Assembly (NCBI RefSeq): GCF_024757985.1
Contig: NZ_CP103289.1
Location: 3,720,001-3,784,000 of the forward strand
Source: Cellulomonas sp. NS3
GTDB lineage: Bacteria > Actinomycetota > Actinomycetes > Actinomycetales > Cellulomonadaceae
Length of the DNA stretch: 64,000 bases
Reading direction: 5' to 3'
The translations under genes were made by a program, and so were the position numbers. Below, in pieces: positions 1-64,000 of this stretch. Every line of letters starts with the position of its first letter. Position 1 is the first letter of the stretch. The notes beneath the pieces were generated by a model that ran no database searches, was not told the origin of the DNA, and was given only the letters and a program-made list of their open reading frames with translations.

Positions 1-88
1 GCTTCCCGCGGATCGAGCTCGTCAGCCCGCGGCGGGTGGCCGCGGTGCCGGTGTCGCCCGTGGGGGCGGAGGGACCGGTCGTCGTCAT
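1..88 (-). CDS. N-terminal fragment of a gene running off the left edge
   Basis: An ATG at 88 opens a minus-strand frame that stays open to the edge of the window. It begins MTTTGPSAPTGDTG and continues with TRRGLTSSIRGK. A GGAG-type ribosome binding site lies about 8 bases upstream. About 29 codons are visible, too few to assign a family. A FliA-type promoter lies just upstream (140-167), so the gene probably belongs to the motility or chemotaxis regulon. The basic stretch after a flexible leader resembles the region before the first membrane helix of the two neighbouring MCPs, so a third MCP is possible but unproven. Confidence 0.5.
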   Translation of the reverse strand, partial: MTTTGPSAPTGDTGTAATRRGLTSSIRGK

Positions 89-139
89 GGCATGCACTCC
101 TCGTCGTGGCGGGGCGGTGCCCCGGTGTCGTCGCACGAC

Positions 140-167
140 CGATCGGCGCGGGCACCGGCCTGATGAG
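140..167 (-). promoter_or_regulatory. FliA-type promoter for the left-edge gene
   Basis: Read on the minus strand this is CTCA, 16 bases, then GCCGATCG. It matches the element found at seven other motility-linked starts in the window with identical spacing. The predicted transcription start is about 45 bases before the ATG at 88. It lies between the stop of the MCP gene (196) and the next gene. Confidence 0.65.
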
Positions 168-195
168 GTGCGGACCGGACGAAGGGCGGGCGATT

Positions 196-1839
196 TCAGT
201 AGGTGAAGGCAACCGTCCGCTCGCGGAGCTCGTCCGAGAGCCGGGCGAGCTCGACGACGGAGGCGCTCATCTGCGCGAGCACGTGCGAGCTGGTCTCGGC
301 GGCCGAGGCGACGCCGGTGATGTTCGCGGCGATCTCGCCCGAGCCCGCGGCGGCCTCCTGGACCCCGCGCGACATCTCGGTCGTCGTCGCGGTCTGCTCC
401 TCGACCGACGACGCGATCGTCAGCTGGAAGTCGTTGATCGAGCCGATGATGTGCGTGATCTGCTCGATCGCCGCGACGGCCCCCGTGGTGTCGAGCTGGA
501 TCGCGTCGACGCGGCGTGCGATGTCCTCGGTGGCGCGGGCGGTCTCGCGCGCGAGCTCCTTGACCTCGCCCGCGACGACCGCGAAGCCCTTGCCGGCCTC
601 CCCGGCGCGCGCCGCCTCGATGGTGGCGTTCAGCGCCAGGAGGTTGGTCTGCTCCGCGATGCTCGTGATCGTCTTGACGACGTCGCCGATCTCCGAGGAC
701 GAGACCCCGAGCCGGGCGACGGTCTGCGTGGTGTGCGCCGCGACGCCGGTCGCGTCGGAGGCGACCCTGGCCGCCTGGTTGGCGTTCTGCGCGATCTCGC
801 GGATCGAGGCGCCCATCTGCTCGGCCCCGGCGGCGACGCCGTGCACGTTGCGGTTGACCTCCTCCGCGGCGGCCGCGACCACCCCGGCCTGCGCCGACGT
901 CTCCTGCGAGCTCACCGCGACCTGGGCGTTCGACGACGCCAGGTCCTGCGCCGCCGCGGCGACGGTCCGTGCGGTCTCGACGACGCCGCCGAGCGTCTCG
1001 CGCAGCGACGCCTGTGCGGTCGACAGCGACGCGGCCATGCGACCCGTCTCGTCGCGGCCCGGCACGTCGGCCGTGACCGTGAGGTCGCCCTCGGCCATCG
1101 CGTCGAGCGAGCGGTGCACGGCCTGGATGGCCCGGCTGGTGCGGCGCGCGACGGCGACCGCGAGCGAGCCGGCGCCGAGCGACCCGACGACAAAGGCGAT
1201 CGCGAGGACCACGATGGTCCGGTCGACCTCCGCGCGGCTCTCCGCGAGGATCGCGTCGACCTGCGAGTCGATCTGGCCCTGCGCGAGCGCGAGCGCACGG
1301 CCGGCCCACATCGGGTCGGCGGCGACGCTGGCCCCGATCGCCTGCTCGAGCCCGTCGACGTCGCCCGCCTGGGCGAGCGGGACGAGGGTCGCGTCGCGGT
1401 AGGTCAGCCACGCGGCCCACCGGTCCTGGAAGTCCGCCCACTGCTGGGTCTCGGACTGCGGGAAGTCCGCGACGGCCGCGATCTGCCGCTCGACGTCCCG
1501 GTCGTTCCACGCCTGGCTCTCGGTGAGCTGCAGGCGCGTCACGTCGTCCGTGGCACCGGCCTGCTGCCGGACGAGCAGGTGGCTGCGGGCCTGCGCCGTG
1601 CGCAGCTCCGCCATCGCGGTCTGCAGCTGGCCCGTGAGGCCGGACATCTCCTCCAGGTTCTGCCCCGCGCGCCACAGCGCCACGCCGCCGGCGCCGCCGA
1701 CGAGGCCGAAGACCCCGACGAGGGCGAGCATCGCGACGGTGATCTTCGTGCCCACGGAGCGGTCCCAGAACCACGACGCCCGCGAGGAGCGGGTGGCCGG
1801 GGCGGTCGGGCCGTGCGGGTCGGTCGTCGGTCGTGCCAC
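196..1839 (-). CDS. Methyl-accepting chemotaxis protein (MCP), 547 aa
   Basis: Membrane chemoreceptor that would control CheA activity through CheW. A cytoplasmic leader of about 30 residues is followed by a first membrane helix (about 33-55), an extracellular domain of about 150 residues, a second helix (about 205-228), a HAMP region and a long coiled-coil signalling domain. The conserved hairpin tip is clear ([20 protein letters not shown], then [15 protein letters not shown]). The protein ends RTVAFTY. The start is separated by one base from the stop of the sugar-binding lipoprotein gene, so the two are surely co-transcribed. That makes the lipoprotein a plausible ligand-loaded partner. 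The signalling half is nearly the same as that of the MCP at 2997-4748, which points to duplication. Confidence 0.95.
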
Positions 1840-1840
1840 G

Positions 1841-2977
1841 TCAGCTCAGCTCCTGCGCCGTGTAGTAGCCGCCGTCCACCAGGACGGCCTCGTAGTTCTC
1901 GCGCGTCACGACCTGCGGGGTCAGCAGGTAGGACGGGACGACCTTCACGCCGTTGTCGTAGGACGTGACGTCGTTGGTCTCGGGCTCGGCACCCTCGAGC
2001 AGCGCGTGCACCATGGCGACGGCGACCTCGGCGAGCTGGCGGGTGTCCTTGTAGACCGTCGCGTACTGCTCCCCCGCCACGATCGACCGCGCCGAGTCGA
2101 CCTCGGCGTCCTGGCCGGTCACCGTCGGGAAGGGCTGCGCGTCGGTGCCGTAGCCGATGCCGCGCAGCGACTCGAGGATCGCGCGGCTGAGGCCGTCGTA
2201 GGGCGACAGCACGCCGTCGAGCGTCACGCCCGTGCCCGTGTACGCGGGCAGCAGCTCCTGCATGCGCGCCGTGGCGTTCTTCGGGTCCCACGCCGGCGTC
2301 TCGATCGCCGCGAAGTCCGTCTGCCCCGAGGGCACGACGAGCGTGCCGGCGTCGAGGTAGGGCTGCAGCACCGACATCGCGCCCTCGTAGAAGACGGTCG
2401 CGTTGTTGTCGTCGGCCGAGCCCGCGAAGAGCTCGACGACGAACGGCCCGGGCGCACCCGTGGGCTGGCCCCCCGCGTCGAGCACCCCGATGCCCTGCAG
2501 CAGGGTCGTGGCCTGCTGCACGCCGACGCGCTGGTTGTCGAACGTCGCGTAGTAGTCGACGTCGGGCGACTCGCGGATCAGGCGGTCGTAGGCGATGACC
2601 GGGATGTCCGCGGCGGCCGCGTCCGCGAGCACGTCCTTGAGGGCGACACCGTCGATCGAGCCGACGACGAGCGCGTCCGCGCCCGCGGCGATCATCGCGG
2701 AGAGCTGCTCGACCTGCGTCGGCACGTCGTTCTCCGCGTACTGCAGGTCGACGCCGTACCCGAGCGCCTCGAGCTGGTCCTGGACGTTCTCGCCGTCCCC
2801 GATCCAGCGGTCCGACGTCGTCGTGGGCATCGCGACCCCGACGAGCGGGACGTCGACGGCGCCCGTCGAGCCCACCGCGCCGCAGCCGGTGAGGGCGAGC
2901 GCGAGCGTGGTCAGGCCCGCGGCGCACCAGAGCGTGCGGCGGCGGGCTGCGGTGCGTGCGTGTGCGTGCGTGGTCAT
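1841..2977 (-). CDS. ChvE-like sugar-binding lipoprotein, 378 aa
   Basis: Extracellular solute-binding protein of the periplasmic-binding-protein type I fold. A basic, hydrophobic leader ends in the lipobox LALTGC (Cys32), so it should be lipid-anchored outside the membrane. Blocks such as [52 protein letters not shown] and GQDAEV, and the ending VLVDGGYY, match my memory of Agrobacterium ChvE and other multiple-sugar (xylose, galactose, arabinose, glucose) binders. The family normally feeds an ABC transporter, but no ABC ATPase or permease gene is visible beside it. Instead it sits between two MCP genes, 19 bases after one and 1 base before the other. I infer a role in chemotactic sugar sensing; the exact sugar is unknown. 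Confidence 0.9.
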
Positions 2978-2996
2978 GGGTCCTCGGTCCGGTCGG

Positions 2997-4748
2997 TCAG
3001 TACGTGAAGGCGGCCGTGCGGCCGCGCAGCTCCTCGGAGAGCCGCGCGAGCTCGACGACCGAGTCGCTCATCTGCGCGAGCACGCGCGAGCTGGTCTCGG
3101 CGGCCGACGCGACGCCCGTGACGTTCGCGGCGATCTCCCCGGAGCCCGCGGCGGCCTCCTGGACCCCGCGCGACATCTCGGTCGTCGTCGCCGTCTGCTC
3201 CTCCACGGAGGAGGCGATCGTCAGCTGGTAATCGTTGATGGAGGCGATGATGTGGGTGATCTCCTCGATCGCCGCGACCGCCTGGCGCGTGTCCACCTGG
3301 ATGGCCTCGACGCGCTTCGTGATGTCCTCGGTCGCCAGGGCCGTCTCGCGCGCGAGCTCCTTGACCTCGCCCGCGACGACCGCGAAGCCCTTGCCGGCCT
3401 CGCCGGCGCGCGCGGCCTCGATGGTCGCGTTCAGCGCGAGCAGGTTGGTCTGCGCGGCGATGCTCGTGATCACCTTGACGACGTCGCCGATCTCCGACGA
3501 CGAGACCCCGAGCCGCGCGACGGTCTGCGTGGTCGTCTCGGCGACGCCCGTCGCGTCCGTCGCGACCTTGGCCGCCTGGTTCGCGTTCTGCGCGATCTCG
3601 CTGATCGACGCGCCCATCTCCTCGGCGCCCGCCGCGACGACGTGCACGTTGCGGTTGACCTCCTCGGCCGCGGCCGCGACCACGCCGGCCTGCGCGGAGG
3701 TCTCCTCGGAGCTCGCGGCGACCTGCGCGTTCGCGGCGGCGAGCTCGTGGGCCGCGCCCGCGACGGTGCTCGCGATCTCGACGACGCCGACGAGGGTCTC
3801 GCGGACCGCCGCCTGCGCGACGCCGAGCGCCTCCGCCATGCGCCCGAGCTCGTCGCGGCTGCGCACGGGGGCCGGGACCGTGAAGTCGCCGCCCGCCATC
3901 GCCTCGAGCGACGCCTGCACCTCGCGCGCGGCCCGCCGGATCGACATCGCGGTCTGGTACCCGAGAGTGACGACCACGACGAGCGCCGTCCCGAGCGTCA
4001 GCACCAGCGCCGCGACAGCCCGCCGGGACTGCTGCTCGGCCTCCGCGGCCACCGACGTGAAGTATGTGGTGGTGTCCTGGTCGAGCGCCTCGAGCGTCGC
4101 CTCGAGCCGGTCGATGAGCGGCTGGCTCACGTTCTGCACGAGGCTCGAGTAGTACGGGGTGTCGTTCTCCAGCGCGGCCGGCACGAGCTGGACGTCGCGC
4201 ACCTTGATCCACTGCGCGTAGGCGATCTTGAAGTTCTCCCACGTCTCGCCGCCGCCGCCCACGGCGTCGAGGTCGGCGATCGCGGCCTGCAGCGCGGCGT
4301 CGTTCTCCTTCTGGCGCGCCAGCCACTCGTCCTGCAGCTGCTCCTTCTCGAACGCCGCGAGCTGCGCGACGATGAGCCGCGCCGTCGTGACGCTCTTCTG
4401 GACCTCGGCACGGCTCGCGACGAGCGTCTCCTGGAGGCGGGCGAGCTCGGCGGTGCGGGCGGTGATGCCCTGCATCGTCACCACGGCCGCGCCGCCCGAG
4501 ACCGCCGCGACGGCGGCGAGCAGCAGGATCGACGTGAGGATCTTGGTCCGCACCGAGCGGTCGCGCACGACCGCGAGCACGCCGTGGGCACGCCCGGGGC
4601 CGCCGTCGGAGCCCGTCGTCCCGCCGTCGCCCGGCGCGGCGGGAGCCGGCGCGCCGGCACCCGGGACGAGGCCGGCGCTCTCACGCCGGGCGAGCAGGTC
4701 GGCGCCGCGGCGCAGCAGCGACCGCGCGTCCCGAGTCGTCGTGCTCAT
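2997..4748 (-). CDS. Methyl-accepting chemotaxis protein (MCP), 583 aa
   Basis: Chemoreceptor with a Gly/Pro/Ala-rich cytoplasmic leader of about 65 residues, a first membrane helix (about 69-93), an extracellular helical domain of the four-helix-bundle type, a second helix (about 240-262), a HAMP segment and the MCP signalling domain. The hairpin tip reads [20 protein letters not shown] and the protein ends RTAAFTY. It is the first gene of an operon that continues into the ChvE-like lipoprotein and the second MCP. A FliA-type promoter lies at 4789-4816. The ligand domain differs clearly from that of the downstream MCP while the signalling domains are nearly identical, so the two may sense different ligands, or free and protein-bound forms of one. 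Confidence 0.95.
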
Positions 4749-4788
4749 GCGTCCGTGCTCCTCGTCTCAGCATCCATGCCTGACGTGC

Positions 4789-4816
4789 ACATCGACCGGG
4801 CGCGGGCCCAGTTGAA
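4789..4816 (-). promoter_or_regulatory. FliA-type promoter for the MCP / sugar-binding protein / MCP operon
   Basis: On the minus strand this reads TTCA, 16 bases, GTCGATGT. It is the weakest member of the set (one change in the first box, C to T in the second), but the spacing is exact. It lies between the cheW stop (4838) and the MCP start (4748), about 34 bases before the ATG. Confidence 0.55.
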
Positions 4817-4837
4817 CAGTCGTCCGGGTGGACTCGC

Positions 4838-5257
4838 TCAGGTGGCGGTCGCCGCGTCGACGTCGAGGACGAGCAGGAGGTCGCCCTCGAGCTTGTACGC
4901 CCCGAGGATCAGCTCGCGCAGCTCCGCGTCGAGGGTGTCGGGCGGCTGCTCGAACCGCTCCGGGCCGACCTCGACGACGTCGCCGATCTCGTCGACCAGC
5001 AGGCTGATCGGCTCGCCGGCCACCTGGACGACGACCATCATCGGCTCCGCGTCGTCGGCGAGCGGCTCGAGGCCGAGCCGGGGCCGCAGGTCGATCGTCA
5101 GGACCACCTGGCCCCGGAGGTTCACGAGGCCGGCGGTGCCGACCGGGGCCAGCGGGACGCGCGTGCGCACGTGCGAGCGCAGCGCCTCCTGGACCCGGGT
5201 CACGTCGACCCCGTACAGGCTCCCGCCGAGCGTGAAGGTCACGTACTGCACGGTCAC
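4838..5257 (-). CDS. cheW: Chemotaxis coupling protein CheW, 139 aa
   Basis: Scaffold that links MCPs to the CheA kinase. The single CheW SH3-like domain is recognised from VQYVTFTLGGSLYGVDV at the N-terminus, GLVNLRGQVVLTIDLRPRLG in the middle and ISLLVDEIGDVVEV. The start chosen is the GTG at 5257, whose last two bases plus one form the cheA stop (GTGA overlap), typical of translational coupling. A GTG two codons further in is the alternative. The size is normal for the family. It is probably expressed from the cheA promoter. Confidence 0.95.
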   Translation of the reverse strand: MTVQYVTFTLGGSLYGVDVTRVQEALRSHVRTRVPLAPVGTAGLVNLRGQVVLTIDLRPRLGLEPLADDAEPMMVVVQVAGEPISLLVDEIGDVVEVGPERFEQPPDTLDAELRELILGAYKLEGDLLLVLDVDAATAT

Positions 5258-7683
5258 ACCCCTGCCGTCTCGAGCTCGGACGCGCGCCGCTGCTGCGGCA
5301 CGACGACGTCGTAGAACGCCGGGTCGGCGGCCATGACCGCGGCCCGGACGTCGAGCAGCTCGGTCACGCGCTCGTGCAGGACCGTCGAGCCGGTCAGGCC
5401 CGCGTCCTCGATGTCGCTGTGACGCGAGACGTCGTCGTCGATGATGTCGACGATCTCGTCGACCACGAGCCCGACGCTGCGGCCCGCCCGCGTGTACACG
5501 ACGAGCAGGAGCTCGTCCTTGCGGGCGCTGTCGAACACCCCGAGCACCCGGTCGAGGCGTGCGAGCGGCAGGATCGTCCCGCGGTACTGGATGACCTCGC
5601 GGCCGCCGACGAGCTCGACCTGGTCGATGCGCACGTGCTCGAGCCGCGCGACGGACGCGAGCGGCATCGCCACGCGGCGCCCGCCCCCGATCCCCGCGAC
5701 GAGCAGCTGCTCGACGACGCGCTCCGTGACCTCCTGCACCGCGCCGCGGCGCTCGCGTGCGTGCTGCTCCCCCTCCGCGACGAGCGCGCGCCGCGCGATC
5801 GCCTGGACGTCGAGGATCAGCGCGACCGCACCGTCGCCGAGCACCGTGGCGCCCGCGTAGATGCCGATCGCCTTGAGCCGCGCCGAGAGCGCCTTGACGA
5901 CGATCTCCTCGGTGTTGAGGACCCGGTCGACCAGGAGCCCGAAGCGCTGGTGGTCGGCCTGGACGACCGCGATGACGGTCGAGGACCCCGGCTCGACCGG
6001 GATGCCGAGCACGTCCGCGAGCGACACCAGCGGCAGCAGCTCGCCGCGCAGCCGGTACACCGCGGCGTTCTGGATGCGCTCGATCCCGGCGCCGGCCCGC
6101 TGGCCGTCGAGGGCCACGAGCTCGAGCAGGCTGACCTGCGGGACGGCGAACAGGTCGCCGCCGCACACGACGGTGAGCGCGGGCATGATCGCGAGCGTCA
6201 GCGGGATGCGCAGGCGCCAGACCGTCCCCTCGCCGAGCGTCGAGTCGACGTCGACGGTCCCGCCGATCGCCTCGATCTTGGTCCGCACGACGTCCATGCC
6301 GACCCCGCGGCCGGAGACGTTGGTGACGGCCTCGGCCGTCGAGAAGCCCGGGAGGAACAGCAGCTGCATGAGCTCGGGCGGGGTCATGAGCATGACCTGC
6401 TCGGGCGTGCGCAGGCCGCGCTGGACGGCCTTCGCGGCGACCTTCTCGGTGTCGATCCCGCGGCCGTCGTCGGCCACCTCGACGACGACCTGACCGCCCG
6501 CGTGGTACGCGCGGAGCGTCAGCAGGCCGCGCGCGGACTTGCCCGCGGCGACGCGCTCGACGGGCGACTCGATCCCGTGGTCGACGGCGTTGCGCACGAG
6601 GTGCGTGAGCGGGTCCTTGACGGCCTCGAGCAGCCCGCGGTCGAGCTCGGTGTCCCGGCCGACCATCTCGAGCTGGACCTCGCGGTCGCACGCGGCGGCG
6701 AGGTCGCGCACGACGCGCGGCATCTTCGACCACACGTGGTCGATGGGCTGCATGCGGGTCTTCATGACCCCCTCCTGCAGCTCGCCCGCGATGAGGTTGA
6801 GGCGCTGCGCGGAGCGGACCAGGTCGACGTCGGAGCGGTCGCCCGCGAGCCGGCTGATCTGGTTGCGCGAGAGCACGAGCTCGCCGACCTGGCGCATGAG
6901 GGCGTCGAGCAGCTCGACGTCGACGCGGATCGAGGTCTCGGAGCTCGTGGACGCCGACGTGGGCGCGGCCGGTGCGGCGGGGGCCGGGGCGGTGGGCGCT
7001 GCGGGCGCGACCGCCGGGGCCGGGGCGGCGGCGACCGGCGCGGGCTGCTCGGGCGCCGTGGCCTGCTGGGTGGCGGTCTCGACCGCAGCGGTCGGCTCCG
7101 TGCCCGAGGCGGCCGCGGCACGCGCCGACCGGGGGACGATCACGCGCGACGGGTCGGCGGCGCGCACGGCCGGCTTCGCGGCGGGCGCCTCGTCGGGCGC
7201 GGTGCTCGCGGCGTCGGTCGCGGGGGGCGTCGTAGCGCCGATGACGTCGTCCGACGGCACTGCGGCGGCCACGGTCTCCGGAGACTCGGACGCGTCGCGC
7301 CCGGCCTGCAGGCGGCCGACCGCGTCGAGCACGCCGTCGATGTCGACCGCGCCCTCGGTGCTGTCCGCGGCGATCGCGGTGAGGATCTCGCGCACGACGT
7401 CGACGAGGCGCAGCAGGACGTCGGTCGTCGCCTGGTCCATCGAGCGCTTGCCGTCGCGGAGCTCCACGAGGAGGTTCTCCCCCGCGTGGGTCACGCGCTC
7501 GAGCCGGCCGTAGGCGAGGAAGCCCGCGGTGCCCTTGATCGTGTGGATCGTGCGGAACACGCTGCCGAGGAGCTCGCGCGACCCCGGGGACTCCTCGAGG
7601 GCCACCAGGTCCTGGTCCAGCTGGTCGAGGTTCTCGTGACTCTCGACCAGGAACTCACGGACGATGTCGTCCATGTCCTCCAC
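5254..7683 (-). CDS. cheA: Chemotaxis histidine kinase CheA, 809 aa
   Basis: Kinase that phosphorylates CheY and CheB in response to MCPs. Domains in order: HPt with the phospho-accepting His47 in RTIHTIKGTAGF; a long Ala/Pro/Thr-rich linker (about 125-225); a dimerisation domain (VELLDALMRQVGELVLSRNQ); an HATPase domain with HLVRNAVDHGIE, DDGRGID and GRGVGMDVVR; and a C-terminal part that appears to hold two successive CheW-like domains. I prefer the GTG at 7683 (GGGAGGG four bases upstream). The further upstream ATG at 7734 would lie inside the -10 box of the predicted promoter. No cheY, cheB or cheR gene is visible in the window, so they must lie elsewhere. Confidence 0.93.
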   Translation of the reverse strand: MEDMDDIVREFLVESHENLDQLDQDLVALEESPGSRELLGSVFRTIHTIKGTAGFLAYGRLERVTHAGENLLVELRDGKRSMDQATTDVLLRLVDVVREILTAIAADSTEGAVDIDGVLDAVGRLQAGRDASESPETVAAAVPSDDVIGATTPPATDAASTAPDEAPAAKPAVRAADPSRVIVPRSARAAAASGTEPTAAVETATQQATAPEQPAPVAAAPAPAVAPAAPTAPAPAAPAAPTSASTSSETSIRVDVELLDALMRQVGELVLSRNQISRLAGDRSDVDLVRSAQRLNLIAGELQEGVMKTRMQPIDHVWSKMPRVVRDLAAACDREVQLEMVGRDTELDRGLLEAVKDPLTHLVRNAVDHGIESPVERVAAGKSARGLLTLRAYHAGGQVVVEVADDGRGIDTEKVAAKAVQRGLRTPEQVMLMTPPELMQLLFLPGFSTAEAVTNVSGRGVGMDVVRTKIEAIGGTVDVDSTLGEGTVWRLRIPLTLAIMPALTVVCGGDLFAVPQVSLLELVALDGQRAGAGIERIQNAAVYRLRGELLPLVSLADVLGIPVEPGSSTVIAVVQADHQRFGLLVDRVLNTEEIVVKALSARLKAIGIYAGATVLGDGAVALILDVQAIARRALVAEGEQHARERRGAVQEVTERVVEQLLVAGIGGGRRVAMPLASVARLEHVRIDQVELVGGREVIQYRGTILPLARLDRVLGVFDSARKDELLLVVYTRAGRSVGLVVDEIVDIIDDDVSRHSDIEDAGLTGSTVLHERVTELLDVRAAVMAADPAFYDVVVPQQRRASELETAGV

Positions 7684-7730
7684 TGTGCCCTCCCACCCGT
7701 GACCGGCGGCCGTCCCGCCTGACGCACCGC

Positions 7731-7758
7731 CCATCGGTCACCCGCGCCCGGACGTGAG
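7731..7758 (-). promoter_or_regulatory. FliA-type promoter for cheA-cheW
   Basis: On the minus strand this reads CTCA, 16 bases, ACCGATGG, an excellent match to the shared element. It lies about 48 bases upstream of the GTG start at 7683. Its position argues against translation from the ATG at 7734. Confidence 0.7.
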
Positions 7759-7886
7759 CAACCGGGACGGGTGAGGGGCGGTCGTCCGGTGCCGACCGCG
7801 GACGGCCCCGTGTGCCCGGGCGTCCGCGGACCGCCGCCCGGCCGACGGGCCAGGCCCGGACGGGTGCCGGGGGCGTGTGCCCGTGA

Positions 7887-7896
7887 GAAACGTTTC
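7887..7896. promoter_or_regulatory. Palindromic operator candidate (GAAACGTTTC), LacI-family type
   Basis: GAAACGTTTC is a perfect 10-base palindrome with a central CG, the form usual for LacI-family operators, which in actinomycetes often control polysaccharide-degradation genes. It lies about 165 bases upstream of the xylanase ATG. No LacI-family gene is visible in the window, so the regulator is unknown. Binding is inferred from form and place only. Confidence 0.45.
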
Positions 7897-7964
7897 AGGC
7901 GTCCCCCGAACCCTTCGGTTCGCCGACCGATCGTGCGACCGTGAGCGCCAACACCCGGCCGTGA

Positions 7965-9485
<1,521 letters not shown>

Positions 9486-9548
9486 GCCCGCACGCCGTCC
9501 CGGCCACGCAGCCCGCCGACGCGGGTGACGCGACCTGACGGCACGGCC

Positions 9549-9574
9549 GGCCGCCGCCCCACCGGGCGGCGGCC
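9549..9574 (+). terminator. GC-rich hairpin after the xylanase gene
   Basis: GGCCGCCGCC (9549-9558) pairs with GGCGGCGGCC (9565-9574), with one more C-G pair inside and a four-base loop. It lies about 64 bases after the stop codon. It has no U-tract, so termination may be partial, as is common in very GC-rich actinomycetes. Confidence 0.5.
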
Positions 9575-9594
9575 GCGCACCACCTCGTGGTCCC

Positions 9595-9626
9595 GGTCCC
9601 CGGCGCGGCTCCTCGCGCCGGGGACC
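9595..9626 (+). terminator. Second strong hairpin between the xylanase and arabinofuranosidase genes
   Basis: GGTCCCCGGCGCG (9595-9607) and its perfect complement (9614-9626) form a 13-bp stem around the loop GCTCCT. It follows the hairpin at 9549-9574 by 20 bases and lies 61 bases before the next start codon. Together the two could form a double terminator or protect the upstream message from 3' decay. Confidence 0.5.
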
Positions 9627-9687
9627 AGCCCTGGGGACGTCCTGGCCGACCCGCCGACGTCGGTGGGCACAGAGGGAAGAGGCACGC

Positions 9688-11205
9688 ATGCGCAGCACAG
9701 CACGACACGTCCGGCGCGCGGTGGTCGCCGCCGGCCTGACGCTCGCGACGGCGGCCGCCGGACTCGTCCTGACGACACCGCCACCCTCCGCCGCGACGGC
9801 CCGCACTGCGCCGGCCGCGCTGACCACCGGGTGCTCGGTGACCTACACCGCACCCAGCCAGTGGCAGACCGGCTTCACCGCGAGCGTCCGGGTCACGAAC
9901 CACGGACCCGCCGTCGACGGGTGGGCCCTGACCTGGACCTTCCCTGGCAACCAGAGCGTGACGAACGCCTGGAACGCCGTCGTGTCGCAGAGCGGTGCGC
10001 GCGTGACCGCGCGGAACGCGCACTACAACGCGCGCCTGGCGACCGGCGGGACGGTCGAGCTCGGCTTCAACGGCTCGTCCACCGGCAGCAACCCGGCACC
10101 CACCGCGTTCGCGCTCGACGGCACGCCGTGCACCGGGCCGGGCCCGGTCGTCACCCCGACGCCGACACCCACGGCCACCCCGACCGCGACCCCGACACCC
10201 ACGGCCGCCCCCACCCCCACGCCGACCGCCAGCACCCCGCCGCACGCTCTGCCGTCGAGCTTCCGCTGGTCGTCGACGGGCGCGATCATCTCCCCGGAGC
10301 GGGACGCGTCGCACGACCCGGTCGCGATCAAGGACCCGTCGGTCGTCTACGCCGAGGGCCGGTGGCACCTGTTCGCGTCGGTCGTCGAGAACGGCGGCTA
10401 CAACCTGGCCTACACGAGCTTCGCCGACTGGTCGCAGGCGTCGTCGGCCCCCCACCACTACCTCGACCGCTCGGCGATCGGCGCCGGCTACCGGGCGGCC
10501 CCGCAGGTGTTCTGGTTCGAGCCGCACGGGCTCTGGTACCTCGTCTACCAGACCGGCGCCGGCGGCTCGTACTCGACGACCCGCACGATCTCGGACCCGT
10601 CCTCGTGGTCCGCCCCGAGGAACTTCTACGCCGAGCAGCCCCGGATCATCCGGGAGAACATCGGCGACGGCTACTGGGTCGACTTCTGGACGGTCTGCGA
10701 CACGGCGACGTGCTACCTGTTCTCGTCCGACGACAACGGCCACCTGTACCGCTCGGAGACGCCGCTCGCACGCTTCCCGCACGGGTTCACGAACACGGTG
10801 ATCGCGATGGAGGACCCGAACCGGTACCGGCTCTTCGAGGCCTCGAACGTCTACAAGGTCGCCGGTCAGGACACCTGGCTCCTGGTGCACGAGGCGTTCG
10901 ACACGGACGGCAAGCGGTACTTCCGGTCGTGGACCGCGCCGTCGATCGAAGGTCCGTGGGCGGCGCTGGCCGACACCGAGGCGAACCCGTTCGCCCGCGC
11001 GAGCAACGTGACGTTCCCGGGCGGCGCCTGGACGCGCGACATCAGCCACGGGGAGATGATCCGCTCGGGCACCGACCAGACGATGGAGATCAGCGCCTGC
11101 GACCTGCGGTACGCCTACCAGGGGATGGACCCCGCGTCGACGGCCGACTACAACGACCTGCCCTGGCGGATCGGGCTGCTCACGCAGACGAACGCGGCCT
11201 GCTGA
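9688..11205 (+). CDS. Secreted CBM2-GH62 alpha-L-arabinofuranosidase, 505 aa
   Basis: Removes arabinose side chains from arabinoxylan outside the cell. After a signal peptide (about 1-37) comes a CBM2 (about 47-148), a Pro/Thr linker (about 150-187) and a GH62 catalytic domain (about 188-505). The domain begins LPSSFRWSSTGAI and includes IKDPSVVY, GAGYRAAPQVFWFEPHGLWY and WTRDISHGEMIRSG. From family knowledge, Asp216 in KDPS and Glu384 in LFEASNV are likely catalytic residues; I could not align them. The CBM2 and the signal peptide are very similar to those of the GH10 xylanase but the module order is reversed. The ribosome binding site (GAGGGAAGAGG) is strong. The stop lies 4 bases from the convergent csrA stop. 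Confidence 0.94.
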   Translation: MRSTARHVRRAVVAAGLTLATAAAGLVLTTPPPSAATARTAPAALTTGCSVTYTAPSQWQTGFTASVRVTNHGPAVDGWALTWTFPGNQSVTNAWNAVVSQSGARVTARNAHYNARLATGGTVELGFNGSSTGSNPAPTAFALDGTPCTGPGPVVTPTPTPTATPTATPTPTAAPTPTPTASTPPHALPSSFRWSSTGAIISPERDASHDPVAIKDPSVVYAEGRWHLFASVVENGGYNLAYTSFADWSQASSAPHHYLDRSAIGAGYRAAPQVFWFEPHGLWYLVYQTGAGGSYSTTRTISDPSSWSAPRNFYAEQPRIIRENIGDGYWVDFWTVCDTATCYLFSSDDNGHLYRSETPLARFPHGFTNTVIAMEDPNRYRLFEASNVYKVAGQDTWLLVHEAFDTDGKRYFRSWTAPSIEGPWAALADTEANPFARASNVTFPGGAWTRDISHGEMIRSGTDQTMEISACDLRYAYQGMDPASTADYNDLPWRIGLLTQTNAAC

Positions 11206-11209
11206 GCGA

Positions 11210-11533
11210 CTACTCCGCGCGTTCGGTGCCCGCGTGCGGCTCGGCGCTCGACGCGGCCTCGGGGGCCGGGACGGGGCCGGCCGGCGGACGTGCGCCCGCA
11301 GCGGGCGGGCGCGGCACGAGCTTCTGCAGCGCCTCCGCGTCGGCGTCGGTGACCGCGCTGGCCTCGACGTTCGCGGCGGTGACGGCCTCGATCACCTCGG
11401 CGCGGTGCACGCGCACCGAGCGGGGGGCGTCGATGCCGAGGCGCACGCCGTCGCTGCGCACCTCGATCACCGTCAGGACGATGTCGTCCCCGATGAGGAG
11501 GCGTTCGCCGACGCGACGGCTCAGGACCAGCAT
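11210..11533 (-). CDS. csrA: Carbon storage regulator CsrA with C-terminal extension, 107 aa
   Basis: RNA-binding translational regulator. The N-terminal 60 residues are typical CsrA (MLVLSRRVGERLLIGDDIVL, then GVRLGIDAPRSVRVHRAEV). The remaining 45 or so residues, rich in Ala and Pro, are an extension beyond the usual 60-75 residue length. It is the last gene of the long flagellar block, 60 bases after the FlhF-like gene. In Bacillus, CsrA blocks flagellin translation and is antagonised by FliW. FliW is encoded here at 41901-42338 and a CsrA-like hairpin begins the fliC leader, so the same circuit is likely. Confidence 0.93.
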   Translation of the reverse strand: MLVLSRRVGERLLIGDDIVLTVIEVRSDGVRLGIDAPRSVRVHRAEVIEAVTAANVEASAVTDADAEALQKLVPRPPAAGARPPAGPVPAPEAASSAEPHAGTERAE

Positions 11534-11593
11534 GCGAACGACCCTACCTGCCGGAGCCCGGGGCGCTCCTGCCGTGCGGCGGGTGTCGCGCCG

Positions 11594-12847
11594 TCAGTCC
11601 CAGCGCGCGTCGTCCCCGAGGTGCTGGCTGAGCGCCGCCGCCCACGCGACGCGCGTCGCCGGGATGCCGTCGATCCAGGCGACCGGGACCGGCAGGTCGA
11701 GGACCGTGCCGGGCTCGGTCGTCTCGAACAGGCCGCGCACGGCGAGCACGTCGACGGCCCGCTGGGCGCCGACCTCGCCGAGCCACCGCTCGCAGTCGCG
11801 GGCCTTGTCGCGCGCGTCGACGACGCCCCAGACCTGGTCGGCGTCGAGCGCCGCCAGGATCGCGGCGGCGTGGGCGCGGTCGCCCGGCTCGGGTCCCACG
11901 CCGAGCACGACGAGCGCGACGTCGCCGGACTCCCCCGAGCGGGTGCGCCAGCGCTCGGCGGCGGCGGGGGTCGTGAGCCGCCGGCCGCGGCCGGGCACGT
12001 GCTCGACCTCGCCCGCGAGCACGATGCCGGCCGGCGCCTGGCGGAGCCGCTCGGCCAGCTGGCCCGCGACCGTCATGGCGTCCTCGCCGCGACCGACGAC
12101 GACCACGACCGAGCCGCGCGAGCGCACGAGGTGCGGGGCGTCGGGCACGTGCGCGAGCAGCGCCGAGAGGGTCGCCGGGGAGCCGGCCGGGAGGTCGGCG
12201 AGCAGCCGGCTCGGGACGCCGAGCCGGACGAGGGCCTCGCGCGAGCGGGCGGCGCCGGGGCCGGCCGCGTCGGGCCGAGCTGCCACGGGCGCGGGCGCGG
12301 GAGCGGCGGGCAGCACGACCGGGACCGTCGCCTCGTCCTCGTCGCGCACGGGCACGGCCGGCGGCGGTGCGAGCGGGGAGAACACGCGCTCGGCGGGTGC
12401 CGGGACCTCGATGTCCGCGGGCAGCGGCTGGCCGCCCGCCATCGCCCGGACCTGCTCGAGGACCGACGCGAACGACTCGGCGCCGGTCGAGACGCGCGGG
12501 GTGCCGTCGTCGACCGGGCCCGAGCCGGCCGAGCCCGTCGCGCTCGCGCCGCTGAGGGACGTCGGGTCGTCGGCCTCGGCGGCCTCCGCGGCGGCGAGCA
12601 GCGCGTCGATCCCGACCGGACCTCCCGCTGCGGCCGCGGGCGGCTGGCGCAGCGCGCGCGGGCGCGGGCGCGGCGCCTCGGGGACCTCGACGGTCAGCTC
12701 GTAGCGCTCGCGCGCGAAGAAGCCCGCGACCCCGCCGGTGCGGATGCGCTCGGCGCGCACGATGCGGGCGGTCGGCCCGAACTCCTCGCGCACGTGCACC
12801 ATGAGCTCGGCGAGGTCACCACCCTCAAGAAGCAATCGCGTGGACAC
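11594..12847 (-). CDS. FlhF-like flagellar protein with degenerate GTPase core, 417 aa
   Basis: Assignment is from position after flhA and from the N-terminus. That segment (LAELMVHVREEFGPTARIVRAERIRTGG) resembles the start of FlhF, the SRP-type GTPase that places flagella. A long Ala/Pro linker follows (about 60-240). The C-terminal half looks like an SRP GTPase fold, but the expected P-loop GxxxxGKT is replaced by VVVVVGRGEDAMTVAGQLA, with no Lys-Thr, so GTP binding as in FlhF is unlikely. Later strands (DVALVVLGVG, VWGVVDARDKARDCERWL) and the end VAWIDGIPATRVAWAAALSQ still fit the fold. It starts with GTG at 12847 and overlaps flhA by 23 bases. It could be an inactive FlhF relative, or unrelated. 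Confidence 0.6.
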   Translation of the reverse strand: MSTRLLLEGGDLAELMVHVREEFGPTARIVRAERIRTGGVAGFFARERYELTVEVPEAPRPRPRALRQPPAAAAGGPVGIDALLAAAEAAEADDPTSLSGASATGSAGSGPVDDGTPRVSTGAESFASVLEQVRAMAGGQPLPADIEVPAPAERVFSPLAPPPAVPVRDEDEATVPVVLPAAPAPAPVAARPDAAGPGAARSREALVRLGVPSRLLADLPAGSPATLSALLAHVPDAPHLVRSRGSVVVVVGRGEDAMTVAGQLAERLRQAPAGIVLAGEVEHVPGRGRRLTTPAAAERWRTRSGESGDVALVVLGVGPEPGDRAHAAAILAALDADQVWGVVDARDKARDCERWLGEVGAQRAVDVLAVRGLFETTEPGTVLDLPVPVAWIDGIPATRVAWAAALSQHLGDDARWD

Positions 12848-14882
12848 CGGTCACCACCCCGACGGTCTCGATCTGGATACCGGCGCCCGTGACCTCGGAG
12901 TACGAGAGGACGGGGAGCCGCGGGAGGCCGAGCAGCACGAGCCGGCGCACCGCCGGGCGCAGCGCGGGAGCGCACACGAGCACGACCGGGTCCCCGCTCG
13001 CCTCGGCGGCCGCGACGGCGTTGCCCAGCTGGGCGAGGATCGCGTCGAGGCGCGCCGGGTCGACGAGGACCTGGGAGCCCGCGTCGGAGGGGCGCAGGTT
13101 CTCGACGAGCGACTGCTCGAGGCCCGGGTCGAGCGTGATGACCCGCAGGGCCCCGCCCGCGGTGTACTGCGCGGTCAGCGCCGGGCCGAGCGCGCCGCGC
13201 GCGGCCTCGACGAGCTGCTCGGGGTCGGTCGTGACCTTCGCGCGCAGCGTGAGCGCCTCGTAGATGCGGGACAGGTCGCGGATCGCGACCTCCTCGGCGA
13301 GCAGGCCCTGGAGCACGCGCTGGACCTCGCCGAGCGACAGCAGGCCGGGCACGAGCTCGTCGACGACCGACGGGTTGACCTGCTTGACGCCCTCGGTCAG
13401 CACGCGCACGTCCTCGCGGCCGAGCAGGCGCGGGGCGTTCTGCGTGATGATCGCGCCGAGGTGCGTGATGAGCACCGAGACGCGGTCGACGACCGTCGCG
13501 CCCGCCATCTCCGCGGCGTGCCGCAGCTCGGCGGGGACCCACTTGCCCGCGAGGCCGAAGACCGGCTCCACGACGCTCTGCCCCGGCAGCGACCCGAGGT
13601 CGTCGCCGAGCGCGAGCACGCGACCGCCGGGCGCCTCGCCGCGCCCGACCTCGACGCCGGCGATCCGCACGACGTACGTCGCGCGCGGCAGGTCGACCGA
13701 GTCGCGGGTGCGGACCGGCGGGACGACGATCCCGAGGTCCATGGCGATCTTGCGGCGCAGCCCGCGCACCCGCACGAGCAGGTCCTGGTCGGGGCCCGAG
13801 CCGACGAGGTCGACCAGGTCGGGCGCCAGCAGGATCTCGAGGGTGTGCACGCGCATCTGCTCGATGAGCTGCTCGGGGCTGTCCGCGGACGGCGCGACCG
13901 CCTCCGCTGCGACCTGGACCTCGCCCGCGGCGGCCTCGCGCTTCTCGGCGGCGCCGATCCGCTGCGCGGCGATCAGCAGGCCGGCGCCCACCAGCACGAA
14001 CGGCGGCTTGGGCATGCCCGGGAGCAGCGCGAGGCAGATCGCGCCGACGCCCGCGATGAGCAGCGCGGGGCGGCTCTGGAGGAGCTGCTTCGACGCCATC
14101 GAGCCGAGGTCTCCCTCGGCGGTCGCGCGCGTCACGACGATGCCGGTCGCGACCGAGAGCAGGAGCGCAGGGATCTGCGTGACGAGGCCGTCGCCGATCG
14201 TCAGGAGGCTGAACCGCTCGAGCGACTCCGGCGCGGACATCCCCATCTGCACCATGCCGATGACGAAGCCGCCGACGAGGTTGATGACCGTGATGATGAT
14301 GCCCGCGATCGCGTCGCCCTTGACGAACTTCGAGCCACCGTCCATCGCGCCGTAGAAGTCGGCCTCGGCGGCGACGTCGGCCCGGCGGCGGCGCGCGGTG
14401 TCGTCGTCGATGAGCCCGGAGTTGAGGTCGGCGTCGATCGCCATCTGCTTGCCGGGCATCGCGTCGAGCGTGAACCGCGCACCGACCTCGGCGACGCGGC
14501 CCGCGCCGTTGGTGATGACGACGAACTGGATGACGACGAGGATCAGGAAGATCACGAGGCCGATGACGAGCGAGCCGCCGACGACGAAGTGCCCGAACGC
14601 GTCGATGACCGCACCCGCGTAGCCGTCGCGCAGCACGAGGCGCGTGCTCGCGACGTTGAGCCCGAGCCGGAACAGCGTGAACACGAGGATCAGGGACGGG
14701 AACACCGAGAAGTCGAGCGGGCGGCGCACGTACATGCTCGTGAGCAGGATGACGAGCGACGCGGTGATGTTCACCGCGAGCAGCACGTCGAGCATCGCCG
14801 CGGGCAGCGGCACCACGAGCAGCAGGACGATGCCCACGACGCCCGCGGGCACCGCGAACTGGGTGATCGACCGGTTCTTCAT
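12825..14882 (-). CDS. flhA: Flagellar export gate protein FlhA, 685 aa
   Basis: Major membrane component of the type III flagellar export gate. About eight hydrophobic helices fill the first 320 residues, with the diagnostic blocks RPLDFSVFPSLILVFTLFRL, LNVASTRLVL, VITNGAGRVAEVGARFTLDA and GKQMAIDADLNSGLID. The cytoplasmic half carries VRTRDSVDLPRATYVVRIAG and the end VETVGVVTG-type motif. I chose the ATG at 14882, which has GGAAGG seven bases upstream. An ATG at 14903 overlapping the flhB stop (ATGA) is the alternative and would add seven residues. The gene lies between flhB and the FlhF-like gene. Confidence 0.96.
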   Translation of the reverse strand: MKNRSITQFAVPAGVVGIVLLLVVPLPAAMLDVLLAVNITASLVILLTSMYVRRPLDFSVFPSLILVFTLFRLGLNVASTRLVLRDGYAGAVIDAFGHFVVGGSLVIGLVIFLILVVIQFVVITNGAGRVAEVGARFTLDAMPGKQMAIDADLNSGLIDDDTARRRRADVAAEADFYGAMDGGSKFVKGDAIAGIIITVINLVGGFVIGMVQMGMSAPESLERFSLLTIGDGLVTQIPALLLSVATGIVVTRATAEGDLGSMASKQLLQSRPALLIAGVGAICLALLPGMPKPPFVLVGAGLLIAAQRIGAAEKREAAAGEVQVAAEAVAPSADSPEQLIEQMRVHTLEILLAPDLVDLVGSGPDQDLLVRVRGLRRKIAMDLGIVVPPVRTRDSVDLPRATYVVRIAGVEVGRGEAPGGRVLALGDDLGSLPGQSVVEPVFGLAGKWVPAELRHAAEMAGATVVDRVSVLITHLGAIITQNAPRLLGREDVRVLTEGVKQVNPSVVDELVPGLLSLGEVQRVLQGLLAEEVAIRDLSRIYEALTLRAKVTTDPEQLVEAARGALGPALTAQYTAGGALRVITLDPGLEQSLVENLRPSDAGSQVLVDPARLDAILAQLGNAVAAAEASGDPVVLVCAPALRPAVRRLVLLGLPRLPVLSYSEVTGAGIQIETVGVVTGVHAIAS

Positions 14883-14899
14883 GCGCTGACCTTCCGGGG

Positions 14900-16114
14900 T
14901 CATGAGGTCGCGCCCGCGGTCGCGGACGGACGGGGTTCGGGGGTCGACGGGCTCGGCCGGCTCGTCGACGGAGCGCGGCGGGCGGCGGCCCGGTGACGAC
15001 GGGGGTCCGCCGCCTCGGGCGGCAGCTCGCTCGGCCCGGTGGGCAGCCGGTGCTGGCCGAGCGCGGCGCCGCGGCGGCGCAGCGCCATGACGAACGCGAG
15101 GATGCGCGCGACGGCCGTGTACAGGTACTCGGGGACCTCCTGGCCGATCTCGCACGCGGCGTGCAGCGCACGGGCGAGCGGGATGTCCTCGACCATCGGG
15201 ACGCGCTTGTCGGTCGCCTCGGCGCGGATGCGCGTCGCGACCGCCCCGGCTCCCTTCGCCACGACGCGCGGGGCACCGGTCCCCGGCTCGTAGCGCAGCG
15301 CGACGGCGACGTGCGTCGGGTTGACGAGGACGACGTCCGCGTCGGCGACGGCCGCCATCATGCGGTTGCGGCTCATCGCCATCTGCTTGGAGCGGATCGC
15401 TCCCTTGAGCAGCGGGTCGCCCTCGGTGCGCTTGTTCTCGTCCTTGATCTCCTGCAGCGACATCCGCGTCTGCTTGCGGTTGCGCTTCATGACCACGATC
15501 ACGTCGAGCACCGCGAGCGCGACACCCGCCGCGATGCCGCCGCGCAGGAGGTCGGTCACGCCGCCCTCCGCGACGCCGAGGAGCTGGGCCACGGAGAGCT
15601 GGCCCGAGCCCATCAGGACCGGGACGAGCGACTGGACGCCCGCGTAGAGCACGAAGCCGACGACGGCCGTCTTGAGCAGCGTCTTGACGCCCTGCCACAG
15701 CGACTGCCCCGACACCATGTTCTTGACGCCCTTGAACACGTTGAGCTGCTTCATGTGCACGGTGACCTTGCGCGGGTGGATCCCGCCCTGGCCCGCGGCG
15801 ACGGCGATCGTCACGACGACGACCAGCGCGAGGATCGGCAGCAGCGTCGTGCCCATCGAGCGGCCCGCGTCGGCCAGCGCCTGCACCGCGAGCGCCGGCT
15901 CGGGGTTCGCGGCGACGTCCCGCACGGTGGTGAGCTGCGCGACGGCGGCGTCTCCCCCGCGCTCGAGCACCATGGGCAGCGCAACCGCGGCGGCGCCGAG
16001 CCCGACCCACGCGGACAGGTCCTGCGACCGGGAGAGCTGGCCCTTCTTGCGGACCTCCTTCATCCGCTGCGGGGTGGCCTTCTCGGTCTTCTCCCCGCCG
16101 TCCCCGCCGCTCAT
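14900..16114 (-). CDS. flhB: Flagellar export switch protein FlhB, 404 aa
   Basis: Membrane protein that switches export specificity from hook to filament subunits. It begins with GEKTEKATPQRMKEVRKKGQ, typical of FlhB, has four hydrophobic segments up to about residue 215, and shows the autocleavage motif Asn265-Pro-Thr-His in VLVNPTHVAVALRY. After the conserved EIGQEVPEYLY region there is a basic, Pro-rich tail of about 60 residues that is longer than usual. The start overlaps the fliR stop (ATGA). Confidence 0.97.
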   Translation of the reverse strand: MSGGDGGEKTEKATPQRMKEVRKKGQLSRSQDLSAWVGLGAAAVALPMVLERGGDAAVAQLTTVRDVAANPEPALAVQALADAGRSMGTTLLPILALVVVVTIAVAAGQGGIHPRKVTVHMKQLNVFKGVKNMVSGQSLWQGVKTLLKTAVVGFVLYAGVQSLVPVLMGSGQLSVAQLLGVAEGGVTDLLRGGIAAGVALAVLDVIVVMKRNRKQTRMSLQEIKDENKRTEGDPLLKGAIRSKQMAMSRNRMMAAVADADVVLVNPTHVAVALRYEPGTGAPRVVAKGAGAVATRIRAEATDKRVPMVEDIPLARALHAACEIGQEVPEYLYTAVARILAFVMALRRRGAALGQHRLPTGPSELPPEAADPRRHRAAARRAPSTSRPSPSTPEPRPSATAGATS

Positions 16115-16884
16115 GCGGACACCCCGAGGACGGTGCGCACCGCGGTCGAGACGAGACCCTCGATCTGCCCGGGCATCGCGAGGTAGGCGAAGCCGGCGAA
16201 CGTCACCGTCATCAAGATCTTGAGCGGGAAGCCGAGCGCGAACGCGTTGAGCGCCGGCGAGACGCGCGTGAGGAGCCCGAGCCCGACGTCGGTCAGGAAG
16301 AGGATGACCACGAGGGGGCCGGCGATCTGCAGCGACGCGAGGAACATCTGCGTGACGCCCTCCGTGACCTGCTCGGCCATGACCCCGAGGTCCAGCGTCG
16401 CGCCGAGCGGCAGCGCGTCGAACGTGCGGACGAGGCCCGCGAGCACCATCTGGTAGCCGTTGGTGACGAACAGCAGGACGAGCGCCGTGAGCTGGTAGAG
16501 CCGGGCGAACTGCGCGCCGCTCGTCATCTGCATCGGGTCGAACGCCGCCGCCATCTGGAAGCCGCCGAACAGGTCGATCAGGTTGCCGGCCGACTGCACG
16601 GCGGAGAACACGAGCGCGACGAGGAAGCCGAGGCCGCCGCCGATCACGACCTGGGCCACGAGGTCCCCGACGAACTCCGGCGTCGACGCGGGGGCTCCCC
16701 CGGCGGCCTCGAGGCGCGGGGTGACCGCCAGGGCGAGGCCGAGCGCGAGCATGACCTTGACCTGGGCGGGGATCGCCCGGTGCGCGAACGGGGGCGCGAT
16801 CACCAGGAACGCGGCGATCCGCACGCCCGCGAGCATCGCGGTCTCGACGGTCGCGAGCGGCAGCGTCATGCCCAGCGGCTCCAC
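16111..16884 (-). CDS. fliR: Flagellar export membrane protein FliR, 257 aa
   Basis: Component of the export gate complex with FliP and FliQ. It is of normal length, strongly hydrophobic, and contains FGGFQMAAAFDPMQ and a helix series typical of FliR. It overlaps flhB by four bases (ATGA) and follows fliQ after three bases, so it is part of one translationally linked fliO-P-Q-R-flhB-flhA series. Confidence 0.96.
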   Translation of the reverse strand: MEPLGMTLPLATVETAMLAGVRIAAFLVIAPPFAHRAIPAQVKVMLALGLALAVTPRLEAAGGAPASTPEFVGDLVAQVVIGGGLGFLVALVFSAVQSAGNLIDLFGGFQMAAAFDPMQMTSGAQFARLYQLTALVLLFVTNGYQMVLAGLVRTFDALPLGATLDLGVMAEQVTEGVTQMFLASLQIAGPLVVILFLTDVGLGLLTRVSPALNAFALGFPLKILMTVTFAGFAYLAMPGQIEGLVSTAVRTVLGVSA

Positions 16885-16887
16885 GGG

Positions 16888-17160
16888 TCAGCCGCCCAGC
16901 AGCGCGGGGATGCGCGCGTACAGGTCGTTCGTGAAGGAGACGAGCTCCGAGATCATCCAGTGGCCCGAGACGAGCAGCGCGGCCGCGGCCGCGAGGGCCT
17001 TGGGCACGAAGCTGAGCGTGACCTCCTGGATCTGCGTGATCGACTGCAGGAGCGACACGACGAACCCCACGACGAGCGCGGTGACGAGCACGGGGGCGCA
17101 GAGCTTGGCCGCGAGCACCAGGGCGTCGAGCCCGATGTCGAGGACGGCGTTGGTGTCCAT
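16888..17160 (-). CDS. fliQ: Flagellar export membrane protein FliQ, 90 aa
   Basis: Small two-helix membrane protein of the export gate. It starts MDTNAVLDIGLDALVLAAKL and contains SLLQSITQIQEVTLSFVPK, the family signature. The ATG at 17160 lies two bases after the fliP stop. Longer readings of this frame are shadows of fliP and fliO. Confidence 0.96.
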   Translation of the reverse strand: MDTNAVLDIGLDALVLAAKLCAPVLVTALVVGFVVSLLQSITQIQEVTLSFVPKALAAAAALLVSGHWMISELVSFTNDLYARIPALLGG

Positions 17161-17162
17161 GC

Positions 17163-18047
17163 TCAGCCCCCGCCCATGTACGAGCCGATGAGCGCGGTAA
17201 CGACGAGTCCCCAGCCGTCGACGAGCACGAACAGCAGGAGCTTGAACGGCAGCGAGACCATCACGGGCGGCAGCATCATCATGCCCATCGACATCAGCGC
17301 CGAGGAGACGACGATGTCGATCACGAGGAACGGCACGAAGATGACGAACCCGATGATGAACGCGGCCCGCAGCTCCGAGAGCATGAACGCGGGGATCAGC
17401 GTGAGCATCGGGACGGACTCGGGGCTCTCGGGGTTGGGCTGGTCCGCGGCGCGCGTGATGAGCGCGAGGTCCGACTCCCGGGTGTGGTCGAGCATGAAGT
17501 CGCGCAGCGGGGCGGAGCCGACGTCCACGGCCTGCGTGAACGTGAGCTGGCCCGCGAGGTAGGGCTGGACGCCGAGCTCGTTCACGTCGCCGACGACCGG
17601 CGCCATGATGAACAGGCTGAGGAACAGCGCGAGCCCGGCGATCACCTGGTTGGGCGGGACGCCCTGGAGCCCGAGCGCGTTCCGCGTGAGCGCGAGCACC
17701 ACGAAGATCTTCGTGAAGCTCGTCATCATGAGCAGCAGCGCCGGCACGACCGAGAGCAGCGTGATCGCGAGCAGCACGACGATCGAGCTGCTCGGCGTGC
17801 CGTTGACGCCGTTGATGTCGACCGAGACCGTGTCGCCCGCGGAGCCGCCCGGGTCGACCGGGGCCGTCGGGGCGGCCGGCTGCTCGGGCGGCAGCGGCGC
17901 GGCGTCCGCGGAGCCGGCACCGACGAGCAGCAGCACGAGCGCGAGGGCCGCGACGAGCAGCAGCAGGACGGCGCGGCGGCGCGCGGGGGTCAGCGGCGCG
18001 GCGGCGGCGCGGGGGGCCGTCGTGGCGCGCGGGGCGGTCGGGTTCAC
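17163..18047 (-). CDS. fliP: Flagellar export membrane protein FliP, 294 aa
   Basis: Core of the export gate. An N-terminal cleavable-type hydrophobic segment (about 27-49) and a Pro-rich stretch precede the conserved FliP body: MMTSFTKIFVVLALTRNALG, GVPPNQVIAGLALFLSLFIM, FMLSELRAAFIIGFVIFVPF and SMGMMMLPPVMVSLPFKLLL. The start is the GTG at 18047, overlapping the fliO stop as GTGA; no better start is seen downstream of it. The length is within the family range for forms with a leader. Confidence 0.96.
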   Translation of the reverse strand: MNPTAPRATTAPRAAAAPLTPARRRAVLLLLVAALALVLLLVGAGSADAAPLPPEQPAAPTAPVDPGGSAGDTVSVDINGVNGTPSSSIVVLLAITLLSVVPALLLMMTSFTKIFVVLALTRNALGLQGVPPNQVIAGLALFLSLFIMAPVVGDVNELGVQPYLAGQLTFTQAVDVGSAPLRDFMLDHTRESDLALITRAADQPNPESPESVPMLTLIPAFMLSELRAAFIIGFVIFVPFLVIDIVVSSALMSMGMMMLPPVMVSLPFKLLLFVLVDGWGLVVTALIGSYMGGG

Positions 18048-18784
18048 CGGCGGACCGTGCGTTCCTGGAGCGAGGTGACGGCGCGGCGCCACGTCGCGGG
18101 CGACAGGATCGAGCCGTCGAGCGCCGAGGTGGTGGCCTGCGTGGGGACGAGCGGGGCCGTCGCGACGGGCGCGGCGGGGCCGGCGGGTGTCGCGTCGTCG
18201 TGCGGCGCGGTGTCGTGCACTGCGGTGTCGTGCACTGCGGTGTCGTGCACTGCGGTGTCGTGCACCGCGGTGCCGTGCACCGCGGTGCCGGGCACTGCGG
18301 TGCCGGGCACCCCGGCCTCGGCGAGCAGCGCGTCGATGTCGAGCGGCGCACGCAGCAGCACCTCGTCGCCGGCGGGCGCCACCGGGACGTCCGCGGCGGC
18401 CGGAGCTGCGGACGGGCGGCCCGGGCGGCGCGCCGCGACGAACGACGTGAGCGACGCGGGCAGCGCGGTCAGCGCCGTCCCCGCGGGCCGGGTCGCGACC
18501 TCGCGGGCCGGCGCCGGCGTGGTGTCGAGCACGGGGGCGAGCTCGGTGAGCATCGTGACCTGCTGCTCCCCGTAGCCGAGCAGGAGCCGGCGGTTGCCGA
18601 CCGCGAGGACCGCGACGCCGGCGTGCCGGCCGAGCGACTGCCGGCCGACGACCTGCAGCGACGGCCCCGCAGGCAGGCGGCGGCCCGGGGTCGCGCCGAC
18701 CTTGCGCGCGACGACCCAGATCAGGCCGACGACGCACAGGAGCGAGACCACCACGCGCAGCAGCAGCACGGGACCGTCGTCCAT
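18044..18784 (-). CDS. fliO: FliO-like flagellar protein with a five-residue repeat, 246 aa
   Basis: Short membrane protein that helps FliP assembly. One N-terminal helix (VLLLRVVVSLLCVVGLIWVV, about 5-24) is followed by the FliO core (SLQVVGRQSLGRHAGVAVLA, then LLLGYGEQQVTML). The C-terminal half is low-complexity and contains about seven copies of a five-residue unit (TAVPG, TAVHG, TAVHD) encoded by a 15-base tandem repeat at 18211-18315. The start overlaps the fliN stop (ATGA) and its stop overlaps fliP (GTGA). Position between fliN and fliP supports the call. Confidence 0.88.
   Translation of the reverse strand: MDDGPVLLLRVVVSLLCVVGLIWVVARKVGATPGRRLPAGPSLQVVGRQSLGRHAGVAVLAVGNRRLLLGYGEQQVTMLTELAPVLDTTPAPAREVATRPAGTALTALPASLTSFVAARRPGRPSAAPAAADVPVAPAGDEVLLRAPLDIDALLAEAGVPGTAVPGTAVHGTAVHDTAVHDTAVHDTAVHDTAPHDDATPAGPAAPVATAPLVPTQATTSALDGSILSPATWRRAVTSLQERTVRR
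18211..18315. repeat. Seven-copy 15-bp in-frame tandem repeat inside fliO
   Basis: On the plus strand the unit is TGTCGTGCACTGCGG. The first three copies are identical; the next four carry one to three changes each (for example T to C at the third base or in the ACTGC part). Each copy encodes five residues, so copy-number change keeps the frame. Near-identity of three copies suggests recent slippage. Confidence 0.85.
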
Positions 18785-19494
18785 CAGAGGGTGCCCTGCT
18801 CGCCCGCGACGATCTCCGTGATCCGGATGCCGTAGTCCTCGTCGACGACGACGACCTCGCCGCGCGCGACGAGCCGGCCGTTGACCATGATGTCCGCCGG
18901 GCTGCCGGCGGCGCGGTCGAGCTCGAGCACGGCACCGGGCGTCAGCTCGAGGACCTGGCGCACGGGCAGCCGGGTCCGGCCGAGCTCGGCCGTGAGCGTC
19001 ATCTCGACGTCGTAGAGCACGTGCATGCTGGCTCGCTGCGCGGGGACGCCCGGGACCTGCACGACGGCGTTGGGCTCGGCGCGCACGCGCAGCGCGAACC
19101 AGGCCTGCGCGACGCCGTCGCGCTCGAGGGCGAACAGCAGCGCGTCGTCCGCGACCGCGGTCCCGGCCGGCTCGGTGCGGGCCGAGTCGAGCACGCCGGC
19201 GCCGAGCACCGCGCACGCACCCTCGAGGGCCGGGCGCAGCGCGTCGGCGAGCGCGAGCGGCGCTCCGCCGTCGGCGCCCGCGAGCAGAGCGCCGGCGACG
19301 GCCTCCTCCGCGACCAGCACGAGGTCCGCGCTCGGCGAGCCGACGAACGACGCGACGACGGCCGTGGCGGTCGGCGCGGGGCCCGTGCCCGGACGCGCCG
19401 GGACGGCCGTCAGCGGGACGGTCGCAGGCACGAGGCGGGCCACCGCGGTCGCCGCGGCGAGCGCGGTGTCGGTGAGCGTGGCGGTGGGGTTCAT
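18784..19494 (-). CDS. fliN: Flagellar motor switch protein FliN, 236 aa
   Basis: C-ring protein. The last 80 residues are a standard SpoA/FliN domain (VEMTLTAELGRTRLPVRQVL, VNGRLVARGEVVVVDEDYGI, RITEIV). The first 140 residues form an Ala/Val-rich domain that resembles the CheC-like N-terminal part of FliY, though I do not see the phosphatase Glu-Asn motifs. FliN with such an extension is common in Gram-positives. It overlaps the fliM stop by one base (TGATG). Confidence 0.92.
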   Translation of the reverse strand: MNPTATLTDTALAAATAVARLVPATVPLTAVPARPGTGPAPTATAVVASFVGSPSADLVLVAEEAVAGALLAGADGGAPLALADALRPALEGACAVLGAGVLDSARTEPAGTAVADDALLFALERDGVAQAWFALRVRAEPNAVVQVPGVPAQRASMHVLYDVEMTLTAELGRTRLPVRQVLELTPGAVLELDRAAGSPADIMVNGRLVARGEVVVVDEDYGIRITEIVAGEQGTL

Positions 19495-20450
19495 CAGTGG
19501 TTCTCCTCGACGGTGACGACCATGCAGGCGAGCCGGGAACCGTTGTTCCCGGCCGCGGCTCGTGCGAGCACGACCCCGTCGACGACCACGTCCAGCGGCT
19601 TCGTCGTGGGGTGGGACAGGGGCAGGACCTCACCGACGGTGAGGGCGAGGACGTCGCGCGGGCTGACGACGACGGGCGCGAAGCGCACCGACACGTCGAC
19701 CGGCACCTCCTGCACCGCGGCGTCGAGCTCGACGAGGGCGAGGGCGTGCGCGCGGCGCTCGTCGGCGGACCGGGAGTCGGTGCCCTCGCTGGCCCGCAGC
19801 GACGCGAGCAGCAGCTCGGCGGGGAGCATGAACGTCGCGGTGTCCTCGCGCTCGCCCGACGTGAGCGTGAACGTCGCGACGAGCACCGCGTCGGACGCGC
19901 CGACGGCCTGCACGAACTGCGGGTTGTACTGCACCGAGCGGACGCTCACGTCGAGCGGCATCAGCGCGGCGAACGCGTAGGACAGGTCGCCCAGCGCGTG
20001 CTGCAGCAGGTCGCGGACGAGCGTGAGCTCGATCTCGGTGAGCTCGCGGCCGTCGCGCTCGTCGCCGACGCCGTTGCCGCCGAGCAGGTAGTCGATCCAC
20101 ACCATGAGCGCGCTCACGGGCATCTGGACGACGGCCGTCTGGCGCGTCTGCTCGACCGTGCACAGGACCATCGCGGTCGAGGCCGGGAGCGCGCGGACGT
20201 ACTCGTCGTAGGAGTGCAGCGTGACGCCCTCGAACGTGGCGCCCGACATGACCCGCAGGCGCGCCGTGAGCTGCGTGCCCCACTGGCGGGCGAACGTCTC
20301 GAACGCCATCTCGAGCAGCCGGGCGTGCTCGCGGGCGAGCGTCGTCGGCCGGCGGAAGTCGTACGCCTCGGGCTCGTGCGTGCGGTTGCGCCGCTGCGCA
20401 GGGCGCACGGAGGTGGCTGGGGTGTCCTGGACCGTCACGAAAGCACTCAT
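19494..20450 (-). CDS. fliM: Flagellar motor switch protein FliM, 318 aa
   Basis: C-ring protein that binds phospho-CheY. Conserved parts: EAYDFRRPTTLAREHARLLE at the start of the middle domain, FETFARQWGTQLTARL, YDEYVRALP, IDYLLGGNG and a C-terminal SpoA domain (VSVRFAPVVVSPRDVLALTV, then GEVLPLSHPTTKPLDVVVDG). The CheY-binding N-terminus is not recognisable in its usual form. I start at the ATG at 20450; a longer frame upstream has no conserved content. The ribosome binding site is weak. A 156-base gap separates it from fliL. Confidence 0.93.
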   Translation of the reverse strand: MSAFVTVQDTPATSVRPAQRRNRTHEPEAYDFRRPTTLAREHARLLEMAFETFARQWGTQLTARLRVMSGATFEGVTLHSYDEYVRALPASTAMVLCTVEQTRQTAVVQMPVSALMVWIDYLLGGNGVGDERDGRELTEIELTLVRDLLQHALGDLSYAFAALMPLDVSVRSVQYNPQFVQAVGASDAVLVATFTLTSGEREDTATFMLPAELLLASLRASEGTDSRSADERRAHALALVELDAAVQEVPVDVSVRFAPVVVSPRDVLALTVGEVLPLSHPTTKPLDVVVDGVVLARAAAGNNGSRLACMVVTVEENH

Positions 20451-20549
20451 CGGCGGTCCGCGCCGGGATGTGAGGAACTCCGTAGGCCGGCTGGGTGAAC
20501 GTCTCCGCCCACGGCCCGTCATGGGCCGACGCGTGCGGCGGAGCGGTGC

Positions 20550-20567
20550 GGCGCCCTCCATGGCGCC
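20550..20567. other. Small inverted repeat in the fliL-fliM gap
   Basis: The gap 20451-20606 is one of the two longest spaces within the flagellar block. It holds GGCGCC-CTCCAT-GGCGCC, a six-base-pair stem. It is short for a terminator; it may be a weak attenuator or chance in GC-rich DNA. No FliA-type promoter is seen here. Confidence 0.25.
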
Positions 20568-20606
20568 CTGAACGAGCCGGCTGAGGCAGCCGGTGCAGCA
20601 GCGGTG

Positions 20607-21137
20607 CTACTGCGTGACGTAGTTCGTCAGGTAGAGGTCCATCACCTCCCCGTGGTAGGCCTCCTCGATCTCGGCGAGCAGCTCGGCCTTGAGCGCGTCG
20701 CGGGTCGCGGGGTCGGAGACGGCCGCCATGTCACGGCCGGAGAACTTGGCGATCATGAGGTCGACCGCCTTGGAGGGGTCCGGCTCGCCGTGACCGCCCG
20801 CGTCGATGGTCATCTGCAGGCCGAGGCCGATGCGCAGGTAGTGGCCCGCGGCGAGGTTGACGCTGATCGGCTCGACGGTGAGGACCGCCCCCGGCTCGGG
20901 CTCGGGCTCGGCGTGCGCCTCGCCCTCCGTCGCGTGCCCGGGGCCCATCAGGAAGTACCACGCGGCACCGCCGCCGAGCACGAGCACCGCCGCGAGCACG
21001 ATGATCAGGAGCTTCTTCTTGCTCTTCGGCGCGGCCTCCTCCTCGGCGGGCGTCGCGGCCTTGGCCCCGATCTTGCCGCTGGGGTTCTTGGGCGCGATCT
21101 TCCCGGGGGACGACACGACACGCTGCTCGATGGGCAT
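20607..21137 (-). CDS. fliL: Flagellar basal-body-associated protein FliL, 176 aa
   Basis: Single-pass membrane protein that supports the stator. A basic cytoplasmic leader (about 1-42) precedes one helix (KKLLIIVLAAVLVLGGGAAW, about 41-62), then the FliL domain with VNLAAGHYLRIGLGLQMTID, a conserved Asp/Lys-rich middle and the C-terminal VMDLYLTNYVTQ. It follows motB after two bases, so stator genes and fliL are co-translated. Confidence 0.95.
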   Translation of the reverse strand: MPIEQRVVSSPGKIAPKNPSGKIGAKAATPAEEEAAPKSKKKLLIIVLAAVLVLGGGAAWYFLMGPGHATEGEAHAEPEPEPGAVLTVEPISVNLAAGHYLRIGLGLQMTIDAGGHGEPDPSKAVDLMIAKFSGRDMAAVSDPATRDALKAELLAEIEEAYHGEVMDLYLTNYVTQ

Positions 21138-21139
21138 CT

Positions 21140-22117
21140 CTACCCCTCCGTTCCGAGGACGGCCGGCAGGAGGTTGCGGACCTGCTCCGGCGCACTGCTG
21201 AGGATGACGAGGTCGACGCGGCGGTTCGCCGCGAGCGCCTCCGGGCTGTCTCCCGCGACGAGCGGGCGGGCGTCGCCGAAGCCGACGGCCATGATGCGGT
21301 TCCCGGGCATGCCGTCGGCCTCGACGAGGTGCCGGAGCACCTGCGTCGCGCGGTCCGACGACAGCTCCCAGTTGGTCGGGTAGCGGCCCGAGACGGGCAC
21401 CGTGTTCGCGTGCCCCTCGACCGAGACGTTCTCGGGGATCGCGACGAGCGTCGGCCCCGAGACGTCGAGCACGCGGGCTGCGGTCGGCGTGAGCACCGCG
21501 CTCGCCGCCGCGAAGAACACGTCATCGGCCACGAGGCCCATGACGAGCCCGCGCTCGTTGATCCGGAAGCGCACGGTGTCACCGAGCCCGTTCGCGGCGA
21601 GCTGGGCCGCGAGCTGGTCGCGCAGGCCCTGCAGCCGGGCGGCCTCGACCTGCGCCGCCGCGAGCACCTCGGGGTCGACGCCCGGCGGGTCCGGGTCCGC
21701 GGCGACCCGCGGGGGCGACGGGTTGGCGCCCTGCTGGCCGAGGCCCGCGTCGGCGTTCACCATCCCGGCGGTGCCCTCGGCGGCGGACGTCTTCGGCTCG
21801 ATGCTCTGGCCGTCGAGCGTGCCCGACGTGCCGTCGAGGATCGACGGGTTCGAGTTGGTGTTGAACCCGGCCGCGAGCGAGTCCCGCAGCGCGACGTACT
21901 TCTGCTGGTCGACCTGGCTGATCGCGAACAGCACGATGAACAGCGCCATGAGGACCGTGATCATGTCGGAGTAGCTCACGAGCCAGCGCTCGTGGTTGAC
22001 GTGCTCCTCCTCGTGGCCGCCCTTGTGCCTCCGCCGGGGCGCGCTCTTCGTGGCGTGCGCGCTCGAGCCGTGGCTCGACGTCCCGCCCTTCGGGCGCGTC
22101 GCGGCGGGGGCGCTCAC
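21140..22117 (-). CDS. motB: Flagellar stator protein MotB, 325 aa
   Basis: Stator protein that anchors the motor to peptidoglycan and carries the proton-path Asp51 in VSYSDMITVLMALFIVLFAI. A basic leader of about 40 residues comes first. The OmpA-like peptidoglycan-binding domain is at the C-terminus (SVEGHANTVPVSGRYPTNWE, LSSDRATQVLRHL, GFGDARPLV). The start is the GTG at 22117, overlapping the motA stop (GTGA). Confidence 0.96.
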   Translation of the reverse strand: MSAPAATRPKGGTSSHGSSAHATKSAPRRRHKGGHEEEHVNHERWLVSYSDMITVLMALFIVLFAISQVDQQKYVALRDSLAAGFNTNSNPSILDGTSGTLDGQSIEPKTSAAEGTAGMVNADAGLGQQGANPSPPRVAADPDPPGVDPEVLAAAQVEAARLQGLRDQLAAQLAANGLGDTVRFRINERGLVMGLVADDVFFAAASAVLTPTAARVLDVSGPTLVAIPENVSVEGHANTVPVSGRYPTNWELSSDRATQVLRHLVEADGMPGNRIMAVGFGDARPLVAGDSPEALAANRRVDLVILSSAPEQVRNLLPAVLGTEG

Positions 22118-22881
22118 GCCGCTGCCTCGGCCGGGGCCTGCTCGGGCAGGAGGCTGCGCAGGCGCTCGCCGACGAGCCGCGGGTTGGCGCCGGCCTGCAC
22201 CGCGAGGAGCCCCTCGACGGTGACCTCCATCTGCGTGCACTCGAGGTCCGAGATGCGCTTGATGCGGGCACCGATCGGCAGCCACACGACGTTCGCCGAG
22301 AGGATGCCCCACAGCGTCGCGACGAACGCCGCCGCGATCGAGTGGCCCAGCGACGCGGGGTCGGACAGGTTCTCGAGCACGTGGACGAGCGAGATGACGG
22401 TGCCGATGATGCCGATGGTCGGCGCGTAGCCACCCATGTCGGCGAAGTACTTGGCGTGCACGCGGTCCGCGGTGCGCTTCGTGGCGATCCTGTCGTCCAG
22501 GATCGTGCGCAGGTCCTCGGGATCCGTGCCGTCGATCGCGGCCTGGAGCCCGCTGCGCAGGAACGGGTCGTCGATGTCGCGCGCGGCGTCCTCGAGCGCG
22601 AGCAGGCCCTCACGGCGCGCCCGGTCGGCGAGGTCGACGATCGTGTCGACCGCCGCGGACGGGTCCGGGGCCTTGCTGCGCATGGCGCGCGGAACCGCCT
22701 TGAACGACGCGACGACGTCCTTCATCGTGTGGCCGGCGACGCCGACCCCGATCGTGCCGACCCAGACCAGCAGGAGCGGCGCGGGCAGGAAGATGGACAT
22801 CGGGTCGGCGCCCTCGAGGAGCAGCGCGCCGAAGATCGCGACGAACGCGACCACGATGCCGATGAGACCGGCGGGATCCAT
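22114..22881 (-). CDS. motA: Flagellar stator protein MotA, 255 aa
   Basis: Proton-channel partner of MotB. It has four hydrophobic segments, two near the start (LIGIVVAFVAIFGALLLEGA and FLPAPLLLVWVGTIGVGVAG) and two after a cytoplasmic loop (GYAPTIGIIGTVISLVHVLE and IAAAFVATLWGILSANVVWL), with the expected Pro and Gly positions. The start ATG overlaps the flbD stop (ATGA). The length is typical of the Gram-positive form. Confidence 0.97.
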   Translation of the reverse strand: MDPAGLIGIVVAFVAIFGALLLEGADPMSIFLPAPLLLVWVGTIGVGVAGHTMKDVVASFKAVPRAMRSKAPDPSAAVDTIVDLADRARREGLLALEDAARDIDDPFLRSGLQAAIDGTDPEDLRTILDDRIATKRTADRVHAKYFADMGGYAPTIGIIGTVISLVHVLENLSDPASLGHSIAAAFVATLWGILSANVVWLPIGARIKRISDLECTQMEVTVEGLLAVQAGANPRLVGERLRSLLPEQAPAEAAA

Positions 22882-23225
22882 CAGCGGTTCCCCCTCGGGC
22901 GGATCGGGACGGGCTGTGCGAGCGGGGCGTCGTGCGCACCCGTGCGCGGCGACGGGGTCGCGGTGCGCGAGCCGACCTCGTGGAGCGGCGCGTGGGTGGC
23001 GTCCGTGGCGGGGCCGGCGTGCAGGTCCTGCGCGCGGGCCAGCAGCTGCGCGCGGTGCTCGCGGATCGACTCGATGACCTCGGTCATCGACTCCTCGACG
23101 ATGTACTTGGTGCCGTCGATGAGCGTGAGGATGGTGTCCGGTGCGCTGTCGATGCGCAGCAGCAGGTCGGGGTTCACCCCGAACTGAGGCCCGTTGAGGC
23201 GCGTCACGACGATCACAGCCACCAT
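22881..23225 (-). CDS. flbD: FlbD-like flagellar protein, 114 aa
   Basis: The small FlbD family (not the Caulobacter regulator of the same name) is found beside motA in many Gram-positives; its function is unclear. The core is VIVVTRLNGPQFGVNPDLLL, RIDSAPDTILTLIDGTKYIV and EESMTEVIESIREHRAQLLA. A Pro/Ala-rich tail of about 45 residues is added. The start could be the ATG at 23225 or a GTG three codons later that gives the usual VIVVTRLNG beginning. It overlaps motA (ATGA). A 254-base space separates it from flgE. Confidence 0.88.
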   Translation of the reverse strand: MVAVIVVTRLNGPQFGVNPDLLLRIDSAPDTILTLIDGTKYIVEESMTEVIESIREHRAQLLARAQDLHAGPATDATHAPLHEVGSRTATPSPRTGAHDAPLAQPVPIRPRGNR

Positions 23226-23390
23226 CCCTGGTTCTTCTCGACGGGCCCGTCCATGAGCCCTGTCCTTGCCCTGCACCCGAACTGATCGGCACAGGTGCCG
23301 TGCTTGTGAGCCTTCGTGCGCACGCTGAGCCCCCTCTCGCGGGTGGAACCGCTGGTAGCGGCGCTGGACGGTCGTCCGTCTCGCGCACGC

Positions 23391-23440
23391 GGCCCGGCAC
23401 ACGCCCGCCCCGGGAGTCCTGGGACGGGCGAGCACGGGCC
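23391..23440 (-). terminator. Compound hairpin after flgE
   Basis: An outer stem GGCCCG/CGGGCC (23391-23396 with 23435-23440) encloses an imperfect stem at 23402-23430 (CGCCCG with CGGGCG and mostly paired inside, loop GGAGTCC). It starts 40 bases after the flgE stop on the minus strand. It may terminate partly, or protect the hook mRNA, since flbD-motA must still be transcribed. Confidence 0.4.
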
Positions 23441-23479
23441 GCGTGTGCGCCGGACGGACCGGCCTGGGTCGTGGGCGCG

Positions 23480-24664
23480 TCAGCGCTTGAGGTTGACGAG
23501 CTCCTGGAGCAGCTCGTCGGACGTCGTGATGACGCGCGAGTTCGCCTGGAAGCCGCGCTGGGCGACGATGAGGTTGGTGAACTCGCTCGACAGGTCGACG
23601 TTCGACATCTCGAGCGCACCGCCCGCGAGGCTCCCCCGGCCGCCCGTGCCCGCGGCGCCGATCAGCGCGTCGCCCGAGTTCACGCTCGTGCGGTACAGGG
23701 AGCCGCCGGCCTTGGACAGGCCGGCGGGGTTGGTGAAGCTGCCCAGCGCGAGCCTGCCGATGGCCTGCTTGAGCCCGTTGCTGAACGAGCCCGTGATCGT
23801 GCCGTCGGCGGCGAGCGCGAACGACTCGAGCGTCCCGGCGGCGTAGCCGTCCTGGCTCTTCTTGGCGATCGTGTCGACACCCGCGAAGCCCGTGACGGTG
23901 CTCAGGTCGACCGTGACCGCGCCGACCGCGAACGACGTCGGCGACGTGAGGGCGCCGGTGGCGGCGTCGAAGACGAGCGGCGTCGTCGGGTACGTCGCGG
24001 TGCCGTCGGTCGCGGACATCGTCCAGCCCGCCGCACCCTTGGTGAACGTGAGGGCGAGCTCGCGCGCGTTGCCCGTCTCGTCGAACAGCTGCACGACGCG
24101 CTCCATCGTGGTCCCGTCGACCGCGTCGGCCTTGAGGTTGCCGCCGAAGACCGCCTGGGTCGACGCGTTGGCCTCCATGAGCCGGCCTGCGGGCACGCTC
24201 AGGTCGCTCACAGGGCCGTTGGTGTCGATCGCGCCGCCGGGGCCGGCGAGCCAGCCCTGCACGAGCGCGCCCTCGCCGGGCAGGACCATCTGGCCGGTCG
24301 CGTCGAAGTCGAACGACCCGGCGCGCGTGTAGAACGTCTCGGCGCCCTTGCGGACCATGAAGAAGCCGTCGCCCTGGATCATCATGTCGGTGCTGCGGCC
24401 CGTGAGCTGCGAGGCGCCCTGCGTGAAGTTCGTGGTGATGCCGGCGACCTTGACGCCGAGGCCGACCTGCGCGGGGTTCGTGCCACCGTTGCCGGGCTGC
24501 GCGCCGCCGGCGTTCTGCACGACCTGGCTCAGGGTGTCCTGGAACTGGACCTGGGAGGCCTTGAAGCCGGTGGTGTTGACGTTGGCGATGTTGTTGCCGG
24601 TCACGTCGAGCATCGTCTGGTGGCTGCGGAGGCCGGAGATGCCGGAGAAGAGCGAGCGGAGCAT
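23480..24664 (-). CDS. flgE: Flagellar hook protein FlgE, 394 aa
   Basis: Hook subunit. The N-terminal rod/hook domain is clear (MLRSLFSGISGLRSHQTMLD, VTGNNIANVNTTGFKASQ), as is FlgE-type MIQGDGFFMV. The C-terminal domain shows NVDLSSEFTNLIVAQRGFQA and NSRVITTSDELLQELVNLKR. It follows the hook-cap gene flgD after 38 bases. This is the only FlgE/F/G-class gene in the window, so the distal rod may be built differently, or its genes may lie elsewhere. Confidence 0.96.
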   Translation of the reverse strand: MLRSLFSGISGLRSHQTMLDVTGNNIANVNTTGFKASQVQFQDTLSQVVQNAGGAQPGNGGTNPAQVGLGVKVAGITTNFTQGASQLTGRSTDMMIQGDGFFMVRKGAETFYTRAGSFDFDATGQMVLPGEGALVQGWLAGPGGAIDTNGPVSDLSVPAGRLMEANASTQAVFGGNLKADAVDGTTMERVVQLFDETGNARELALTFTKGAAGWTMSATDGTATYPTTPLVFDAATGALTSPTSFAVGAVTVDLSTVTGFAGVDTIAKKSQDGYAAGTLESFALAADGTITGSFSNGLKQAIGRLALGSFTNPAGLSKAGGSLYRTSVNSGDALIGAAGTGGRGSLAGGALEMSNVDLSSEFTNLIVAQRGFQANSRVITTSDELLQELVNLKR

Positions 24665-24702
24665 GGGAGGTCCTTTTCGGTGGTGGGTGCGACGCTCGCG
24701 CG

Positions 24703-25161
24703 TCAGGAGGCCGGGGTGCCGGCGGCCGGGGCCGCCGGGGGTGCTGCGGGCGCGGTGACGCTCGCGACCGAGTCGAGGGGGACCTCCATGTCCCCCACCT
24801 TCACTGCGGGTACGGCGCCGGCGTAGGAGACGGCCGAGACGGTGCCCGTCGCGACCTTCCCGTCGGCGCCGGTGTACGTGACGTCCTTGCCGACGAGGTT
24901 CGCGGCTGCCATGCGCATCTGCAGCGCGAAGCTCTCGCGCGAGGTGGTGGTGAGCTCGATCAGCTGCTCCATCGTCGTCATCTGCGTCGTCTGGGCCATG
25001 AGGTCCGAGCTGTCCATCGGCGAGCTCGGGTCCTGGTTGCGGAGTTGGGTGGTGAGGAGCTGCAGGAAGGCCTGCTTGTCGAGCTCCTTGGTCGCGGCCT
25101 TGACGGGCGGCGTGGCGCCCGTGGCGCTCGCCCCGGACGTGGCGGAGACGGGGATGGTCAC
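24703..25161 (-). CDS. flgD: Flagellar hook-cap protein FlgD, 152 aa
   Basis: Hook assembly scaffold. The FlgD signature is present (LDKQAFLQLLTTQLRNQDPS, SPMDSSDLMAQTTQMTTMEQ), followed by LVGKDVTYTGADGKVATGTV and VKVGDMEVPLDSV. It ends in an Ala/Pro tail and lacks the large C-terminal domains of long FlgD forms, as is usual for short Gram-positive forms. Start: GTG at 25161 with GGGAG six bases upstream. The gap after fliK is 13 bases. Confidence 0.93.
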   Translation of the reverse strand: MTIPVSATSGASATGATPPVKAATKELDKQAFLQLLTTQLRNQDPSSPMDSSDLMAQTTQMTTMEQLIELTTTSRESFALQMRMAAANLVGKDVTYTGADGKVATGTVSAVSYAGAVPAVKVGDMEVPLDSVASVTAPAAPPAAPAAGTPAS

Positions 25162-25174
25162 TGGTGCTCCCTGG

Positions 25175-26578
25175 TCAGGCGAGGAGGTCGAGCGTGCCGG
25201 CCGGGTTGGCGGGCGACGCGGGTCGGGCGGGTACGTCGGAGGCGGCGTCGGACGCCGGGTCGGAGGCGCTGCGGGTGCCAGTGCCCCGTGCGGCGAGCGC
25301 GTCGCGGCGGGCGTCGCCCTGCGCGCCGGCCTGCTGACCGGCGTCGCGCGAGCCGAGCTGCAGGTCGGCGTCGAGGCCGGCCGACGCGAGGTCCCGGCGC
25401 AGGTCCGCGAGCGAGCCCTTGAGTGCCTCGCGGGCCTGGTCCGTCGCGCCGAGCAGCTCGATGCGGACGGCGTCGGGCGTGATGTGCGCGACGACGCGGA
25501 CCGGGCCGAAGTGCTCGGGGTCGACCGCGAGCGTGAGCACGTGCTGCCCGGCGCCGAGGCCGCGCACCGAGGCCAGCCGCGCGCCGAGCTGCTCGGCGAG
25601 CGGGACCTGCGGGGCCGACGCCGCGGGTGCCTGCTCCGCACCGCGCGTCGCGGCCGGCGCGGCCGTGGCGGCCGTGGCGTCGGGGGCGACGACCCCGCCG
25701 GCCGCCGGGGCGACGGGCTGCGGGGCTCCGGCGGGGGCGGGGGTCACGGTCACCGGGAGCGCCGGGGGCGCGGAGGAGTCGCGGGCCGCGCGGGGGTCGG
25801 CGGTGGCGGCGAGGTCCGTCGCGGGCGAGGCCGTGCCCGCGGTCGCGGCGTCGGCGGTGCGCGCGGGCTCCGTCGCGGGAGCCGCCGCCGCGGTGGGCCC
25901 GAGGGTCGCGGAGGCTGTGGTGGCCGGCGCGGCGGCGTCCGCCGTCGGGGCGGGCGTGGTCGCGGCGGGCGCCGTCCCGGGGGCGGTGCGCACGACGGCG
26001 TCACCGGAGGGCGCGCTGCCGGCCGGGGCGGGCTCGCCCGGACGCCCGGCGGCGGCCGTCACTGCGGCGGCGGGTGCCGTCGCCTCCGCCGCGGCGGTCC
26101 CGGGCACGACCGACGTGCCGGGCGCCACCGTGCCGGCGGTCTCGGCGGCGCCGGCCGTGGCCGCGGCGGCCGCGGCGAGCTGGAGCGCCGCCGCCGTCGC
26201 GTCGAGCGCGACCTGCTGCGTCTGCGGGGCCGCCGCCGTGCCGGCGTCCGTGGGGCCGGTGCCGTCCGCGACCACCGTGGCGTCCGCGGTCCCGGTCGCG
26301 GGTGCCGTCGAGCCGGTCGCCGCGGCGTCGGCCGTGGTCGCGTCGGCCGGGCGGCCCTGCGGCTCGGCCGAGCGGGTCGTCCCGCCGGACCGGGTGGACG
26401 CGGGCTCCCCCGTCGGCCGCGTGCGCGGGCCGCCGTCGTCGGTGCGTGCAGGCCGGTCGCCGAGCTGGCTGCGGAGCACCTGGTCGAACGCGTCGCGCGA
26501 CGGGGCGGTGCTCGTGCGGGCGGGGCCCCGCGTGCTGCTCGGGGCGGCGGACGCGCTCGCCGTGGTCAGCGCGGTCAT
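25175..26578 (-). CDS. fliK: Hook-length control protein FliK, 467 aa
   Basis: Secreted molecular ruler. The first 325 residues or so are extremely rich in Ala, Thr, Pro and Gly with little conserved content. The C-terminal FliK domain is recognised by LGAGQHVLTLAVDPEHFGPV and RVVAHITPDAVRIELLGATD, the Leu-x-Pro-x-x-Leu-Gly type region, then a tail rich in Arg/Ala. The start ATG overlaps the NlpC/P60 gene stop (ATGA). Low-complexity composition makes the N-terminal sequence a poor search query. Confidence 0.9.
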   Translation of the reverse strand: MTALTTASASAAPSSTRGPARTSTAPSRDAFDQVLRSQLGDRPARTDDGGPRTRPTGEPASTRSGGTTRSAEPQGRPADATTADAAATGSTAPATGTADATVVADGTGPTDAGTAAAPQTQQVALDATAAALQLAAAAAATAGAAETAGTVAPGTSVVPGTAAAEATAPAAAVTAAAGRPGEPAPAGSAPSGDAVVRTAPGTAPAATTPAPTADAAAPATTASATLGPTAAAAPATEPARTADAATAGTASPATDLAATADPRAARDSSAPPALPVTVTPAPAGAPQPVAPAAGGVVAPDATAATAAPAATRGAEQAPAASAPQVPLAEQLGARLASVRGLGAGQHVLTLAVDPEHFGPVRVVAHITPDAVRIELLGATDQAREALKGSLADLRRDLASAGLDADLQLGSRDAGQQAGAQGDARRDALAARGTGTRSASDPASDAASDVPARPASPANPAGTLDLLA

Positions 26579-27267
26579 GCGGTCACCCCCGCGAGCCGGG
26601 CGAACGCCGCAGCGTCGGCGGCGGCTCCCTGGGCGGTCGTGGTGGCGCTCACCGGCGCTGCTCCTTCTGCTGGCAGGACCCGACGGATCGCCGTCGGGGT
26701 CGTGTACACGTCGCGGACGGTGACGTCCTTGCCGGGCTTCGGTGCGTCGACCATCCGGCCGTCGCCCGCGTAGATGCCGATGTGCGTCCCGCCGCCGAAG
26801 ACGAGCAGGTCGCCCGGCCGCGCGTCGTCGAGCGAGGCCACCGGGGTGCCCATGCCCATCTGCTGGCGCGCGGTGCGCGGGACGTCGGTCACCCCGAGGT
26901 CGGCGAGCGCGCGGAGCACGAGGCCCGAGCAGTCGAGCCCGCCCTCGGCAAGCGACTCCCCGCCCCACACGTACGGCGTGCCCACGTACTTCCTGGCGGC
27001 CTCGACGAGGCTCGCGCCGGTGGGTCCGGACGCGGGGGTCGCGGGGGCCGGCGCCGGCACGGCGGCCGTGCCCGCGGTCGCGAGGCCCAGCGAGCCCGCG
27101 TCGACCCCGAGCGCGGCGAGCGCGGAGGCGAAGGTCGCGTCGGACGTGCCGGTCGTGGCGCCCGTGGTCGGCGCGACGGCCGGCGTCGCGGTGCGCACGA
27201 CCGGCTGCGGCGCGACGAGGCGGCCGAGCTCGCTCATGCGGGCCTGGACGGCGGCGATCCCGGTCAC
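26575..27267 (-). CDS. NlpC/P60 peptidoglycan hydrolase in the flagellar block, 230 aa
   Basis: Predicted cysteine endopeptidase cutting peptide cross-links in peptidoglycan. An N-terminal part (1-80) is Ala/Thr/Pro-rich and has no obvious signal peptide. The NlpC/P60 domain (about 85-200) shows VGTPYVWGGESLAEGGLDCS with catalytic Cys113, then His162 in GGGTHIGIYAG. It lies between fliJ and fliK with four-base overlaps on both sides (GTGA, ATGA). Its place and lack of a signal peptide suggest export by the flagellar apparatus and local wall opening for the rod, the job done in Proteobacteria by FlgJ. That role is inferred. Confidence 0.9.
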   Translation of the reverse strand: MTGIAAVQARMSELGRLVAPQPVVRTATPAVAPTTGATTGTSDATFASALAALGVDAGSLGLATAGTAAVPAPAPATPASGPTGASLVEAARKYVGTPYVWGGESLAEGGLDCSGLVLRALADLGVTDVPRTARQQMGMGTPVASLDDARPGDLLVFGGGTHIGIYAGDGRMVDAPKPGKDVTVRDVYTTPTAIRRVLPAEGAAPVSATTTAQGAAADAAAFARLAGVTA

Positions 27268-27716
27268 CGGGTCACCTCCGGGGTGCCCGACCGCAGCGCG
27301 GCTCGGCGCGCGGCCTGCCCGGCGACCTCGTCGAGCACGAGCTGCTCGGCGCGCTCGTCCTCCGTGCGCACCTCCGCGTCGTGCTTCTCCTCGAGCTTCT
27401 CGAGCGCCCGGGCGCGGGCCTTCGCGCTGGCCCAGACGGCGTGCGCCTGGTCGACGCCGTCGTCCGCGACTCGGACCTCCACCACGCGCTCCGCGAGCAG
27501 GCCGCTGAGCGAGACGCGCGCCGCGACGGCCGCGCGGAAGTGCAGCTCGTCGGAGTGCGCGGGCATCGCCGCGGAGCCGAGCCGGACCTCGGTGTCGTGC
27601 CGGCGGGCCTCGGCGCGCGCCCGGAGCCGCGCGGCCTCGGCGAGCTCGACGGCGGCGCGCTCCTCGGCGGCCGAGCGCAGGCGCAGGAGGCTCGCGAGCC
27701 GGAAGGCGCGGCTCAT
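27264..27716 (-). CDS. fliJ: Flagellar export chaperone FliJ, 150 aa
   Basis: Coiled-coil protein that works with the FliI ATPase. Almost the whole sequence is charged Ala/Arg/Glu helix, starting MSRAFRLASLLRLRSAAEER. Identity rests mainly on size, coiled-coil character and place directly after fliI, with ATGA overlap on the fliI side and GTGA overlap with the next gene. It was not visible as a separate frame because the frame runs on upstream. Confidence 0.85.
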   Translation of the reverse strand: MSRAFRLASLLRLRSAAEERAAVELAEAARLRARAEARRHDTEVRLGSAAMPAHSDELHFRAAVAARVSLSGLLAERVVEVRVADDGVDQAHAVWASAKARARALEKLEEKHDAEVRTEDERAEQLVLDEVAGQAARRAALRSGTPEVTR

Positions 27717-29056
27717 GACAGCGGCCCCATCGCGGCGACGAGCGCGGCGAGCCGCTGCCAGGAGTCGTGGGAGCGGGCGGCGTCGCTGAGGTCCTGCTGC
27801 AGGAACGCGTCGATCGCCTGACGGTGGGTCACGGCGGCGTCGACGAGCGGGTTGCTGCCCGCGACGTACGCGCCGACGTCGAGCAGGTCCTGCGCCTGGC
27901 GGCGCGCGGCCATGACCGAGCGCAGCCGGGTCGCGAGGTCGCGCTGCTCGCGCGTCGTCACGCGCGACGCCACGCGGGAGATCGAGCCGAGCGCGTCGAC
28001 GCTCGGGAAGTGGCCCTGGACGGCGAGCCGGCGGTCGAGCACGACGTGGCCGTCGAGGATCGAGCGCGCGGCGTCGGCGATGGGCTCGTTGTGGTCGTCG
28101 CCGTCGACGAGGACCGTGTAGATGCCGGTCACCGAGCCGCTCGACGCCGTGCCGGCGCGCTCCAGCAGCTGGGCGAGCAGCGCGAACGTGCTCGGCGGGT
28201 AGCCGCGGGTCGCGGGCGGCTCGCCGACCGACAGCCCGATCTCGCGCTGCGCCATCGCGACGCGTGTGAGGGAGTCCATCATCAGCACGACGTCGCTGCC
28301 GCCGTCGCGGAAGTGCTCCGCGATGCGGGTCGCGACGAACGCCGAGCGCAGGCGCACGAGCGGCGGCTCGTCGGACGTCGCCACGACGACGACGCTGCGG
28401 GCCAGGCCCTCGGGCCCGAGGTCGTCCTCGAGGAACTCGCGGACCTCGCGCCCGCGCTCGCCGACGAGGGCGATCACGGAGACCTCGGCGTCGGTGCCCC
28501 GCGCGACCATCGAGAGCAGGCTCGACTTGCCGACGCCCGAGCCGGCGAACAGGCCCATGCGCTGGCCGCGGCCCACGGTCACGAGCGTGTCGAGCACGCG
28601 TACCCCGAGGTCGAGCGGCGCAGCGACGCGGGCGCGCTCGAGCGGGTGCGGCGCGGTCCCGTTGACGCCCACGTGCGCGTCGGCGCGCAGCGGGCCCTTG
28701 CCGTCGATCGGCCGGCCGAGCCCGTCGAGGACCCGCCCGAGCAGGCCGTGGCCGACCGGGGCGGTCAGCTCGGCGCCCGTCGGGCGCACCCGCATCCCGG
28801 CGCGCAGCCCGTGCGTGGGGCCGAGCGGCATGCAGCGCGCGGTCGAGCCCTGCGCCGCGACGACCTCGGCCGGCACGCGCGTGCCGTCCTCGACGTCGAT
28901 CTCGACGAGGTCGCCCACGGCGGAGCCGGTCCCGGCGATCTCGACGGTCAGGCCGACGACGCCGCGCACCGTCCCGACGACCTCGGGGGCGCTCGCGCCG
29001 AGCGCCCGCTCCCACGCGGAGGTGGGGACGTGCGGGGCGAAGCTCAGCGCGCTCAT
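27713..29056 (-). CDS. fliI: Flagellar export ATPase FliI, 447 aa
   Basis: ATPase that powers unfolding and release of export substrates. Walker A is GSGVGKSS (172-179); the Walker B region reads DVVLMMDSLTRVAMAQREIG and is followed by the family motif GEPPATRGYPPSTFALLAQL. GERGREVREF is also conserved. The N-terminal beta-barrel domain (about 25-95) is present. It overlaps fliH (ATGA) and fliJ (ATGA). Confidence 0.97.
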   Translation of the reverse strand: MSALSFAPHVPTSAWERALGASAPEVVGTVRGVVGLTVEIAGTGSAVGDLVEIDVEDGTRVPAEVVAAQGSTARCMPLGPTHGLRAGMRVRPTGAELTAPVGHGLLGRVLDGLGRPIDGKGPLRADAHVGVNGTAPHPLERARVAAPLDLGVRVLDTLVTVGRGQRMGLFAGSGVGKSSLLSMVARGTDAEVSVIALVGERGREVREFLEDDLGPEGLARSVVVVATSDEPPLVRLRSAFVATRIAEHFRDGGSDVVLMMDSLTRVAMAQREIGLSVGEPPATRGYPPSTFALLAQLLERAGTASSGSVTGIYTVLVDGDDHNEPIADAARSILDGHVVLDRRLAVQGHFPSVDALGSISRVASRVTTREQRDLATRLRSVMAARRQAQDLLDVGAYVAGSNPLVDAAVTHRQAIDAFLQQDLSDAARSHDSWQRLAALVAAMGPLS

Positions 29057-29877
29057 GCGAGGTACCCCCGCTGGTGCGGCAGGACGTGGCCGGTGGCGAC
29101 CGCCGCGTGCTCGCGGCCCGTCGCTGCCCTGGCCGGCTGGTGCGCGACCTCGGCGAGCAGCACCGCCCGGGCACGGTCGAGCGCGGCGTCGATGCGCCCG
29201 TCGAGGTAGCCGTCCGGGTGCTCGCCGATCGCGTCACCGGGGGCGAGCGCGGGGTCGGCGACGAGCTCGACGCCCGACGTGGCGGGGACCCCGCCGGCGG
29301 CCTGGACGGCCGCGAGGTCGCGCGGGTGCAGGCGCACGGTGTGCACGCCGGGGACGAGCGGGTTGCCGAGCACGCGGGCGAGCGCGGCGCGGGCCGAGCG
29401 CTCCCCGTCGGCGACCTCGGTGCCGAGCACCGCGGCGGCGAGCTCGAGCGCCGCGGCGTGCAGCCGGGCCTCGGCGTCCGCGAGCACGGGCGCGGTCCGG
29501 GCGGCGGCTGCCTGCGCGGCACGCTCGAGCGCGTCGAGCGCGGCGGCGTGCTCCGCGGCGCGGCGGGCGTCCTCCGACGCGCGGCGTGCGGCGACGTGCT
29601 CGGCCTCGACCTGCGCCGCGCGTGCGGCCTCGGACGCACCGGCCGCGAAGCCCGCGGCGTACCCGGCGGACCGGGCCCGCTCGCGCTCGACCTCGACGGC
29701 GCGCGCCGAGCCGGCCGACGCGACGCGCTCGAAGACCGCCGGCACGGGCGCGGAGGGCGCCGCGACCGGGGTCGCCGTGGGCGCGCCGGTCTGCGCGGTG
29801 AACGCGGAGCGGGCGGCGGGCACGGCGGTCGGCACAGGGGCGGACGGGCGCAGCGGGGCGCTGAAGACGTCAGGCAA
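29053..29877 (-). CDS. fliH: Flagellar export ATPase regulator FliH, 274 aa
   Basis: Peripheral stalk protein that binds FliI. It is Ala-rich, with a long helical middle (about 55-150) and a C-terminal FliH/V-ATPase E-type region (VLADAEARLHAAALELAAAV, then VHTVRLHPRDLAAVQ). Sequence is weakly conserved in this family, so the call depends on position between fliG and fliI. It overlaps fliG by eight bases and fliI by four. Confidence 0.9.
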   Translation of the reverse strand: MPDVFSAPLRPSAPVPTAVPAARSAFTAQTGAPTATPVAAPSAPVPAVFERVASAGSARAVEVERERARSAGYAAGFAAGASEAARAAQVEAEHVAARRASEDARRAAEHAAALDALERAAQAAAARTAPVLADAEARLHAAALELAAAVLGTEVADGERSARAALARVLGNPLVPGVHTVRLHPRDLAAVQAAGGVPATSGVELVADPALAPGDAIGEHPDGYLDGRIDAALDRARAVLLAEVAHQPARAATGREHAAVATGHVLPHQRGYLA

Positions 29878-30874
29878 CGTACTCGTCCTCGCCGTCGCGC
29901 CGGATCACGATCTGGCCGCTCTCCTCGAGCCGGCGGATCGACTGCACGATCTGCGCGCGCGCGTCCTCGACCTGCGAGAGGCGCACCGGGCCGAGCAGCT
30001 CGATCTCCTCGACGAGGTTCTCGCGCGCCCGCTCCGAGAGGTTGCGCAGGATCTTGTCGCGGACCTCCGTCGAGACGCCCTTGAGCGCGATCGACAGCTC
30101 CGACGTCTCGACCGAGCGCAGCACGAGCTGCATCGCCCGGTCCTCGAGCAGCACGATGTCGCCGAAGACGAACATGCGGCTGCGCACCTCGTCGGCGAGC
30201 GCTTCGTCGCGGGACATGAGGCCCTCGAGGATGAGCTTCTCGGTCGTCGGGTCGGCGCGGTTGATGATCTCGACGAGCGGCTGGACGCCGCCGATCGCGG
30301 ACATCTCCGTGGGCGTGAGGACCGTCGAGGCCTTGCGCTGCAGGTTCTCGGCGATGACCTTGACGACGTCCGGCGAGGCGCGCTCCATGAGCGCGATGCG
30401 GTGCGCGACGTCGCCCTGGAGCTCGCCCGGCAGGCCCGCGAGGATCGCCGACGCGTGCTCGGGGCGCAGGTGCGCGAGCACGAGCGCGACGGCCTGGGGG
30501 TGCTCGTTGCTGATCAGCGAGAGGACCTGGCGCGCGTCGGCGTTCTGCAGGAACTCGAACGGCTGGCCGGCCATCGTCGTCTGGAGCCGCGCGAGCATGC
30601 CCGCGGCGAGCTCGCTGCCGAGCGAGGACTCGAGCAGCGCCTGCGCGTACGCCATGCCGCCGCCCACCCCGGGGCCCACGACCGACACGTCGTAGAACTC
30701 CTCGAGGACCTCGTCGGCCTGGCCCTGCTCGACGCGCTCGAGCCGCATGATCTCGGCCGTCAGGGCCTCGATCTCCGGGGTGTCGAGCTCGGCCATGACA
30801 CGGGCGGCCCGGTCGCGCCCGAGCTGCAGGAGCAGCATCGCGGCCTTCTGCGTGCCGGTCAGTGTCGCGGGCAT
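29870..30874 (-). CDS. fliG: Flagellar motor switch protein FliG, 334 aa
   Basis: Rotor protein linking the MS ring to the C ring and contacting MotA. N-terminal FliF-binding domain: LTGTQKAAMLLLQLGRDRAA. Middle domain: SLISNEHPQAVALVLAHLRP, with EHPQ conserved. C-terminal torque domain: MFVFGDIVLLEDRAMQLVLR, ALKGVSTEVRDKILRNLSER, with the charged residues known to face MotA. It overlaps the fliF stop by one base (TGATG). Confidence 0.97.
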   Translation of the reverse strand: MPATLTGTQKAAMLLLQLGRDRAARVMAELDTPEIEALTAEIMRLERVEQGQADEVLEEFYDVSVVGPGVGGGMAYAQALLESSLGSELAAGMLARLQTTMAGQPFEFLQNADARQVLSLISNEHPQAVALVLAHLRPEHASAILAGLPGELQGDVAHRIALMERASPDVVKVIAENLQRKASTVLTPTEMSAIGGVQPLVEIINRADPTTEKLILEGLMSRDEALADEVRSRMFVFGDIVLLEDRAMQLVLRSVETSELSIALKGVSTEVRDKILRNLSERARENLVEEIELLGPVRLSQVEDARAQIVQSIRRLEESGQIVIRRDGEDEYVA

Positions 30875-32475
30875 CAGCGGCTACCGCTTCCGGACGTGGA
30901 GAGCCAGCCGCGCAGCAGGTCGGCCACCTCGGCCGGCTGCTCGTCGGCGAGCGCGGAGATCTCGGCGCGCTTGACGGCGATCGCGTCGGGCAGCTCGGGC
31001 AGCGCGTCCGCGGCGGGCAGCGCCGGGACGGCGTCACCGACGCCCTCGATGCCGAGCGGGTCGGCCTCGCGGATCGGCAGGAGCTCGCCGATGTCGAGCG
31101 ACTCGCGGCGGCTGCGGCGCGACCGGCGGGCCGCGGCGATGACGAGCGCGAGCACGACCAGGAGCACGACGCCGGCGATGGCGGCCTGGCGGATCAGCGT
31201 CTCCTGCTGCTCCTTCTCGGCGAGCCGGTCGGCGGCGGCGAGCGCGTCCTGCGCAGTCTCGGCGGCGCTCGTGTCGAACAGCATCTGCTGCACGGCGATG
31301 GTGTCGCCCCGCGCCGGGTCGATGCCCGCGGCGGCGCTCAGCGTCGCGGTGAGCGCGGCGATGTCCATCGCGGCGGTCGCCTCGGCGTCGACCACGACGG
31401 CGAGCGACTGGCGCTTGACGCTGCCCGGCGCGGTCGTCGTCTGCTCGGTGACCTTGTCGATCGCGTTCGTGACGTCCTCGCTCGTCGAGGAGTAGGTGCC
31501 GTTGCCGGCGGCGTCCCCGTTCGGGACGGCGATGTTGTCGGGGCCGAGCACGCCGGTCGCGTTGCCGCCGCCGGTCCCCGTGTACTCCTCGGTCGTCGTG
31601 GACGACGCGAGCGGCGGGGTGTCGGGCTTCGCCGTGAACGACTCGCTCGTGCGCTGCGTCTGGTCGTAGTCGAGCTCGGCGGTCATCGTCACGGCGGACT
31701 TGCCCGCGCCGACGACCTGGTCGAGCAGCGCCTGCACGGCACCCTTGACGCGGGCCTCGTACTCGCCGGTCTGCTGGCCGGACATGCCGCCCGTGGGGTT
31801 CGCGCCGACGGTCGAGAGGACCTTGCCCGCCGCGTCGATCACGGCGACGTCGGTCGTCTTCATGCCCTCGATGCCCGCGGACACGAGGTGGACGATCGCC
31901 TGGACCTGGTCGCCCGAGAGGTCGACGCCCGTCTTCGTGCGGATGAACACCGACGCGGTCGGGTCGGCCTTCTCGGAGACGAACACGCTGTCCTGCGGGA
32001 GCGCGAGCTTGACGGTCGCGGCCTCGACGCCCTGCATCGCGCCGATCGTCTTGGCGAGCTCGCCCTCGAGCGCCCGCTGGTAGGTGACCTCCTGCTGGAA
32101 CTCGGAGGACGTCATGCCCATGTCGTCGAGCAGCGAGTAGCCGCCGCCGTCCGCGTTCGCGGGCAGGCCCGCCGCGGCCAGCTTGAGGCGCATGTTGTAG
32201 AGCGAGTCGGCCGGCACGAGCACCGTGCCGCCGCCGTCGGTGAGCTCGTAGGCGACGCCCTCGGCGTCGAGCTGGTCGACCACGGCCGACGCGTCGGTCG
32301 AGGACAGGCCGGTGAACAGGGGGCTGAGCGACGGCTTGGCCGCCCAGCTGCTGAGCGCGACCGCGCCGAGCACGAGGACCGCGAGGCCGATGAGCGCGAG
32401 CGTGCGCTGCGCGAGCGAGAACTGCTTGACGGCGCCGGTGAGCCTGCCCAGGGCGCCGGAGAGCTGCGCGGGCAT
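30874..32475 (-). CDS. fliF: Flagellar MS-ring protein FliF, 533 aa
   Basis: Builds the membrane ring that houses the export gate. First helix at about 24-46 (LALIGLAVLVLGAVALSSWA); two ring-building domains follow (SPLFTGLSSTDASAVVDQLD; YQRALEGELAKTIGAMQGVE; VKLALPQDSVF). A second helix (QAAIAGVVLLVVLALVIAAA, about 440) leads to the cytoplasmic tail that binds FliG. It overlaps fliE and fliG by one base each. Confidence 0.97.
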   Translation of the reverse strand: MPAQLSGALGRLTGAVKQFSLAQRTLALIGLAVLVLGAVALSSWAAKPSLSPLFTGLSSTDASAVVDQLDAEGVAYELTDGGGTVLVPADSLYNMRLKLAAAGLPANADGGGYSLLDDMGMTSSEFQQEVTYQRALEGELAKTIGAMQGVEAATVKLALPQDSVFVSEKADPTASVFIRTKTGVDLSGDQVQAIVHLVSAGIEGMKTTDVAVIDAAGKVLSTVGANPTGGMSGQQTGEYEARVKGAVQALLDQVVGAGKSAVTMTAELDYDQTQRTSESFTAKPDTPPLASSTTTEEYTGTGGGNATGVLGPDNIAVPNGDAAGNGTYSSTSEDVTNAIDKVTEQTTTAPGSVKRQSLAVVVDAEATAAMDIAALTATLSAAAGIDPARGDTIAVQQMLFDTSAAETAQDALAAADRLAEKEQQETLIRQAAIAGVVLLVVLALVIAAARRSRRSRRESLDIGELLPIREADPLGIEGVGDAVPALPAADALPELPDAIAVKRAEISALADEQPAEVADLLRGWLSTSGSGSR

Positions 32476-32810
32476 CAGGCCTGCATCCGCATGATCTCGG
32501 AGAACGCCTCGACGGCCTTGTTGCGGACCGCGGCGGTCAGCTCGAGCGCGAGCTTCGACTCGGCGGCGGCGATCGTGTAGTCGTGCACGTCGTCGAGGTC
32601 ACCCGTGACGGCCTTGACCGAGAGCTCGTTGCTCGTCGACTGCAACTGCTGGAGGTTCTCGATCGACCCGAGCGCGGAGGCGAAGCCCGCCCCGCCGTCG
32701 GCCGAGGCACCGGCGTCGACGCCCGTGGCGCCCGTCGGGCCGGAGAGGTAGCCGGTCGCGGCGACCGGGGAGACGCCGGCGGAGATGCCGGAGATCGTGG
32801 GGATGCTCAT
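32475..32810 (-). CDS. fliE: Flagellar MS-ring/rod adapter FliE, 111 aa
   Basis: Junction protein between the MS ring and the rod and first substrate of the export system. A Gly/Ala-rich start is followed by the conserved FliE body (FASALGSIENLQQLQSTSNE, AESKLALELTAAVRNKAVEA, FSEIMRMQA). It overlaps the stops and starts of flgC and fliF by one base (TGATG). Confidence 0.95.
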   Translation of the reverse strand: MSIPTISGISAGVSPVAATGYLSGPTGATGVDAGASADGGAGFASALGSIENLQQLQSTSNELSVKAVTGDLDDVHDYTIAAAESKLALELTAAVRNKAVEAFSEIMRMQA

Positions 32811-33211
32811 CAGGAACGTCCGATCTGGAGAGCGGCCTCGTAGGTGGCCTTGGCACGGTCGACGACGGCGGCGTTGGCCTGGTAGCCGCGCTGCGCCATG
32901 ATCAGCTGGGTCATCTGGGACGACATGTCGATGTCGGGGTAGCGCACGTAGCCGCCCTCGTCGGCGAGCGGGTGGTCCGGCTCGTAGACCATGCGGCCCT
33001 CCGCGTCGCCGAGCTCGATGCCCGCGACCTGCACGCCGCCGCCGTTCGCGGTGGGGATCTCGCTCGCGACGACGTACTTGGCCTGGTAGGCCGCCTCGTT
33101 CGACGAGCGGACGGTGGACACGTTGGCGAGGTTGTCGCTCACCGCGTCGAGCCACTTGCGGTACACGGTCAGTCCGCTGCCGGCGACGCCGATCGCCCCG
33201 AAGATCGTCAT
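32810..33211 (-). CDS. flgC: Flagellar proximal rod protein FlgC, 133 aa
   Basis: Rod subunit. N-terminal motif SGLTVYRKWLDAVSDNLANV; C-terminal motif YPDIDMSSQMTQLIMAQRGY followed by QANAAVVDRAKATYEAALQI. It starts at the ATG at 33211, overlapping the flgB stop by one base. Longer readings of this frame cover flgB and are shadows. Confidence 0.96.
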   Translation of the reverse strand: MTIFGAIGVAGSGLTVYRKWLDAVSDNLANVSTVRSSNEAAYQAKYVVASEIPTANGGGVQVAGIELGDAEGRMVYEPDHPLADEGGYVRYPDIDMSSQMTQLIMAQRGYQANAAVVDRAKATYEAALQIGRS

Positions 33212-33561
33212 CAGCTCGTCCTCATCGCGACGCGCACGCTCGAGAAGGTGCCGTCGACCGCCTGGGTCGCGAGCTGGTAGCGCAGGTTGGTGTCGACGTT
33301 CAGCAGCGTCTCGGCGTCGAGGTTGACGTTGTTGCCGTCCTCGCGCGTCGGCTCGAGCGAGCGGGCGACGTTCGCGACCGTGGCGTCCTTGGACCCGGTC
33401 CCGACGGCGCGGCTCAGCTCGGCCTCGAACTGCACGCGCTTGGCCTGGTAGCCAGGGGTCTGGATGTTCGCGACGTTCTCCGCGATGGTGCGCTGACGCA
33501 GCGCGAGGCCGTCGAGCGCGCTGTTGAGCGCGACGTAGCCGACGGAGTCGAACATGCCCAT
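33211..33561 (-). CDS. flgB: Flagellar proximal rod protein FlgB, 116 aa
   Basis: First gene of the main flagellar block. N-terminal motif ALNSALDGLALRQRTIAENV, ANIQTPGYQAKRVQFEAELS; C-terminal NVDTNLRYQLATQAVDGTFS. A FliA-type promoter lies upstream at 33642-33669, leaving a leader of about 75 bases. Confidence 0.96.
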   Translation of the reverse strand: MGMFDSVGYVALNSALDGLALRQRTIAENVANIQTPGYQAKRVQFEAELSRAVGTGSKDATVANVARSLEPTREDGNNVNLDAETLLNVDTNLRYQLATQAVDGTFSSVRVAMRTS

Positions 33562-33641
33562 GCGGGGTACACCTCACCGACGATGGTGCTGAGGTCGGCC
33601 GATCCGTGGCCTGCTGGGTGAGCGATCCGTGCTCACGCCTC

Positions 33642-33669
33642 CCATCGGGTTCCACCCGGGTGACCTGAG
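33642..33669 (-). promoter_or_regulatory. FliA-type promoter for the main flagellar block (flgB)
   Basis: On the minus strand this reads CTCA, 16 bases, CCCGATGG. It lies about 80 bases upstream of the flgB ATG. Early basal-body genes are usually not under the late sigma factor, so use of FliA for flgB would be unusual for a three-tier hierarchy but fits a simpler actinobacterial one. Confidence 0.7.
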
Positions 33670-33877
33670 ACCTTTTCCCCGGTCGGGCCGGGCTTCACCC
33701 CCTGGTCACCCGGACGGTCGAACCGCTTCGATCGCACATGTCCGGAGGTGTCCGGTGCTCGGCGCGAGGAGGAGCCAGGTCGCGGGCCGCTCGCGCCGGG
33801 CCGAGCCCGGGACGGTGCCGTGCCGGCCGGCGTCGCGCCCGTGCGGAGGCGCCGGGCGGGGCCTAGTACGACGACGC

Positions 33878-33902
33878 GCACCGGGGTACGGGACTCCGGT
33901 GC
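33878..33902 (-). terminator. Terminator hairpin after the FliT-like gene
   Basis: GCACCGGGGT (33878-33887) pairs with ACTCCGGTGC (33893-33902), one G-U wobble, loop ACGGG. It begins 21 bases after the stop codon on the minus strand and separates this unit from the flgB promoter. Confidence 0.55.
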
Positions 33903-33922
33903 TCGGGGCGGGGTCGGGGCGC

Positions 33923-34309
33923 TCAGCCCTCGGTGTCGAGGTACACCGGCACGGCCGGCGGGCGCTCGCGCATCGCGTCGACGGCGACGAGGTGGCGGCG
34001 GCTCAGCAGGGCGGCCTCGGCGGTGCGCCGGGCGACGTCGAGCTGGCGGTCGAGCAGCGCCTGCGCGCGCTCGACGAGGGGGACGGGCAGCGGCCCGAGG
34101 CCCGTGGGCGGGACCCACGGCTGCACCCGCAGCTCGCCGGTCGCCGCGTGGTCGGCGCGCAGCAGCGCCTCGGCCTGCTCGACGTCGAGCTCGAGCTCGG
34201 TCAGCGCGTGCGACCAGGCCGCCTCCCACGCGGGGGCCGTCACGGCGTGAAGGCCGGGGTGCAGCCCCGAGGGGCCGGCGATCCCCGGGTCAGCCGACAC
34301 CGAGGACAC
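33923..34309 (-). CDS. FliT-like small protein after fliS, 128 aa
   Basis: I do not recognise a clear family signature. It is a helical, soluble protein starting at GTG 34309, overlapping fliS by 20 bases. The middle (PAWEAAWSHALTELELDVEQ, AEALLRADHAATGELRV) and the end (LVERAQALLDRQLDVARRTA) look like short helices. Place directly after fliD-fliS is where FliT, the FliD export chaperone, sits in many bacteria. Function is inferred from position only. Confidence 0.6.
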   Translation of the reverse strand: MSSVSADPGIAGPSGLHPGLHAVTAPAWEAAWSHALTELELDVEQAEALLRADHAATGELRVQPWVPPTGLGPLPVPLVERAQALLDRQLDVARRTAEAALLSRRHLVAVDAMRERPPAVPVYLDTEG

Positions 34310-34745
34310 CGAGCCCGGTGCTGGCGCCCGTCTCGGCGCCGAAGCGCTGGGTCGGCACGACGGGGGCGGCCGGGACGGTCGCGAGCGACGCCGCGGCCTC
34401 GTGCCACGCGTCGCGCAGCGGGGCGATGACCTCGCGGCACGCCGCGGCCTTCTCGGCGCTGCCCGTGATCGACGCCTCGATGAGCTCGGAGAGCAGGAAC
34501 GTGTAGATCGACATGAGGCCGGGGCCGCCGTCCCACGCGTCCACGTCGAGGCTCGACATGAGCTCGGCGAGGATGTCCTGCGCGTGCGCGAGCTGCTGCG
34601 TCGCCTCGACCTTGTCGCCGGCCTGGAGCGCCTTCTCGGCGCGCTCGACGTCGAGCACCATGCGGTCGTACAGCATCGTGAGCAGACGCGAGGGCCCGAC
34701 CGTCGCGACGGTGTCGGCGAGGTACCGGGAGCGGACGTCGTACAT
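34290..34745 (-). CDS. fliS: Flagellin export chaperone FliS, 151 aa
   Basis: Binds flagellin before export and, in Bacillus, affects FliW availability. Typical start MYDVRSRYLADTVATVGPSR, LLTMLYDRMVLDVERAEKAL and VDAWDGGPGLMSIYTFLLSE. A variable tail of about 35 residues is added. It lies 51 bases after fliD on the same strand. Confidence 0.95.
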   Translation of the reverse strand: MYDVRSRYLADTVATVGPSRLLTMLYDRMVLDVERAEKALQAGDKVEATQQLAHAQDILAELMSSLDVDAWDGGPGLMSIYTFLLSELIEASITGSAEKAAACREVIAPLRDAWHEAAASLATVPAAPVVPTQRFGAETGASTGLGVLGVG

Positions 34746-34796
34746 GGCTGTGTCCTTCGGTGGGTCGGGGGCGGGGCGCGGTGGGGGTCGGGCGGG

Positions 34797-36188
34797 TCAG
34801 CTGTAGGTCGGGAGCGACGCGAGCTGGCCCGCGAGCCACGACGACTGCGACTTCAGGCCCGAGAGGCTGACCTCGAGGGCGGAGTAGGTCTTCTGCAGGC
34901 CCGCGCGCCGGGAAGCCAGGCGCAGGTCCCAGTTCGCGATCTGGTCGCCGAGGTCCTTTACCGTGCCCTGCTGGTTCGTGATCTTGAGGGTGAGGCTGCC
35001 GTCGACCTTGTCGGAGGTCTTCTTCGCGACGTCGGCGACGCGCTCGGCGAGGCCGGCGACGACCTTCTGAACCTTCGCCGGGTCGGCGGCGAGCGCGGCG
35101 GTGAACTTCGCGTCGTCGAAGGTGAACGTGCCGTCACGGCCGATGACGATGCCGACCTGCGCCGGCGACGTCCCGTCGACCGGGTGGGACGCGGCCGTCT
35201 GGAGCTGCTGGTTGAGCGCGCGGACCGCGGAGTCGCCGCTGAACATGCCGCCGGTGACGACCGTCCGGCCGTCCTCGTTGGTCTTGGTCGTCGTCGCGGT
35301 GCGCGAGCTGATCTCGGAGAAGACGACGCCGAGCGCGCCGACCAGGCCCGAGGCGAGCTTCTTGACCGCGGCGTCGTCGCGCGCGACCGTCAGCGTCACC
35401 GGCGGGTCGTCCGTCTTCGGCAGCGCCGAGACCGTGAAGCTCACGCCGTCGAGCACGTTCGCGAACGTGTTCGTGGCGGACTTGACCTCGACCTTGGCCG
35501 TGCTGCCGGGCCACAGCGTGATCTGGGCGTCGCTCGCCTTGCGCAGCTCGCTCATCGTCGCCGCGGTGGAACCGCTCGTGAGGGTCTCCGCCGCTCCGGC
35601 GAAGACGGCGAAGTCCTTCGTCGACCCGGTCTCGGAGCCGGTGAGCTGGATCTTGTACGCCCCGTCGACCTTGACGGCGACGGCCTTGACGCCGGCAGCG
35701 GTCGTCTCGTTGATGGCCTTGACGACGTCCTCAACCGAGCCAGACTTCGCGGTCACCGTCACGTCCTTGCGCTCGCTCGCCGCCACCGCGTCGGCGTTCG
35801 TGCGGATCGTGAAGGTCGGCGGCGTGCCGGTGAACGGACTCCCGGACCCGCCGAAGTTCAGGAGCGAGACCTGGTTGCTCGCCAGGGTGTCGACCTTGAG
35901 CGTGAGCTCGGAGGGCAGGGCGGTCGCCGTGGTCGTCGCGGTCACGGACGACGCGGAGGCCGTCGCCTTGTAGGCCTGCCAGGATGCCGGCTTCGTCGCG
36001 GTGGCGGCGGCGTCTCCCAGCGAGGCGACCTTGGCGTTGAGGGCCTGGAGCGCCGTCACGAGCGTCGTGGTGCTCGTCTGCTTCGTCTTGAGCAGGGTCT
36101 GCGGGACGGCCTCCGCCTGCATGAGCTGGTTGATCAGGTCGGTCGTGTTGAGACCGCTGATCATCCCGTCGACGCCCATCGAGGCCAT
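34797..36188 (-). CDS. fliD: Flagellar filament cap protein FliD, 463 aa
   Basis: Caps the filament and inserts flagellin. N-terminal signature GVDGMISGLNTTDLINQLMQ, AEAVPQTLLKTKQTSTTTLV, ALQALNAKVASL; C-terminal domain with LGVVFSEISSRTATTTKTNE, DGTFTFDDAKFTAALAADPA and the end LGDQIANWDLRLASRRAGLQ. It lies just after the strong fliC terminator (36235-36277), with no FliA-type promoter visible in between, so its transcription may depend on readthrough or on another kind of promoter. Confidence 0.95.
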   Translation of the reverse strand: MASMGVDGMISGLNTTDLINQLMQAEAVPQTLLKTKQTSTTTLVTALQALNAKVASLGDAAATATKPASWQAYKATASASSVTATTTATALPSELTLKVDTLASNQVSLLNFGGSGSPFTGTPPTFTIRTNADAVAASERKDVTVTAKSGSVEDVVKAINETTAAGVKAVAVKVDGAYKIQLTGSETGSTKDFAVFAGAAETLTSGSTAATMSELRKASDAQITLWPGSTAKVEVKSATNTFANVLDGVSFTVSALPKTDDPPVTLTVARDDAAVKKLASGLVGALGVVFSEISSRTATTTKTNEDGRTVVTGGMFSGDSAVRALNQQLQTAASHPVDGTSPAQVGIVIGRDGTFTFDDAKFTAALAADPAKVQKVVAGLAERVADVAKKTSDKVDGSLTLKITNQQGTVKDLGDQIANWDLRLASRRAGLQKTYSALEVSLSGLKSQSSWLAGQLASLPTYS

Positions 36189-36234
36189 GAGGTTCCCGTC
36201 CTTCGTGCTGCTGTGCGTGCTGGTGCTGGATGCG

Positions 36235-36277
36235 CGACCGGCGGTGGGTGGACGGTTCGTCCACCCACCGCCGGTCG
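36235..36277 (-). terminator. Very strong fliC terminator
   Basis: A perfect 18-bp stem (GACCGGCGGTGGGTGGAC at 36236-36253 with its complement at 36259-36276) around the loop GGTTC, extended by one more C-G pair. It starts 55 bases after the fliC stop and ends 46 bases before the fliD start. It lacks a clear U-run. It probably ends most flagellin transcripts and may let a minority read into fliD. Confidence 0.85.
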
Positions 36278-36331
36278 TGTGGTGCTGGTGCGGGCTGCGC
36301 GGAGGATCACCCCGCGGGGTCAGCCCTCAGG

Positions 36332-37546
36332 TCACCGCAGGAGCGAGAGCACGCCCTGGGGGATCTGGTTGGCCTGCGCGAGCATCGACGTGCCGGCCTG
36401 CGAGAGGATCTGGGCCCGCGTGAACGAGACCATCTCCGACGCCATGTCGGTGTCGCGGATGCGGCTCTCCGACGCGGACAGGTTCTCGACCGCCACGTTC
36501 ACGTTCTTGATCGTGTGCTCGAAGCGGTTCTGAAGCGCACCGAGACCGGCACGCGCCGTCGAAACCGTCTTGATCTGCTCGTCGATCTTCTTGATCGACT
36601 CCTGCGCGTTCGCGGCGGAGTCGAACGCGAGACCGGCGGGCACCGTGGCGCCCTCGGCGCCAGCGGCGAGGCCGGCACCCGGAGTGGTGTTGCCGGCGGT
36701 GGTCAGCGTGCCGCCGTCGATCGCACGCACGACGATCCCGGTACCGGCGCCGTTCGCGTCCTTCGTGACCGAGACGGTGAAGCTCGACGCGAAGTTGGCG
36801 TCCGCGCGCAGCGCGCCCGCCAGCTCCTCGACGCTCTGGAAGCCCGTCGCGTTCGACGTGCCACCGATCTGGTCCTTCAGGGTGCCGGTCGTCACCGTGG
36901 TGGTGACACCGTTCTTCGTCGAGGAGAACGTCTTGGCGGTGGTGTCGACCGCCGCGAGGTTCGAGGCCAGGGCGAAGCTCGTGCCGCTGGAGGACGTCCC
37001 CGTGAGCGTGAGGTTGTCCTTGATCGCCTTGACGTTGGCGCCGTTCAGGTCGACGGTGATCTGGCTGTTGACGTCGCCGTCCGCCCCGACCTGGAACTTG
37101 AGCTGACCCGAGCCACCGCCGGCGGAGCCGTCGAGAAGCTTGGTGCCGTTGAAGTTCGTGGACTCGGCGATGCGGCCGAGCTCGGCGACGAGGCTGTCGG
37201 ACTCCGTCTTGATGTTGTTGCGCGCCTCGGTGTTGTTCGAGTCGTTACCGGCCTGGACGGCCAGGTCACGCACACGCTGCAGGATCGCGTGCGTCTCCGT
37301 GAGCGCGCCTTCCGCGGTCTGCACGACCGAGATGCCGTCCTGCGCGTTGCGAGCCGCAACCTTCAGGCCGCCGACCTGCGAGCGCAGGCCCTCGGAGATC
37401 GCGAGACCGGCCGCGTCGTCCGCCGCACGGTTGATGCGGAAGCCCGACGACAGCTTCTCGAGCGACTTGGAGAGGTCGTTCTGGGTGTTGCTGAGGTTGC
37501 GGTACGAGTTAACGGCCGCGATGTTCTGGTTGATCGAGAGACCCAT
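36332..37546 (-). CDS. fliC: Flagellin FliC, 404 aa
   Basis: Filament subunit. The conserved N-terminal D0/D1 domain (MGLSINQNIAAVNSYRNLSN, SLEKLSSGFRINRAADDAAG, LAISEGLRSQVGGLKVAARN) and C-terminal domain (NRFEHTIKNVNVAVENLSAS, ESRIRDTDMASEMVSFTRAQ, LAQANQIPQGVLSLLR) are complete. The variable middle (about 180-315) is Ala/Thr/Gly-rich. The gene has its own FliA-type promoter (37604-37631), a leader with a CsrA-like hairpin, a strong ribosome binding site (AAGGAGGAG, 8 bases before ATG) and a strong terminator. It is the only flagellin gene in the window. Confidence 0.98.
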   Translation of the reverse strand: MGLSINQNIAAVNSYRNLSNTQNDLSKSLEKLSSGFRINRAADDAAGLAISEGLRSQVGGLKVAARNAQDGISVVQTAEGALTETHAILQRVRDLAVQAGNDSNNTEARNNIKTESDSLVAELGRIAESTNFNGTKLLDGSAGGGSGQLKFQVGADGDVNSQITVDLNGANVKAIKDNLTLTGTSSSGTSFALASNLAAVDTTAKTFSSTKNGVTTTVTTGTLKDQIGGTSNATGFQSVEELAGALRADANFASSFTVSVTKDANGAGTGIVVRAIDGGTLTTAGNTTPGAGLAAGAEGATVPAGLAFDSAANAQESIKKIDEQIKTVSTARAGLGALQNRFEHTIKNVNVAVENLSASESRIRDTDMASEMVSFTRAQILSQAGTSMLAQANQIPQGVLSLLR

Positions 37547-37579
37547 GATGGAACTCCTCCTTGATTCGGGTCGAGATGC

Positions 37580-37595
37580 TGGCCGTCCATGGCCA
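37580..37595 (-). promoter_or_regulatory. CsrA-type hairpin at the start of the fliC leader
   Basis: On the minus strand TGGCC and GGCCA pair around the six-base loop ATGGAC, which exposes AUGGA, a match to the ANGGA core of CsrA sites. It lies within a few bases of the predicted transcription start. A second GGA pair falls in the ribosome binding site (37555-37560). This two-site layout is like that of the Bacillus hag leader, where CsrA blocks ribosome entry. Binding is inferred. Confidence 0.55.
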
Positions 37596-37603
37596 CACCG
37601 TGC

Positions 37604-37631
37604 TCATCGGGGGCCCTCCCCCGCTGATGAG
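37604..37631 (-). promoter_or_regulatory. FliA-type promoter for fliC
   Basis: On the minus strand this reads CTCA, 16 bases, CCCGATGA. It is 58 bases upstream of the ATG and lies just after the fliA terminator. As flagellin is the classic FliA target, this site anchors the assignment of the shared motif. Confidence 0.8.
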
Positions 37632-37645
37632 AAGTTCGGAAAAGA

Positions 37646-37695
37646 AGATCCCCCGTTCACCCTCTCGGCCCAGCGGCCGGGTGAACGGGGGATCT
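37646..37695 (-). terminator. Rho-independent terminator of fliA
   Basis: A perfect 17-bp stem: AGATCCCCCGTTCACCC (37646-37662) with its complement (37679-37695). The 16-base loop has an inner GGCC pair. On the minus strand the stem is followed by a pyrimidine-rich run (TCTTTTCC), the closest to a classic U-tract in the window. It starts 55 bases after the fliA stop and insulates the fliC promoter. Confidence 0.9.
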
Positions 37696-37749
37696 CGTCG
37701 TGCAGGTCAGAGCCGTGACAACCGCAGACCTGCGGGTCGTACGGGCGGG

Positions 37750-38628
37750 TCAGGAGGCGGTGCTGAGCGAGCGCTGCTCGGCGGAGACGCTGGGGCGCTG
37801 CGTCGGGACGGACGGGCTGAGCGTGACGCCGGCGGCCGAGGCCCCCATGGCGGCACGCGCGGCGACAGCGGCGAAGTAGCCCTGGCGGCGACGCTCGGCG
37901 ACGCCGTCCGGACGCTCGGCGGCCGGCACCAGGTCGGGGTCGAGGCTCGCGTTGAGCCCGTCGCGCAGCAGGCCGAGGGCCTCGGTGCGCAGCTGGCTGA
38001 TGCGGGACTGGGTGACGCCCAGCTCCTCGGCGAGCTCGGAGACGGGGCGGTCGTGGAAGAAGAGCTGCTCGACGACGACGCGCAGGCGCTCGGGGAGCGT
38101 GTCGACGCCGGCACGCAGGTAGCGCAGGCGCTCGTTCGTGAGGAGCGACTCCTCGGGGCCGGGCGACTTGTCGCTCACGAGCTCCGCGATCGGGTTGACC
38201 GTGGAGTCGATGCTGAGCACGCGGCGCTCGGCGTCCTGGCGGGCCTGGTCGACGCTCGCGACGTCGGTGCCGAGCGCGGAGGCGAGCTCCTCGCGGTTCG
38301 GGGTGCGCCCGAGCGTCGCGGTGAGGCGCTCGCTCGTGCTGGCGAGCTCACGGGCACGGTGGCGTGCGCCGCGGGTCGCCCAGTCCATGGAGCGCAGCTC
38401 GTCGAGCAGCGCGCCGCGGATGCGCAGCGCGGCGTAGCGGGCGAAGGGAACGCCGGTGGTCGGGTCGTAGGCCCGGGCGGCGAGGACGAGCGCGAGGTGG
38501 CCGGCGGACGCCAGGTCGTCGCGGCTGACGGTCGGGGGGACGCGCATGAGTACTTCGGAGACCTGGTAGCCGACGAGGGCCAGGTTCGCGACGACGAGCT
38601 CGTCCGTGGGGTGTCCAGTGGTTGTCAC
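37750..38628 (-). CDS. fliA: Flagellar sigma factor FliA (WhiG/SigD type), 292 aa
   Basis: Alternative sigma factor of the sigma-28 group. Region 2 is seen in LALVGYQVSEVLMRVPPTVS, RDDLASAGHLALVLAARAYD and FARYAALRIRGALLDELRSM; region 3 in LASTSERLTATLGRTPNREE; region 4 with its helix-turn-helix in PVSELAEELGVTQSRISQLR. A tail of about 55 residues follows. I start at GTG 38628, which keeps region 2.1 whole; the ribosome binding site is weak, and an upstream start in the same frame (to 38802) cannot be excluded. No FliA-type promoter is seen before it, so it is probably controlled by another factor. No flgM-like anti-sigma gene is visible. Confidence 0.93.
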   Translation of the reverse strand: MTTTGHPTDELVVANLALVGYQVSEVLMRVPPTVSRDDLASAGHLALVLAARAYDPTTGVPFARYAALRIRGALLDELRSMDWATRGARHRARELASTSERLTATLGRTPNREELASALGTDVASVDQARQDAERRVLSIDSTVNPIAELVSDKSPGPEESLLTNERLRYLRAGVDTLPERLRVVVEQLFFHDRPVSELAEELGVTQSRISQLRTEALGLLRDGLNASLDPDLVPAAERPDGVAERRRQGYFAAVAARAAMGASAAGVTLSPSVPTQRPSVSAEQRSLSTAS

Positions 38629-39089
38629 CTCACGTATTTCGGGGTCCTGGAGCCCTGGCTTGAGCCCGTGTGAGCGCTCAACTGGGGGCACCGAGGCAAC
38701 CGTCGAGAACGAACCGGACGATGTGGGTGAGCGAATCGCCCATCGCCACCCATAGGTTTCACGCTGCGCCATCCGAGTGTGACTCAGATCACATCCCGAC
38801 ATCCCTCAAGGACCCGGGTGAGGCCTCTGACCTGGACGGACGTCCAGCGGCGACTCGCACCACATGCCCGCGATCGTCCGTTTCGCCGTCGCCCGGCCGG
38901 CCTCGCGCGCGCCCCCGCGAGAAGCAACGACGGCACCCGTGCGGGCGCACCGGGGTGCGGCCCCAGGCGGTCCACGAGAGATCGCGCCGGAATCGTCAGC
39001 ATCCGCGCGGGGCGACCGATAGAGGGGCCAGAAGCACCCGAACCCCCGCGCCACGAGCGCACGAGAGACGAGAGAGGAGGCCCGCCCCC
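38629..39089. other. Divergent region between fliA and flgN
   Basis: 461 bases holding the unknown fliA promoter on one side and the flgN operon promoter (38995-39022) on the other. An inverted repeat TTGAGC/GCTCAA (38660-38665 with 38676-38681) lies just upstream of fliA and is a candidate operator. Composition is slightly less GC-rich between about 38735 and 38800. Frames running through here on both strands show no conserved content. Confidence 0.6.
38995..39022 (+). promoter_or_regulatory. FliA-type promoter for flgN-flgK-flgL-fliW
   Basis: GTCA, 16 bases, ACCGATAG on the plus strand, with the same spacing as the other sites. It lies about 68 bases before the flgN GTG start. Confidence 0.65.
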
Positions 39090-39575
39090 GTGGCCCTTGC
39101 ACGACTGTCCGACGTCCTGTGGAAGGAACGGCACCTCCTGGAGCTCCTGCTCTTCAAGCTCGAGGAGGAGCAGCTCGTCCTCACGAGCGGACGTACCCGG
39201 TGGCTCGGCCACGCGACCCGCGAGGTCGAGACGGTGCTCGAGCAGATCCGCGACGCCGAGCTCGGCCGCTCGGTCGAGGCCGACGAGGTCGCCGCCCTGC
39301 TCGGCATGGAGCCCGGCTCGAGCCTCCTCGAGATCTCCCAGCACGCCCCGCCGCCGTGGGACGAGCTGCTGCGCGCGCACCGCGACGCCTTCGTCACCCT
39401 GACCGCCGAGATCGGCCAGCTGGCCGACGGCAACCGCGAGCTCCTCGCGATGTCGCACCGCGCGACGCAGGAGACCCTCATGACGATGCAGGACACCGTC
39501 CAGACCTACGACGTACAGGGCATGGCCAGCACTCCTCACGACCGCAGCGCCCAGCTGCTCGACCGGTCGTTCTGA
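39090..39575 (+). CDS. flgN: FlgN-like export chaperone, 161 aa
   Basis: Predicted chaperone for the hook-filament junction proteins FlgK and FlgL. It is mostly helical: LARLSDVLWKERHLLELLLF, KLEEEQLVLTSGRTRWLGHA, and a C-terminal helix HRATQETLMTMQDTVQTYDV. This is the usual FlgN pattern with low sequence identity. Its place directly before flgK supports the call. Start: GTG at 39090 with GGAGG nine bases upstream; the longer frame upstream would cover the promoter. Ten bases separate it from flgK. Confidence 0.85.
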   Translation: MALARLSDVLWKERHLLELLLFKLEEEQLVLTSGRTRWLGHATREVETVLEQIRDAELGRSVEADEVAALLGMEPGSSLLEISQHAPPPWDELLRAHRDAFVTLTAEIGQLADGNRELLAMSHRATQETLMTMQDTVQTYDVQGMASTPHDRSAQLLDRSF

Positions 39576-39585
39576 AAGGGATCCC

Positions 39586-41019
39586 GTGAGCACCTTCTCC
39601 GGACTCGGCACCGCGCTGAGCTCGCTCATCGCCCAGCGTCAGGCTCTCGACGTCTCGGGCCAGAACGTGGCGAACGCCAACACCGTCGGCTACACGCGCC
39701 AGCGTGCCGCGATGTCCGCGCTGCCCGCGGCGAACGTCGCCTCGATGTTCTCGACGTCGGACGGCGTCGGGCTCGGCGTCAACGTCACGGGCGTCGCACG
39801 CCTCGGCGACGCGTTCCTCGACGCCCGCGTGCGCACCGAGACGGCCGGGGCCTCCTACCTCGCCGCGCAGTCCGCCGCGTACTCCCAGCTCGAGAAGAGC
39901 GTGGGCGAGCCCGCGACGACCGGCCTCGCCAAGCAGCTGACGAACCTCTGGGGCGCGTTCGGCGACGTCTCGAACACCCCCGACAAGGACTCCGCCCGGG
40001 CCGTGCTGCTCGAGACCGCGCAGGCCGTCGTCGACCGCGTCGCGTCCCTCTACGACGCCGCCGAGTCGCAGTGGTCCCACGCGCGCACCACGACCGTCGG
40101 GCTCGTCGACCAGGTCAACACGACGGCCGCGAACGTCGCCGACCTCAACTCGCGCATCCTCGCGATCACCAACTCCGGCGCGGCCGCGAACGAGCTGCTC
40201 GACCAGCGCGACCAGCTCGTCGTCCAGCTCTCCGGCCTCGTCGGCGCGACGACCCGCACGCGCCCCGACGGCCAGCTCGACGTCTACGTCGCGGGCAACA
40301 CGCTCGTCGACGGCGCGAAGGCCAAGTCGCTCGAGGTCACGGGCGCGACGACGTTCGCCCAGGCCACCGGCGGCGCCGCGGTCACGGTCGGCTGGGCCGG
40401 CAAGCCCGGCCTGTCCGTCGGGCTCGACGGCGGGCGCGTCGCGGGCCTGCTGTCCGTCACGGCTCCCCCGGGGACGCCGGCCGGCTCGGGCGGCATGCTC
40501 ACCGAGGCCGCGGCGTCGTACGACGCGCTCGCGACGCAGCTCGCGACCCAGGTCAACGCGCTGCACTCGACCGCGACCCGGGCCGACGGCACGACGGCCG
40601 GCGGCGCGTTCTTCGCGTTCGACGCCGGCAAGCCGGCGGCCCTGGGCCTGCGCGTCGCGATCACCGACCCCAGCCACGTCGCGGTGGGCAACCCCGCGAA
40701 GGGCCCGCTCGACGGCTCCGTGGGCGACGCGCTCGCGAAGCTCGGCACCGCCAAGGACGGCCCGGACGCCACGTGGAGCTCGACGGTCGTCAGCCTCGGG
40801 GTCAAGACCGCGAGCGCCGCGTCCCGCGCGAGCGTCGCCGAGGCCTCCCGGGCCGCCGCGGCGTCGCAGCAGCTCGCCCAGGCGAGCGTCGACACCGACG
40901 AGGAAGCCGTGAACATGCTCGCCTACCAGCGCGCGTACGAGGGGGCCGCCCGGGTCCTCACCGCCATCGACGAGATGCTCGACACACTCATCAACCGCAC
41001 CGGCGTGGTCGGGAGGTAG
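39586..41019 (+). CDS. flgK: Hook-filament junction protein FlgK, 477 aa
   Basis: First junction protein. N-terminal motif ALSSLIAQRQALDVSGQNVA, NANTVGYTRQRA; C-terminal motif VDTDEEAVNMLAYQRAYEGA, ARVLTAIDEMLDTLINRTGV. The middle is Ala/Thr/Gly-rich. It starts with GTG. The gap to flgL is 3 bases, with the flgL ribosome binding site (GGGAGG) overlapping the flgK end. Confidence 0.96.
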   Translation: MSTFSGLGTALSSLIAQRQALDVSGQNVANANTVGYTRQRAAMSALPAANVASMFSTSDGVGLGVNVTGVARLGDAFLDARVRTETAGASYLAAQSAAYSQLEKSVGEPATTGLAKQLTNLWGAFGDVSNTPDKDSARAVLLETAQAVVDRVASLYDAAESQWSHARTTTVGLVDQVNTTAANVADLNSRILAITNSGAAANELLDQRDQLVVQLSGLVGATTRTRPDGQLDVYVAGNTLVDGAKAKSLEVTGATTFAQATGGAAVTVGWAGKPGLSVGLDGGRVAGLLSVTAPPGTPAGSGGMLTEAAASYDALATQLATQVNALHSTATRADGTTAGGAFFAFDAGKPAALGLRVAITDPSHVAVGNPAKGPLDGSVGDALAKLGTAKDGPDATWSSTVVSLGVKTASAASRASVAEASRAAAASQQLAQASVDTDEEAVNMLAYQRAYEGAARVLTAIDEMLDTLINRTGVVGR

Positions 41020-41022
41020 CAC

Positions 41023-41904
41023 GTGATCAACCGCGTGACGCACCAGACGGTCCAGCGCTCGACGCTCGGGAACCTGCAGCAGAACCTGTCCACGATGGCG
41101 GACCTGCAGGCCAAGATGTCGAGCGGCAAGAACATCAACCTGCCCTCGGACGACCCCGCTGGGGCGTCCGACATGCTCCGCCTGCGGGGCGAGCAGCGCG
41201 CCCAGACGCAGTTCGCCCGCAACGCGGACGACGGCAACGGCTGGCTCACCACGGTCGACTCGGCGCTCACCTCGTCGCTGTCGACGATGCGCCGGGCCCG
41301 CGACCTCGTGGTCCAGGGCGGCAACGGCGGGCTCGGCGCCACGTCGCGCGAGGCCCTCGCCGCGGAGATCGACGGGCTGCGCGCGGCGCTGCTCGAGCAG
41401 GCCAACACGAGCTACCTCGGCCGCAGCGTCTTCGCCGGCACGTCCGACGCGGGCGTCGCGTTCACCGACGCCTACGCGTTCACCGGCACCCCGGGCTCGA
41501 GCGTCGAGCGGCGCGTCGCGGAGAACACCACCGTGCGCGTCGACGCCGACGGGGCCGCCGTCTACGGCGAGGGCGCCGGCTCGGTGTTCGCGCTCCTCGA
41601 GACGGTGTCCGCGACCCTGCGCTCGGGCGGTGACGTCACGGCGCACCTGACCGCGATCGACGCGCGCTTCGACGCGATGCTGACCCAGGTCTCGGGCGTC
41701 GGCGCACGCCAGAACCGGGTGCAGGACGCGCAGAGCACGCTGCTGGAGACCCAGCAGTCCACGAAGGCCCAGCTGTCCGCGATCGAGGACGTCGACCTCG
41801 CGGGCATCATCCTCGAGCTCCAGATGCAGGAGGTCGCCTACCAGGGCGCCCTCGGAGCGGCCGGCAAGGTCCTGCAGCCGACACTGATGGAGTTCCTGCG
41901 ATGA
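41023..41904 (+). CDS. flgL: Hook-filament junction protein FlgL, 293 aa
   Basis: Second junction protein, flagellin-like at both ends. N-terminal part: INRVTHQTVQRSTLGNLQQN, LSTMADLQAKMSSGKNINLP, SDDPAGASDMLRLRGEQRAQ. C-terminal part: NRVQDAQSTLLETQQSTKAQ, LSAIEDVDLAGIILELQMQE, VAYQGALGAAGKVLQPTLME. It starts with GTG at 41023 and overlaps fliW (ATGA). Confidence 0.96.
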   Translation: MINRVTHQTVQRSTLGNLQQNLSTMADLQAKMSSGKNINLPSDDPAGASDMLRLRGEQRAQTQFARNADDGNGWLTTVDSALTSSLSTMRRARDLVVQGGNGGLGATSREALAAEIDGLRAALLEQANTSYLGRSVFAGTSDAGVAFTDAYAFTGTPGSSVERRVAENTTVRVDADGAAVYGEGAGSVFALLETVSATLRSGGDVTAHLTAIDARFDAMLTQVSGVGARQNRVQDAQSTLLETQQSTKAQLSAIEDVDLAGIILELQMQEVAYQGALGAAGKVLQPTLMEFLR

Positions 41905-42338
41905 CCCAGACGACCGTCATGACAAATCACGCGACGCACCCGTTCACGGGCGTGCATGTCCCCACCACGCTGCACCTGCGCGAGCCCCTGCCGGGCCTGC
42001 CCGGGCACACCGAGTTCGACGTCACATCGCTCGACGACATCGGCGTCCTGCACGCGATCCGCTCGGTCCCTGCGGCCGGGGCGCAGCCCGTGCGCCTGTT
42101 CGTCGTCGTGCCGCAGCCGTTCTTCCCCGACTACGCCCCCGCGGTCTCCGCCGAGGCGGTCGCGGCGGTCGGTGCCCCGGCGGAGCGCCTCGTGCTGCTC
42201 GTCGTCGTGCACCCCGCCGACGGCCCGCACCCGGCGACCGCGAACCTGCTCGCCCCGCTCGTCGTCGACCCCGTCACGGGCGCCGCCGTCCAGAGCGTCG
42301 TCGACGAGGACTGGCCGCTGCGCGCACCGCTCGCCTGA
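41901..42338 (+). CDS. fliW: Flagellar assembly factor FliW, 145 aa
   Basis: In Bacillus FliW binds flagellin and CsrA, freeing flagellin mRNA when flagellin is exported. The beginning (LHLREPLPGLPGHTEFDV) resembles the FliW pattern of a central glycine-rich turn. The C-terminal part HPATANLLAPLVVDPVTGAA matches the family signature (NLLAPIVI-N type). It overlaps flgL by four bases. Its partner CsrA is encoded about 30 kb away in the same window. Confidence 0.9.
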   Translation: MTQTTVMTNHATHPFTGVHVPTTLHLREPLPGLPGHTEFDVTSLDDIGVLHAIRSVPAAGAQPVRLFVVVPQPFFPDYAPAVSAEAVAAVGAPAERLVLLVVVHPADGPHPATANLLAPLVVDPVTGAAVQSVVDEDWPLRAPLA

Positions 42339-42354
42339 GTCGCCCGATCGGCCC

Positions 42355-42382
42355 CTCACCGGGGACGGTCGTCTGCCGATAG
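42355..42382 (+). promoter_or_regulatory. FliA-type promoter for the EAL/HDOD gene
   Basis: CTCA, 16 bases, GCCGATAG: one of the two best matches in the window. It lies 40 bases before the ATG at 42422 and just after the fliW stop, so the gene has its own promoter in addition to any readthrough from flgN. Confidence 0.75.
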
Positions 42383-42421
42383 GCGGGGCGACACACCTCT
42401 CTCGATCCAGGAGAACAGTCC

Positions 42422-43645
42422 ATGAGCGTGATCGACGACCCGAGCACACCCGCGCGCGTGAGCGAGATCAGCGTGCTGCGGCAGCCCGTGGTCTACGTCG
42501 ACCGGTCCGTGTACGGCTACGCGGTCCGCGTCGCCGCGCTCGACCCCGCGGGCGAGGCCGTCCCGGAGCACGACATCGCCGGCTTCGCCGACGCCGAGTA
42601 CGCCCGCCTCGACCTCCCGCGCCTCGCCGGCGACCGCGTCGTGTTCCTGCGGGCGACGCCCCGCGTCCTGCGCGGCGAGGTCGGGCTCCTGCGGCCGCCG
42701 TCCGGCGTCGTCCTCGAGATCACCCCCGAGCTGACCCACCTGCCCGACGTCGGTGGGCTCGTCGCCGTCGCGCGCGAGCGCGGCCTCGGGATCGCGCTGG
42801 CCGACTACACCGGCACCGTGGCGCAGGACGCCCTGCTCGACCAGGCCGACTTCGTCAAGATCGACGTCGGCCGCGGCTACGACCGCCTCGCCATGCTCGT
42901 CGCCCGCGCCCAGGGCGCCGGGGTCCTCGTGATCGCCGAGCGCGCCGACACGCGCGAGCGCATCAAGGCCGGGCTCGACCTCGGCGTCGAGATGCTGCAG
43001 GGCCCCATGTTCGAGCGCGACCCCGAGACCGTGGGCCGCAGCTTCACCGCCGGCGAGCTCCAGTGCCTCGAGCTCCTCCAGCTCCTCACGCAGGACCACA
43101 TCGACCAGGCCGCGGTCGTCCGCACCGTCGGGACCGACCCCGAGCTCGTCATGCGTGTCCTGCACCTGGTCAACGCGAGCACGTTCGCGCTGCGCCGCAA
43201 GGTCGACTCGGTGCACCAGGCGGTCGTGCTCGTCGGCCCCCACCAGCTCTCCGCCGTCGCGATGGCGTCGCTGGTCGACGCCCAGCCGACGACGATCGGC
43301 CCGCTCTGGTCGATCCTCACGCGCGCCCTCTCGTGCCGGGCCGTGACGGGGGCCGACGCCGCGTACACGGTCGGGCTGCTGTCCGCCGTGGCCGCGCACC
43401 AGCGCATCGCGGTCGACGACCTCGTCGAGCGCACCGGTGTCTCGGCCGACGTGGCCGACGCCCTGCGCAGCTTCTCCGGCCCGTACGGACCCGCGCTCGC
43501 CGCCGTCCTCGCGCTCGAGGAGAACGACATCGAGGGCGTCCGGGCGACCGGCCTCGAGCCCTACGACGTCGCGCAGGCGTGCCTCGCGGTCGTCCCCGAG
43601 GCGCTCGCGACCGCGACGGCTCTCGCGGTCGCCGCACCGGCCTGA
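42422..43645 (+). CDS. Degenerate EAL + HDOD signalling protein, 407 aa
   Basis: YuxH-type two-domain protein. N-terminal EAL-like domain (about 15-200): QPVVYVDRSVYGYAVRVAAL replaces the usual ExLxR motif, so the key Glu is missing; GIALADYTGT has Ala in place of the first Asp of DD; FVKIDVGRGY, LVIAERADTRERIKAG and EMLQGPMFERD remain. I infer no c-di-GMP hydrolysis, perhaps binding only. C-terminal HDOD domain (about 205-405): LLQLLTQDHIDQAAVVRTVG, MRVLHLVNASTFALRRKVDS. A ribosome binding site (AGGAG) precedes the ATG. The FliA-type promoter ties it to motility. A second protein of this type is at 49107-50360. Confidence 0.88.
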   Translation: MSVIDDPSTPARVSEISVLRQPVVYVDRSVYGYAVRVAALDPAGEAVPEHDIAGFADAEYARLDLPRLAGDRVVFLRATPRVLRGEVGLLRPPSGVVLEITPELTHLPDVGGLVAVARERGLGIALADYTGTVAQDALLDQADFVKIDVGRGYDRLAMLVARAQGAGVLVIAERADTRERIKAGLDLGVEMLQGPMFERDPETVGRSFTAGELQCLELLQLLTQDHIDQAAVVRTVGTDPELVMRVLHLVNASTFALRRKVDSVHQAVVLVGPHQLSAVAMASLVDAQPTTIGPLWSILTRALSCRAVTGADAAYTVGLLSAVAAHQRIAVDDLVERTGVSADVADALRSFSGPYGPALAAVLALEENDIEGVRATGLEPYDVAQACLAVVPEALATATALAVAAPA

Positions 43646-43688
43646 CCCGCACCGGTCCGACCCGCACGGGCTCGACCGCGCCGGATGC

Positions 43689-43712
43689 CGTCGCGTGCTC
43701 TGCTGCGCGACG
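43689..43712 (+). terminator. Hairpin after the EAL/HDOD gene
   Basis: CGTCGCG (43689-43695) pairs with CGCGACG (43706-43712) around a ten-base loop, about 45 bases after the stop. It is a modest terminator candidate without a U-run, before the DUF2530 gene. Confidence 0.35.
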
Positions 43713-43775
43713 ACGCCGACCGCCGTGCCGCCGGGTGCGGGGCCCACGCCCTAGCGGACCCCGTAACCTGGGGCC

Positions 43776-44009
43776 GTGCCCTCGCTGCTCGAGCTCGTGC
43801 TCCACCCCGACCGTCGCAAGCCCGCGCCCGAGCCCGTCCCGGTGAGCCTCGGGCCGGCGTTCGTCGTCGGCAGCGCGACGTGGCTCGTCGCGCTCGCAAT
43901 CATGGTGCTGTGGCCGGGCGTCGAGGTGACGTCGACGGTCATCGCCACCTGCTTCGTGGGGGTCCTGCTCGGCGGCCTCGGCCTGCTCTGGTCCCGCCGC
44001 CAGCGCTAG
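43776..44009 (+). CDS. DUF2530 small membrane protein, 77 aa
   Basis: Short actinobacterial membrane protein of unknown function. Two hydrophobic segments (GPAFVVGSATWLVALAIMVL, about 26-45, and STVIATCFVGVLLGGLGLLW, about 52-72) and a terminal RRQR. The pattern matches the DUF2530 family from memory. It starts with GTG at 43776. The gene converges on the ATPase gene at 44066. Confidence 0.8.
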   Translation: MPSLLELVLHPDRRKPAPEPVPVSLGPAFVVGSATWLVALAIMVLWPGVEVTSTVIATCFVGVLLGGLGLLWSRRQR

Positions 44010-44065
44010 CGGCACCCGCTCCTCGACCGCCTCCGCACCCCGACCGGCCGGCCTGCCCGACCGCC

Positions 44066-47000
44066 TCAGGACGCGGGGTCGGCGGCCTGCTCGACGGCGA
44101 TCTCGTCGGCACGTCCCGGCTCGGTGAGCACGAGCTCGACCGCGTGCCGGTCCGCCCACCGCCCGGCCGCCTGCGCCAGCCCGCGGGCCAGCGCCGCCAG
44201 CTGCGTCGCGCGCACGACCGCACGCGGACCGGAGCCCTCGACCCACCAGTCCACGGGTACGCCGTCGACGCGCAGCTCGTCGTGCTCGACCCACGTCACC
44301 GGAGCGTCGGGCAGCAGCCGCAGCACCGCCTCCGGGGTCGGGACGGGCTCACCGCCCGCACGCGCGTCGTCGTCCGGGGCGTCCGCGTCGTCCGGGGCGT
44401 CCGCGTCGTCCGCGCCGTCGTCGACCACGCCGTCCGCGAGGTCCGACGCGAGCGGCAGCCCGAGCAGCGCCGCGAGAGCCGCGGCGGGGGTCCGCCCGTC
44501 GGCGGCGTCAGGGGCATCGGTCAGGTCGAGACCGGCGGCCGCGGCCGGGACGAGCGCCGCTACGTCGGTGCGCTGCCACCACATCGGGGAGTCGGCGACG
44601 GCGGCGTCGTCGGCGTGCACGACCGCGACGCGGGTCGGTCCGACGAGGGCCGGCACGAGCTCGACCTCGTCGCCCGGGCCCACCCCCGCGCCGGACGGCC
44701 CGCCGGCGAGCGACGCCCACGTGCGCCAGAGCCCGGCCGCGACCGCGAGCTCGACCGGCGAGCCCGCGGCGCCGAGCCCGTCGAGCACGTGCCGCCACGC
44801 ACCGGGGTCGAGGCCGTCGAGCGACCCGGCACCGCCGAGCGCGCGCTGCACCTCGGTGTCGACGCCGGCGAGCACGTCCGGCGCGCCCGGCAGCAGTCGC
44901 GTGAGCGCGTCGTCGCGCGCGCCCCGGACGGCGAACGGGCGACCGAGCCCGAGGTCGGCGCGCTCGCGCAGCCACCACGCGGTGTACGAGGGGGCGCCGG
45001 CCGCCGTCGCACCCTCGGCCCGCACCGGGTCGAGCAGCGCGCTGCGCAGGTCCGGGCGCTCCGCGAGCCGTGCGAGCACCGCGGGCCACTGCCCCGGCCC
45101 GACGGCGTCGAGGTCCGCCACGGCGCGCACGTCGGGCACGTACGCGCCCGCGCCGAACACCTCCGCGAGCTCCTCGGCGTAGTCCTCCCACGCGTCGAGC
45201 GACCCGGCGGCGAGCGCGTCGGCGTCCGACGACCCGAGGTCGACCGCCCCGGCGACGACGTCCCCGACCTGCACGACGACGAGGTCCTGGCGCACCCCCG
45301 CGGCGACGAGCACGTCGGTGCCCCAGCGCTCGACGAGCTCGACCTGCACCGAGGCGAGCACGCGGTCGTCGAGCAGCCCCGCGGCCGTCGACCCCGGGAC
45401 GACGAGCCCGTGCGCGGGGGTCGGCTCGCCGTCCGCCGCGGGCAGCGTGAGGAGCCCGAGCCAGGGGGCGACGGCGGCGAGCGGCCCGGCGTCCTCCGAC
45501 GCGCCGCCGCACTCGGAGACGGCGGCGGACACCAGCGCGAGGACCGCCTCGGTGACGTCGCTCGCGAGCGCGAGGTCGTCGTCGTCGGCCTGGTCGAGCA
45601 CCGCCTGCCGCACGGCCGGGTGCGCGAGCAGGCCCGCGGCGTCGGGGATGGTCGCACCGAGCCGGGCGAGCAGCGGGTGAGCGGCGTCCGGGTGCACGAC
45701 GCGCAACCCCCACCGGCCCAGCACCCCGAGCGCGTCGACGACGTCGGGGCTGCGCCCCGCGTCGTCCAGCAGCACGAGGCCGCGCGCGCCGCGGACGACC
45801 CGGCCGTCGGCGAGCGGCACGGGCAGCGCCCCGAGCGCCTCGCGCGTCGCCGGGTCGTGCGCCGCGCCGTCGAGCGCCGCGTAGAGGACACGCCACTCCC
45901 CCGGCTCCGCGCCCCGGACGGCGGGGAGCTCCTCGACCACGTCCGCGAGCGGGCGGAGCTCGACGCCGAGCGTCCGCGCCGCCGCCTCGCGGCCCGGACG
46001 CAGCAGCACGAGCCCGCGGGCGTGCGCGGCGAGCGCGTGCACGGCGGCGGGGTCCCGTCCCACCTCGCCCTCGACGGCGACCGCGCGCCCGGGCTCGACG
46101 AGGTCCGCGCGGGCCACGCTTCCCCGGTCGCCGGCGCCCTCGCCGCCCGGCTGCCCGCCCGTCCCGGGGGCCGCGACCCCTGCGGCGCCCGAGGGCAGCA
46201 GCGGCGTGCGCGTGAGCCGTTCGACCACGAGCCGGCGGAGCGTGCCGTCGAGCACCCCGGCCGGGAGCCCGGTCGGGACGAGCGCGAGCGGGTCGTCCCC
46301 GTGCTCCGCCGCCCCCGCCGCGAGCACCGCGTAGACGTGGGCCGCGTGCGCGAGGACGGCGTCCGTGAGCGGGCCGGGTGCGACGCGGCGGCGCGACGGG
46401 TCGAGCGGGAGCGTCGCGACCAGCAGCGCCGGCAGCGTGCACGGCTCGTCGGTCGGCGTCGGGGCGTGCACGACCGGGGTCCAGGTGGCGGTCGGGGCTG
46501 CGCGACCGGTGGGTCCGAGCGTGTCCACCGGCTCGGGGGGTGCCGCGGCGCGCGGGACCGCCCACGTCACGCGCCAGCCCCGCGCGGTGCGCTCCTCGAC
46601 CGGGCGGTCCGCGAGGAGCGCCAGGTCGAGCTCGCCGTGCGCCGACGCGACGTGCCAGCGCTCGTGCAGGTCCGCGACCCGCCGCACGGGCCGCGGGGCC
46701 GCGTCATCCTCGACCAGGACCTCGACCAGCCCGGGCAGCGCCAGCAGCAGGGGGTCGCCCACGGCGGCGAGCAGCGCGCGCACCTCGTCGGCCGCGACCT
46801 CGTCCCGCAGCTCGAGCACGACCGCGGTGTCGTAGCCCGTGGGCGGCGACCCCTCGGCCGGGAGCGGCAGCCGCAGCGCGGGGAGGGAGCCGTCGCGGCG
46901 CCGGACCTCGTCGGCGAGCGCGGGCACGTCCGCCGACGCCTCCGCGAGCAGGCTCACGGTGTCCGCGAGCGAGAACCGCACACCCCCGGTGGTCGAGAGC

Positions 47001-47422
47001 ACCGAGACCTCGTCGGCGACCGCCCGCACCGCCGCGAACCCCACGCCGAACCGCCCGACGACCGCGGGCCCCCGCCCGAACGGGTGGGCCGGAGCGACGT
47101 AGCCCTCACGCTTCGCCGACGCACGCATCGACGCGAGCGACGCGACCCCGGCCTCGTCGAGCGGTGCGCCCGTGTTGGCGGCGATGAGCACGGAACCCTC
47201 CGGCGTCGACGCGAGGCGCAGCAGCAGCCGCCCGGGCACCCCCGCACGCGTCGCCGCGTCGGCGGCGTTCTGGGCCAGCTCGACGAGCACGCGGTCGCGG
47301 TAGTAGCCGCGGGCGTGGTCCTCCTCGGTGTTGGCGTCCTCACGCAGCCGCGCGGGTGAGGCACGCCACGCCTCCAGCACGGCCGCGCGCAGCGCAGCGG
47401 TGCCGAAGGCGTCCGGGCTCAC
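44066..47422 (-). CDS. Large sacsin-like / HSP90-type ATPase-domain protein, 1118 aa
   Basis: Predicted cytoplasmic ATP-binding protein of unknown function. The Bergerat (GHKL) fold at the N-terminus is seen in YYRDRVLVELAQNAADAATR (N-box, about 42-60), the variant LIAANTGAPLDEAGVASL in place of the usual DxGxG motif, and VVGRFGVGFAAVRAV. This arrangement is that of the sacsin-type family. The remaining 850 residues are Ala/Val/Asp-rich with an acidic low-complexity stretch near the C-terminus (DDGADDADAPDDADAPDDDA). It starts with GTG at 47422, overlapping the DUF3027 gene by four bases. Large frames on the opposite strand here are shadows. Confidence 0.85.
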   Translation of the reverse strand: MSPDAFGTAALRAAVLEAWRASPARLREDANTEEDHARGYYRDRVLVELAQNAADAATRAGVPGRLLLRLASTPEGSVLIAANTGAPLDEAGVASLASMRASAKREGYVAPAHPFGRGPAVVGRFGVGFAAVRAVADEVSVLSTTGGVRFSLADTVSLLAEASADVPALADEVRRRDGSLPALRLPLPAEGSPPTGYDTAVVLELRDEVAADEVRALLAAVGDPLLLALPGLVEVLVEDDAAPRPVRRVADLHERWHVASAHGELDLALLADRPVEERTARGWRVTWAVPRAAAPPEPVDTLGPTGRAAPTATWTPVVHAPTPTDEPCTLPALLVATLPLDPSRRRVAPGPLTDAVLAHAAHVYAVLAAGAAEHGDDPLALVPTGLPAGVLDGTLRRLVVERLTRTPLLPSGAAGVAAPGTGGQPGGEGAGDRGSVARADLVEPGRAVAVEGEVGRDPAAVHALAAHARGLVLLRPGREAAARTLGVELRPLADVVEELPAVRGAEPGEWRVLYAALDGAAHDPATREALGALPVPLADGRVVRGARGLVLLDDAGRSPDVVDALGVLGRWGLRVVHPDAAHPLLARLGATIPDAAGLLAHPAVRQAVLDQADDDDLALASDVTEAVLALVSAAVSECGGASEDAGPLAAVAPWLGLLTLPAADGEPTPAHGLVVPGSTAAGLLDDRVLASVQVELVERWGTDVLVAAGVRQDLVVVQVGDVVAGAVDLGSSDADALAAGSLDAWEDYAEELAEVFGAGAYVPDVRAVADLDAVGPGQWPAVLARLAERPDLRSALLDPVRAEGATAAGAPSYTAWWLRERADLGLGRPFAVRGARDDALTRLLPGAPDVLAGVDTEVQRALGGAGSLDGLDPGAWRHVLDGLGAAGSPVELAVAAGLWRTWASLAGGPSGAGVGPGDEVELVPALVGPTRVAVVHADDAAVADSPMWWQRTDVAALVPAAAAGLDLTDAPDAADGRTPAAALAALLGLPLASDLADGVVDDGADDADAPDDADAPDDDARAGGEPVPTPEAVLRLLPDAPVTWVEHDELRVDGVPVDWWVEGSGPRAVVRATQLAALARGLAQAAGRWADRHAVELVLTEPGRADEIAVEQAADPAS

Positions 47423-48597
47423 GGTTCGGGGCTCGGCTCGACCGTCTCGGTGGCGGGCTCGGCGGGCACGTCTCCCGGTGCGGTCGTCTCGTCCGCCGGC
47501 CTGGTCGTCTCGTCCGCCGGGTCACCCGGCTCCGGGTCGGCCTCCGAGCCGAGCTGCGCGAGCTCCTCGCCCGCGAGCGGGTCGGCCTCGGTGCTGGGCT
47601 CGGCCGGGGTCTGCGCCGCGTCGGCGGGCTCGGCGCCCGTGTCGGCGGTGCTCGCGTCGTCCACCCGGTCGCCGGTCGCGTCGGCGCCCGCGTCGAGCAC
47701 AGCGTCGCCGGACTCCACCGAGAGCACCTCCGGCGCGCCGTCCACGGCCGTGGCGTCCTCGGCCGCAGCGGGGCCGGCCGTCGCCTCCGCCGTCGTGGCC
47801 TCGGCGTCGGCCGTGTCCGCCCCGGCTTCCGCCTCGGCCGCGGCCGGGGCGAGCTGCACGACCTCGACGTCGTGCTCGTCGAGGTGGTGGTCCGGTGCCG
47901 GCCACTCGCTCGCCTGCGGCTCGACGTCGGTCTCCGAGTGCGCGCCGCACCCGTGGTCGACGCTCACGACGGTGCCGTCGTCGGGCGACCACGCGTTGGT
48001 GCACACGCCGAAGACGGTGCCGAGCGAGCCCTGGAGCGGGACGAGGAAGCCGCAGCTCCCGCACGCCGCGGCGGACGCGAGAGAGCCGGGCGACGTCGGG
48101 CCGTGCGGGCCGGCGTACCAGCGGTTCGCGGCCTCGTCGCGGCCGTCGGCCGACAGCACCCGGGCGCGCGCGAGCGCGAGCTCCTCGATCGCGACGGAGT
48201 CGAGCTCCTCGTCGCCGGTCGGCGTCCAACCGGGCTCGAGGCGCGGGTCGTCGGCGCGGAACGGCAGCACGTCGCCGGGGCCGATGTCCCCGGGGCGCAG
48301 CCGCTCGGACCACGGCAGCCACTCGGGCGCCAGGATCGCGTCGTCGCCGGGCAGCAGCACGGCCTCGCACACGGTCGCGGTGCGCGAGCGGGCCACGCGC
48401 GCGAGCGTGACGGTCCAGACCCAGCCCCGGTAGCCGCGCGCGGTGCACGCGAAGCGGTGCGAGACGAGCCGCTCGCCGTCGACGACGTGGCCGAGGTGCT
48501 CGCCGACGTCGCCCGGCTGCTCGGCGAGCTCGACGGCGGCCTGGCGCGCGAGCTCGACGGCCGACCCCAGAACGGCGTCCTTCGTGGCGGCGGCCAT
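47419..48597 (-). CDS. DUF3027 protein, 392 aa
   Basis: Actinobacterial protein of unknown function. The first 240 residues are conserved-looking: RFACTARGYRGWVWTVTLAR, ILAPEWLPWSERLRPGDIGP and a Cys-rich part (CGSCGFLVPL, GVCTNAWSPDDG, VDHGCGAHSE) that could bind a metal. The last 150 residues are Ala/Asp/Glu/Thr low-complexity. It lies one base after the cold-shock gene and overlaps the large ATPase gene, a grouping I recall as recurrent in actinobacteria. Confidence 0.85.
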   Translation of the reverse strand: MAAATKDAVLGSAVELARQAAVELAEQPGDVGEHLGHVVDGERLVSHRFACTARGYRGWVWTVTLARVARSRTATVCEAVLLPGDDAILAPEWLPWSERLRPGDIGPGDVLPFRADDPRLEPGWTPTGDEELDSVAIEELALARARVLSADGRDEAANRWYAGPHGPTSPGSLASAAACGSCGFLVPLQGSLGTVFGVCTNAWSPDDGTVVSVDHGCGAHSETDVEPQASEWPAPDHHLDEHDVEVVQLAPAAAEAEAGADTADAEATTAEATAGPAAAEDATAVDGAPEVLSVESGDAVLDAGADATGDRVDDASTADTGAEPADAAQTPAEPSTEADPLAGEELAQLGSEADPEPGDPADETTRPADETTAPGDVPAEPATETVEPSPEP

Positions 48598-48598
48598 G

Positions 48599-48982
48599 TC
48601 AGCCCTCGAGGTTGTCGGCGACGGCACGCAGCAGCGACGCGTACTTCTCGCCGGCGGCCTTGTCGGGGTAGCGGCCACGGCGCAGGTCGTTGCCGACCTT
48701 GTCGAGGACCTTGATGAGATCCTCGACGATGACGGCCATGTCGTCGGCGGGCTTGCGCGTGGCCTTGACGACCGACGGCACCGGGTCGAGGAACTTGACG
48801 GACAGCGCCTGCGGGCCACGTCGCCCGTCGGCCACGCCGAAGTCGACCTTGGTGCCGGGCTTGGGCGCGGTGACCCCCGCGGGCAGCGCCGAGGCGTGCA
48901 GGAACACCTCGTCACCCGCGTCGCTGGCGATGAAGCCGAAGCCGCGCTCGGTGTCGAACCACTTGACCTTGCCGGTGGGCAC
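48599..48982 (-). CDS. Cold-shock-domain protein with C-terminal extension, 127 aa
   Basis: Nucleic-acid-binding protein. The cold-shock domain fills residues 1-65: PTGKVKWFDTERGFGFIASD (RNP1) and DEVFLHASALPAGV (RNP2). The remaining 60 residues (KPADDMAVIVEDLIKVLDKV, GNDLRRGRYPDKAAGEKYAS) form a helical tail typical of the larger actinobacterial form. Start: GTG at 48982. It is the first gene of the unit with DUF3027 and the large ATPase. Confidence 0.93.
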   Translation of the reverse strand: MPTGKVKWFDTERGFGFIASDAGDEVFLHASALPAGVTAPKPGTKVDFGVADGRRGPQALSVKFLDPVPSVVKATRKPADDMAVIVEDLIKVLDKVGNDLRRGRYPDKAAGEKYASLLRAVADNLEG

Positions 48983-49106
48983 TGCAACCCCTGAGGTGTC
49001 GATGGATGTCGTAACGCTCAAGGTTACCTGCCCGTGATGTGCGCGCGGCACCGGGGACGCGGCAGCAGGACGCGCGGGGACGGCACCGGCCGGGCACCCG
49101 GCAGGT

Positions 49107-50360
49107 TCAGTCCCAGCCGTCCGGGCGCTCGACCGGCGAGAACACGGTCGAGAGCAGCGCCCGCGCCTCCTTGACCGCGGTGAGGTAGGCGTGCGAGACG
49201 TCGAGCGCCGTGAAGGGCGCACCGATCGCCGGCGTCGCGTCGACGTCCACCGCCTTGAGGTACGCGTCGAGCACGTCGCACGCCCCGAGGGCCTCGGCGC
49301 TCGGGCGGGCCCGGTGCAGCGCGGGGTCGAGCTCGCTCACGGGGACCCGGAGCAGCTCGGAGACGATGCGCACGAGCTCCTCGGTGGACGCCTCGAGCGG
49401 CGCGCCGGGCGCGAGGAGCTCGGCGGCACGCGTGCGGGCGAGCGAGCGCAGCGGCAGCTCGTCGTCGTGGTGCCCGGCGGTCACGAGGATCTCGAGGATG
49501 AGCAGCGCGCGGAACCGCTCGCGCCCGAGCAGCACGAGCGCCTGGTGCAGGTTGCGGACCGGGCGGCCCGCGCCGGCCGCGGAGTTCACGACGCGCAGCA
49601 CCTTGAGCGCGATCGACGGGTCCGCCGCGGTCAGCCGCGCGACGACGCGGAACGACACCTGCGGGTCGCCGAGGCGGATGAGCAGCCGGCCCGCGACGAG
49701 CGCGTGGTGCGCGAGCGCCGGCCGCGTCAGGACGACGGGACGACGGAAGAAGTAGCCCTGGAACAGGTCGAAGCCCGCGGCGTGCGCCGCCTCGAGGTCG
49801 TCCTCGGTCTCGACGCGCTCGGCGATCAGGGTGACGTCGGGCCACTCCTCGCGGAGCTGCGCAGCGAACTCCGCCAGCCTGTCGCCGAGGTCCTCGATGT
49901 CGACCTTGACGTAGTCGCACAGCTCGAGCAGCGGCGCGCGGTGGTCGCCGGGCACGTAGTCGTCGAGCGCGATCGCGAAACCCTGCTCGCGCAGCGCCCG
50001 GACGCCCGCGAGGACCTCCTCGTCGGCCGGGACGCGCTCGAGCACCTCGAGCACCACGCGGTCGGGGTCGAGCGCGACGGGCAGCGAGCCGACGACGAAC
50101 GCGCGCGGGACGTTGACGAAGAGGAGGCCGTCGCCCGCGACGTCGCTCACCCCGAACTCGCCGAGGGTCGCCGCGATGACGGTCGCGGTCGCCTCGTCGT
50201 CGTCGATGCCGGGCCGCACGCCCGAGACGGTGCTGCTGGCGGTGGGCCGGAACAGCAGCTCGTGACCGACCGGCCGCCCGACGAGGTCGTGGATGCCCTG
50301 CCGAGCGATGCAGACCTCGTGGGTGCGGCGCGGGTCGACCCGGACCGGCGCCTGCGTCAT
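49107..50360 (-). CDS. EAL + HDOD signalling protein, 417 aa
   Basis: YuxH-type protein. The EAL-like domain (about 15-215) keeps more catalytic motifs than its relative at 42422: GHELLFRP (ExLxR form), FVNVPRAF, IALDDYVPGD (DD), YVKVDIEDLG, LIAERVETEDDLEAA and FDLFQGYFFRRP. Phosphodiesterase activity is possible. The HDOD domain follows (about 215-410; VARLTAADPSIALKVLRVVN). Start: ATG at 50360 with AGGAG seven bases upstream. A FliA-type promoter lies at 50431-50458, so this gene, though outside the flagellar block, is probably in the motility regulon. Confidence 0.9.
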   Translation of the reverse strand: MTQAPVRVDPRRTHEVCIARQGIHDLVGRPVGHELLFRPTASSTVSGVRPGIDDDEATATVIAATLGEFGVSDVAGDGLLFVNVPRAFVVGSLPVALDPDRVVLEVLERVPADEEVLAGVRALREQGFAIALDDYVPGDHRAPLLELCDYVKVDIEDLGDRLAEFAAQLREEWPDVTLIAERVETEDDLEAAHAAGFDLFQGYFFRRPVVLTRPALAHHALVAGRLLIRLGDPQVSFRVVARLTAADPSIALKVLRVVNSAAGAGRPVRNLHQALVLLGRERFRALLILEILVTAGHHDDELPLRSLARTRAAELLAPGAPLEASTEELVRIVSELLRVPVSELDPALHRARPSAEALGACDVLDAYLKAVDVDATPAIGAPFTALDVSHAYLTAVKEARALLSTVFSPVERPDGWD

Positions 50361-50430
50361 CCCTGGACTCCTGCACGTGGACTGCGCGCCGGGGGCCGGC
50401 GCGTCCGGCGACGTCGGCCGGTCCTCCTGT

Positions 50431-50458
50431 CCATCGGCGCGTGCACGGGCGGCTTGAG
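50431..50458 (-). promoter_or_regulatory. FliA-type promoter for the second EAL-HDOD gene
   Basis: On the minus strand this reads CTCA, 16 bases, GCCGATGG. It lies about 70 bases upstream of the ATG at 50360, in the divergent space shared with the gene at 50502. Confidence 0.75.
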
Positions 50459-50501
50459 GACGTGGCGCGGCCGGATCTGGTGCCCACGTATCGTGGAGCG
50501 G

Positions 50502-53450
50502 ATGGCCACGTTCAGTGCGTACCTGCGCTCGCGGAGCGACGACGAGCTCGTCGCGCTGCTGCTGCGCCGCCCTGACCTGGCCACCCCGTCGCCGTCGACG
50601 CTGTCCTCGCTGGCCGCGCGGGCCACGAGCCGCAGCAGCCTCGAACGGGCGCTCGCGGGGGTCGACGCCGTGGTCCTGCAGGTCGTCGAGGCCGTCGCGG
50701 CGCTGCACGGCCCCGCGGACCCGGTGACGGCGCACGACGTGCGGCGCGCGCTCGGCGCGACCGACCCCGCGGACGCCGCGCTCGTGCGCGACGCCCTCGA
50801 CCGGGCACGCGCGCTGCTGCTCGTGCGTCCCGACGTGACGGACGACACCGACCCGGACGCGCATGGGTCCGCGGGCGAGCACCCGGTCGAGGCCGCCTCC
50901 GCGGGCCCGGCCGCCGACGACGTTCCCCTCGTCCCCGCTCCCGGCCTCGCGGACCTGTTCGGCCCCTACCCGGCCGGCCTCGCGCGGGCGTCGGACGCCG
51001 CGGGCGGCGCGGACGGCCCCGCACCGGGGCGCGAGCCCGTCGAGGAGCTGCTCGCCCGCGCACCCGCCGGTGCGCGCTCGGTGCTCGACGCGCTGATGTG
51101 GGGTCCGCCCGTCGGGGTCCTGCCCGCGCCGCGCACCCCGGCGCGCGAGGCGGTCCAGTGGCTGCTCGGCCAGGGCCTCCTCGTCCCGGGCGACGCCCGC
51201 CACGTGCTCCTGCCGCGCGCGGTTGCGCTCGCGCTGCGCGGCGGACGCACCCACCGCACCCTCGCGCGCCCCCCGGCCGTGCCGCCGGGCGCGGGCGCCG
51301 CGGACGCCGCCGACGACCCGGCCACCCCGGCCGCCGCCGCGCCGCCAGGCACCGGGGCCGCGGCCCGCACGGCGGTCTCCGGCCGGGCGTCACGCGGTGC
51401 ACCGCTCAGCCCCGAGGTCGTCGCCGCGGAGTCGGGCCGCGCCGCCGAGCAGGTCGTGCGCCTCGTCGCCGGGCTCGTGCGCGCGTGGGAGATCGAGCCG
51501 GCCCCCGTGCTGCGGGCCGGCGGGCTGGGTGTGCGGGAGCTGCGCCGGGTCGCCGCGCGGCTCGAGGTCGACGACACCGAGGCCGCCCTGGTCGTCGAGC
51601 TCGCCGGCGCCGCGGGCCTCGTGGTCGACGACGAGGAGGAGACCCCGTCGTTCGCGCCGGCCGCCGCGGTGGACGAGTGGCTCGCCGCCGAGCTGCCGAT
51701 CCGCTGGTCGACGCTCGCCCGCACCTGGCTCGCGACCGCGCGGGCGGCGTGGCTCGTCGGGACCCGGGACGACCGCGGCATCGTCCGCGCCGCGCTCGAC
51801 CCCGAGCTCGTGCGGCCCTGGGCACCCCGGCTGCGCCGCTCGGTGCTCGGTGTGCTCGCCGACGTCCCGCCCGGGGTCGCGCTCGACGCCGCGCAGGTCC
51901 TCGACCAGCTCACGTGGCGCACGCCCCGCAGCGTCCCGCCCGAGCACGCCGTCGCGGCGACGCTGCGCGAGGCGACGCTGCTCGGGGTCGTCGCCGCCGG
52001 GGCCCTGGCCCCCGCGGGCCGCGCGCTGCTGACCGCGGTCACCGGCTCGGACGGTGCCCCGGGGCTCGTGCTCGAGCGGCGCGCGGGGCCCGTCGCCGAC
52101 ACCGTGGCCGACGCGCTCGTGGGCGCCCTGGCGTCGACCGTCGACGAGATGCTGCTGCAGGCCGACCTCACGGGGGTCGTCCCCGGCCGCCCGTCGCCCG
52201 CGCTCGAGGCGCTCGTCGAGCGGGCCGCCCGCGTCGAGTCCCGCGGTGGCGCCCTGACCGTGCGCTTCACGCCCGAGAGCGTGCGCGGCGCGCTCGACGC
52301 CGGGACGACCGCCGACGAGCTCCTCGCGGACCTCGCCGCGCACTCCCGCGGCCCGGTGCCGCAGCCGCTCGAGTACCTCGTGCGGGACGCCGCACGCCGG
52401 CACGGGCGGCTCCGCGCGGGCGCGATCAGCAGCTACGTGCGCGCCGAGGACCCGGCGCTGCTCGCGGGCCTCGTCGAGGACCCGCGGCTGGCCCCGCTCG
52501 GCCTCGTCCGGCTCGCACCCACCGTGCTGGGCTCCCAGGGCTCGACGCGCGAGCTGCTCGCCGCGCTGCGTGAGCGCGGGCTGGCCCCGGTGGCCGAGGG
52601 GTCGAACGGGCAGATCGTGCACGCCGAGCGGGTCGTGCGCCGGGTGCACGGGCGCAGCCGCCGCATCGCCCCGGTGTCCCCCGCGCACGCCGACGACGGC
52701 GCGCCCGCGAGCGCCGCGCGCCGCGAGCGCCTCGCCGCGCTCGTGCCCGACCTGCGCCGCGCCGAGGAGGTGCAGCAGGCCGCGCGCGAGGCCGACCGCG
52801 CCGCGCAGGCCCGGGCGCTCGAGCTCCGGGAGGCGCAGCAGCGGCTCGTCGAGGCCGAGCGTGCACGGGCGGCGGCCGAGCTCGCGGCGGCCCCGCGCGC
52901 GGACGGCCCGGGCGCCGGCCCTGCCGCCGGCTCCGCGAACGGGACCACCTCCGTCACGGCGAACGGCACCTCGTCGGGCACGGCGGACGGTGCGTCGTCG
53001 GGCACGGACGGCACGGCGGACGGCCGCCGCACCGACGGCACCGCGAGCCCCGGCGGCGCCACCGACGCCGGGGCTGACCCGGGCACCGCCTCCACCGGCA
53101 CCCCGTCGACCGCCCGTCCGGCGACCGGGCCCGCGCCGGAGGGAACAGCCGACCCCGCGACGGCGTTGGGGATCTTGCGCGAGGCGGTCGCCGACCGGAC
53201 GCAGGTGTGGCTCGAGCTCGTCGACCACCACGGGGTCCCGCAGCGCCGGCTCGTGCGTCCGCTCCGGGTCGACGCCGGTCGCCTGCGTGCGGTGGACCCG
53301 GCGAGGGACGCCGAGCTGACCGTCGCGGTGCACCGCATCGCCTCCGTGACCCGGGTGCCGTCCGCCCCCGAGCCACCCGCCGCCTCCGACGAGGCTCAGC
53401 ACGACCCGCCGGCCCCGCCCGGCACACCGACCGAGGAGACGCATGACTGA
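50502..53450 (+). CDS. Large helicase-associated protein partnered with XPB, 982 aa
   Basis: Actinobacterial protein encoded directly before XPB; often annotated only as helicase-associated. The N-terminus (FSAYLRSRSDDELVALLLRR, PDLATPSPSTLSSLAARATS) and a winged-helix-like pattern repeat through the first 400 residues. A middle region (about 560-720) resembles the XPB/Ssl2 N-terminal fold (LEYLVRDAARRHGRLRAGAI, SSYVRAEDPALLAGLVEDPR). After an acidic/Ala linker and a Thr/Ser/Gly repeat-like stretch (about 805-885), the C-terminus (about 905-965) looks like a WYL-type domain (QVWLELVDHHGVPQRRLVRP). It overlaps the XPB gene by eight bases, so the two are coupled. No helicase motifs of its own are seen. 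Role in DNA repair or transcription is inferred. Confidence 0.8.
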   Translation: MATFSAYLRSRSDDELVALLLRRPDLATPSPSTLSSLAARATSRSSLERALAGVDAVVLQVVEAVAALHGPADPVTAHDVRRALGATDPADAALVRDALDRARALLLVRPDVTDDTDPDAHGSAGEHPVEAASAGPAADDVPLVPAPGLADLFGPYPAGLARASDAAGGADGPAPGREPVEELLARAPAGARSVLDALMWGPPVGVLPAPRTPAREAVQWLLGQGLLVPGDARHVLLPRAVALALRGGRTHRTLARPPAVPPGAGAADAADDPATPAAAAPPGTGAAARTAVSGRASRGAPLSPEVVAAESGRAAEQVVRLVAGLVRAWEIEPAPVLRAGGLGVRELRRVAARLEVDDTEAALVVELAGAAGLVVDDEEETPSFAPAAAVDEWLAAELPIRWSTLARTWLATARAAWLVGTRDDRGIVRAALDPELVRPWAPRLRRSVLGVLADVPPGVALDAAQVLDQLTWRTPRSVPPEHAVAATLREATLLGVVAAGALAPAGRALLTAVTGSDGAPGLVLERRAGPVADTVADALVGALASTVDEMLLQADLTGVVPGRPSPALEALVERAARVESRGGALTVRFTPESVRGALDAGTTADELLADLAAHSRGPVPQPLEYLVRDAARRHGRLRAGAISSYVRAEDPALLAGLVEDPRLAPLGLVRLAPTVLGSQGSTRELLAALRERGLAPVAEGSNGQIVHAERVVRRVHGRSRRIAPVSPAHADDGAPASAARRERLAALVPDLRRAEEVQQAAREADRAAQARALELREAQQRLVEAERARAAAELAAAPRADGPGAGPAAGSANGTTSVTANGTSSGTADGASSGTDGTADGRRTDGTASPGGATDAGADPGTASTGTPSTARPATGPAPEGTADPATALGILREAVADRTQVWLELVDHHGVPQRRLVRPLRVDAGRLRAVDPARDAELTVAVHRIASVTRVPSAPEPPAASDEAQHDPPAPPGTPTEETHD

Positions 53451-55137
53451 CGGCCCCCTGATCGTGCAGAGCGACAAGACGCTGCTGCTCGAGGTCGACC
53501 ACGACCAGGCGGAGGCGTGCCGCCGGGCGATCGCGCCGTTCGCCGAGCTCGAGCGCGCGCCTGAGCACGTGCACACCTACCGGCTCACGCCGCTGGGGCT
53601 GTGGAACGCGCGCGCCGCGGGCCACGACGCCGAGCAGGTCGTCAACGTCCTGCTCGACTACTCGCGCTACCCGGTGCCGCACGCGCTGCTCGTCGACATC
53701 GCCGAGACCATGGCGCGCTACGGCCGGCTCCAGCTGATCCAGCACCCGGTGCACGGTCTCGTCCTGCACGCGCTCGACCGCGCCGTGATGGCGGAGGTGC
53801 TCCGCTCGAAGCGGACCGCCGGGCTCGTCGGGACGCGGATCGACGACACCGACGTCGTCGTCCACCCGAGCGAGCGCGGCCACCTCAAGCAGGTGCTGCT
53901 CAAGCTCGGCTGGCCCGCGGAGGACCTCGCCGGGTACGTCGACGGCGAGGCGCACGCGATCGCGCTCGACACGTCCGGCGAGTCGAACCTCGGGCCCGAC
54001 GGGCAGCCGAAGCCCTGGGACCTGCGCCCGTACCAGAAGCAGGCCGTCGAGGGGTTCTGGCACGGCGGCTCGGGCGTCGTGGTGCTCCCCTGCGGCGCGG
54101 GCAAGACGCTCGTCGGCGCCGGGGCCATGGCGCGCTCGCAGACGACGACACTCATCCTCGTGACCAACACGGTCAGCGCCCGGCAGTGGCGCGACGAGCT
54201 GGTCAAGCGCACGACGCTCACCGCCGACGAGATCGGCGAGTACTCGGGCGCCCGCAAGGAGATCAAGCCCGTCACGATCGCGACCTACCAGGTCCTGACA
54301 ACCAAGCGGAAGGGCGTCTACACGCACCTCGAGCTTCTCGACGCCCGCGACTGGGGCCTCGTGCTGTACGACGAGGTCCACCTGCTGCCGGCGCCGATCT
54401 TCCGCATGACGGCGGACCTGCAGGCGCGCCGCCGCCTCGGGCTGACCGCGACGCTCGTGCGCGAGGACGGCCGGGAGGACGAGGTGTTCAGCCTCATCGG
54501 CCCCAAGCGGTTCGACGCGCCGTGGAAGGACATCGAGGCGCAGGGCTACATCGCGCCCGCCGACTGCGTCGAGGTGCGCCTGACGCTGCCCGAGCGCGAC
54601 CGGATGCTCTACGCGACGGCCGAGCCCGAGGACAAGTACCGCCTCGCGGCGACGGCGCCGGGCAAGAACCGGGTCGTCGAGCAGCTCGTCGCGAAGCACG
54701 AGGGCGAGCCGACGCTCGTGATCGGCCAGTACCTCGACCAGCTCGAGGAGCTCGCCGACCACATCCAGGCCGACGTCATCACGGGCGCGACCTCGGTCAC
54801 CGAGCGCCAGCGCCTCTACGACGCGTTCCGGGCGGGCGAGATCACGAAGCTCGTGGTCAGCAAGGTCGCGAACTTCTCGATCGACCTCCCCGAGGCGTCG
54901 GTCGCGATCCAGGTGTCGGGGTCGTTCGGCTCCCGCCAGGAAGAGGCACAGCGGCTCGGCCGGCTCCTGCGGCCCAAGGGCGACGGGCGGACGGCGCACT
55001 TCTACGCGGTCGTCGCGCGCGACACGGTCGACCAGGACTTCGCGGCGCACCGCCAGCGCTTCCTCGCGGAGCAGGGCTACGCGTACACGATCCTCGACGC
55101 CGAGGACCTCGCGACGGGCGAGCCCGCGGCGGACTGA
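53443..55137 (+). CDS. XPB-type DNA helicase, 564 aa
   Basis: Superfamily 2 3'-5' helicase, the bacterial form of eukaryotic XPB/Rad25. N-terminal damage-recognition-like domain (about 1-180); PWDLRPYQKQAVEGF; motif I LPCGAGKTLVG (about 215-224); motif II YDEVHLLPAP (DEVH, about 310-313); motif III LTATLVREDG; motif V/VI with QVSGSFGSRQEEAQRLGRLL. It overlaps the upstream partner gene by eight bases. The archaeal XPB works with the nuclease Bax1; no Bax1-like gene is visible here. Confidence 0.96.
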   Translation: MTDGPLIVQSDKTLLLEVDHDQAEACRRAIAPFAELERAPEHVHTYRLTPLGLWNARAAGHDAEQVVNVLLDYSRYPVPHALLVDIAETMARYGRLQLIQHPVHGLVLHALDRAVMAEVLRSKRTAGLVGTRIDDTDVVVHPSERGHLKQVLLKLGWPAEDLAGYVDGEAHAIALDTSGESNLGPDGQPKPWDLRPYQKQAVEGFWHGGSGVVVLPCGAGKTLVGAGAMARSQTTTLILVTNTVSARQWRDELVKRTTLTADEIGEYSGARKEIKPVTIATYQVLTTKRKGVYTHLELLDARDWGLVLYDEVHLLPAPIFRMTADLQARRRLGLTATLVREDGREDEVFSLIGPKRFDAPWKDIEAQGYIAPADCVEVRLTLPERDRMLYATAEPEDKYRLAATAPGKNRVVEQLVAKHEGEPTLVIGQYLDQLEELADHIQADVITGATSVTERQRLYDAFRAGEITKLVVSKVANFSIDLPEASVAIQVSGSFGSRQEEAQRLGRLLRPKGDGRTAHFYAVVARDTVDQDFAAHRQRFLAEQGYAYTILDAEDLATGEPAAD

Positions 55138-55203
55138 CGCCGCTCGGCCTGCTCGGCGCGGCCGCTCGGTGCACCCGCACCGGGCTGCCGCGCCGCACCG
55201 GCC

Positions 55204-56202
55204 TCACCCTCCCGGGCGCGCTCCGGCGACGCTCGCGACGAGCTTGTCGAGGGTCTGCTCGAGGCCCGCGAGGGACATCTGCTGCGTGGCCTCGGACGTG
55301 TAGCCGTGCTCGGTGACGGTGAGGCGCGTGCCGCCCGCGGGGAGCTCCTCGAACGTCAGCACATGCGGCACCGGCACGGGGATCCCCGGCGGGAGGCCGA
55401 GCTCCGTGGGGTCGACGACCCGCCCCGCCGCGTCGCAGAACTCGAGGACGAAGTCGAGCCGGCGCGGGGCGTCGACGGCCGAGCACGTCCAGAGGTTGTG
55501 CACGTCGTGACCGTCGGGCGACCGCATCGTCACCCGCGACGAGCCGCCGACCCGCACGTCCATGACAGCCTCGGGGCACGTCCAGCCCGCGGGCCCCCAC
55601 CACGCCCGGACGCCCTCGGGCTCCGTCCAGGCCGCCCACACGCGCTCGACCGGCGCGTCGACCGTCCGGCTCGCGACGACGTCGAGCCGCAGCGCCGCGT
55701 CCGCCGGTGCCGCCGCTCCTGCGGCCGACGCCTGCCGGACCACCGCGGCGAGCCGGTCTGTCGCCTCCCGGATCCCGGAGTCCATGTCCGTCGGCACCCA
55801 CCCGTCGCGGTCCTCGACCGACTGGAACAGCACCACGCTCGTGAGGGTCGTGGCGCCGTCGTGCTCCGTGAACGTGTCGGTCGTGAGCTGGAGGTAGCCC
55901 GGGCCGCCCTGCTCGAGCTCGAACGTCGCGACGATGCTCTCCCCCGGCACGACGTCGTGGTAGACGCCGCGGAACGCGTACCCGGTGCCGTCCGTGCGGT
56001 TGGTCGTCACGAAGCGCCAGCTGCCGCCCCGGCGCACGTCCATCTCGACGACGCGGGTGTCGAACCGGGAGCCGCCCCACCACGCGGGCACGCGCGCAGG
56101 GTCGGTGTACGCGGCCCAGACCAGCTCCACGGGCGCGTCGAACGTCCTGCGGATCACGAGGTCCTGCCGGCCGGGCTCGACGATCAGCTCGGTGTCAGTC
56201 AT
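55204..56202 (-). CDS. Tandem AHSA1/SRPBCC-domain protein, 332 aa
   Basis: Two copies of the AHSA1 (activator-of-HSP90-homologue) START-like fold, about residues 10-150 and 165-325. Each begins with the same pattern: VIRRTFDAPVELVWAAYTDP and VASRTVDAPVERVWAAWTEP, then WWGGSRFDTRVVEMDVRRGG or WWGPAGWTCPEAVMDVRVGG, and a closing TEHGYTSEATQQM. Such proteins bind small hydrophobic ligands; the function is unknown. It overlaps the ArsR-family gene by eight bases, the usual arsR-AHSA1 pairing, and would be repressed by it. Confidence 0.93.
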   Translation of the reverse strand: MTDTELIVEPGRQDLVIRRTFDAPVELVWAAYTDPARVPAWWGGSRFDTRVVEMDVRRGGSWRFVTTNRTDGTGYAFRGVYHDVVPGESIVATFELEQGGPGYLQLTTDTFTEHDGATTLTSVVLFQSVEDRDGWVPTDMDSGIREATDRLAAVVRQASAAGAAAPADAALRLDVVASRTVDAPVERVWAAWTEPEGVRAWWGPAGWTCPEAVMDVRVGGSSRVTMRSPDGHDVHNLWTCSAVDAPRRLDFVLEFCDAAGRVVDPTELGLPPGIPVPVPHVLTFEELPAGGTRLTVTEHGYTSEATQQMSLAGLEQTLDKLVASVAGARPGG

Positions 56203-56542
56203 GGTCTGCCCCAGTCGTGTCGCTCTTCAGGCGTCGGATCTCGCGGTCGAGCAGGTCGAGGCGCTCGGTGAAGACGTCCCGGTACCGGTCGAGCCACTCC
56301 GCCGCGGTGTCGAGCTGCGCCGGCTCGAGCCGGCACGGCCGCCACTGCGCCTCGCGGCTCCGGCTGATGAGCCCCGCCTGCTCGAGCACCTTGAGGTGCT
56401 TGGACACCGCGGGGAGCGTCAGGTCGAACGGCTCGGCGAGCTGGTTGACGGTCGCCTCCCCCTCGGCGAGCCGGGCGAGGATCGCGCGGCGCACCGGGCT
56501 GGCGAGAGCGGCGAACGTCTGGCTGAGCGGATCGGCAGGCAC
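56195..56542 (-). CDS. ArsR-family transcription repressor, 115 aa
   Basis: Winged helix-turn-helix regulator. ALASPVRRAILARLAEGEAT, VNQLAEPFDLTLPAVSKHLK (recognition helix) and VLEQAGLISRSREAQWRPCR are typical of the subgroup paired with AHSA1 proteins. No Cys metal-binding motif of the ArsR type is seen, so it probably does not sense metal. It is the first gene of the two-gene unit. The upstream AT-rich palindrome (56573-56580) is the likely operator. Confidence 0.94.
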   Translation of the reverse strand: MPADPLSQTFAALASPVRRAILARLAEGEATVNQLAEPFDLTLPAVSKHLKVLEQAGLISRSREAQWRPCRLEPAQLDTAAEWLDRYRDVFTERLDLLDREIRRLKSDTTGADHD

Positions 56543-56572
56543 GTCGCTACTGTACCGCTCGGTTAATTTTCC

Positions 56573-56580
56573 AATTGGTA
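56573..56580. promoter_or_regulatory. AT-rich palindrome upstream of the arsR-AHSA1 unit
   Basis: CCAATTGG lies in an AT-rich island (about 56562-56586, with TTAATTTT and GGTAAAGTA) about 30 bases before the ArsR start. Such islands are rare in this DNA. It is a plausible autoregulated promoter/operator. Confidence 0.45.
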
Positions 56581-56681
56581 AAGTACGCGTGGTGCGGAAG
56601 GGGTGTCAACGCCGAGACCGACGCTGCCGCCGGCCCTCGCGCGTCGCGACCGCAGACCCGGACTGCCAGCCCCCGCAGACG

Positions 56682-56718
56682 CGCGCACCCCCGGCCCACG
56701 AGGGACCGGGGGTGCGCG
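56682..56718 (-). terminator. Terminator after the glutamine amidotransferase gene
   Basis: A 13-bp perfect stem (56682-56694 with 56706-56718, core GCACCCCCGG/CCGGGGGTGC) encloses an 11-base loop with an inner CCC/GGG pair. It starts 18 bases after the stop codon at 56737 on the minus strand. The U-tract is absent, but stem strength is high. Confidence 0.7.
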
Positions 56719-56736
56719 ACCCGCGTGCGGGGAACG

Positions 56737-57516
56737 TCAGACGAGCTCGGGCATCGTGTCGGCGCGCTCGTGGACGAGCAGCGCGAACGCCTGCGCGACG
56801 GCGCGGCCGCCCGCAGCGACCTCGTCGGCCCGTCGGTCGTACTCGGCGCGCAGGGCGGCGGTGTCGACCTCGTCGTGCGTCGCGGCCCACGCCGCGAGCA
56901 GCTCGGGACCGGCCTCGGGGTGGAACTGCAGGCCCCACGCGGACCCGACGCGGAACGCCTGGTACGGGTACGTCGCCGACGAGGCGAGCCACGTGGCGCC
57001 GCGCGGCAGGTCGACGACCGCGTCCGCGTGCATGCTCGGCTGCGGGGTGCTGCGGCGGTCGTCGGCGAGGTCGAGGTCCTGGAGCCCGTCGAGGATCGGG
57101 TCACCGACGGCCTCGGGGCGCCACTGCACGTCGATCACACCGGCCTCGCGCCCGGGAGGGGCCGCGACCTGCAGGCGACCGCCTCGCGCGACCGCGAGGA
57201 GCTGCGCGCCCAGACAGATGCCGAGCGTCGGGACGCCCGACGTCGACGCGTCGACGAGCAGCGCGCGGACCTCGGGCAGCCAGGGGGCGACCTGGTCGTC
57301 GACGGCGGACATCTGGCCGCCGAGCACGATGAGCCCGTCGCCGACCTCGTCGGCCGACGAGGGCACGGCCTCGCCCGCGTAGGCGTGCACCGTCCGCAGC
57401 TCGACGCCGGTGAGCCAGTCGGCGAACCGGTCGAGCGGGACGTCGGCGCTGTTCTGGATGACGGTCACGACACGCGCGCCAGAGGTGGCGGGGACACCGG
57501 GAGTCTGGTAGGTCAC
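56737..57516 (-). CDS. Class I glutamine amidotransferase-like protein, 259 aa
   Basis: Free-standing GATase1 domain. The triad is complete: nucleophile Cys101 in LGICLGAQLL, His197 and Glu199 in LQFHPEAGPE. Also GLIVLGGQMSAVDDQVAPWL near the start of the fold. Free-standing forms of this type act on glutamine or gamma-glutamyl compounds; the substrate cannot be read from sequence. Start is taken at GTG 57516 with a distant GGGAG; an internal GTG fourteen or more codons later is possible. Confidence 0.9.
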   Translation of the reverse strand: MTYQTPGVPATSGARVVTVIQNSADVPLDRFADWLTGVELRTVHAYAGEAVPSSADEVGDGLIVLGGQMSAVDDQVAPWLPEVRALLVDASTSGVPTLGICLGAQLLAVARGGRLQVAAPPGREAGVIDVQWRPEAVGDPILDGLQDLDLADDRRSTPQPSMHADAVVDLPRGATWLASSATYPYQAFRVGSAWGLQFHPEAGPELLAAWAATHDEVDTAALRAEYDRRADEVAAGGRAVAQAFALLVHERADTMPELV

Positions 57517-57689
57517 GCGAGGACGGTACTCCCGGCCCCGCCGAGGACGTAAACCCGCACGTCACGCGGTGCACCGTTCAGGCGACCCCCGTCACGTGCG
57601 CCCGGCTCGTCCCGGTCTGCCCGGGCTCTCGGCGGCGCACGGCGCGACCGTCCGCTCCCCGGGGGGCCCGGCGCACCCCGCGCACCTCC

Positions 57690-57729
57690 GGTCGGCGGAG
57701 CAGCCCGGACGCCCGCTCGGCCGCCGACC
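57690..57729. other. Inverted repeat in the divergent 57517-57801 region
   Basis: The 285-base space between the amidotransferase gene (minus) and the TPM gene (plus) holds promoters for both. GGTCGGCGG (57690-57698) and CCGCCGACC (57721-57729) form a 9-bp stem around 22 bases. I see no clear -10/-35 pair for either gene. Confidence 0.3.
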
Positions 57730-57801
57730 TGCACCGACACCTCCGAGCTAACGGGGCGCCCCTCGTTTGCACCGCCGCCCCGCCCGGTCGAGTATCGACG
57801 G

Positions 57802-59856
57802 GTGAGCCACCGTCGCGTCCCGGCCCCGTCCGCCTCCGCACCCGGGCTCACCCGTGCGGTGCCCGCCCGGCGGTTCACCCGCGCGGCCGCCGCCGGCGTG
57901 GTCGTCCTGCTCGGGCTGCTCACCGCGCTCGGCCTCGGGTCGCCCGCCGCCGCCGTCGAGCCGCTGAACGTGCCGGGTCAGATCACCGACCAGGTCGGTG
58001 CCCTCGACGGCAGCACCGCGGAGGTCCAGGCGAGCCTCGACCGCCTGTCCGACGACACCGCGTACGACCTGTTCGTGGTCTACGTCGACGGCTTCTCGGG
58101 GCGCGACGGCGAGCAGTGGGCGCGCGAGACGGCGGTGGCGTCGGGCCTCGGGCCGGAGGACGTGATCCTCGCGGTCGCGGTCGACGAGCGCCGCTACGGC
58201 ATGTGGGTGCAGAGCACCGGCGACATCACCGAGGAGGAGGCCACACGTGTGCGGGTCGACCTCGTCGAGCCGCGGCTGAGCGAGGACGACTGGGCCGGCG
58301 CGGCCGTGGCCGCCGCCGACGGGCTGCGCGACGCCGCGCTCGGGACCGGCACCGCTGCGTCCGGTGGGGGCGGCGGATTCGGCACGCTGCTGGTGATCGG
58401 GCTCGTCGTCCTGCTCGTCGTCCTCGTGGTCCGCTCGCTCGTCCGTCGTCGCGCGGCCGCCGGCCAGGGGGCAGCGCAGCCGGCCGGTGCCGCGCCGCAG
58501 GGCCTCGCCGCGCTGCCGACGGCCGAGCTCAACCGCCGCGCGAGCCAGGCCCTCGTCGCGATCGACGACGCGCTGACCACCTCCGCGCAGGAGCTCGGGT
58601 TCGCGCAGGCGCAGTTCGGGCTCGAGGCCACCCGCCGGTTCAGCGCCGCGCTCGACGAGGCGCGAACGCGGGTCTCCGAGGCGTTCCGGTGGCGTCAGCA
58701 GCTCGACGACTCGACGCCCGAGACCGAGCCGCAGGCCCGGCAGATCATGATCGCGATCATCGAGACGTGCCAGGTCGCCGCCGACTCCCTCGACGCGCAC
58801 ACCGAGGAGTTCGAGAAGATGCGCGACCTGCAGGCGCGCGCTCCGGAGGTGCTCGACGACGCCGAGCAGCGCGCGACCGAGGTGGCCGCGCGCGTCGAGC
58901 CGGCGCGCGCGACGGTCGCGCAGCTCGCGACGACGTACCCGCCCGCGGCGCTCGCGTCGGTCACCCCCAACCCCGACCAGGCCGCCGCGCTGCTCACCGG
59001 CGCGCACGAGTCCGTCGCGCGGGGCCGTGAGGCGCTCGCCGCGGACGACCGCGGTGCCGCCGTCGGTGCCGCCCGCGCCGCGCAGGACGCCGTCGCGCAG
59101 GCGGTGACGCTGCTCGACGCGGTCGACCGCGGAGGGCAGGACCTCGCCCGGGCGGGCGCCGACCTCACGGCCGCGATCGCCTCGATCAGCGCGGACTTCG
59201 ACGACGCCGACCGCCTCGCGCCGCGCGAGCCCGCGGTGCAGGCCGCGGTCCAGGCGGGCCGTGCGGCCGCTGCGGCGGCGGAGGCGGCACGCTCGGGCGG
59301 CGACCCGCTCGCGGCGCTGCGGGACGTGCGCGCCGCGGAGGCCCGGCTCGACGAGACCCTCGAGCCGTTCCGCGAGCGCGCCGAGCACGAGGCCCGGGCG
59401 CGTGCGCAGCTCGACGACCTCCTCGGGCGGCTCGCGTCGCACATCCGGGCCGTGCACGACTACATCGAGACCCGGCGCGGCGCGGTCGGCCCGGAGGCCC
59501 GCACCCGGCTCTCGGAGGCTGCGCGGCTCGCGCAGCAGGCGCACCGCGACGCCGCGACCGACGCCGCGGGGGCGCTCGCGCTCGCGCACCGGGCCGGGGA
59601 GCTCGCGGGCGAGGCCCAGCACCTCGCGCAGCTCGACGTGCAGGACTGGGAGGACCAGCGCCGTCAGCGGTCCGGGTACGGCGGCCTCGGCGGCGGCGGC
59701 TCGAACGTCGGCGGCATGGTCCTCGGCGGGATCCTGCTCGACTCGCTGCTGCGCGGCGGCGGCGGGGGCTTCGGGGGCGGTGGCTTCGGTGGCGGCGGCT
59801 TCGGTGGGGGCGGCGGGGGCGACGGCGGCGGCTTCGGCGGGGGCGGGCGCTTCTGA
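57802..59856 (+). CDS. TPM-domain envelope protein with Gly-rich tail, 684 aa
   Basis: Predicted exported, membrane-anchored protein. A signal peptide (about 20-52, ending SPAAAVEP) is followed by the TPM domain (about 55-180; ITDQVGALDGSTAEVQASLD, YDLFVVYVDGFSGRDGEQWA). A membrane helix (FGTLLVIGLVVLLVVLVVRS, about 193-213) comes next, then a long coiled-coil-rich cytoplasmic part (about 230-610) and a glycine-rich end (repeats like GGGGFGGGGFGG). TPM proteins are linked to membrane-protein quality control and photosystem repair in other groups. Directly before pspA, it fits a membrane-stress unit. It starts with GTG at 57802 with no good ribosome binding site. Confidence 0.88.
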   Translation: MSHRRVPAPSASAPGLTRAVPARRFTRAAAAGVVVLLGLLTALGLGSPAAAVEPLNVPGQITDQVGALDGSTAEVQASLDRLSDDTAYDLFVVYVDGFSGRDGEQWARETAVASGLGPEDVILAVAVDERRYGMWVQSTGDITEEEATRVRVDLVEPRLSEDDWAGAAVAAADGLRDAALGTGTAASGGGGGFGTLLVIGLVVLLVVLVVRSLVRRRAAAGQGAAQPAGAAPQGLAALPTAELNRRASQALVAIDDALTTSAQELGFAQAQFGLEATRRFSAALDEARTRVSEAFRWRQQLDDSTPETEPQARQIMIAIIETCQVAADSLDAHTEEFEKMRDLQARAPEVLDDAEQRATEVAARVEPARATVAQLATTYPPAALASVTPNPDQAAALLTGAHESVARGREALAADDRGAAVGAARAAQDAVAQAVTLLDAVDRGGQDLARAGADLTAAIASISADFDDADRLAPREPAVQAAVQAGRAAAAAAEAARSGGDPLAALRDVRAAEARLDETLEPFRERAEHEARARAQLDDLLGRLASHIRAVHDYIETRRGAVGPEARTRLSEAARLAQQAHRDAATDAAGALALAHRAGELAGEAQHLAQLDVQDWEDQRRQRSGYGGLGGGGSNVGGMVLGGILLDSLLRGGGGGFGGGGFGGGGFGGGGGGDGGGFGGGGRF

Positions 59857-59950
59857 CGAGCCGCGGCGACCCCCCACAGGACACGGACGACGCAGGAGCA
59901 GGCGCGACGACGGCCCACCCGGGCGCGTCGCACGACGAGAGGGACGCACG

Positions 59951-60676
59951 ATGACCGAGAAGCAGACGATCCTGGGCCGCATCACGACGCTGGCCCGCGC
60001 CAACATCAACGCGATGCTCGACCGGGCCGAGGACCCCGCGAAGATGATCGACCAACTGATCCGCGACTACACCAACAACATCGCCGAGGCCGAGGAGGCC
60101 GTCGCCCAGACGATCGGCAACCTCCGCCTCGCGGAGGCGGACCACCGCGAGGACATCGCGTCGGCGGCGAGCTGGGGCCAGAAGGCGCTCGCCGCGTCCT
60201 CGAAGGCCGACCAGCTCCGCACGGCCGGCGACGCCGCGGGCGCCGACAAGTTCGACAACCTGGCGAAGGTCGCGCTCGGCAAGCAGATCGCCGCCGAGCA
60301 GGAGGCCAAGGACGCCGAGCCGCTCATCGCGTCGCAGACGGAGACGGTCGAGAAGCTCAAGGCCGGGCTCGCCGCCTCGAAGGAGCGCCTCGCGGACCTG
60401 AAGAACCGCCGCGACAACCTCGTCGCGCGCCAGAAGAGCGCCCAGGCGCAGTCCCAGCTGCAGGACGCCCTGGGCTCGATCAACGTGCTCGACCCGACGA
60501 GCGAGCTCTCGCGCTTCGAGGACAAGGTGCGCCGCGAGGAGGCCCGCGTCCAGGGCCACGCCGAGCTCGCCGCGTCGTCGATCGACGCGCAGTTCGAGGA
60601 GCTCGAGGCGTCCGGCCAGAACCTCGAGGTCGAGGCCCGGCTCGCAGCGCTCAAGCGCGGGTCCGCCCCGGCCTGA
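59951..60676 (+). CDS. pspA: Phage-shock-protein A family protein PspA, 241 aa
   Basis: Peripheral membrane protein that forms assemblies protecting the membrane. Nearly all helix: TILGRITTLARANINAMLDR, AEDPAKMIDQLIRDYTNNIA (the PspA amphipathic start), long coiled coils and VRREEARVQGHAELAASSID. It follows the TPM gene by 94 bases and is likely co-transcribed with it. The ATG is at 59951. Confidence 0.94.
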   Translation: MTEKQTILGRITTLARANINAMLDRAEDPAKMIDQLIRDYTNNIAEAEEAVAQTIGNLRLAEADHREDIASAASWGQKALAASSKADQLRTAGDAAGADKFDNLAKVALGKQIAAEQEAKDAEPLIASQTETVEKLKAGLAASKERLADLKNRRDNLVARQKSAQAQSQLQDALGSINVLDPTSELSRFEDKVRREEARVQGHAELAASSIDAQFEELEASGQNLEVEARLAALKRGSAPA

Positions 60677-60693
60677 CGCCTGCCGCTCCACCC

Positions 60694-60744
60694 CGACGCC
60701 CGCGCGTCCGGAACGCTCCTGCAGCGACCGGGCCGCGGGCGTCG
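60694..60744 (+). terminator. Terminator candidate after pspA
   Basis: CGACGCCCGCG (60694-60704) pairs perfectly with CGCGGGCGTCG (60734-60744), 11 bp, around a 29-base loop. It starts 17 bases after the stop. The long loop lowers confidence. Confidence 0.4.
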
Positions 60745-60838
60745 GCGTGCCCGGCGCACGACCCGGAACGCGCCCTCCGCCACGCGGTCCGCAGCGTCCT
60801 CCCAGGTCGCTCCCAGCCCCGCGACGCACACTGGGGAG

Positions 60839-61573
60839 ATGACGGGGACCCCTGTGCAGCCCGAGGCGCGCCTGCTCGTCGTCGACGACGAGCCGAACAT
60901 CCGCGAGCTGCTCGCGACGTCGCTGCGCTTCGCCGGCTTCGAGGTGCACGCCGCCGCCGACGGCGCCTCGGCGCTGCGGCTCGCGCGGCAGGTCGAGCCG
61001 GACCTCGTCGTCCTCGACGTGATGCTCCCCGACATGGACGGCTTCACCGTGACGCGACGGCTGCGCGAGAAGGGCCAGCACGTCCCCGTCCTGTTCCTCA
61101 CCGCGCGCGACGACACGTCCGACAAGGTCACCGGCCTCACGGTCGGCGGCGACGACTACGTGACCAAGCCGTTCAGCCTCGAGGAGGTCGTGGCACGCAT
61201 CCGTGCGGTGCTGCGCCGGACGCACCCGGGCGACGTCGACGAGTCGAGCATCCTGCGCGTCGGCGACCTCGAGCTCGACGAGGACAGCCACGAGGTCCGC
61301 CGCGCCGGCCAGGTCGTCGACCTCTCCCCCACCGAGTTCAAGCTCCTGCGCTACCTCATGCTCAACCCGGGCCGGGTCCTGTCGAAGTCGCAGATCCTGG
61401 ACCACGTCTGGCAGTACGACTGGGGCGGCGACGCGAACATCGTCGAGTCCTACATCTCCTACCTGCGCCGCAAGGTCGACCAGGTCACCGGGCCCGGCGG
61501 TCAGCCCGTCGAACCCCTCATCCAGACCAAGCGCGGCGTCGGGTACCTGCTGCGCCGCGTCGCGAACCCGTGA
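60839..61573 (+). CDS. OmpR/PhoB-family response regulator, 244 aa
   Basis: DNA-binding regulator. Receiver domain with acidic Asp16 and Asp17 (LLVVDDEPNI), phosphorylation site Asp60 (VVLDVMLPDMDGF), Thr88 and Lys110 (VTKPFS). C-terminal winged helix (about 145-240; LSPTEFKLLRYLMLNPGRVL, LDHVWQYDWGGDANIVESYI). The ATG at 60839 has its GGGGAG directly adjacent, so the GTG at 60854 (VQPEARLLVV) with better spacing may be the true start. The stop overlaps the kinase gene (GTGA). Confidence 0.96.
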   Translation: MTGTPVQPEARLLVVDDEPNIRELLATSLRFAGFEVHAAADGASALRLARQVEPDLVVLDVMLPDMDGFTVTRRLREKGQHVPVLFLTARDDTSDKVTGLTVGGDDYVTKPFSLEEVVARIRAVLRRTHPGDVDESSILRVGDLELDEDSHEVRRAGQVVDLSPTEFKLLRYLMLNPGRVLSKSQILDHVWQYDWGGDANIVESYISYLRRKVDQVTGPGGQPVEPLIQTKRGVGYLLRRVANP

Positions 61574-63360
61574 GCGCGACGCCCGCCGGCGCTCCTGCCC
61601 CGGGCCGGTCGCACGCCGCCGGGGAGCCCCGCGCGGGCGCGGTGCCGGAGACGGCCGCCGGCGAACCGGCCACCGGTCCGGCGCGGGGACCGGGCGAGGA
61701 GCCGACGACCGGTCGGGCGCCGGGCGGGGAGCCGGCGGCAGCGGGCGACCGCGCGTCCCGGGGCTCCCGGTCGGCGCTCGTGGCCGACCGGGTCCGCGCC
61801 GCGTGGCTCGGCGTCCCGCTGCGCGCCCGGCTCGTCGGGATCATCACGACGCTGCTCGCGCTCGGCCTGCTCATCGCCGGGCTCACGACCGCGACGCTGC
61901 TCGAGCGCTACCTCGTCGGGCAGGTCGACCGGCGCCTCGAGACCGAGGCCGAGTACCTCGCGCAGCGCGAGGCGGACAGCATCTTCGGGGACACCCGTCC
62001 GGGCGAGACGTCGTTCCTCCCCACCGACTACGTGCTGGTCGTCACGGACGTCCTCGGCGGCCGCAAGATCTCCGGCCGGGACACGACCTACCGGGAGTAC
62101 GGCGTCCCCGCGCCCCCGGAGCTGAGCCCCGCCGAGGCGCGCGCGACCGACCGTCAGCCGTTCGAGGTCCCGAGCAACCGCCCCGCGTCGTCGTGGCGCT
62201 TCGTCGCGTTCTCGATGTCGAGCGGCGGCGAGGCGATCGGCACGGTCAGCGTCGGCCTGCCGCTCGGCGACGTCCAGCGCACCGTCAAGCGGATCACGCT
62301 CCTGCTGCTCACGAGCGGGCTCGGCATCATCGTGCTCGGTGCGCTCGCCGGCAGCTGGGCGGTGCGGCGGTCGCTGCGCCCGCTGCGCGAGATCGAGTCG
62401 ACCGCCGCGTCGATCGCCGCGGGAGACCTCTCCCGGCGCGTCCCGACGGCGCCGGAGACCACCGAGGTCGGCCGGCTCGGAGCGGCGCTCAACGGGATGC
62501 TCGCGCAGATCGAGAGCGCGTTCGCGGACCGCACGGCGTCCGAGGCGCGCATGCGGCGGTTCGTCGCGGACGCCTCGCACGAGCTGCGGACCCCGCTCGC
62601 GGCGATCCGCGGGTACGGCGAGCTGTACCGCATGGGGGCGCTGACCGAGAAGGACCAGGTCGACGACACGTTCCGGCGCGTCGAGGAGTCGGCGACCCGG
62701 ATGGGCGGGCTCGTCGAGGACCTGCTCGCCCTCGCCCGGCTCGACGACGGCCGCCCGATGCGCCTCGACGACGTCGACCTCGCGGTCCTCGCGGCCGACG
62801 CGCTGAGCGACCTGCACGCGCTCGACCCGTCACGTGCGACGGCGCTGCTCGCCCCGGACGGCGCACCGCTGCGGTCCTGCGTCGTCGCGGGCGACGAGCG
62901 GATGCTGCGCCAGGTCGTGTCCAACCTCGTGGGCAACGTCGTGCAGCACACGCCGGAGGGGACCCCGGTCGAGCTGTCGGTCGGGGTGCTCGCCGACCGG
63001 CCGGGCGAGGGCGTGCTCGAGGTGCGCGACCACGGGCCGGGCATCGACCCGGAGCACGCCGCGCGCGTGTTCGAGCGGTTCTACCGGGTCGACGCGAGCC
63101 GCACGCGCGGCGGGACGGCAGGTGGGGGCACGGGCGGCGGCGCGGGTCTCGGCATGGCGATCGTCGCGGCGATCGTCACGGCCCACCGCGGCGAGGTCGG
63201 CCTCGCGCAGACCCCGGGCGGCGGGACCACCGTGCGGGTGGCCCTCCCGCTCGCGAGGCCGGGAGACGTCGAGGACGGGTCCGCGGACGACCCCGAGCCG
63301 TCGGCCACCGACGCCGACGACGCGCGCAGGACGGCCGCCTCAGCCCACGACGAACACTGA
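61570..63360 (+). CDS. Sensor histidine kinase, 596 aa
   Basis: Membrane kinase partner of the regulator before it. A low-complexity cytoplasmic leader of about 80 residues is followed by a first helix (LVGIITTLLALGLLIAGLTT, about 90-112), an extracellular sensor domain (about 113-237), a second helix (ITLLLLTSGLGIIVLGALAG, about 240-262), HAMP, HisKA with His337 in DASHELRTPLAAIRGYGELY, and an HATPase domain (SNLVGNVVQHTPEG, DHGPGIDPEHAARVFERFYR, GTGGGAGLGMAIV). It begins with GTG overlapping the regulator stop. The architecture matches actinobacterial MprB/TcrY-like kinases; the signal is unknown. Confidence 0.95.
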   Translation: MSATPAGAPAPGRSHAAGEPRAGAVPETAAGEPATGPARGPGEEPTTGRAPGGEPAAAGDRASRGSRSALVADRVRAAWLGVPLRARLVGIITTLLALGLLIAGLTTATLLERYLVGQVDRRLETEAEYLAQREADSIFGDTRPGETSFLPTDYVLVVTDVLGGRKISGRDTTYREYGVPAPPELSPAEARATDRQPFEVPSNRPASSWRFVAFSMSSGGEAIGTVSVGLPLGDVQRTVKRITLLLLTSGLGIIVLGALAGSWAVRRSLRPLREIESTAASIAAGDLSRRVPTAPETTEVGRLGAALNGMLAQIESAFADRTASEARMRRFVADASHELRTPLAAIRGYGELYRMGALTEKDQVDDTFRRVEESATRMGGLVEDLLALARLDDGRPMRLDDVDLAVLAADALSDLHALDPSRATALLAPDGAPLRSCVVAGDERMLRQVVSNLVGNVVQHTPEGTPVELSVGVLADRPGEGVLEVRDHGPGIDPEHAARVFERFYRVDASRTRGGTAGGGTGGGAGLGMAIVAAIVTAHRGEVGLAQTPGGGTTVRVALPLARPGDVEDGSADDPEPSATDADDARRTAASAHDEH

Positions 63361-63440
63361 CCTCGACGCGTAGGTCCTCGCCCGGCGGCGTGGTTACGAT
63401 GTCGGGTCCGAAGCAAGGGTCACCGTTCGTGAGGCTGGTC

Positions 63441-64000
63441 ATGGGCGTCTACGACGCACCGCAGTGGTTGCTCTCCGCGTTCGTCCGCAGCGCACGGGGG
63501 GCCGGGGCCACCGCCCCGCCCGAGGAGATCAAGGCAGCAGGGGTCGCCCTGGTGGACCGCTGGTCCGCCAAGGGACGCGACTTCCACAACCTCAAGCACC
63601 TCGTGGACGTCCTCGCCCGGGTCGACGAGCTCGCGGCCGAGACCCACGAGCCGGACCTCGTGCGCCTGGCGGCCTGGTACCACGGGGCGATCTTCGACTC
63701 CGCGGACGCCGCGGCGTACGCGAACAGGGGCGGCGAGGACGAGCTCGCGAGCGCACGCCTCGCGCTCGAGGAGCTCACGGCGCTCGGGGTGTCCGAGAAG
63801 CGCGCCCGCCGCGTGCACGACCTGGTGGTAGCGCTCCGACGTCACAGCACCGACGCGTCCGACTTCGACTGCGCGGTCCTCTGCGACGCGGACCTCGCGA
63901 TGCTGGCCGCGGAGCCGCAGCGCTACAAGTCCTACCTGCACGACATCCGCGCGGAGTACGCGCACCTGCCCGTCGAGCACTACGTGCGGGCCCGCGTGAA
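63441..64000 (+). CDS. HD-superfamily phosphohydrolase-like protein, truncated at the right edge
   Basis: Open from the ATG at 63441 to the window end, 186 complete codons visible. It resembles the family of predicted metal-dependent HD phosphohydrolases: WSAKGRDFHNLKHLVDVLAR (first His), LVRLAAWYHGAIFDSADAAA, VVALRRHSTDASDFDCAVLC and DADLAML. The usual HD pair of the second motif appears here as HG (WYHGAIF). A ribosome-binding GAGG lies six bases upstream; a GTG at 63429 is an alternative start. Confidence 0.75.
   Translation, partial: MGVYDAPQWLLSAFVRSARGAGATAPPEEIKAAGVALVDRWSAKGRDFHNLKHLVDVLARVDELAAETHEPDLVRLAAWYHGAIFDSADAAAYANRGGEDELASARLALEELTALGVSEKRARRVHDLVVALRRHSTDASDFDCAVLCDADLAMLAAEPQRYKSYLHDIRAEYAHLPVEHYVRARV

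Follow-up and report, generated by a model that had tools for sequence, protein, structure and literature searches.

A ChvE-type sugar-binding lipoprotein encoded with one chemoreceptor lineage in Cellulomonas and related actinobacteria

A chemotaxis cluster with a ChvE-type gene

We analysed a 64,000-nt stretch of the Cellulomonas sp. NS3 genome (contig NZ_CP103289.1 of assembly GCF_024757985.1, positions 3,720,001-3,784,000), hereafter called the window. Gene calls and Pfam matches gave a chemotaxis cluster in the order cheA-cheW-MCP-ChvE-MCP-MCP-cheB-cheR, in which transporter genes are absent (Table 1). The GTG start codon of the downstream chemoreceptor, MCP-B, lies one base past the stop codon of ChvE on the same strand, and 19 bases separate the end of the upstream chemoreceptor, MCP-A, from the start of ChvE; this spacing suggests that MCP-A, ChvE, and MCP-B are co-transcribed. 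Left of window position 1, we found a third chemoreceptor (MCP-C), cheB, cheR, a receiver, CheX, a second receiver, and a small ORF in which Pfam detected no match. The interval from cheA to the csrA/flhF/flhA-like genes holds, on the opposite strand, two genes (window positions 8061-9485 and 9688-11205, +) that were named by eye as secreted and carbohydrate-active-enzyme-like, one of them being xylanase-like with a carbohydrate-binding-like tail.

Table 1. Features of the chemotaxis cluster, with positions in the window
Feature	Positions	Strand	Basis
MCP-B, proposed cognate receptor: TM1, 155-residue sensor domain, TM2, HAMP, MCP signalling domain	196..1839	-	PF00015, PF00672
MCP-B sensor domain (alignment A1, residues 54-208), predicted four-helix bundle	1216..1680	-	alignment and AlphaFold
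MCP-B W111 codon (A1 column 58)	1507..1509	-	Trp tracks ChvE presence
ChvE-type sugar-binding lipoprotein, 378 aa	1841..2977	-	NF040907, PF13407, PDB 3urm
MCP-A, upstream chemoreceptor, variable neighbour	2997..4748	-	4HB_MCP_1 match below cut-off; MCP tree
FliA (sigma28)-like site TCAA-N15-GTCGATGT, between cheW and MCP-A	4789..4815	-	pattern search
cheW	4838..5251	-	PF01584
cheA	5254..7734	-	Hpt, H-kinase_dim, HATPase_c, CheW domains

The initial annotation had described a ChvE-like lipoprotein between two MCPs, with no ABC permease or ATPase gene beside it and a FliA-type promoter upstream, and it had named the sequence left of position 1 as the place to look for ABC genes. The coordinates of the lipoprotein were right, and the protein has a lipobox and passes the NF040907 model. 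No ABC permease or ATPase gene was detected around the unit by tblastn and Pfam, and a transporter left of position 1 was rejected, since chemotaxis genes occupy that place. The promoter call agrees with a candidate FliA-like site, which is also present upstream of MCP-A in the close relative G001.

The search for this site started from what we take to be the FliA consensus of Salmonella and Bacillus. The first hand-made pattern had 2 matches in the window, as compared to 0.13 in single-base shuffles, and occurred in 2 of 31 cheW-MCP gaps and 2 of 7 stand-alone pairs. A refined pattern, with at most two mismatches allowed, was found in 11/31 gaps and 5/7 stand-alone pairs against 0.8% of shuffled gaps, and these counts are partly circular because the consensus was refined after the matches had been seen; the remaining 20 of the 31 gaps have no site at this level. 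With regard to expression, we treat the putative FliA-like sites as supportive only.

Gene context and phylogeny of ChvE

The protein scores 487.5 bits against the NCBIfam ChvE model NF040907, above the cut-off of 460, and thus belongs to the ChvE family; it also matches PF13407 (E 4.8e-54). Its residues 45-377 align with ChvE of Agrobacterium (3urm, E 3.6e-120), which places both in the same sequence family. A lipobox, LTGC, predicts lipid attachment at Cys32 (codon 2882-2884), leaving a putative tether of 12 residues to the binding domain.

Proteins of the ChvE-GguA-GguB type are encoded together with an ATPase and a permease, and this is not the arrangement at the unit studied here: tblastn at E <= 1e-8 detected no GguA- or GguB-type ATPase or permease in the 30 kb around it. 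By gene context, ChvE is not part of an ABC transporter unit. Elsewhere in the genome, far away, there are three SBP-ATPase-permease sets of this type, each with its own ChvE-like SBP. The GguA/GguB cut-offs are passed by all three ATPases and by two permeases, the third permease falling just below that for GguB (436 vs 450). The third set (L012, positions 1407000-1422000 of the same genome) lies near a GH68 levansucrase/invertase gene identified by Pfam, as well as a further invertase-like gene and two LacI-like regulators recognized by eye; its SBP sits on a long branch distant from the MCP-linked clade.

A search of 200 genomes of the family with ChvE gave matches at E <= 1e-90 in 141, and 60 loci from 58 genomes were fetched, comprising the 58 best matches after that of the genome itself, one further match (three above it were skipped), and one weaker match of G004. 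In 49 of these 60 loci, the next gene downstream, in the same orientation, encodes an MCP. The others have an ATPase gene downstream (9), an SBP gene following an ABC set (1), or a position at a contig edge (1). A ChvE-like gene of G005 (L224) lies at the edge of its contig. Counting the unit of strain NS3, an MCP is found directly upstream as well in 43 of 50 MCP-linked family loci. This survey covers the best ChvE matches; the homolog of G165, at 55% identity, later proved to be MCP-linked, and further MCP-linked ChvEs may exist below the cut of this survey. In 15 short loci of the genus, no MCP match was detected. Among the homologs in a named genome collection, for which 80 of 586 relatives were kept, an ATPase gene is directly downstream in 75 and an MCP gene in five, namely those of C. 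triticagri, Actinotalea soli, Actinotalea sp. C106, C. humilata, and Georgenia satyanarayanai.

We compared 107 ChvE sequences (52 MCP-linked, 54 ABC-linked, and 1 undecided) in a quick tree computed without bootstrap, after twelve duplicate rows had been dropped. All 52 sampled MCP-linked ChvEs fall on one side of a single branch (SH-aLRT 100), apart from the 54 ABC-linked sequences, and the MCP/ABC label changes once on the tree, as compared to a mean of 35.6 changes when labels are shuffled. The ten rhizobial ChvEs that were fetched have an ATPase gene downstream, and no lipobox was found in these ten sequences.

Besides their neighbours, the two groups differ in sequence. All 52 MCP-linked ChvEs carry a lipobox-like motif, with a pattern that was widened after its first form had missed four, and their predicted tethers are short (median 13, range 8-23, n=52). 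In ABC-linked ChvEs the median is 20 (range 10-30; 84 of 95 rows with a lipobox), and in those from the same family it is 23 (range 19-30, n=20), in a comparison where ranges overlap and rows are related by descent. The residues that we take to be the pocket motifs of ChvE (W58, D131-R132, D189-N192, W230, D261, and Q289-D290 in precursor numbering) are retained in at least 98% of the MCP clade and at least 95% of 46 ABC-linked rows, eight far rows having been dropped from the latter set. Many other positions are conserved in both groups as well. However, ABC-linked ChvEs show at least 90% conservation at 13 positions, T97-K98, F195, L228-R229, Q236, and Y247 among them, where no more than 29% of the MCP clade retains the residue.

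These data bear on a dual use of ChvE, in which the protein would serve MCP-B and, like MglB, also deliver sugar in trans to at least one of the distant GguAB-type transporters. The presence of the three distant sets and the pocket residues shared by both clades would fit such a role, but each of those transporters has its own SBP, and the 13 lost positions, the shorter tether of the MCP clade, and the FliA-like character of the upstream site all speak against it. We regard dual use as unlikely.

The partner receptor and its sensor domain

A tree was built from 157 MCPs, taken from the fetched loci and eight other regions of the same genome with contig-cut MCPs left out; it gave a long-branch warning, mostly among the other MCPs. 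A single set of 53 contains all 50 MCPs that directly follow ChvE; its other three members are the upstream MCPs of L204, L205, and L209. The downstream label needs 2 changes as compared to a shuffled mean of 42.4. The 41 directly upstream MCPs require 14 label changes, of which 11 are forced by well-supported branches. The sensor region is strongly conserved in the downstream MCPs and hardly at all in the upstream ones. In addition, for 8 of the 52 MCP-linked ChvEs, no MCP was detected immediately upstream within the fetched stretch (L146, L194, L200, L211, L213, L216, L230, and L233, of which L213 and L216 are on short contigs). Because the downstream MCPs form one conserved lineage and the upstream ones are of mixed descent, MCP-B is the constant partner of ChvE and MCP-A a variable neighbour. 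Of the MCP-binding protein-MCP order that the initial annotation proposed to look for in related genomes, the downstream receptor is constant and the upstream one is not.

Distances between proteins point in the same direction. In the 21 loci where all four proteins are present, the distances of ChvE and of the MCP-B domain are correlated once CheA is taken into account (partial r 0.38, permutation p 0.0005), while the partial correlation with the upstream MCP is 0.02, a control that is weak because the upstream MCPs are not orthologous. In the eight other MCP regions of the genome, where genes were called with a simple script, Pfam detected no SBP among five neighbour genes picked by eye, one of which gave no Pfam match.

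The initial annotation had supposed that the paired receptors read free and loaded states of ChvE, or two ligands. Such reading by both MCP-A and MCP-B could draw on the adjacency of MCP-A, on the frequency of upstream MCPs in the family, and on the MCP-A sensor domain, which is weakly related to that of MCP-B (32 bits) and scores 19.9 bits against 4HB_MCP_1 (PF12729), under the cut-off of 27. Against it stand the mixed descent of the upstream MCPs, their poorly conserved sensor region, and the lack of correlation between MCP-A and ChvE distances beyond CheA, for what that control is worth. Only the downstream MCP is constant, and the MCP tree led us to reject the two-receptor model as the main reading; we consider it improbable.

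The MCP-B sensor domain spans 154-155 residues with 21 invariant columns across 50 sequences. For MCP-B of the window, no Pfam sensor match, including 4HB_MCP_1, was obtained at E <= 0.001, and no PDB sequence matched the domain at E <= 1. An AlphaFold model of the TM-LBD-HAMP stretch has a mean pLDDT of 91.5 and predicts a four-helix bundle, of the kind that defines 4HB sensors, between two TM helices that were taken from sequence and model. The modelled bundle resembles the LytS and TorS domains that were solved with their binding proteins, and among the bundles ranked closest by Z are receptors that bind their ligands directly, such as MCP2201. Foldseek returned no match to the model at E <= 0.001.

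We searched for this domain with a profile built from ChvE-adjacent rows, taking matches wherever they were located. In the family, 59 of 221 genomes have the domain at 190 bits or more, and the next best match has 103 bits. An unbroken ChvE gene lies directly upstream in 56 of the 59 (strain NS3 itself, the 49 family loci, G165, G957, G950, G961, G964, and G951), a split one in 1, and none in 2. The split gene, in G151 (L307, about 5854-6854), consists of two pieces in different frames and is possibly a pseudogene or an assembly error; the receptor beside it retains the Trp discussed below. The two MCP-B homologs without an adjacent ChvE are those of G166 (L308) and G019 (L309). In the order, 17 of 396 genomes have the domain above 200 bits, all 17 with ChvE upstream, including G408, G456, and G545, which were absent from the profile; five other matching genomes reach at most 46 bits. 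A scan of 200 genomes of a second family found the domain only in G408, G456, G545, and G327, and a phylum-wide sample of 396 genomes found it in the genome of strain NS3 only. At L311, L312, L329, and L330 (G066, G174, G961, and G959), a more distantly related MCP-B-like receptor (92-103 bits) occurs, and no adjacent ChvE was found there.

One residue of the domain follows the presence of ChvE. Column 58 of alignment A1, which corresponds to W111, is Trp in all 61 ChvE-adjacent copies, the split copy included (63/63 before two duplicate rows were dropped). It is Ser (TCG) in both strong copies without an adjacent ChvE, G166 and G019, and Gly, Ala, Ala, and Ala in the four 92-103-bit paralogs, so that Trp is absent from six of six copies beside which no ChvE was found, two of the four paralogs being on short contigs. 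The best tree needs two changes for this pattern and well-supported branches force one, and as few as one or two evolutionary events may underlie the association. G166 is placed with C. humilata, in which both ChvE and Trp are kept, with a support of 87, below the starred level. Columns 51, 83, and 87 show a weaker pattern of the same kind, and columns 19 and 136 a less clear one. According to the helical moment, which uses no coordinates and does not imply a single patch, columns 51, 58, 80, 83, and 87 are directed off the hydrophobic face.

The similarity of the modelled bundle to direct-binding receptors and the two genomes with MCP-B and no adjacent ChvE could also mean that MCP-B senses a small molecule directly, with ChvE a neighbour that has a separate task. 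However, ChvE stands beside the receptor in nearly all family genomes that have it, and the otherwise invariant W111 is Ser in both genomes that lack an adjacent ChvE, which makes direct sensing a rather remote alternative, slightly behind reading by both receptors. In favour of a transport-type SBP gene inserted by chance into a chemotaxis operon, the sequence still passes the ABC-transporter ChvE model. The ChvE tree and the domain scan contradict such an event, with one clade beside the same receptor lineage in many genomes, and it is very improbable.

A proposed sensor subunit for sugar taxis

We propose, with a probability of roughly 80%, that, on a single occasion in this lineage of actinobacteria, a ChvE clade gave up transport to become the dedicated sensor subunit of MCP-B for sugar taxis. 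As the initial annotation had put it, the protein would be a chemosensory rather than a transport binding protein, a view for which gene context, phylogeny, and co-inheritance with the receptor, all read from sequence, provide good support. ChvE-family proteins normally work in sugar uptake, but here the gene is tied to one swimming receptor, and the protein therefore most likely reports the position of sugar instead of importing it. In the proposed mechanism, lipid-anchored ChvE would bind a monosaccharide, and its short tether would hold it close to the membrane, where it could contact the helical-bundle sensor domain of MCP-B. The docking face is probably outward and would include W111, and docking would change CheA activity and, presumably, swimming. 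For the reading of the binding protein, W111 is the first candidate among the receptor residues, followed by Q104, Q133, D136, and R140.

We hold more tentatively, as something possible but rather doubtful, that ChvE and MCP-B make up a standing receptor of two proteins, in which the lipid-tethered sugar sensor stays docked on the helical bundle through a surface comprising W111 and the pair is expressed as part of the flagellar regulon. If this were true, the unit would be a module for sugar taxis in bacteria with a binding protein that has departed from transport permanently, and cells could track plant-polymer sugars independently of both uptake and sugar-induced gene expression.

SBP-assisted chemoreception is already known, and BasB and CosB of Halobacterium salinarum are lipoproteins dedicated to taxis. 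Part of one report describes their copurification with transducers (PMC3579733). BasB-BasT and CosB-CosT, in which a binding protein is paired with one transducer, are the nearest precedent: here, too, a binding-protein gene stands one base from a single receptor gene, an arrangement of 56 of 59 family genomes, and the lipobox-like motif of all 52 sequences predicts an anchored protein. Unlike the present bacterial protein of the sugar-binding ChvE family, those systems are archaeal and their ligands are amino acids or osmoprotectants. In E. coli, the corresponding pairs are MglB or RbsB with Trg and MBP with Tar. According to passages of PMC4990184, MglB serves a transporter as well as a receptor, whereas the ChvE described here is encoded only with a receptor.

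Other binding proteins are known to act on signalling partners. In the sections of PMC6321045 that deal with this, XylFII and TorT bind their receptors whether or not they carry ligand, MBP must be loaded to bind Tar, and ligand-loaded binding proteins stimulate four-helix-bundle chemoreceptors. LytS and TorS are histidine kinases that control transcription, unlike the chemoreceptor MCP-B. CuaD, a predicted lipoprotein, binds the kinase CuaS and the transport SBP CuaA does not (PMC10384115, in part), and the actinobacterial lipoprotein GlnH is assumed to contact GlnX (PMC9769921, in part). These are signalling binding proteins, as we propose for ChvE, but their outputs are transcription or metabolism, not taxis. 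ChvE of Agrobacterium is described in parts of PMC4086400 as a periplasmic protein that mediates sugar chemotaxis and interacts with VirA; in contrast, the protein studied here is a predicted lipoprotein. It is likely that ChvE-MCP-B works like BasB-BasT or XylFII-LytS.

The apparent novelty is that, in flagellated actinobacteria, the genes of a ChvE clade accompany a single receptor lineage and no transporter. A search of titles and abstract openings, which reached a minority of subscription papers, found no earlier description of such a unit, and the passages checked in a Cellulomonas genome paper with chemotaxis terms (PMC8194134) do not describe it. The unit offers a clean system in which a binding protein would switch a chemoreceptor and the signal is not confounded with transport, and where it can be addressed which receptor residues read the binding protein. 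For actinobacteria that degrade polysaccharides, it is also a candidate system of sugar taxis. Automatic naming relies on a curated model that labels this protein as a component of an ABC transporter, and our data point instead to a distinct clade kept, together with its own receptor, for chemotaxis.

Two features of the fetched loci are recorded here for completeness. At six rhizobial chvE loci (L158, L164, L165, L169, L173, and L175), a second, divergent ChvE-like match of about 30% identity adjoins the gene on the opposite strand. An identical ChvE occurs, on contigs of equal length, in L109, from a metagenome-assembled genome titled 'Proteobacteria bacterium', and in L225, from the family genome G041, and the title of the former looks wrong.
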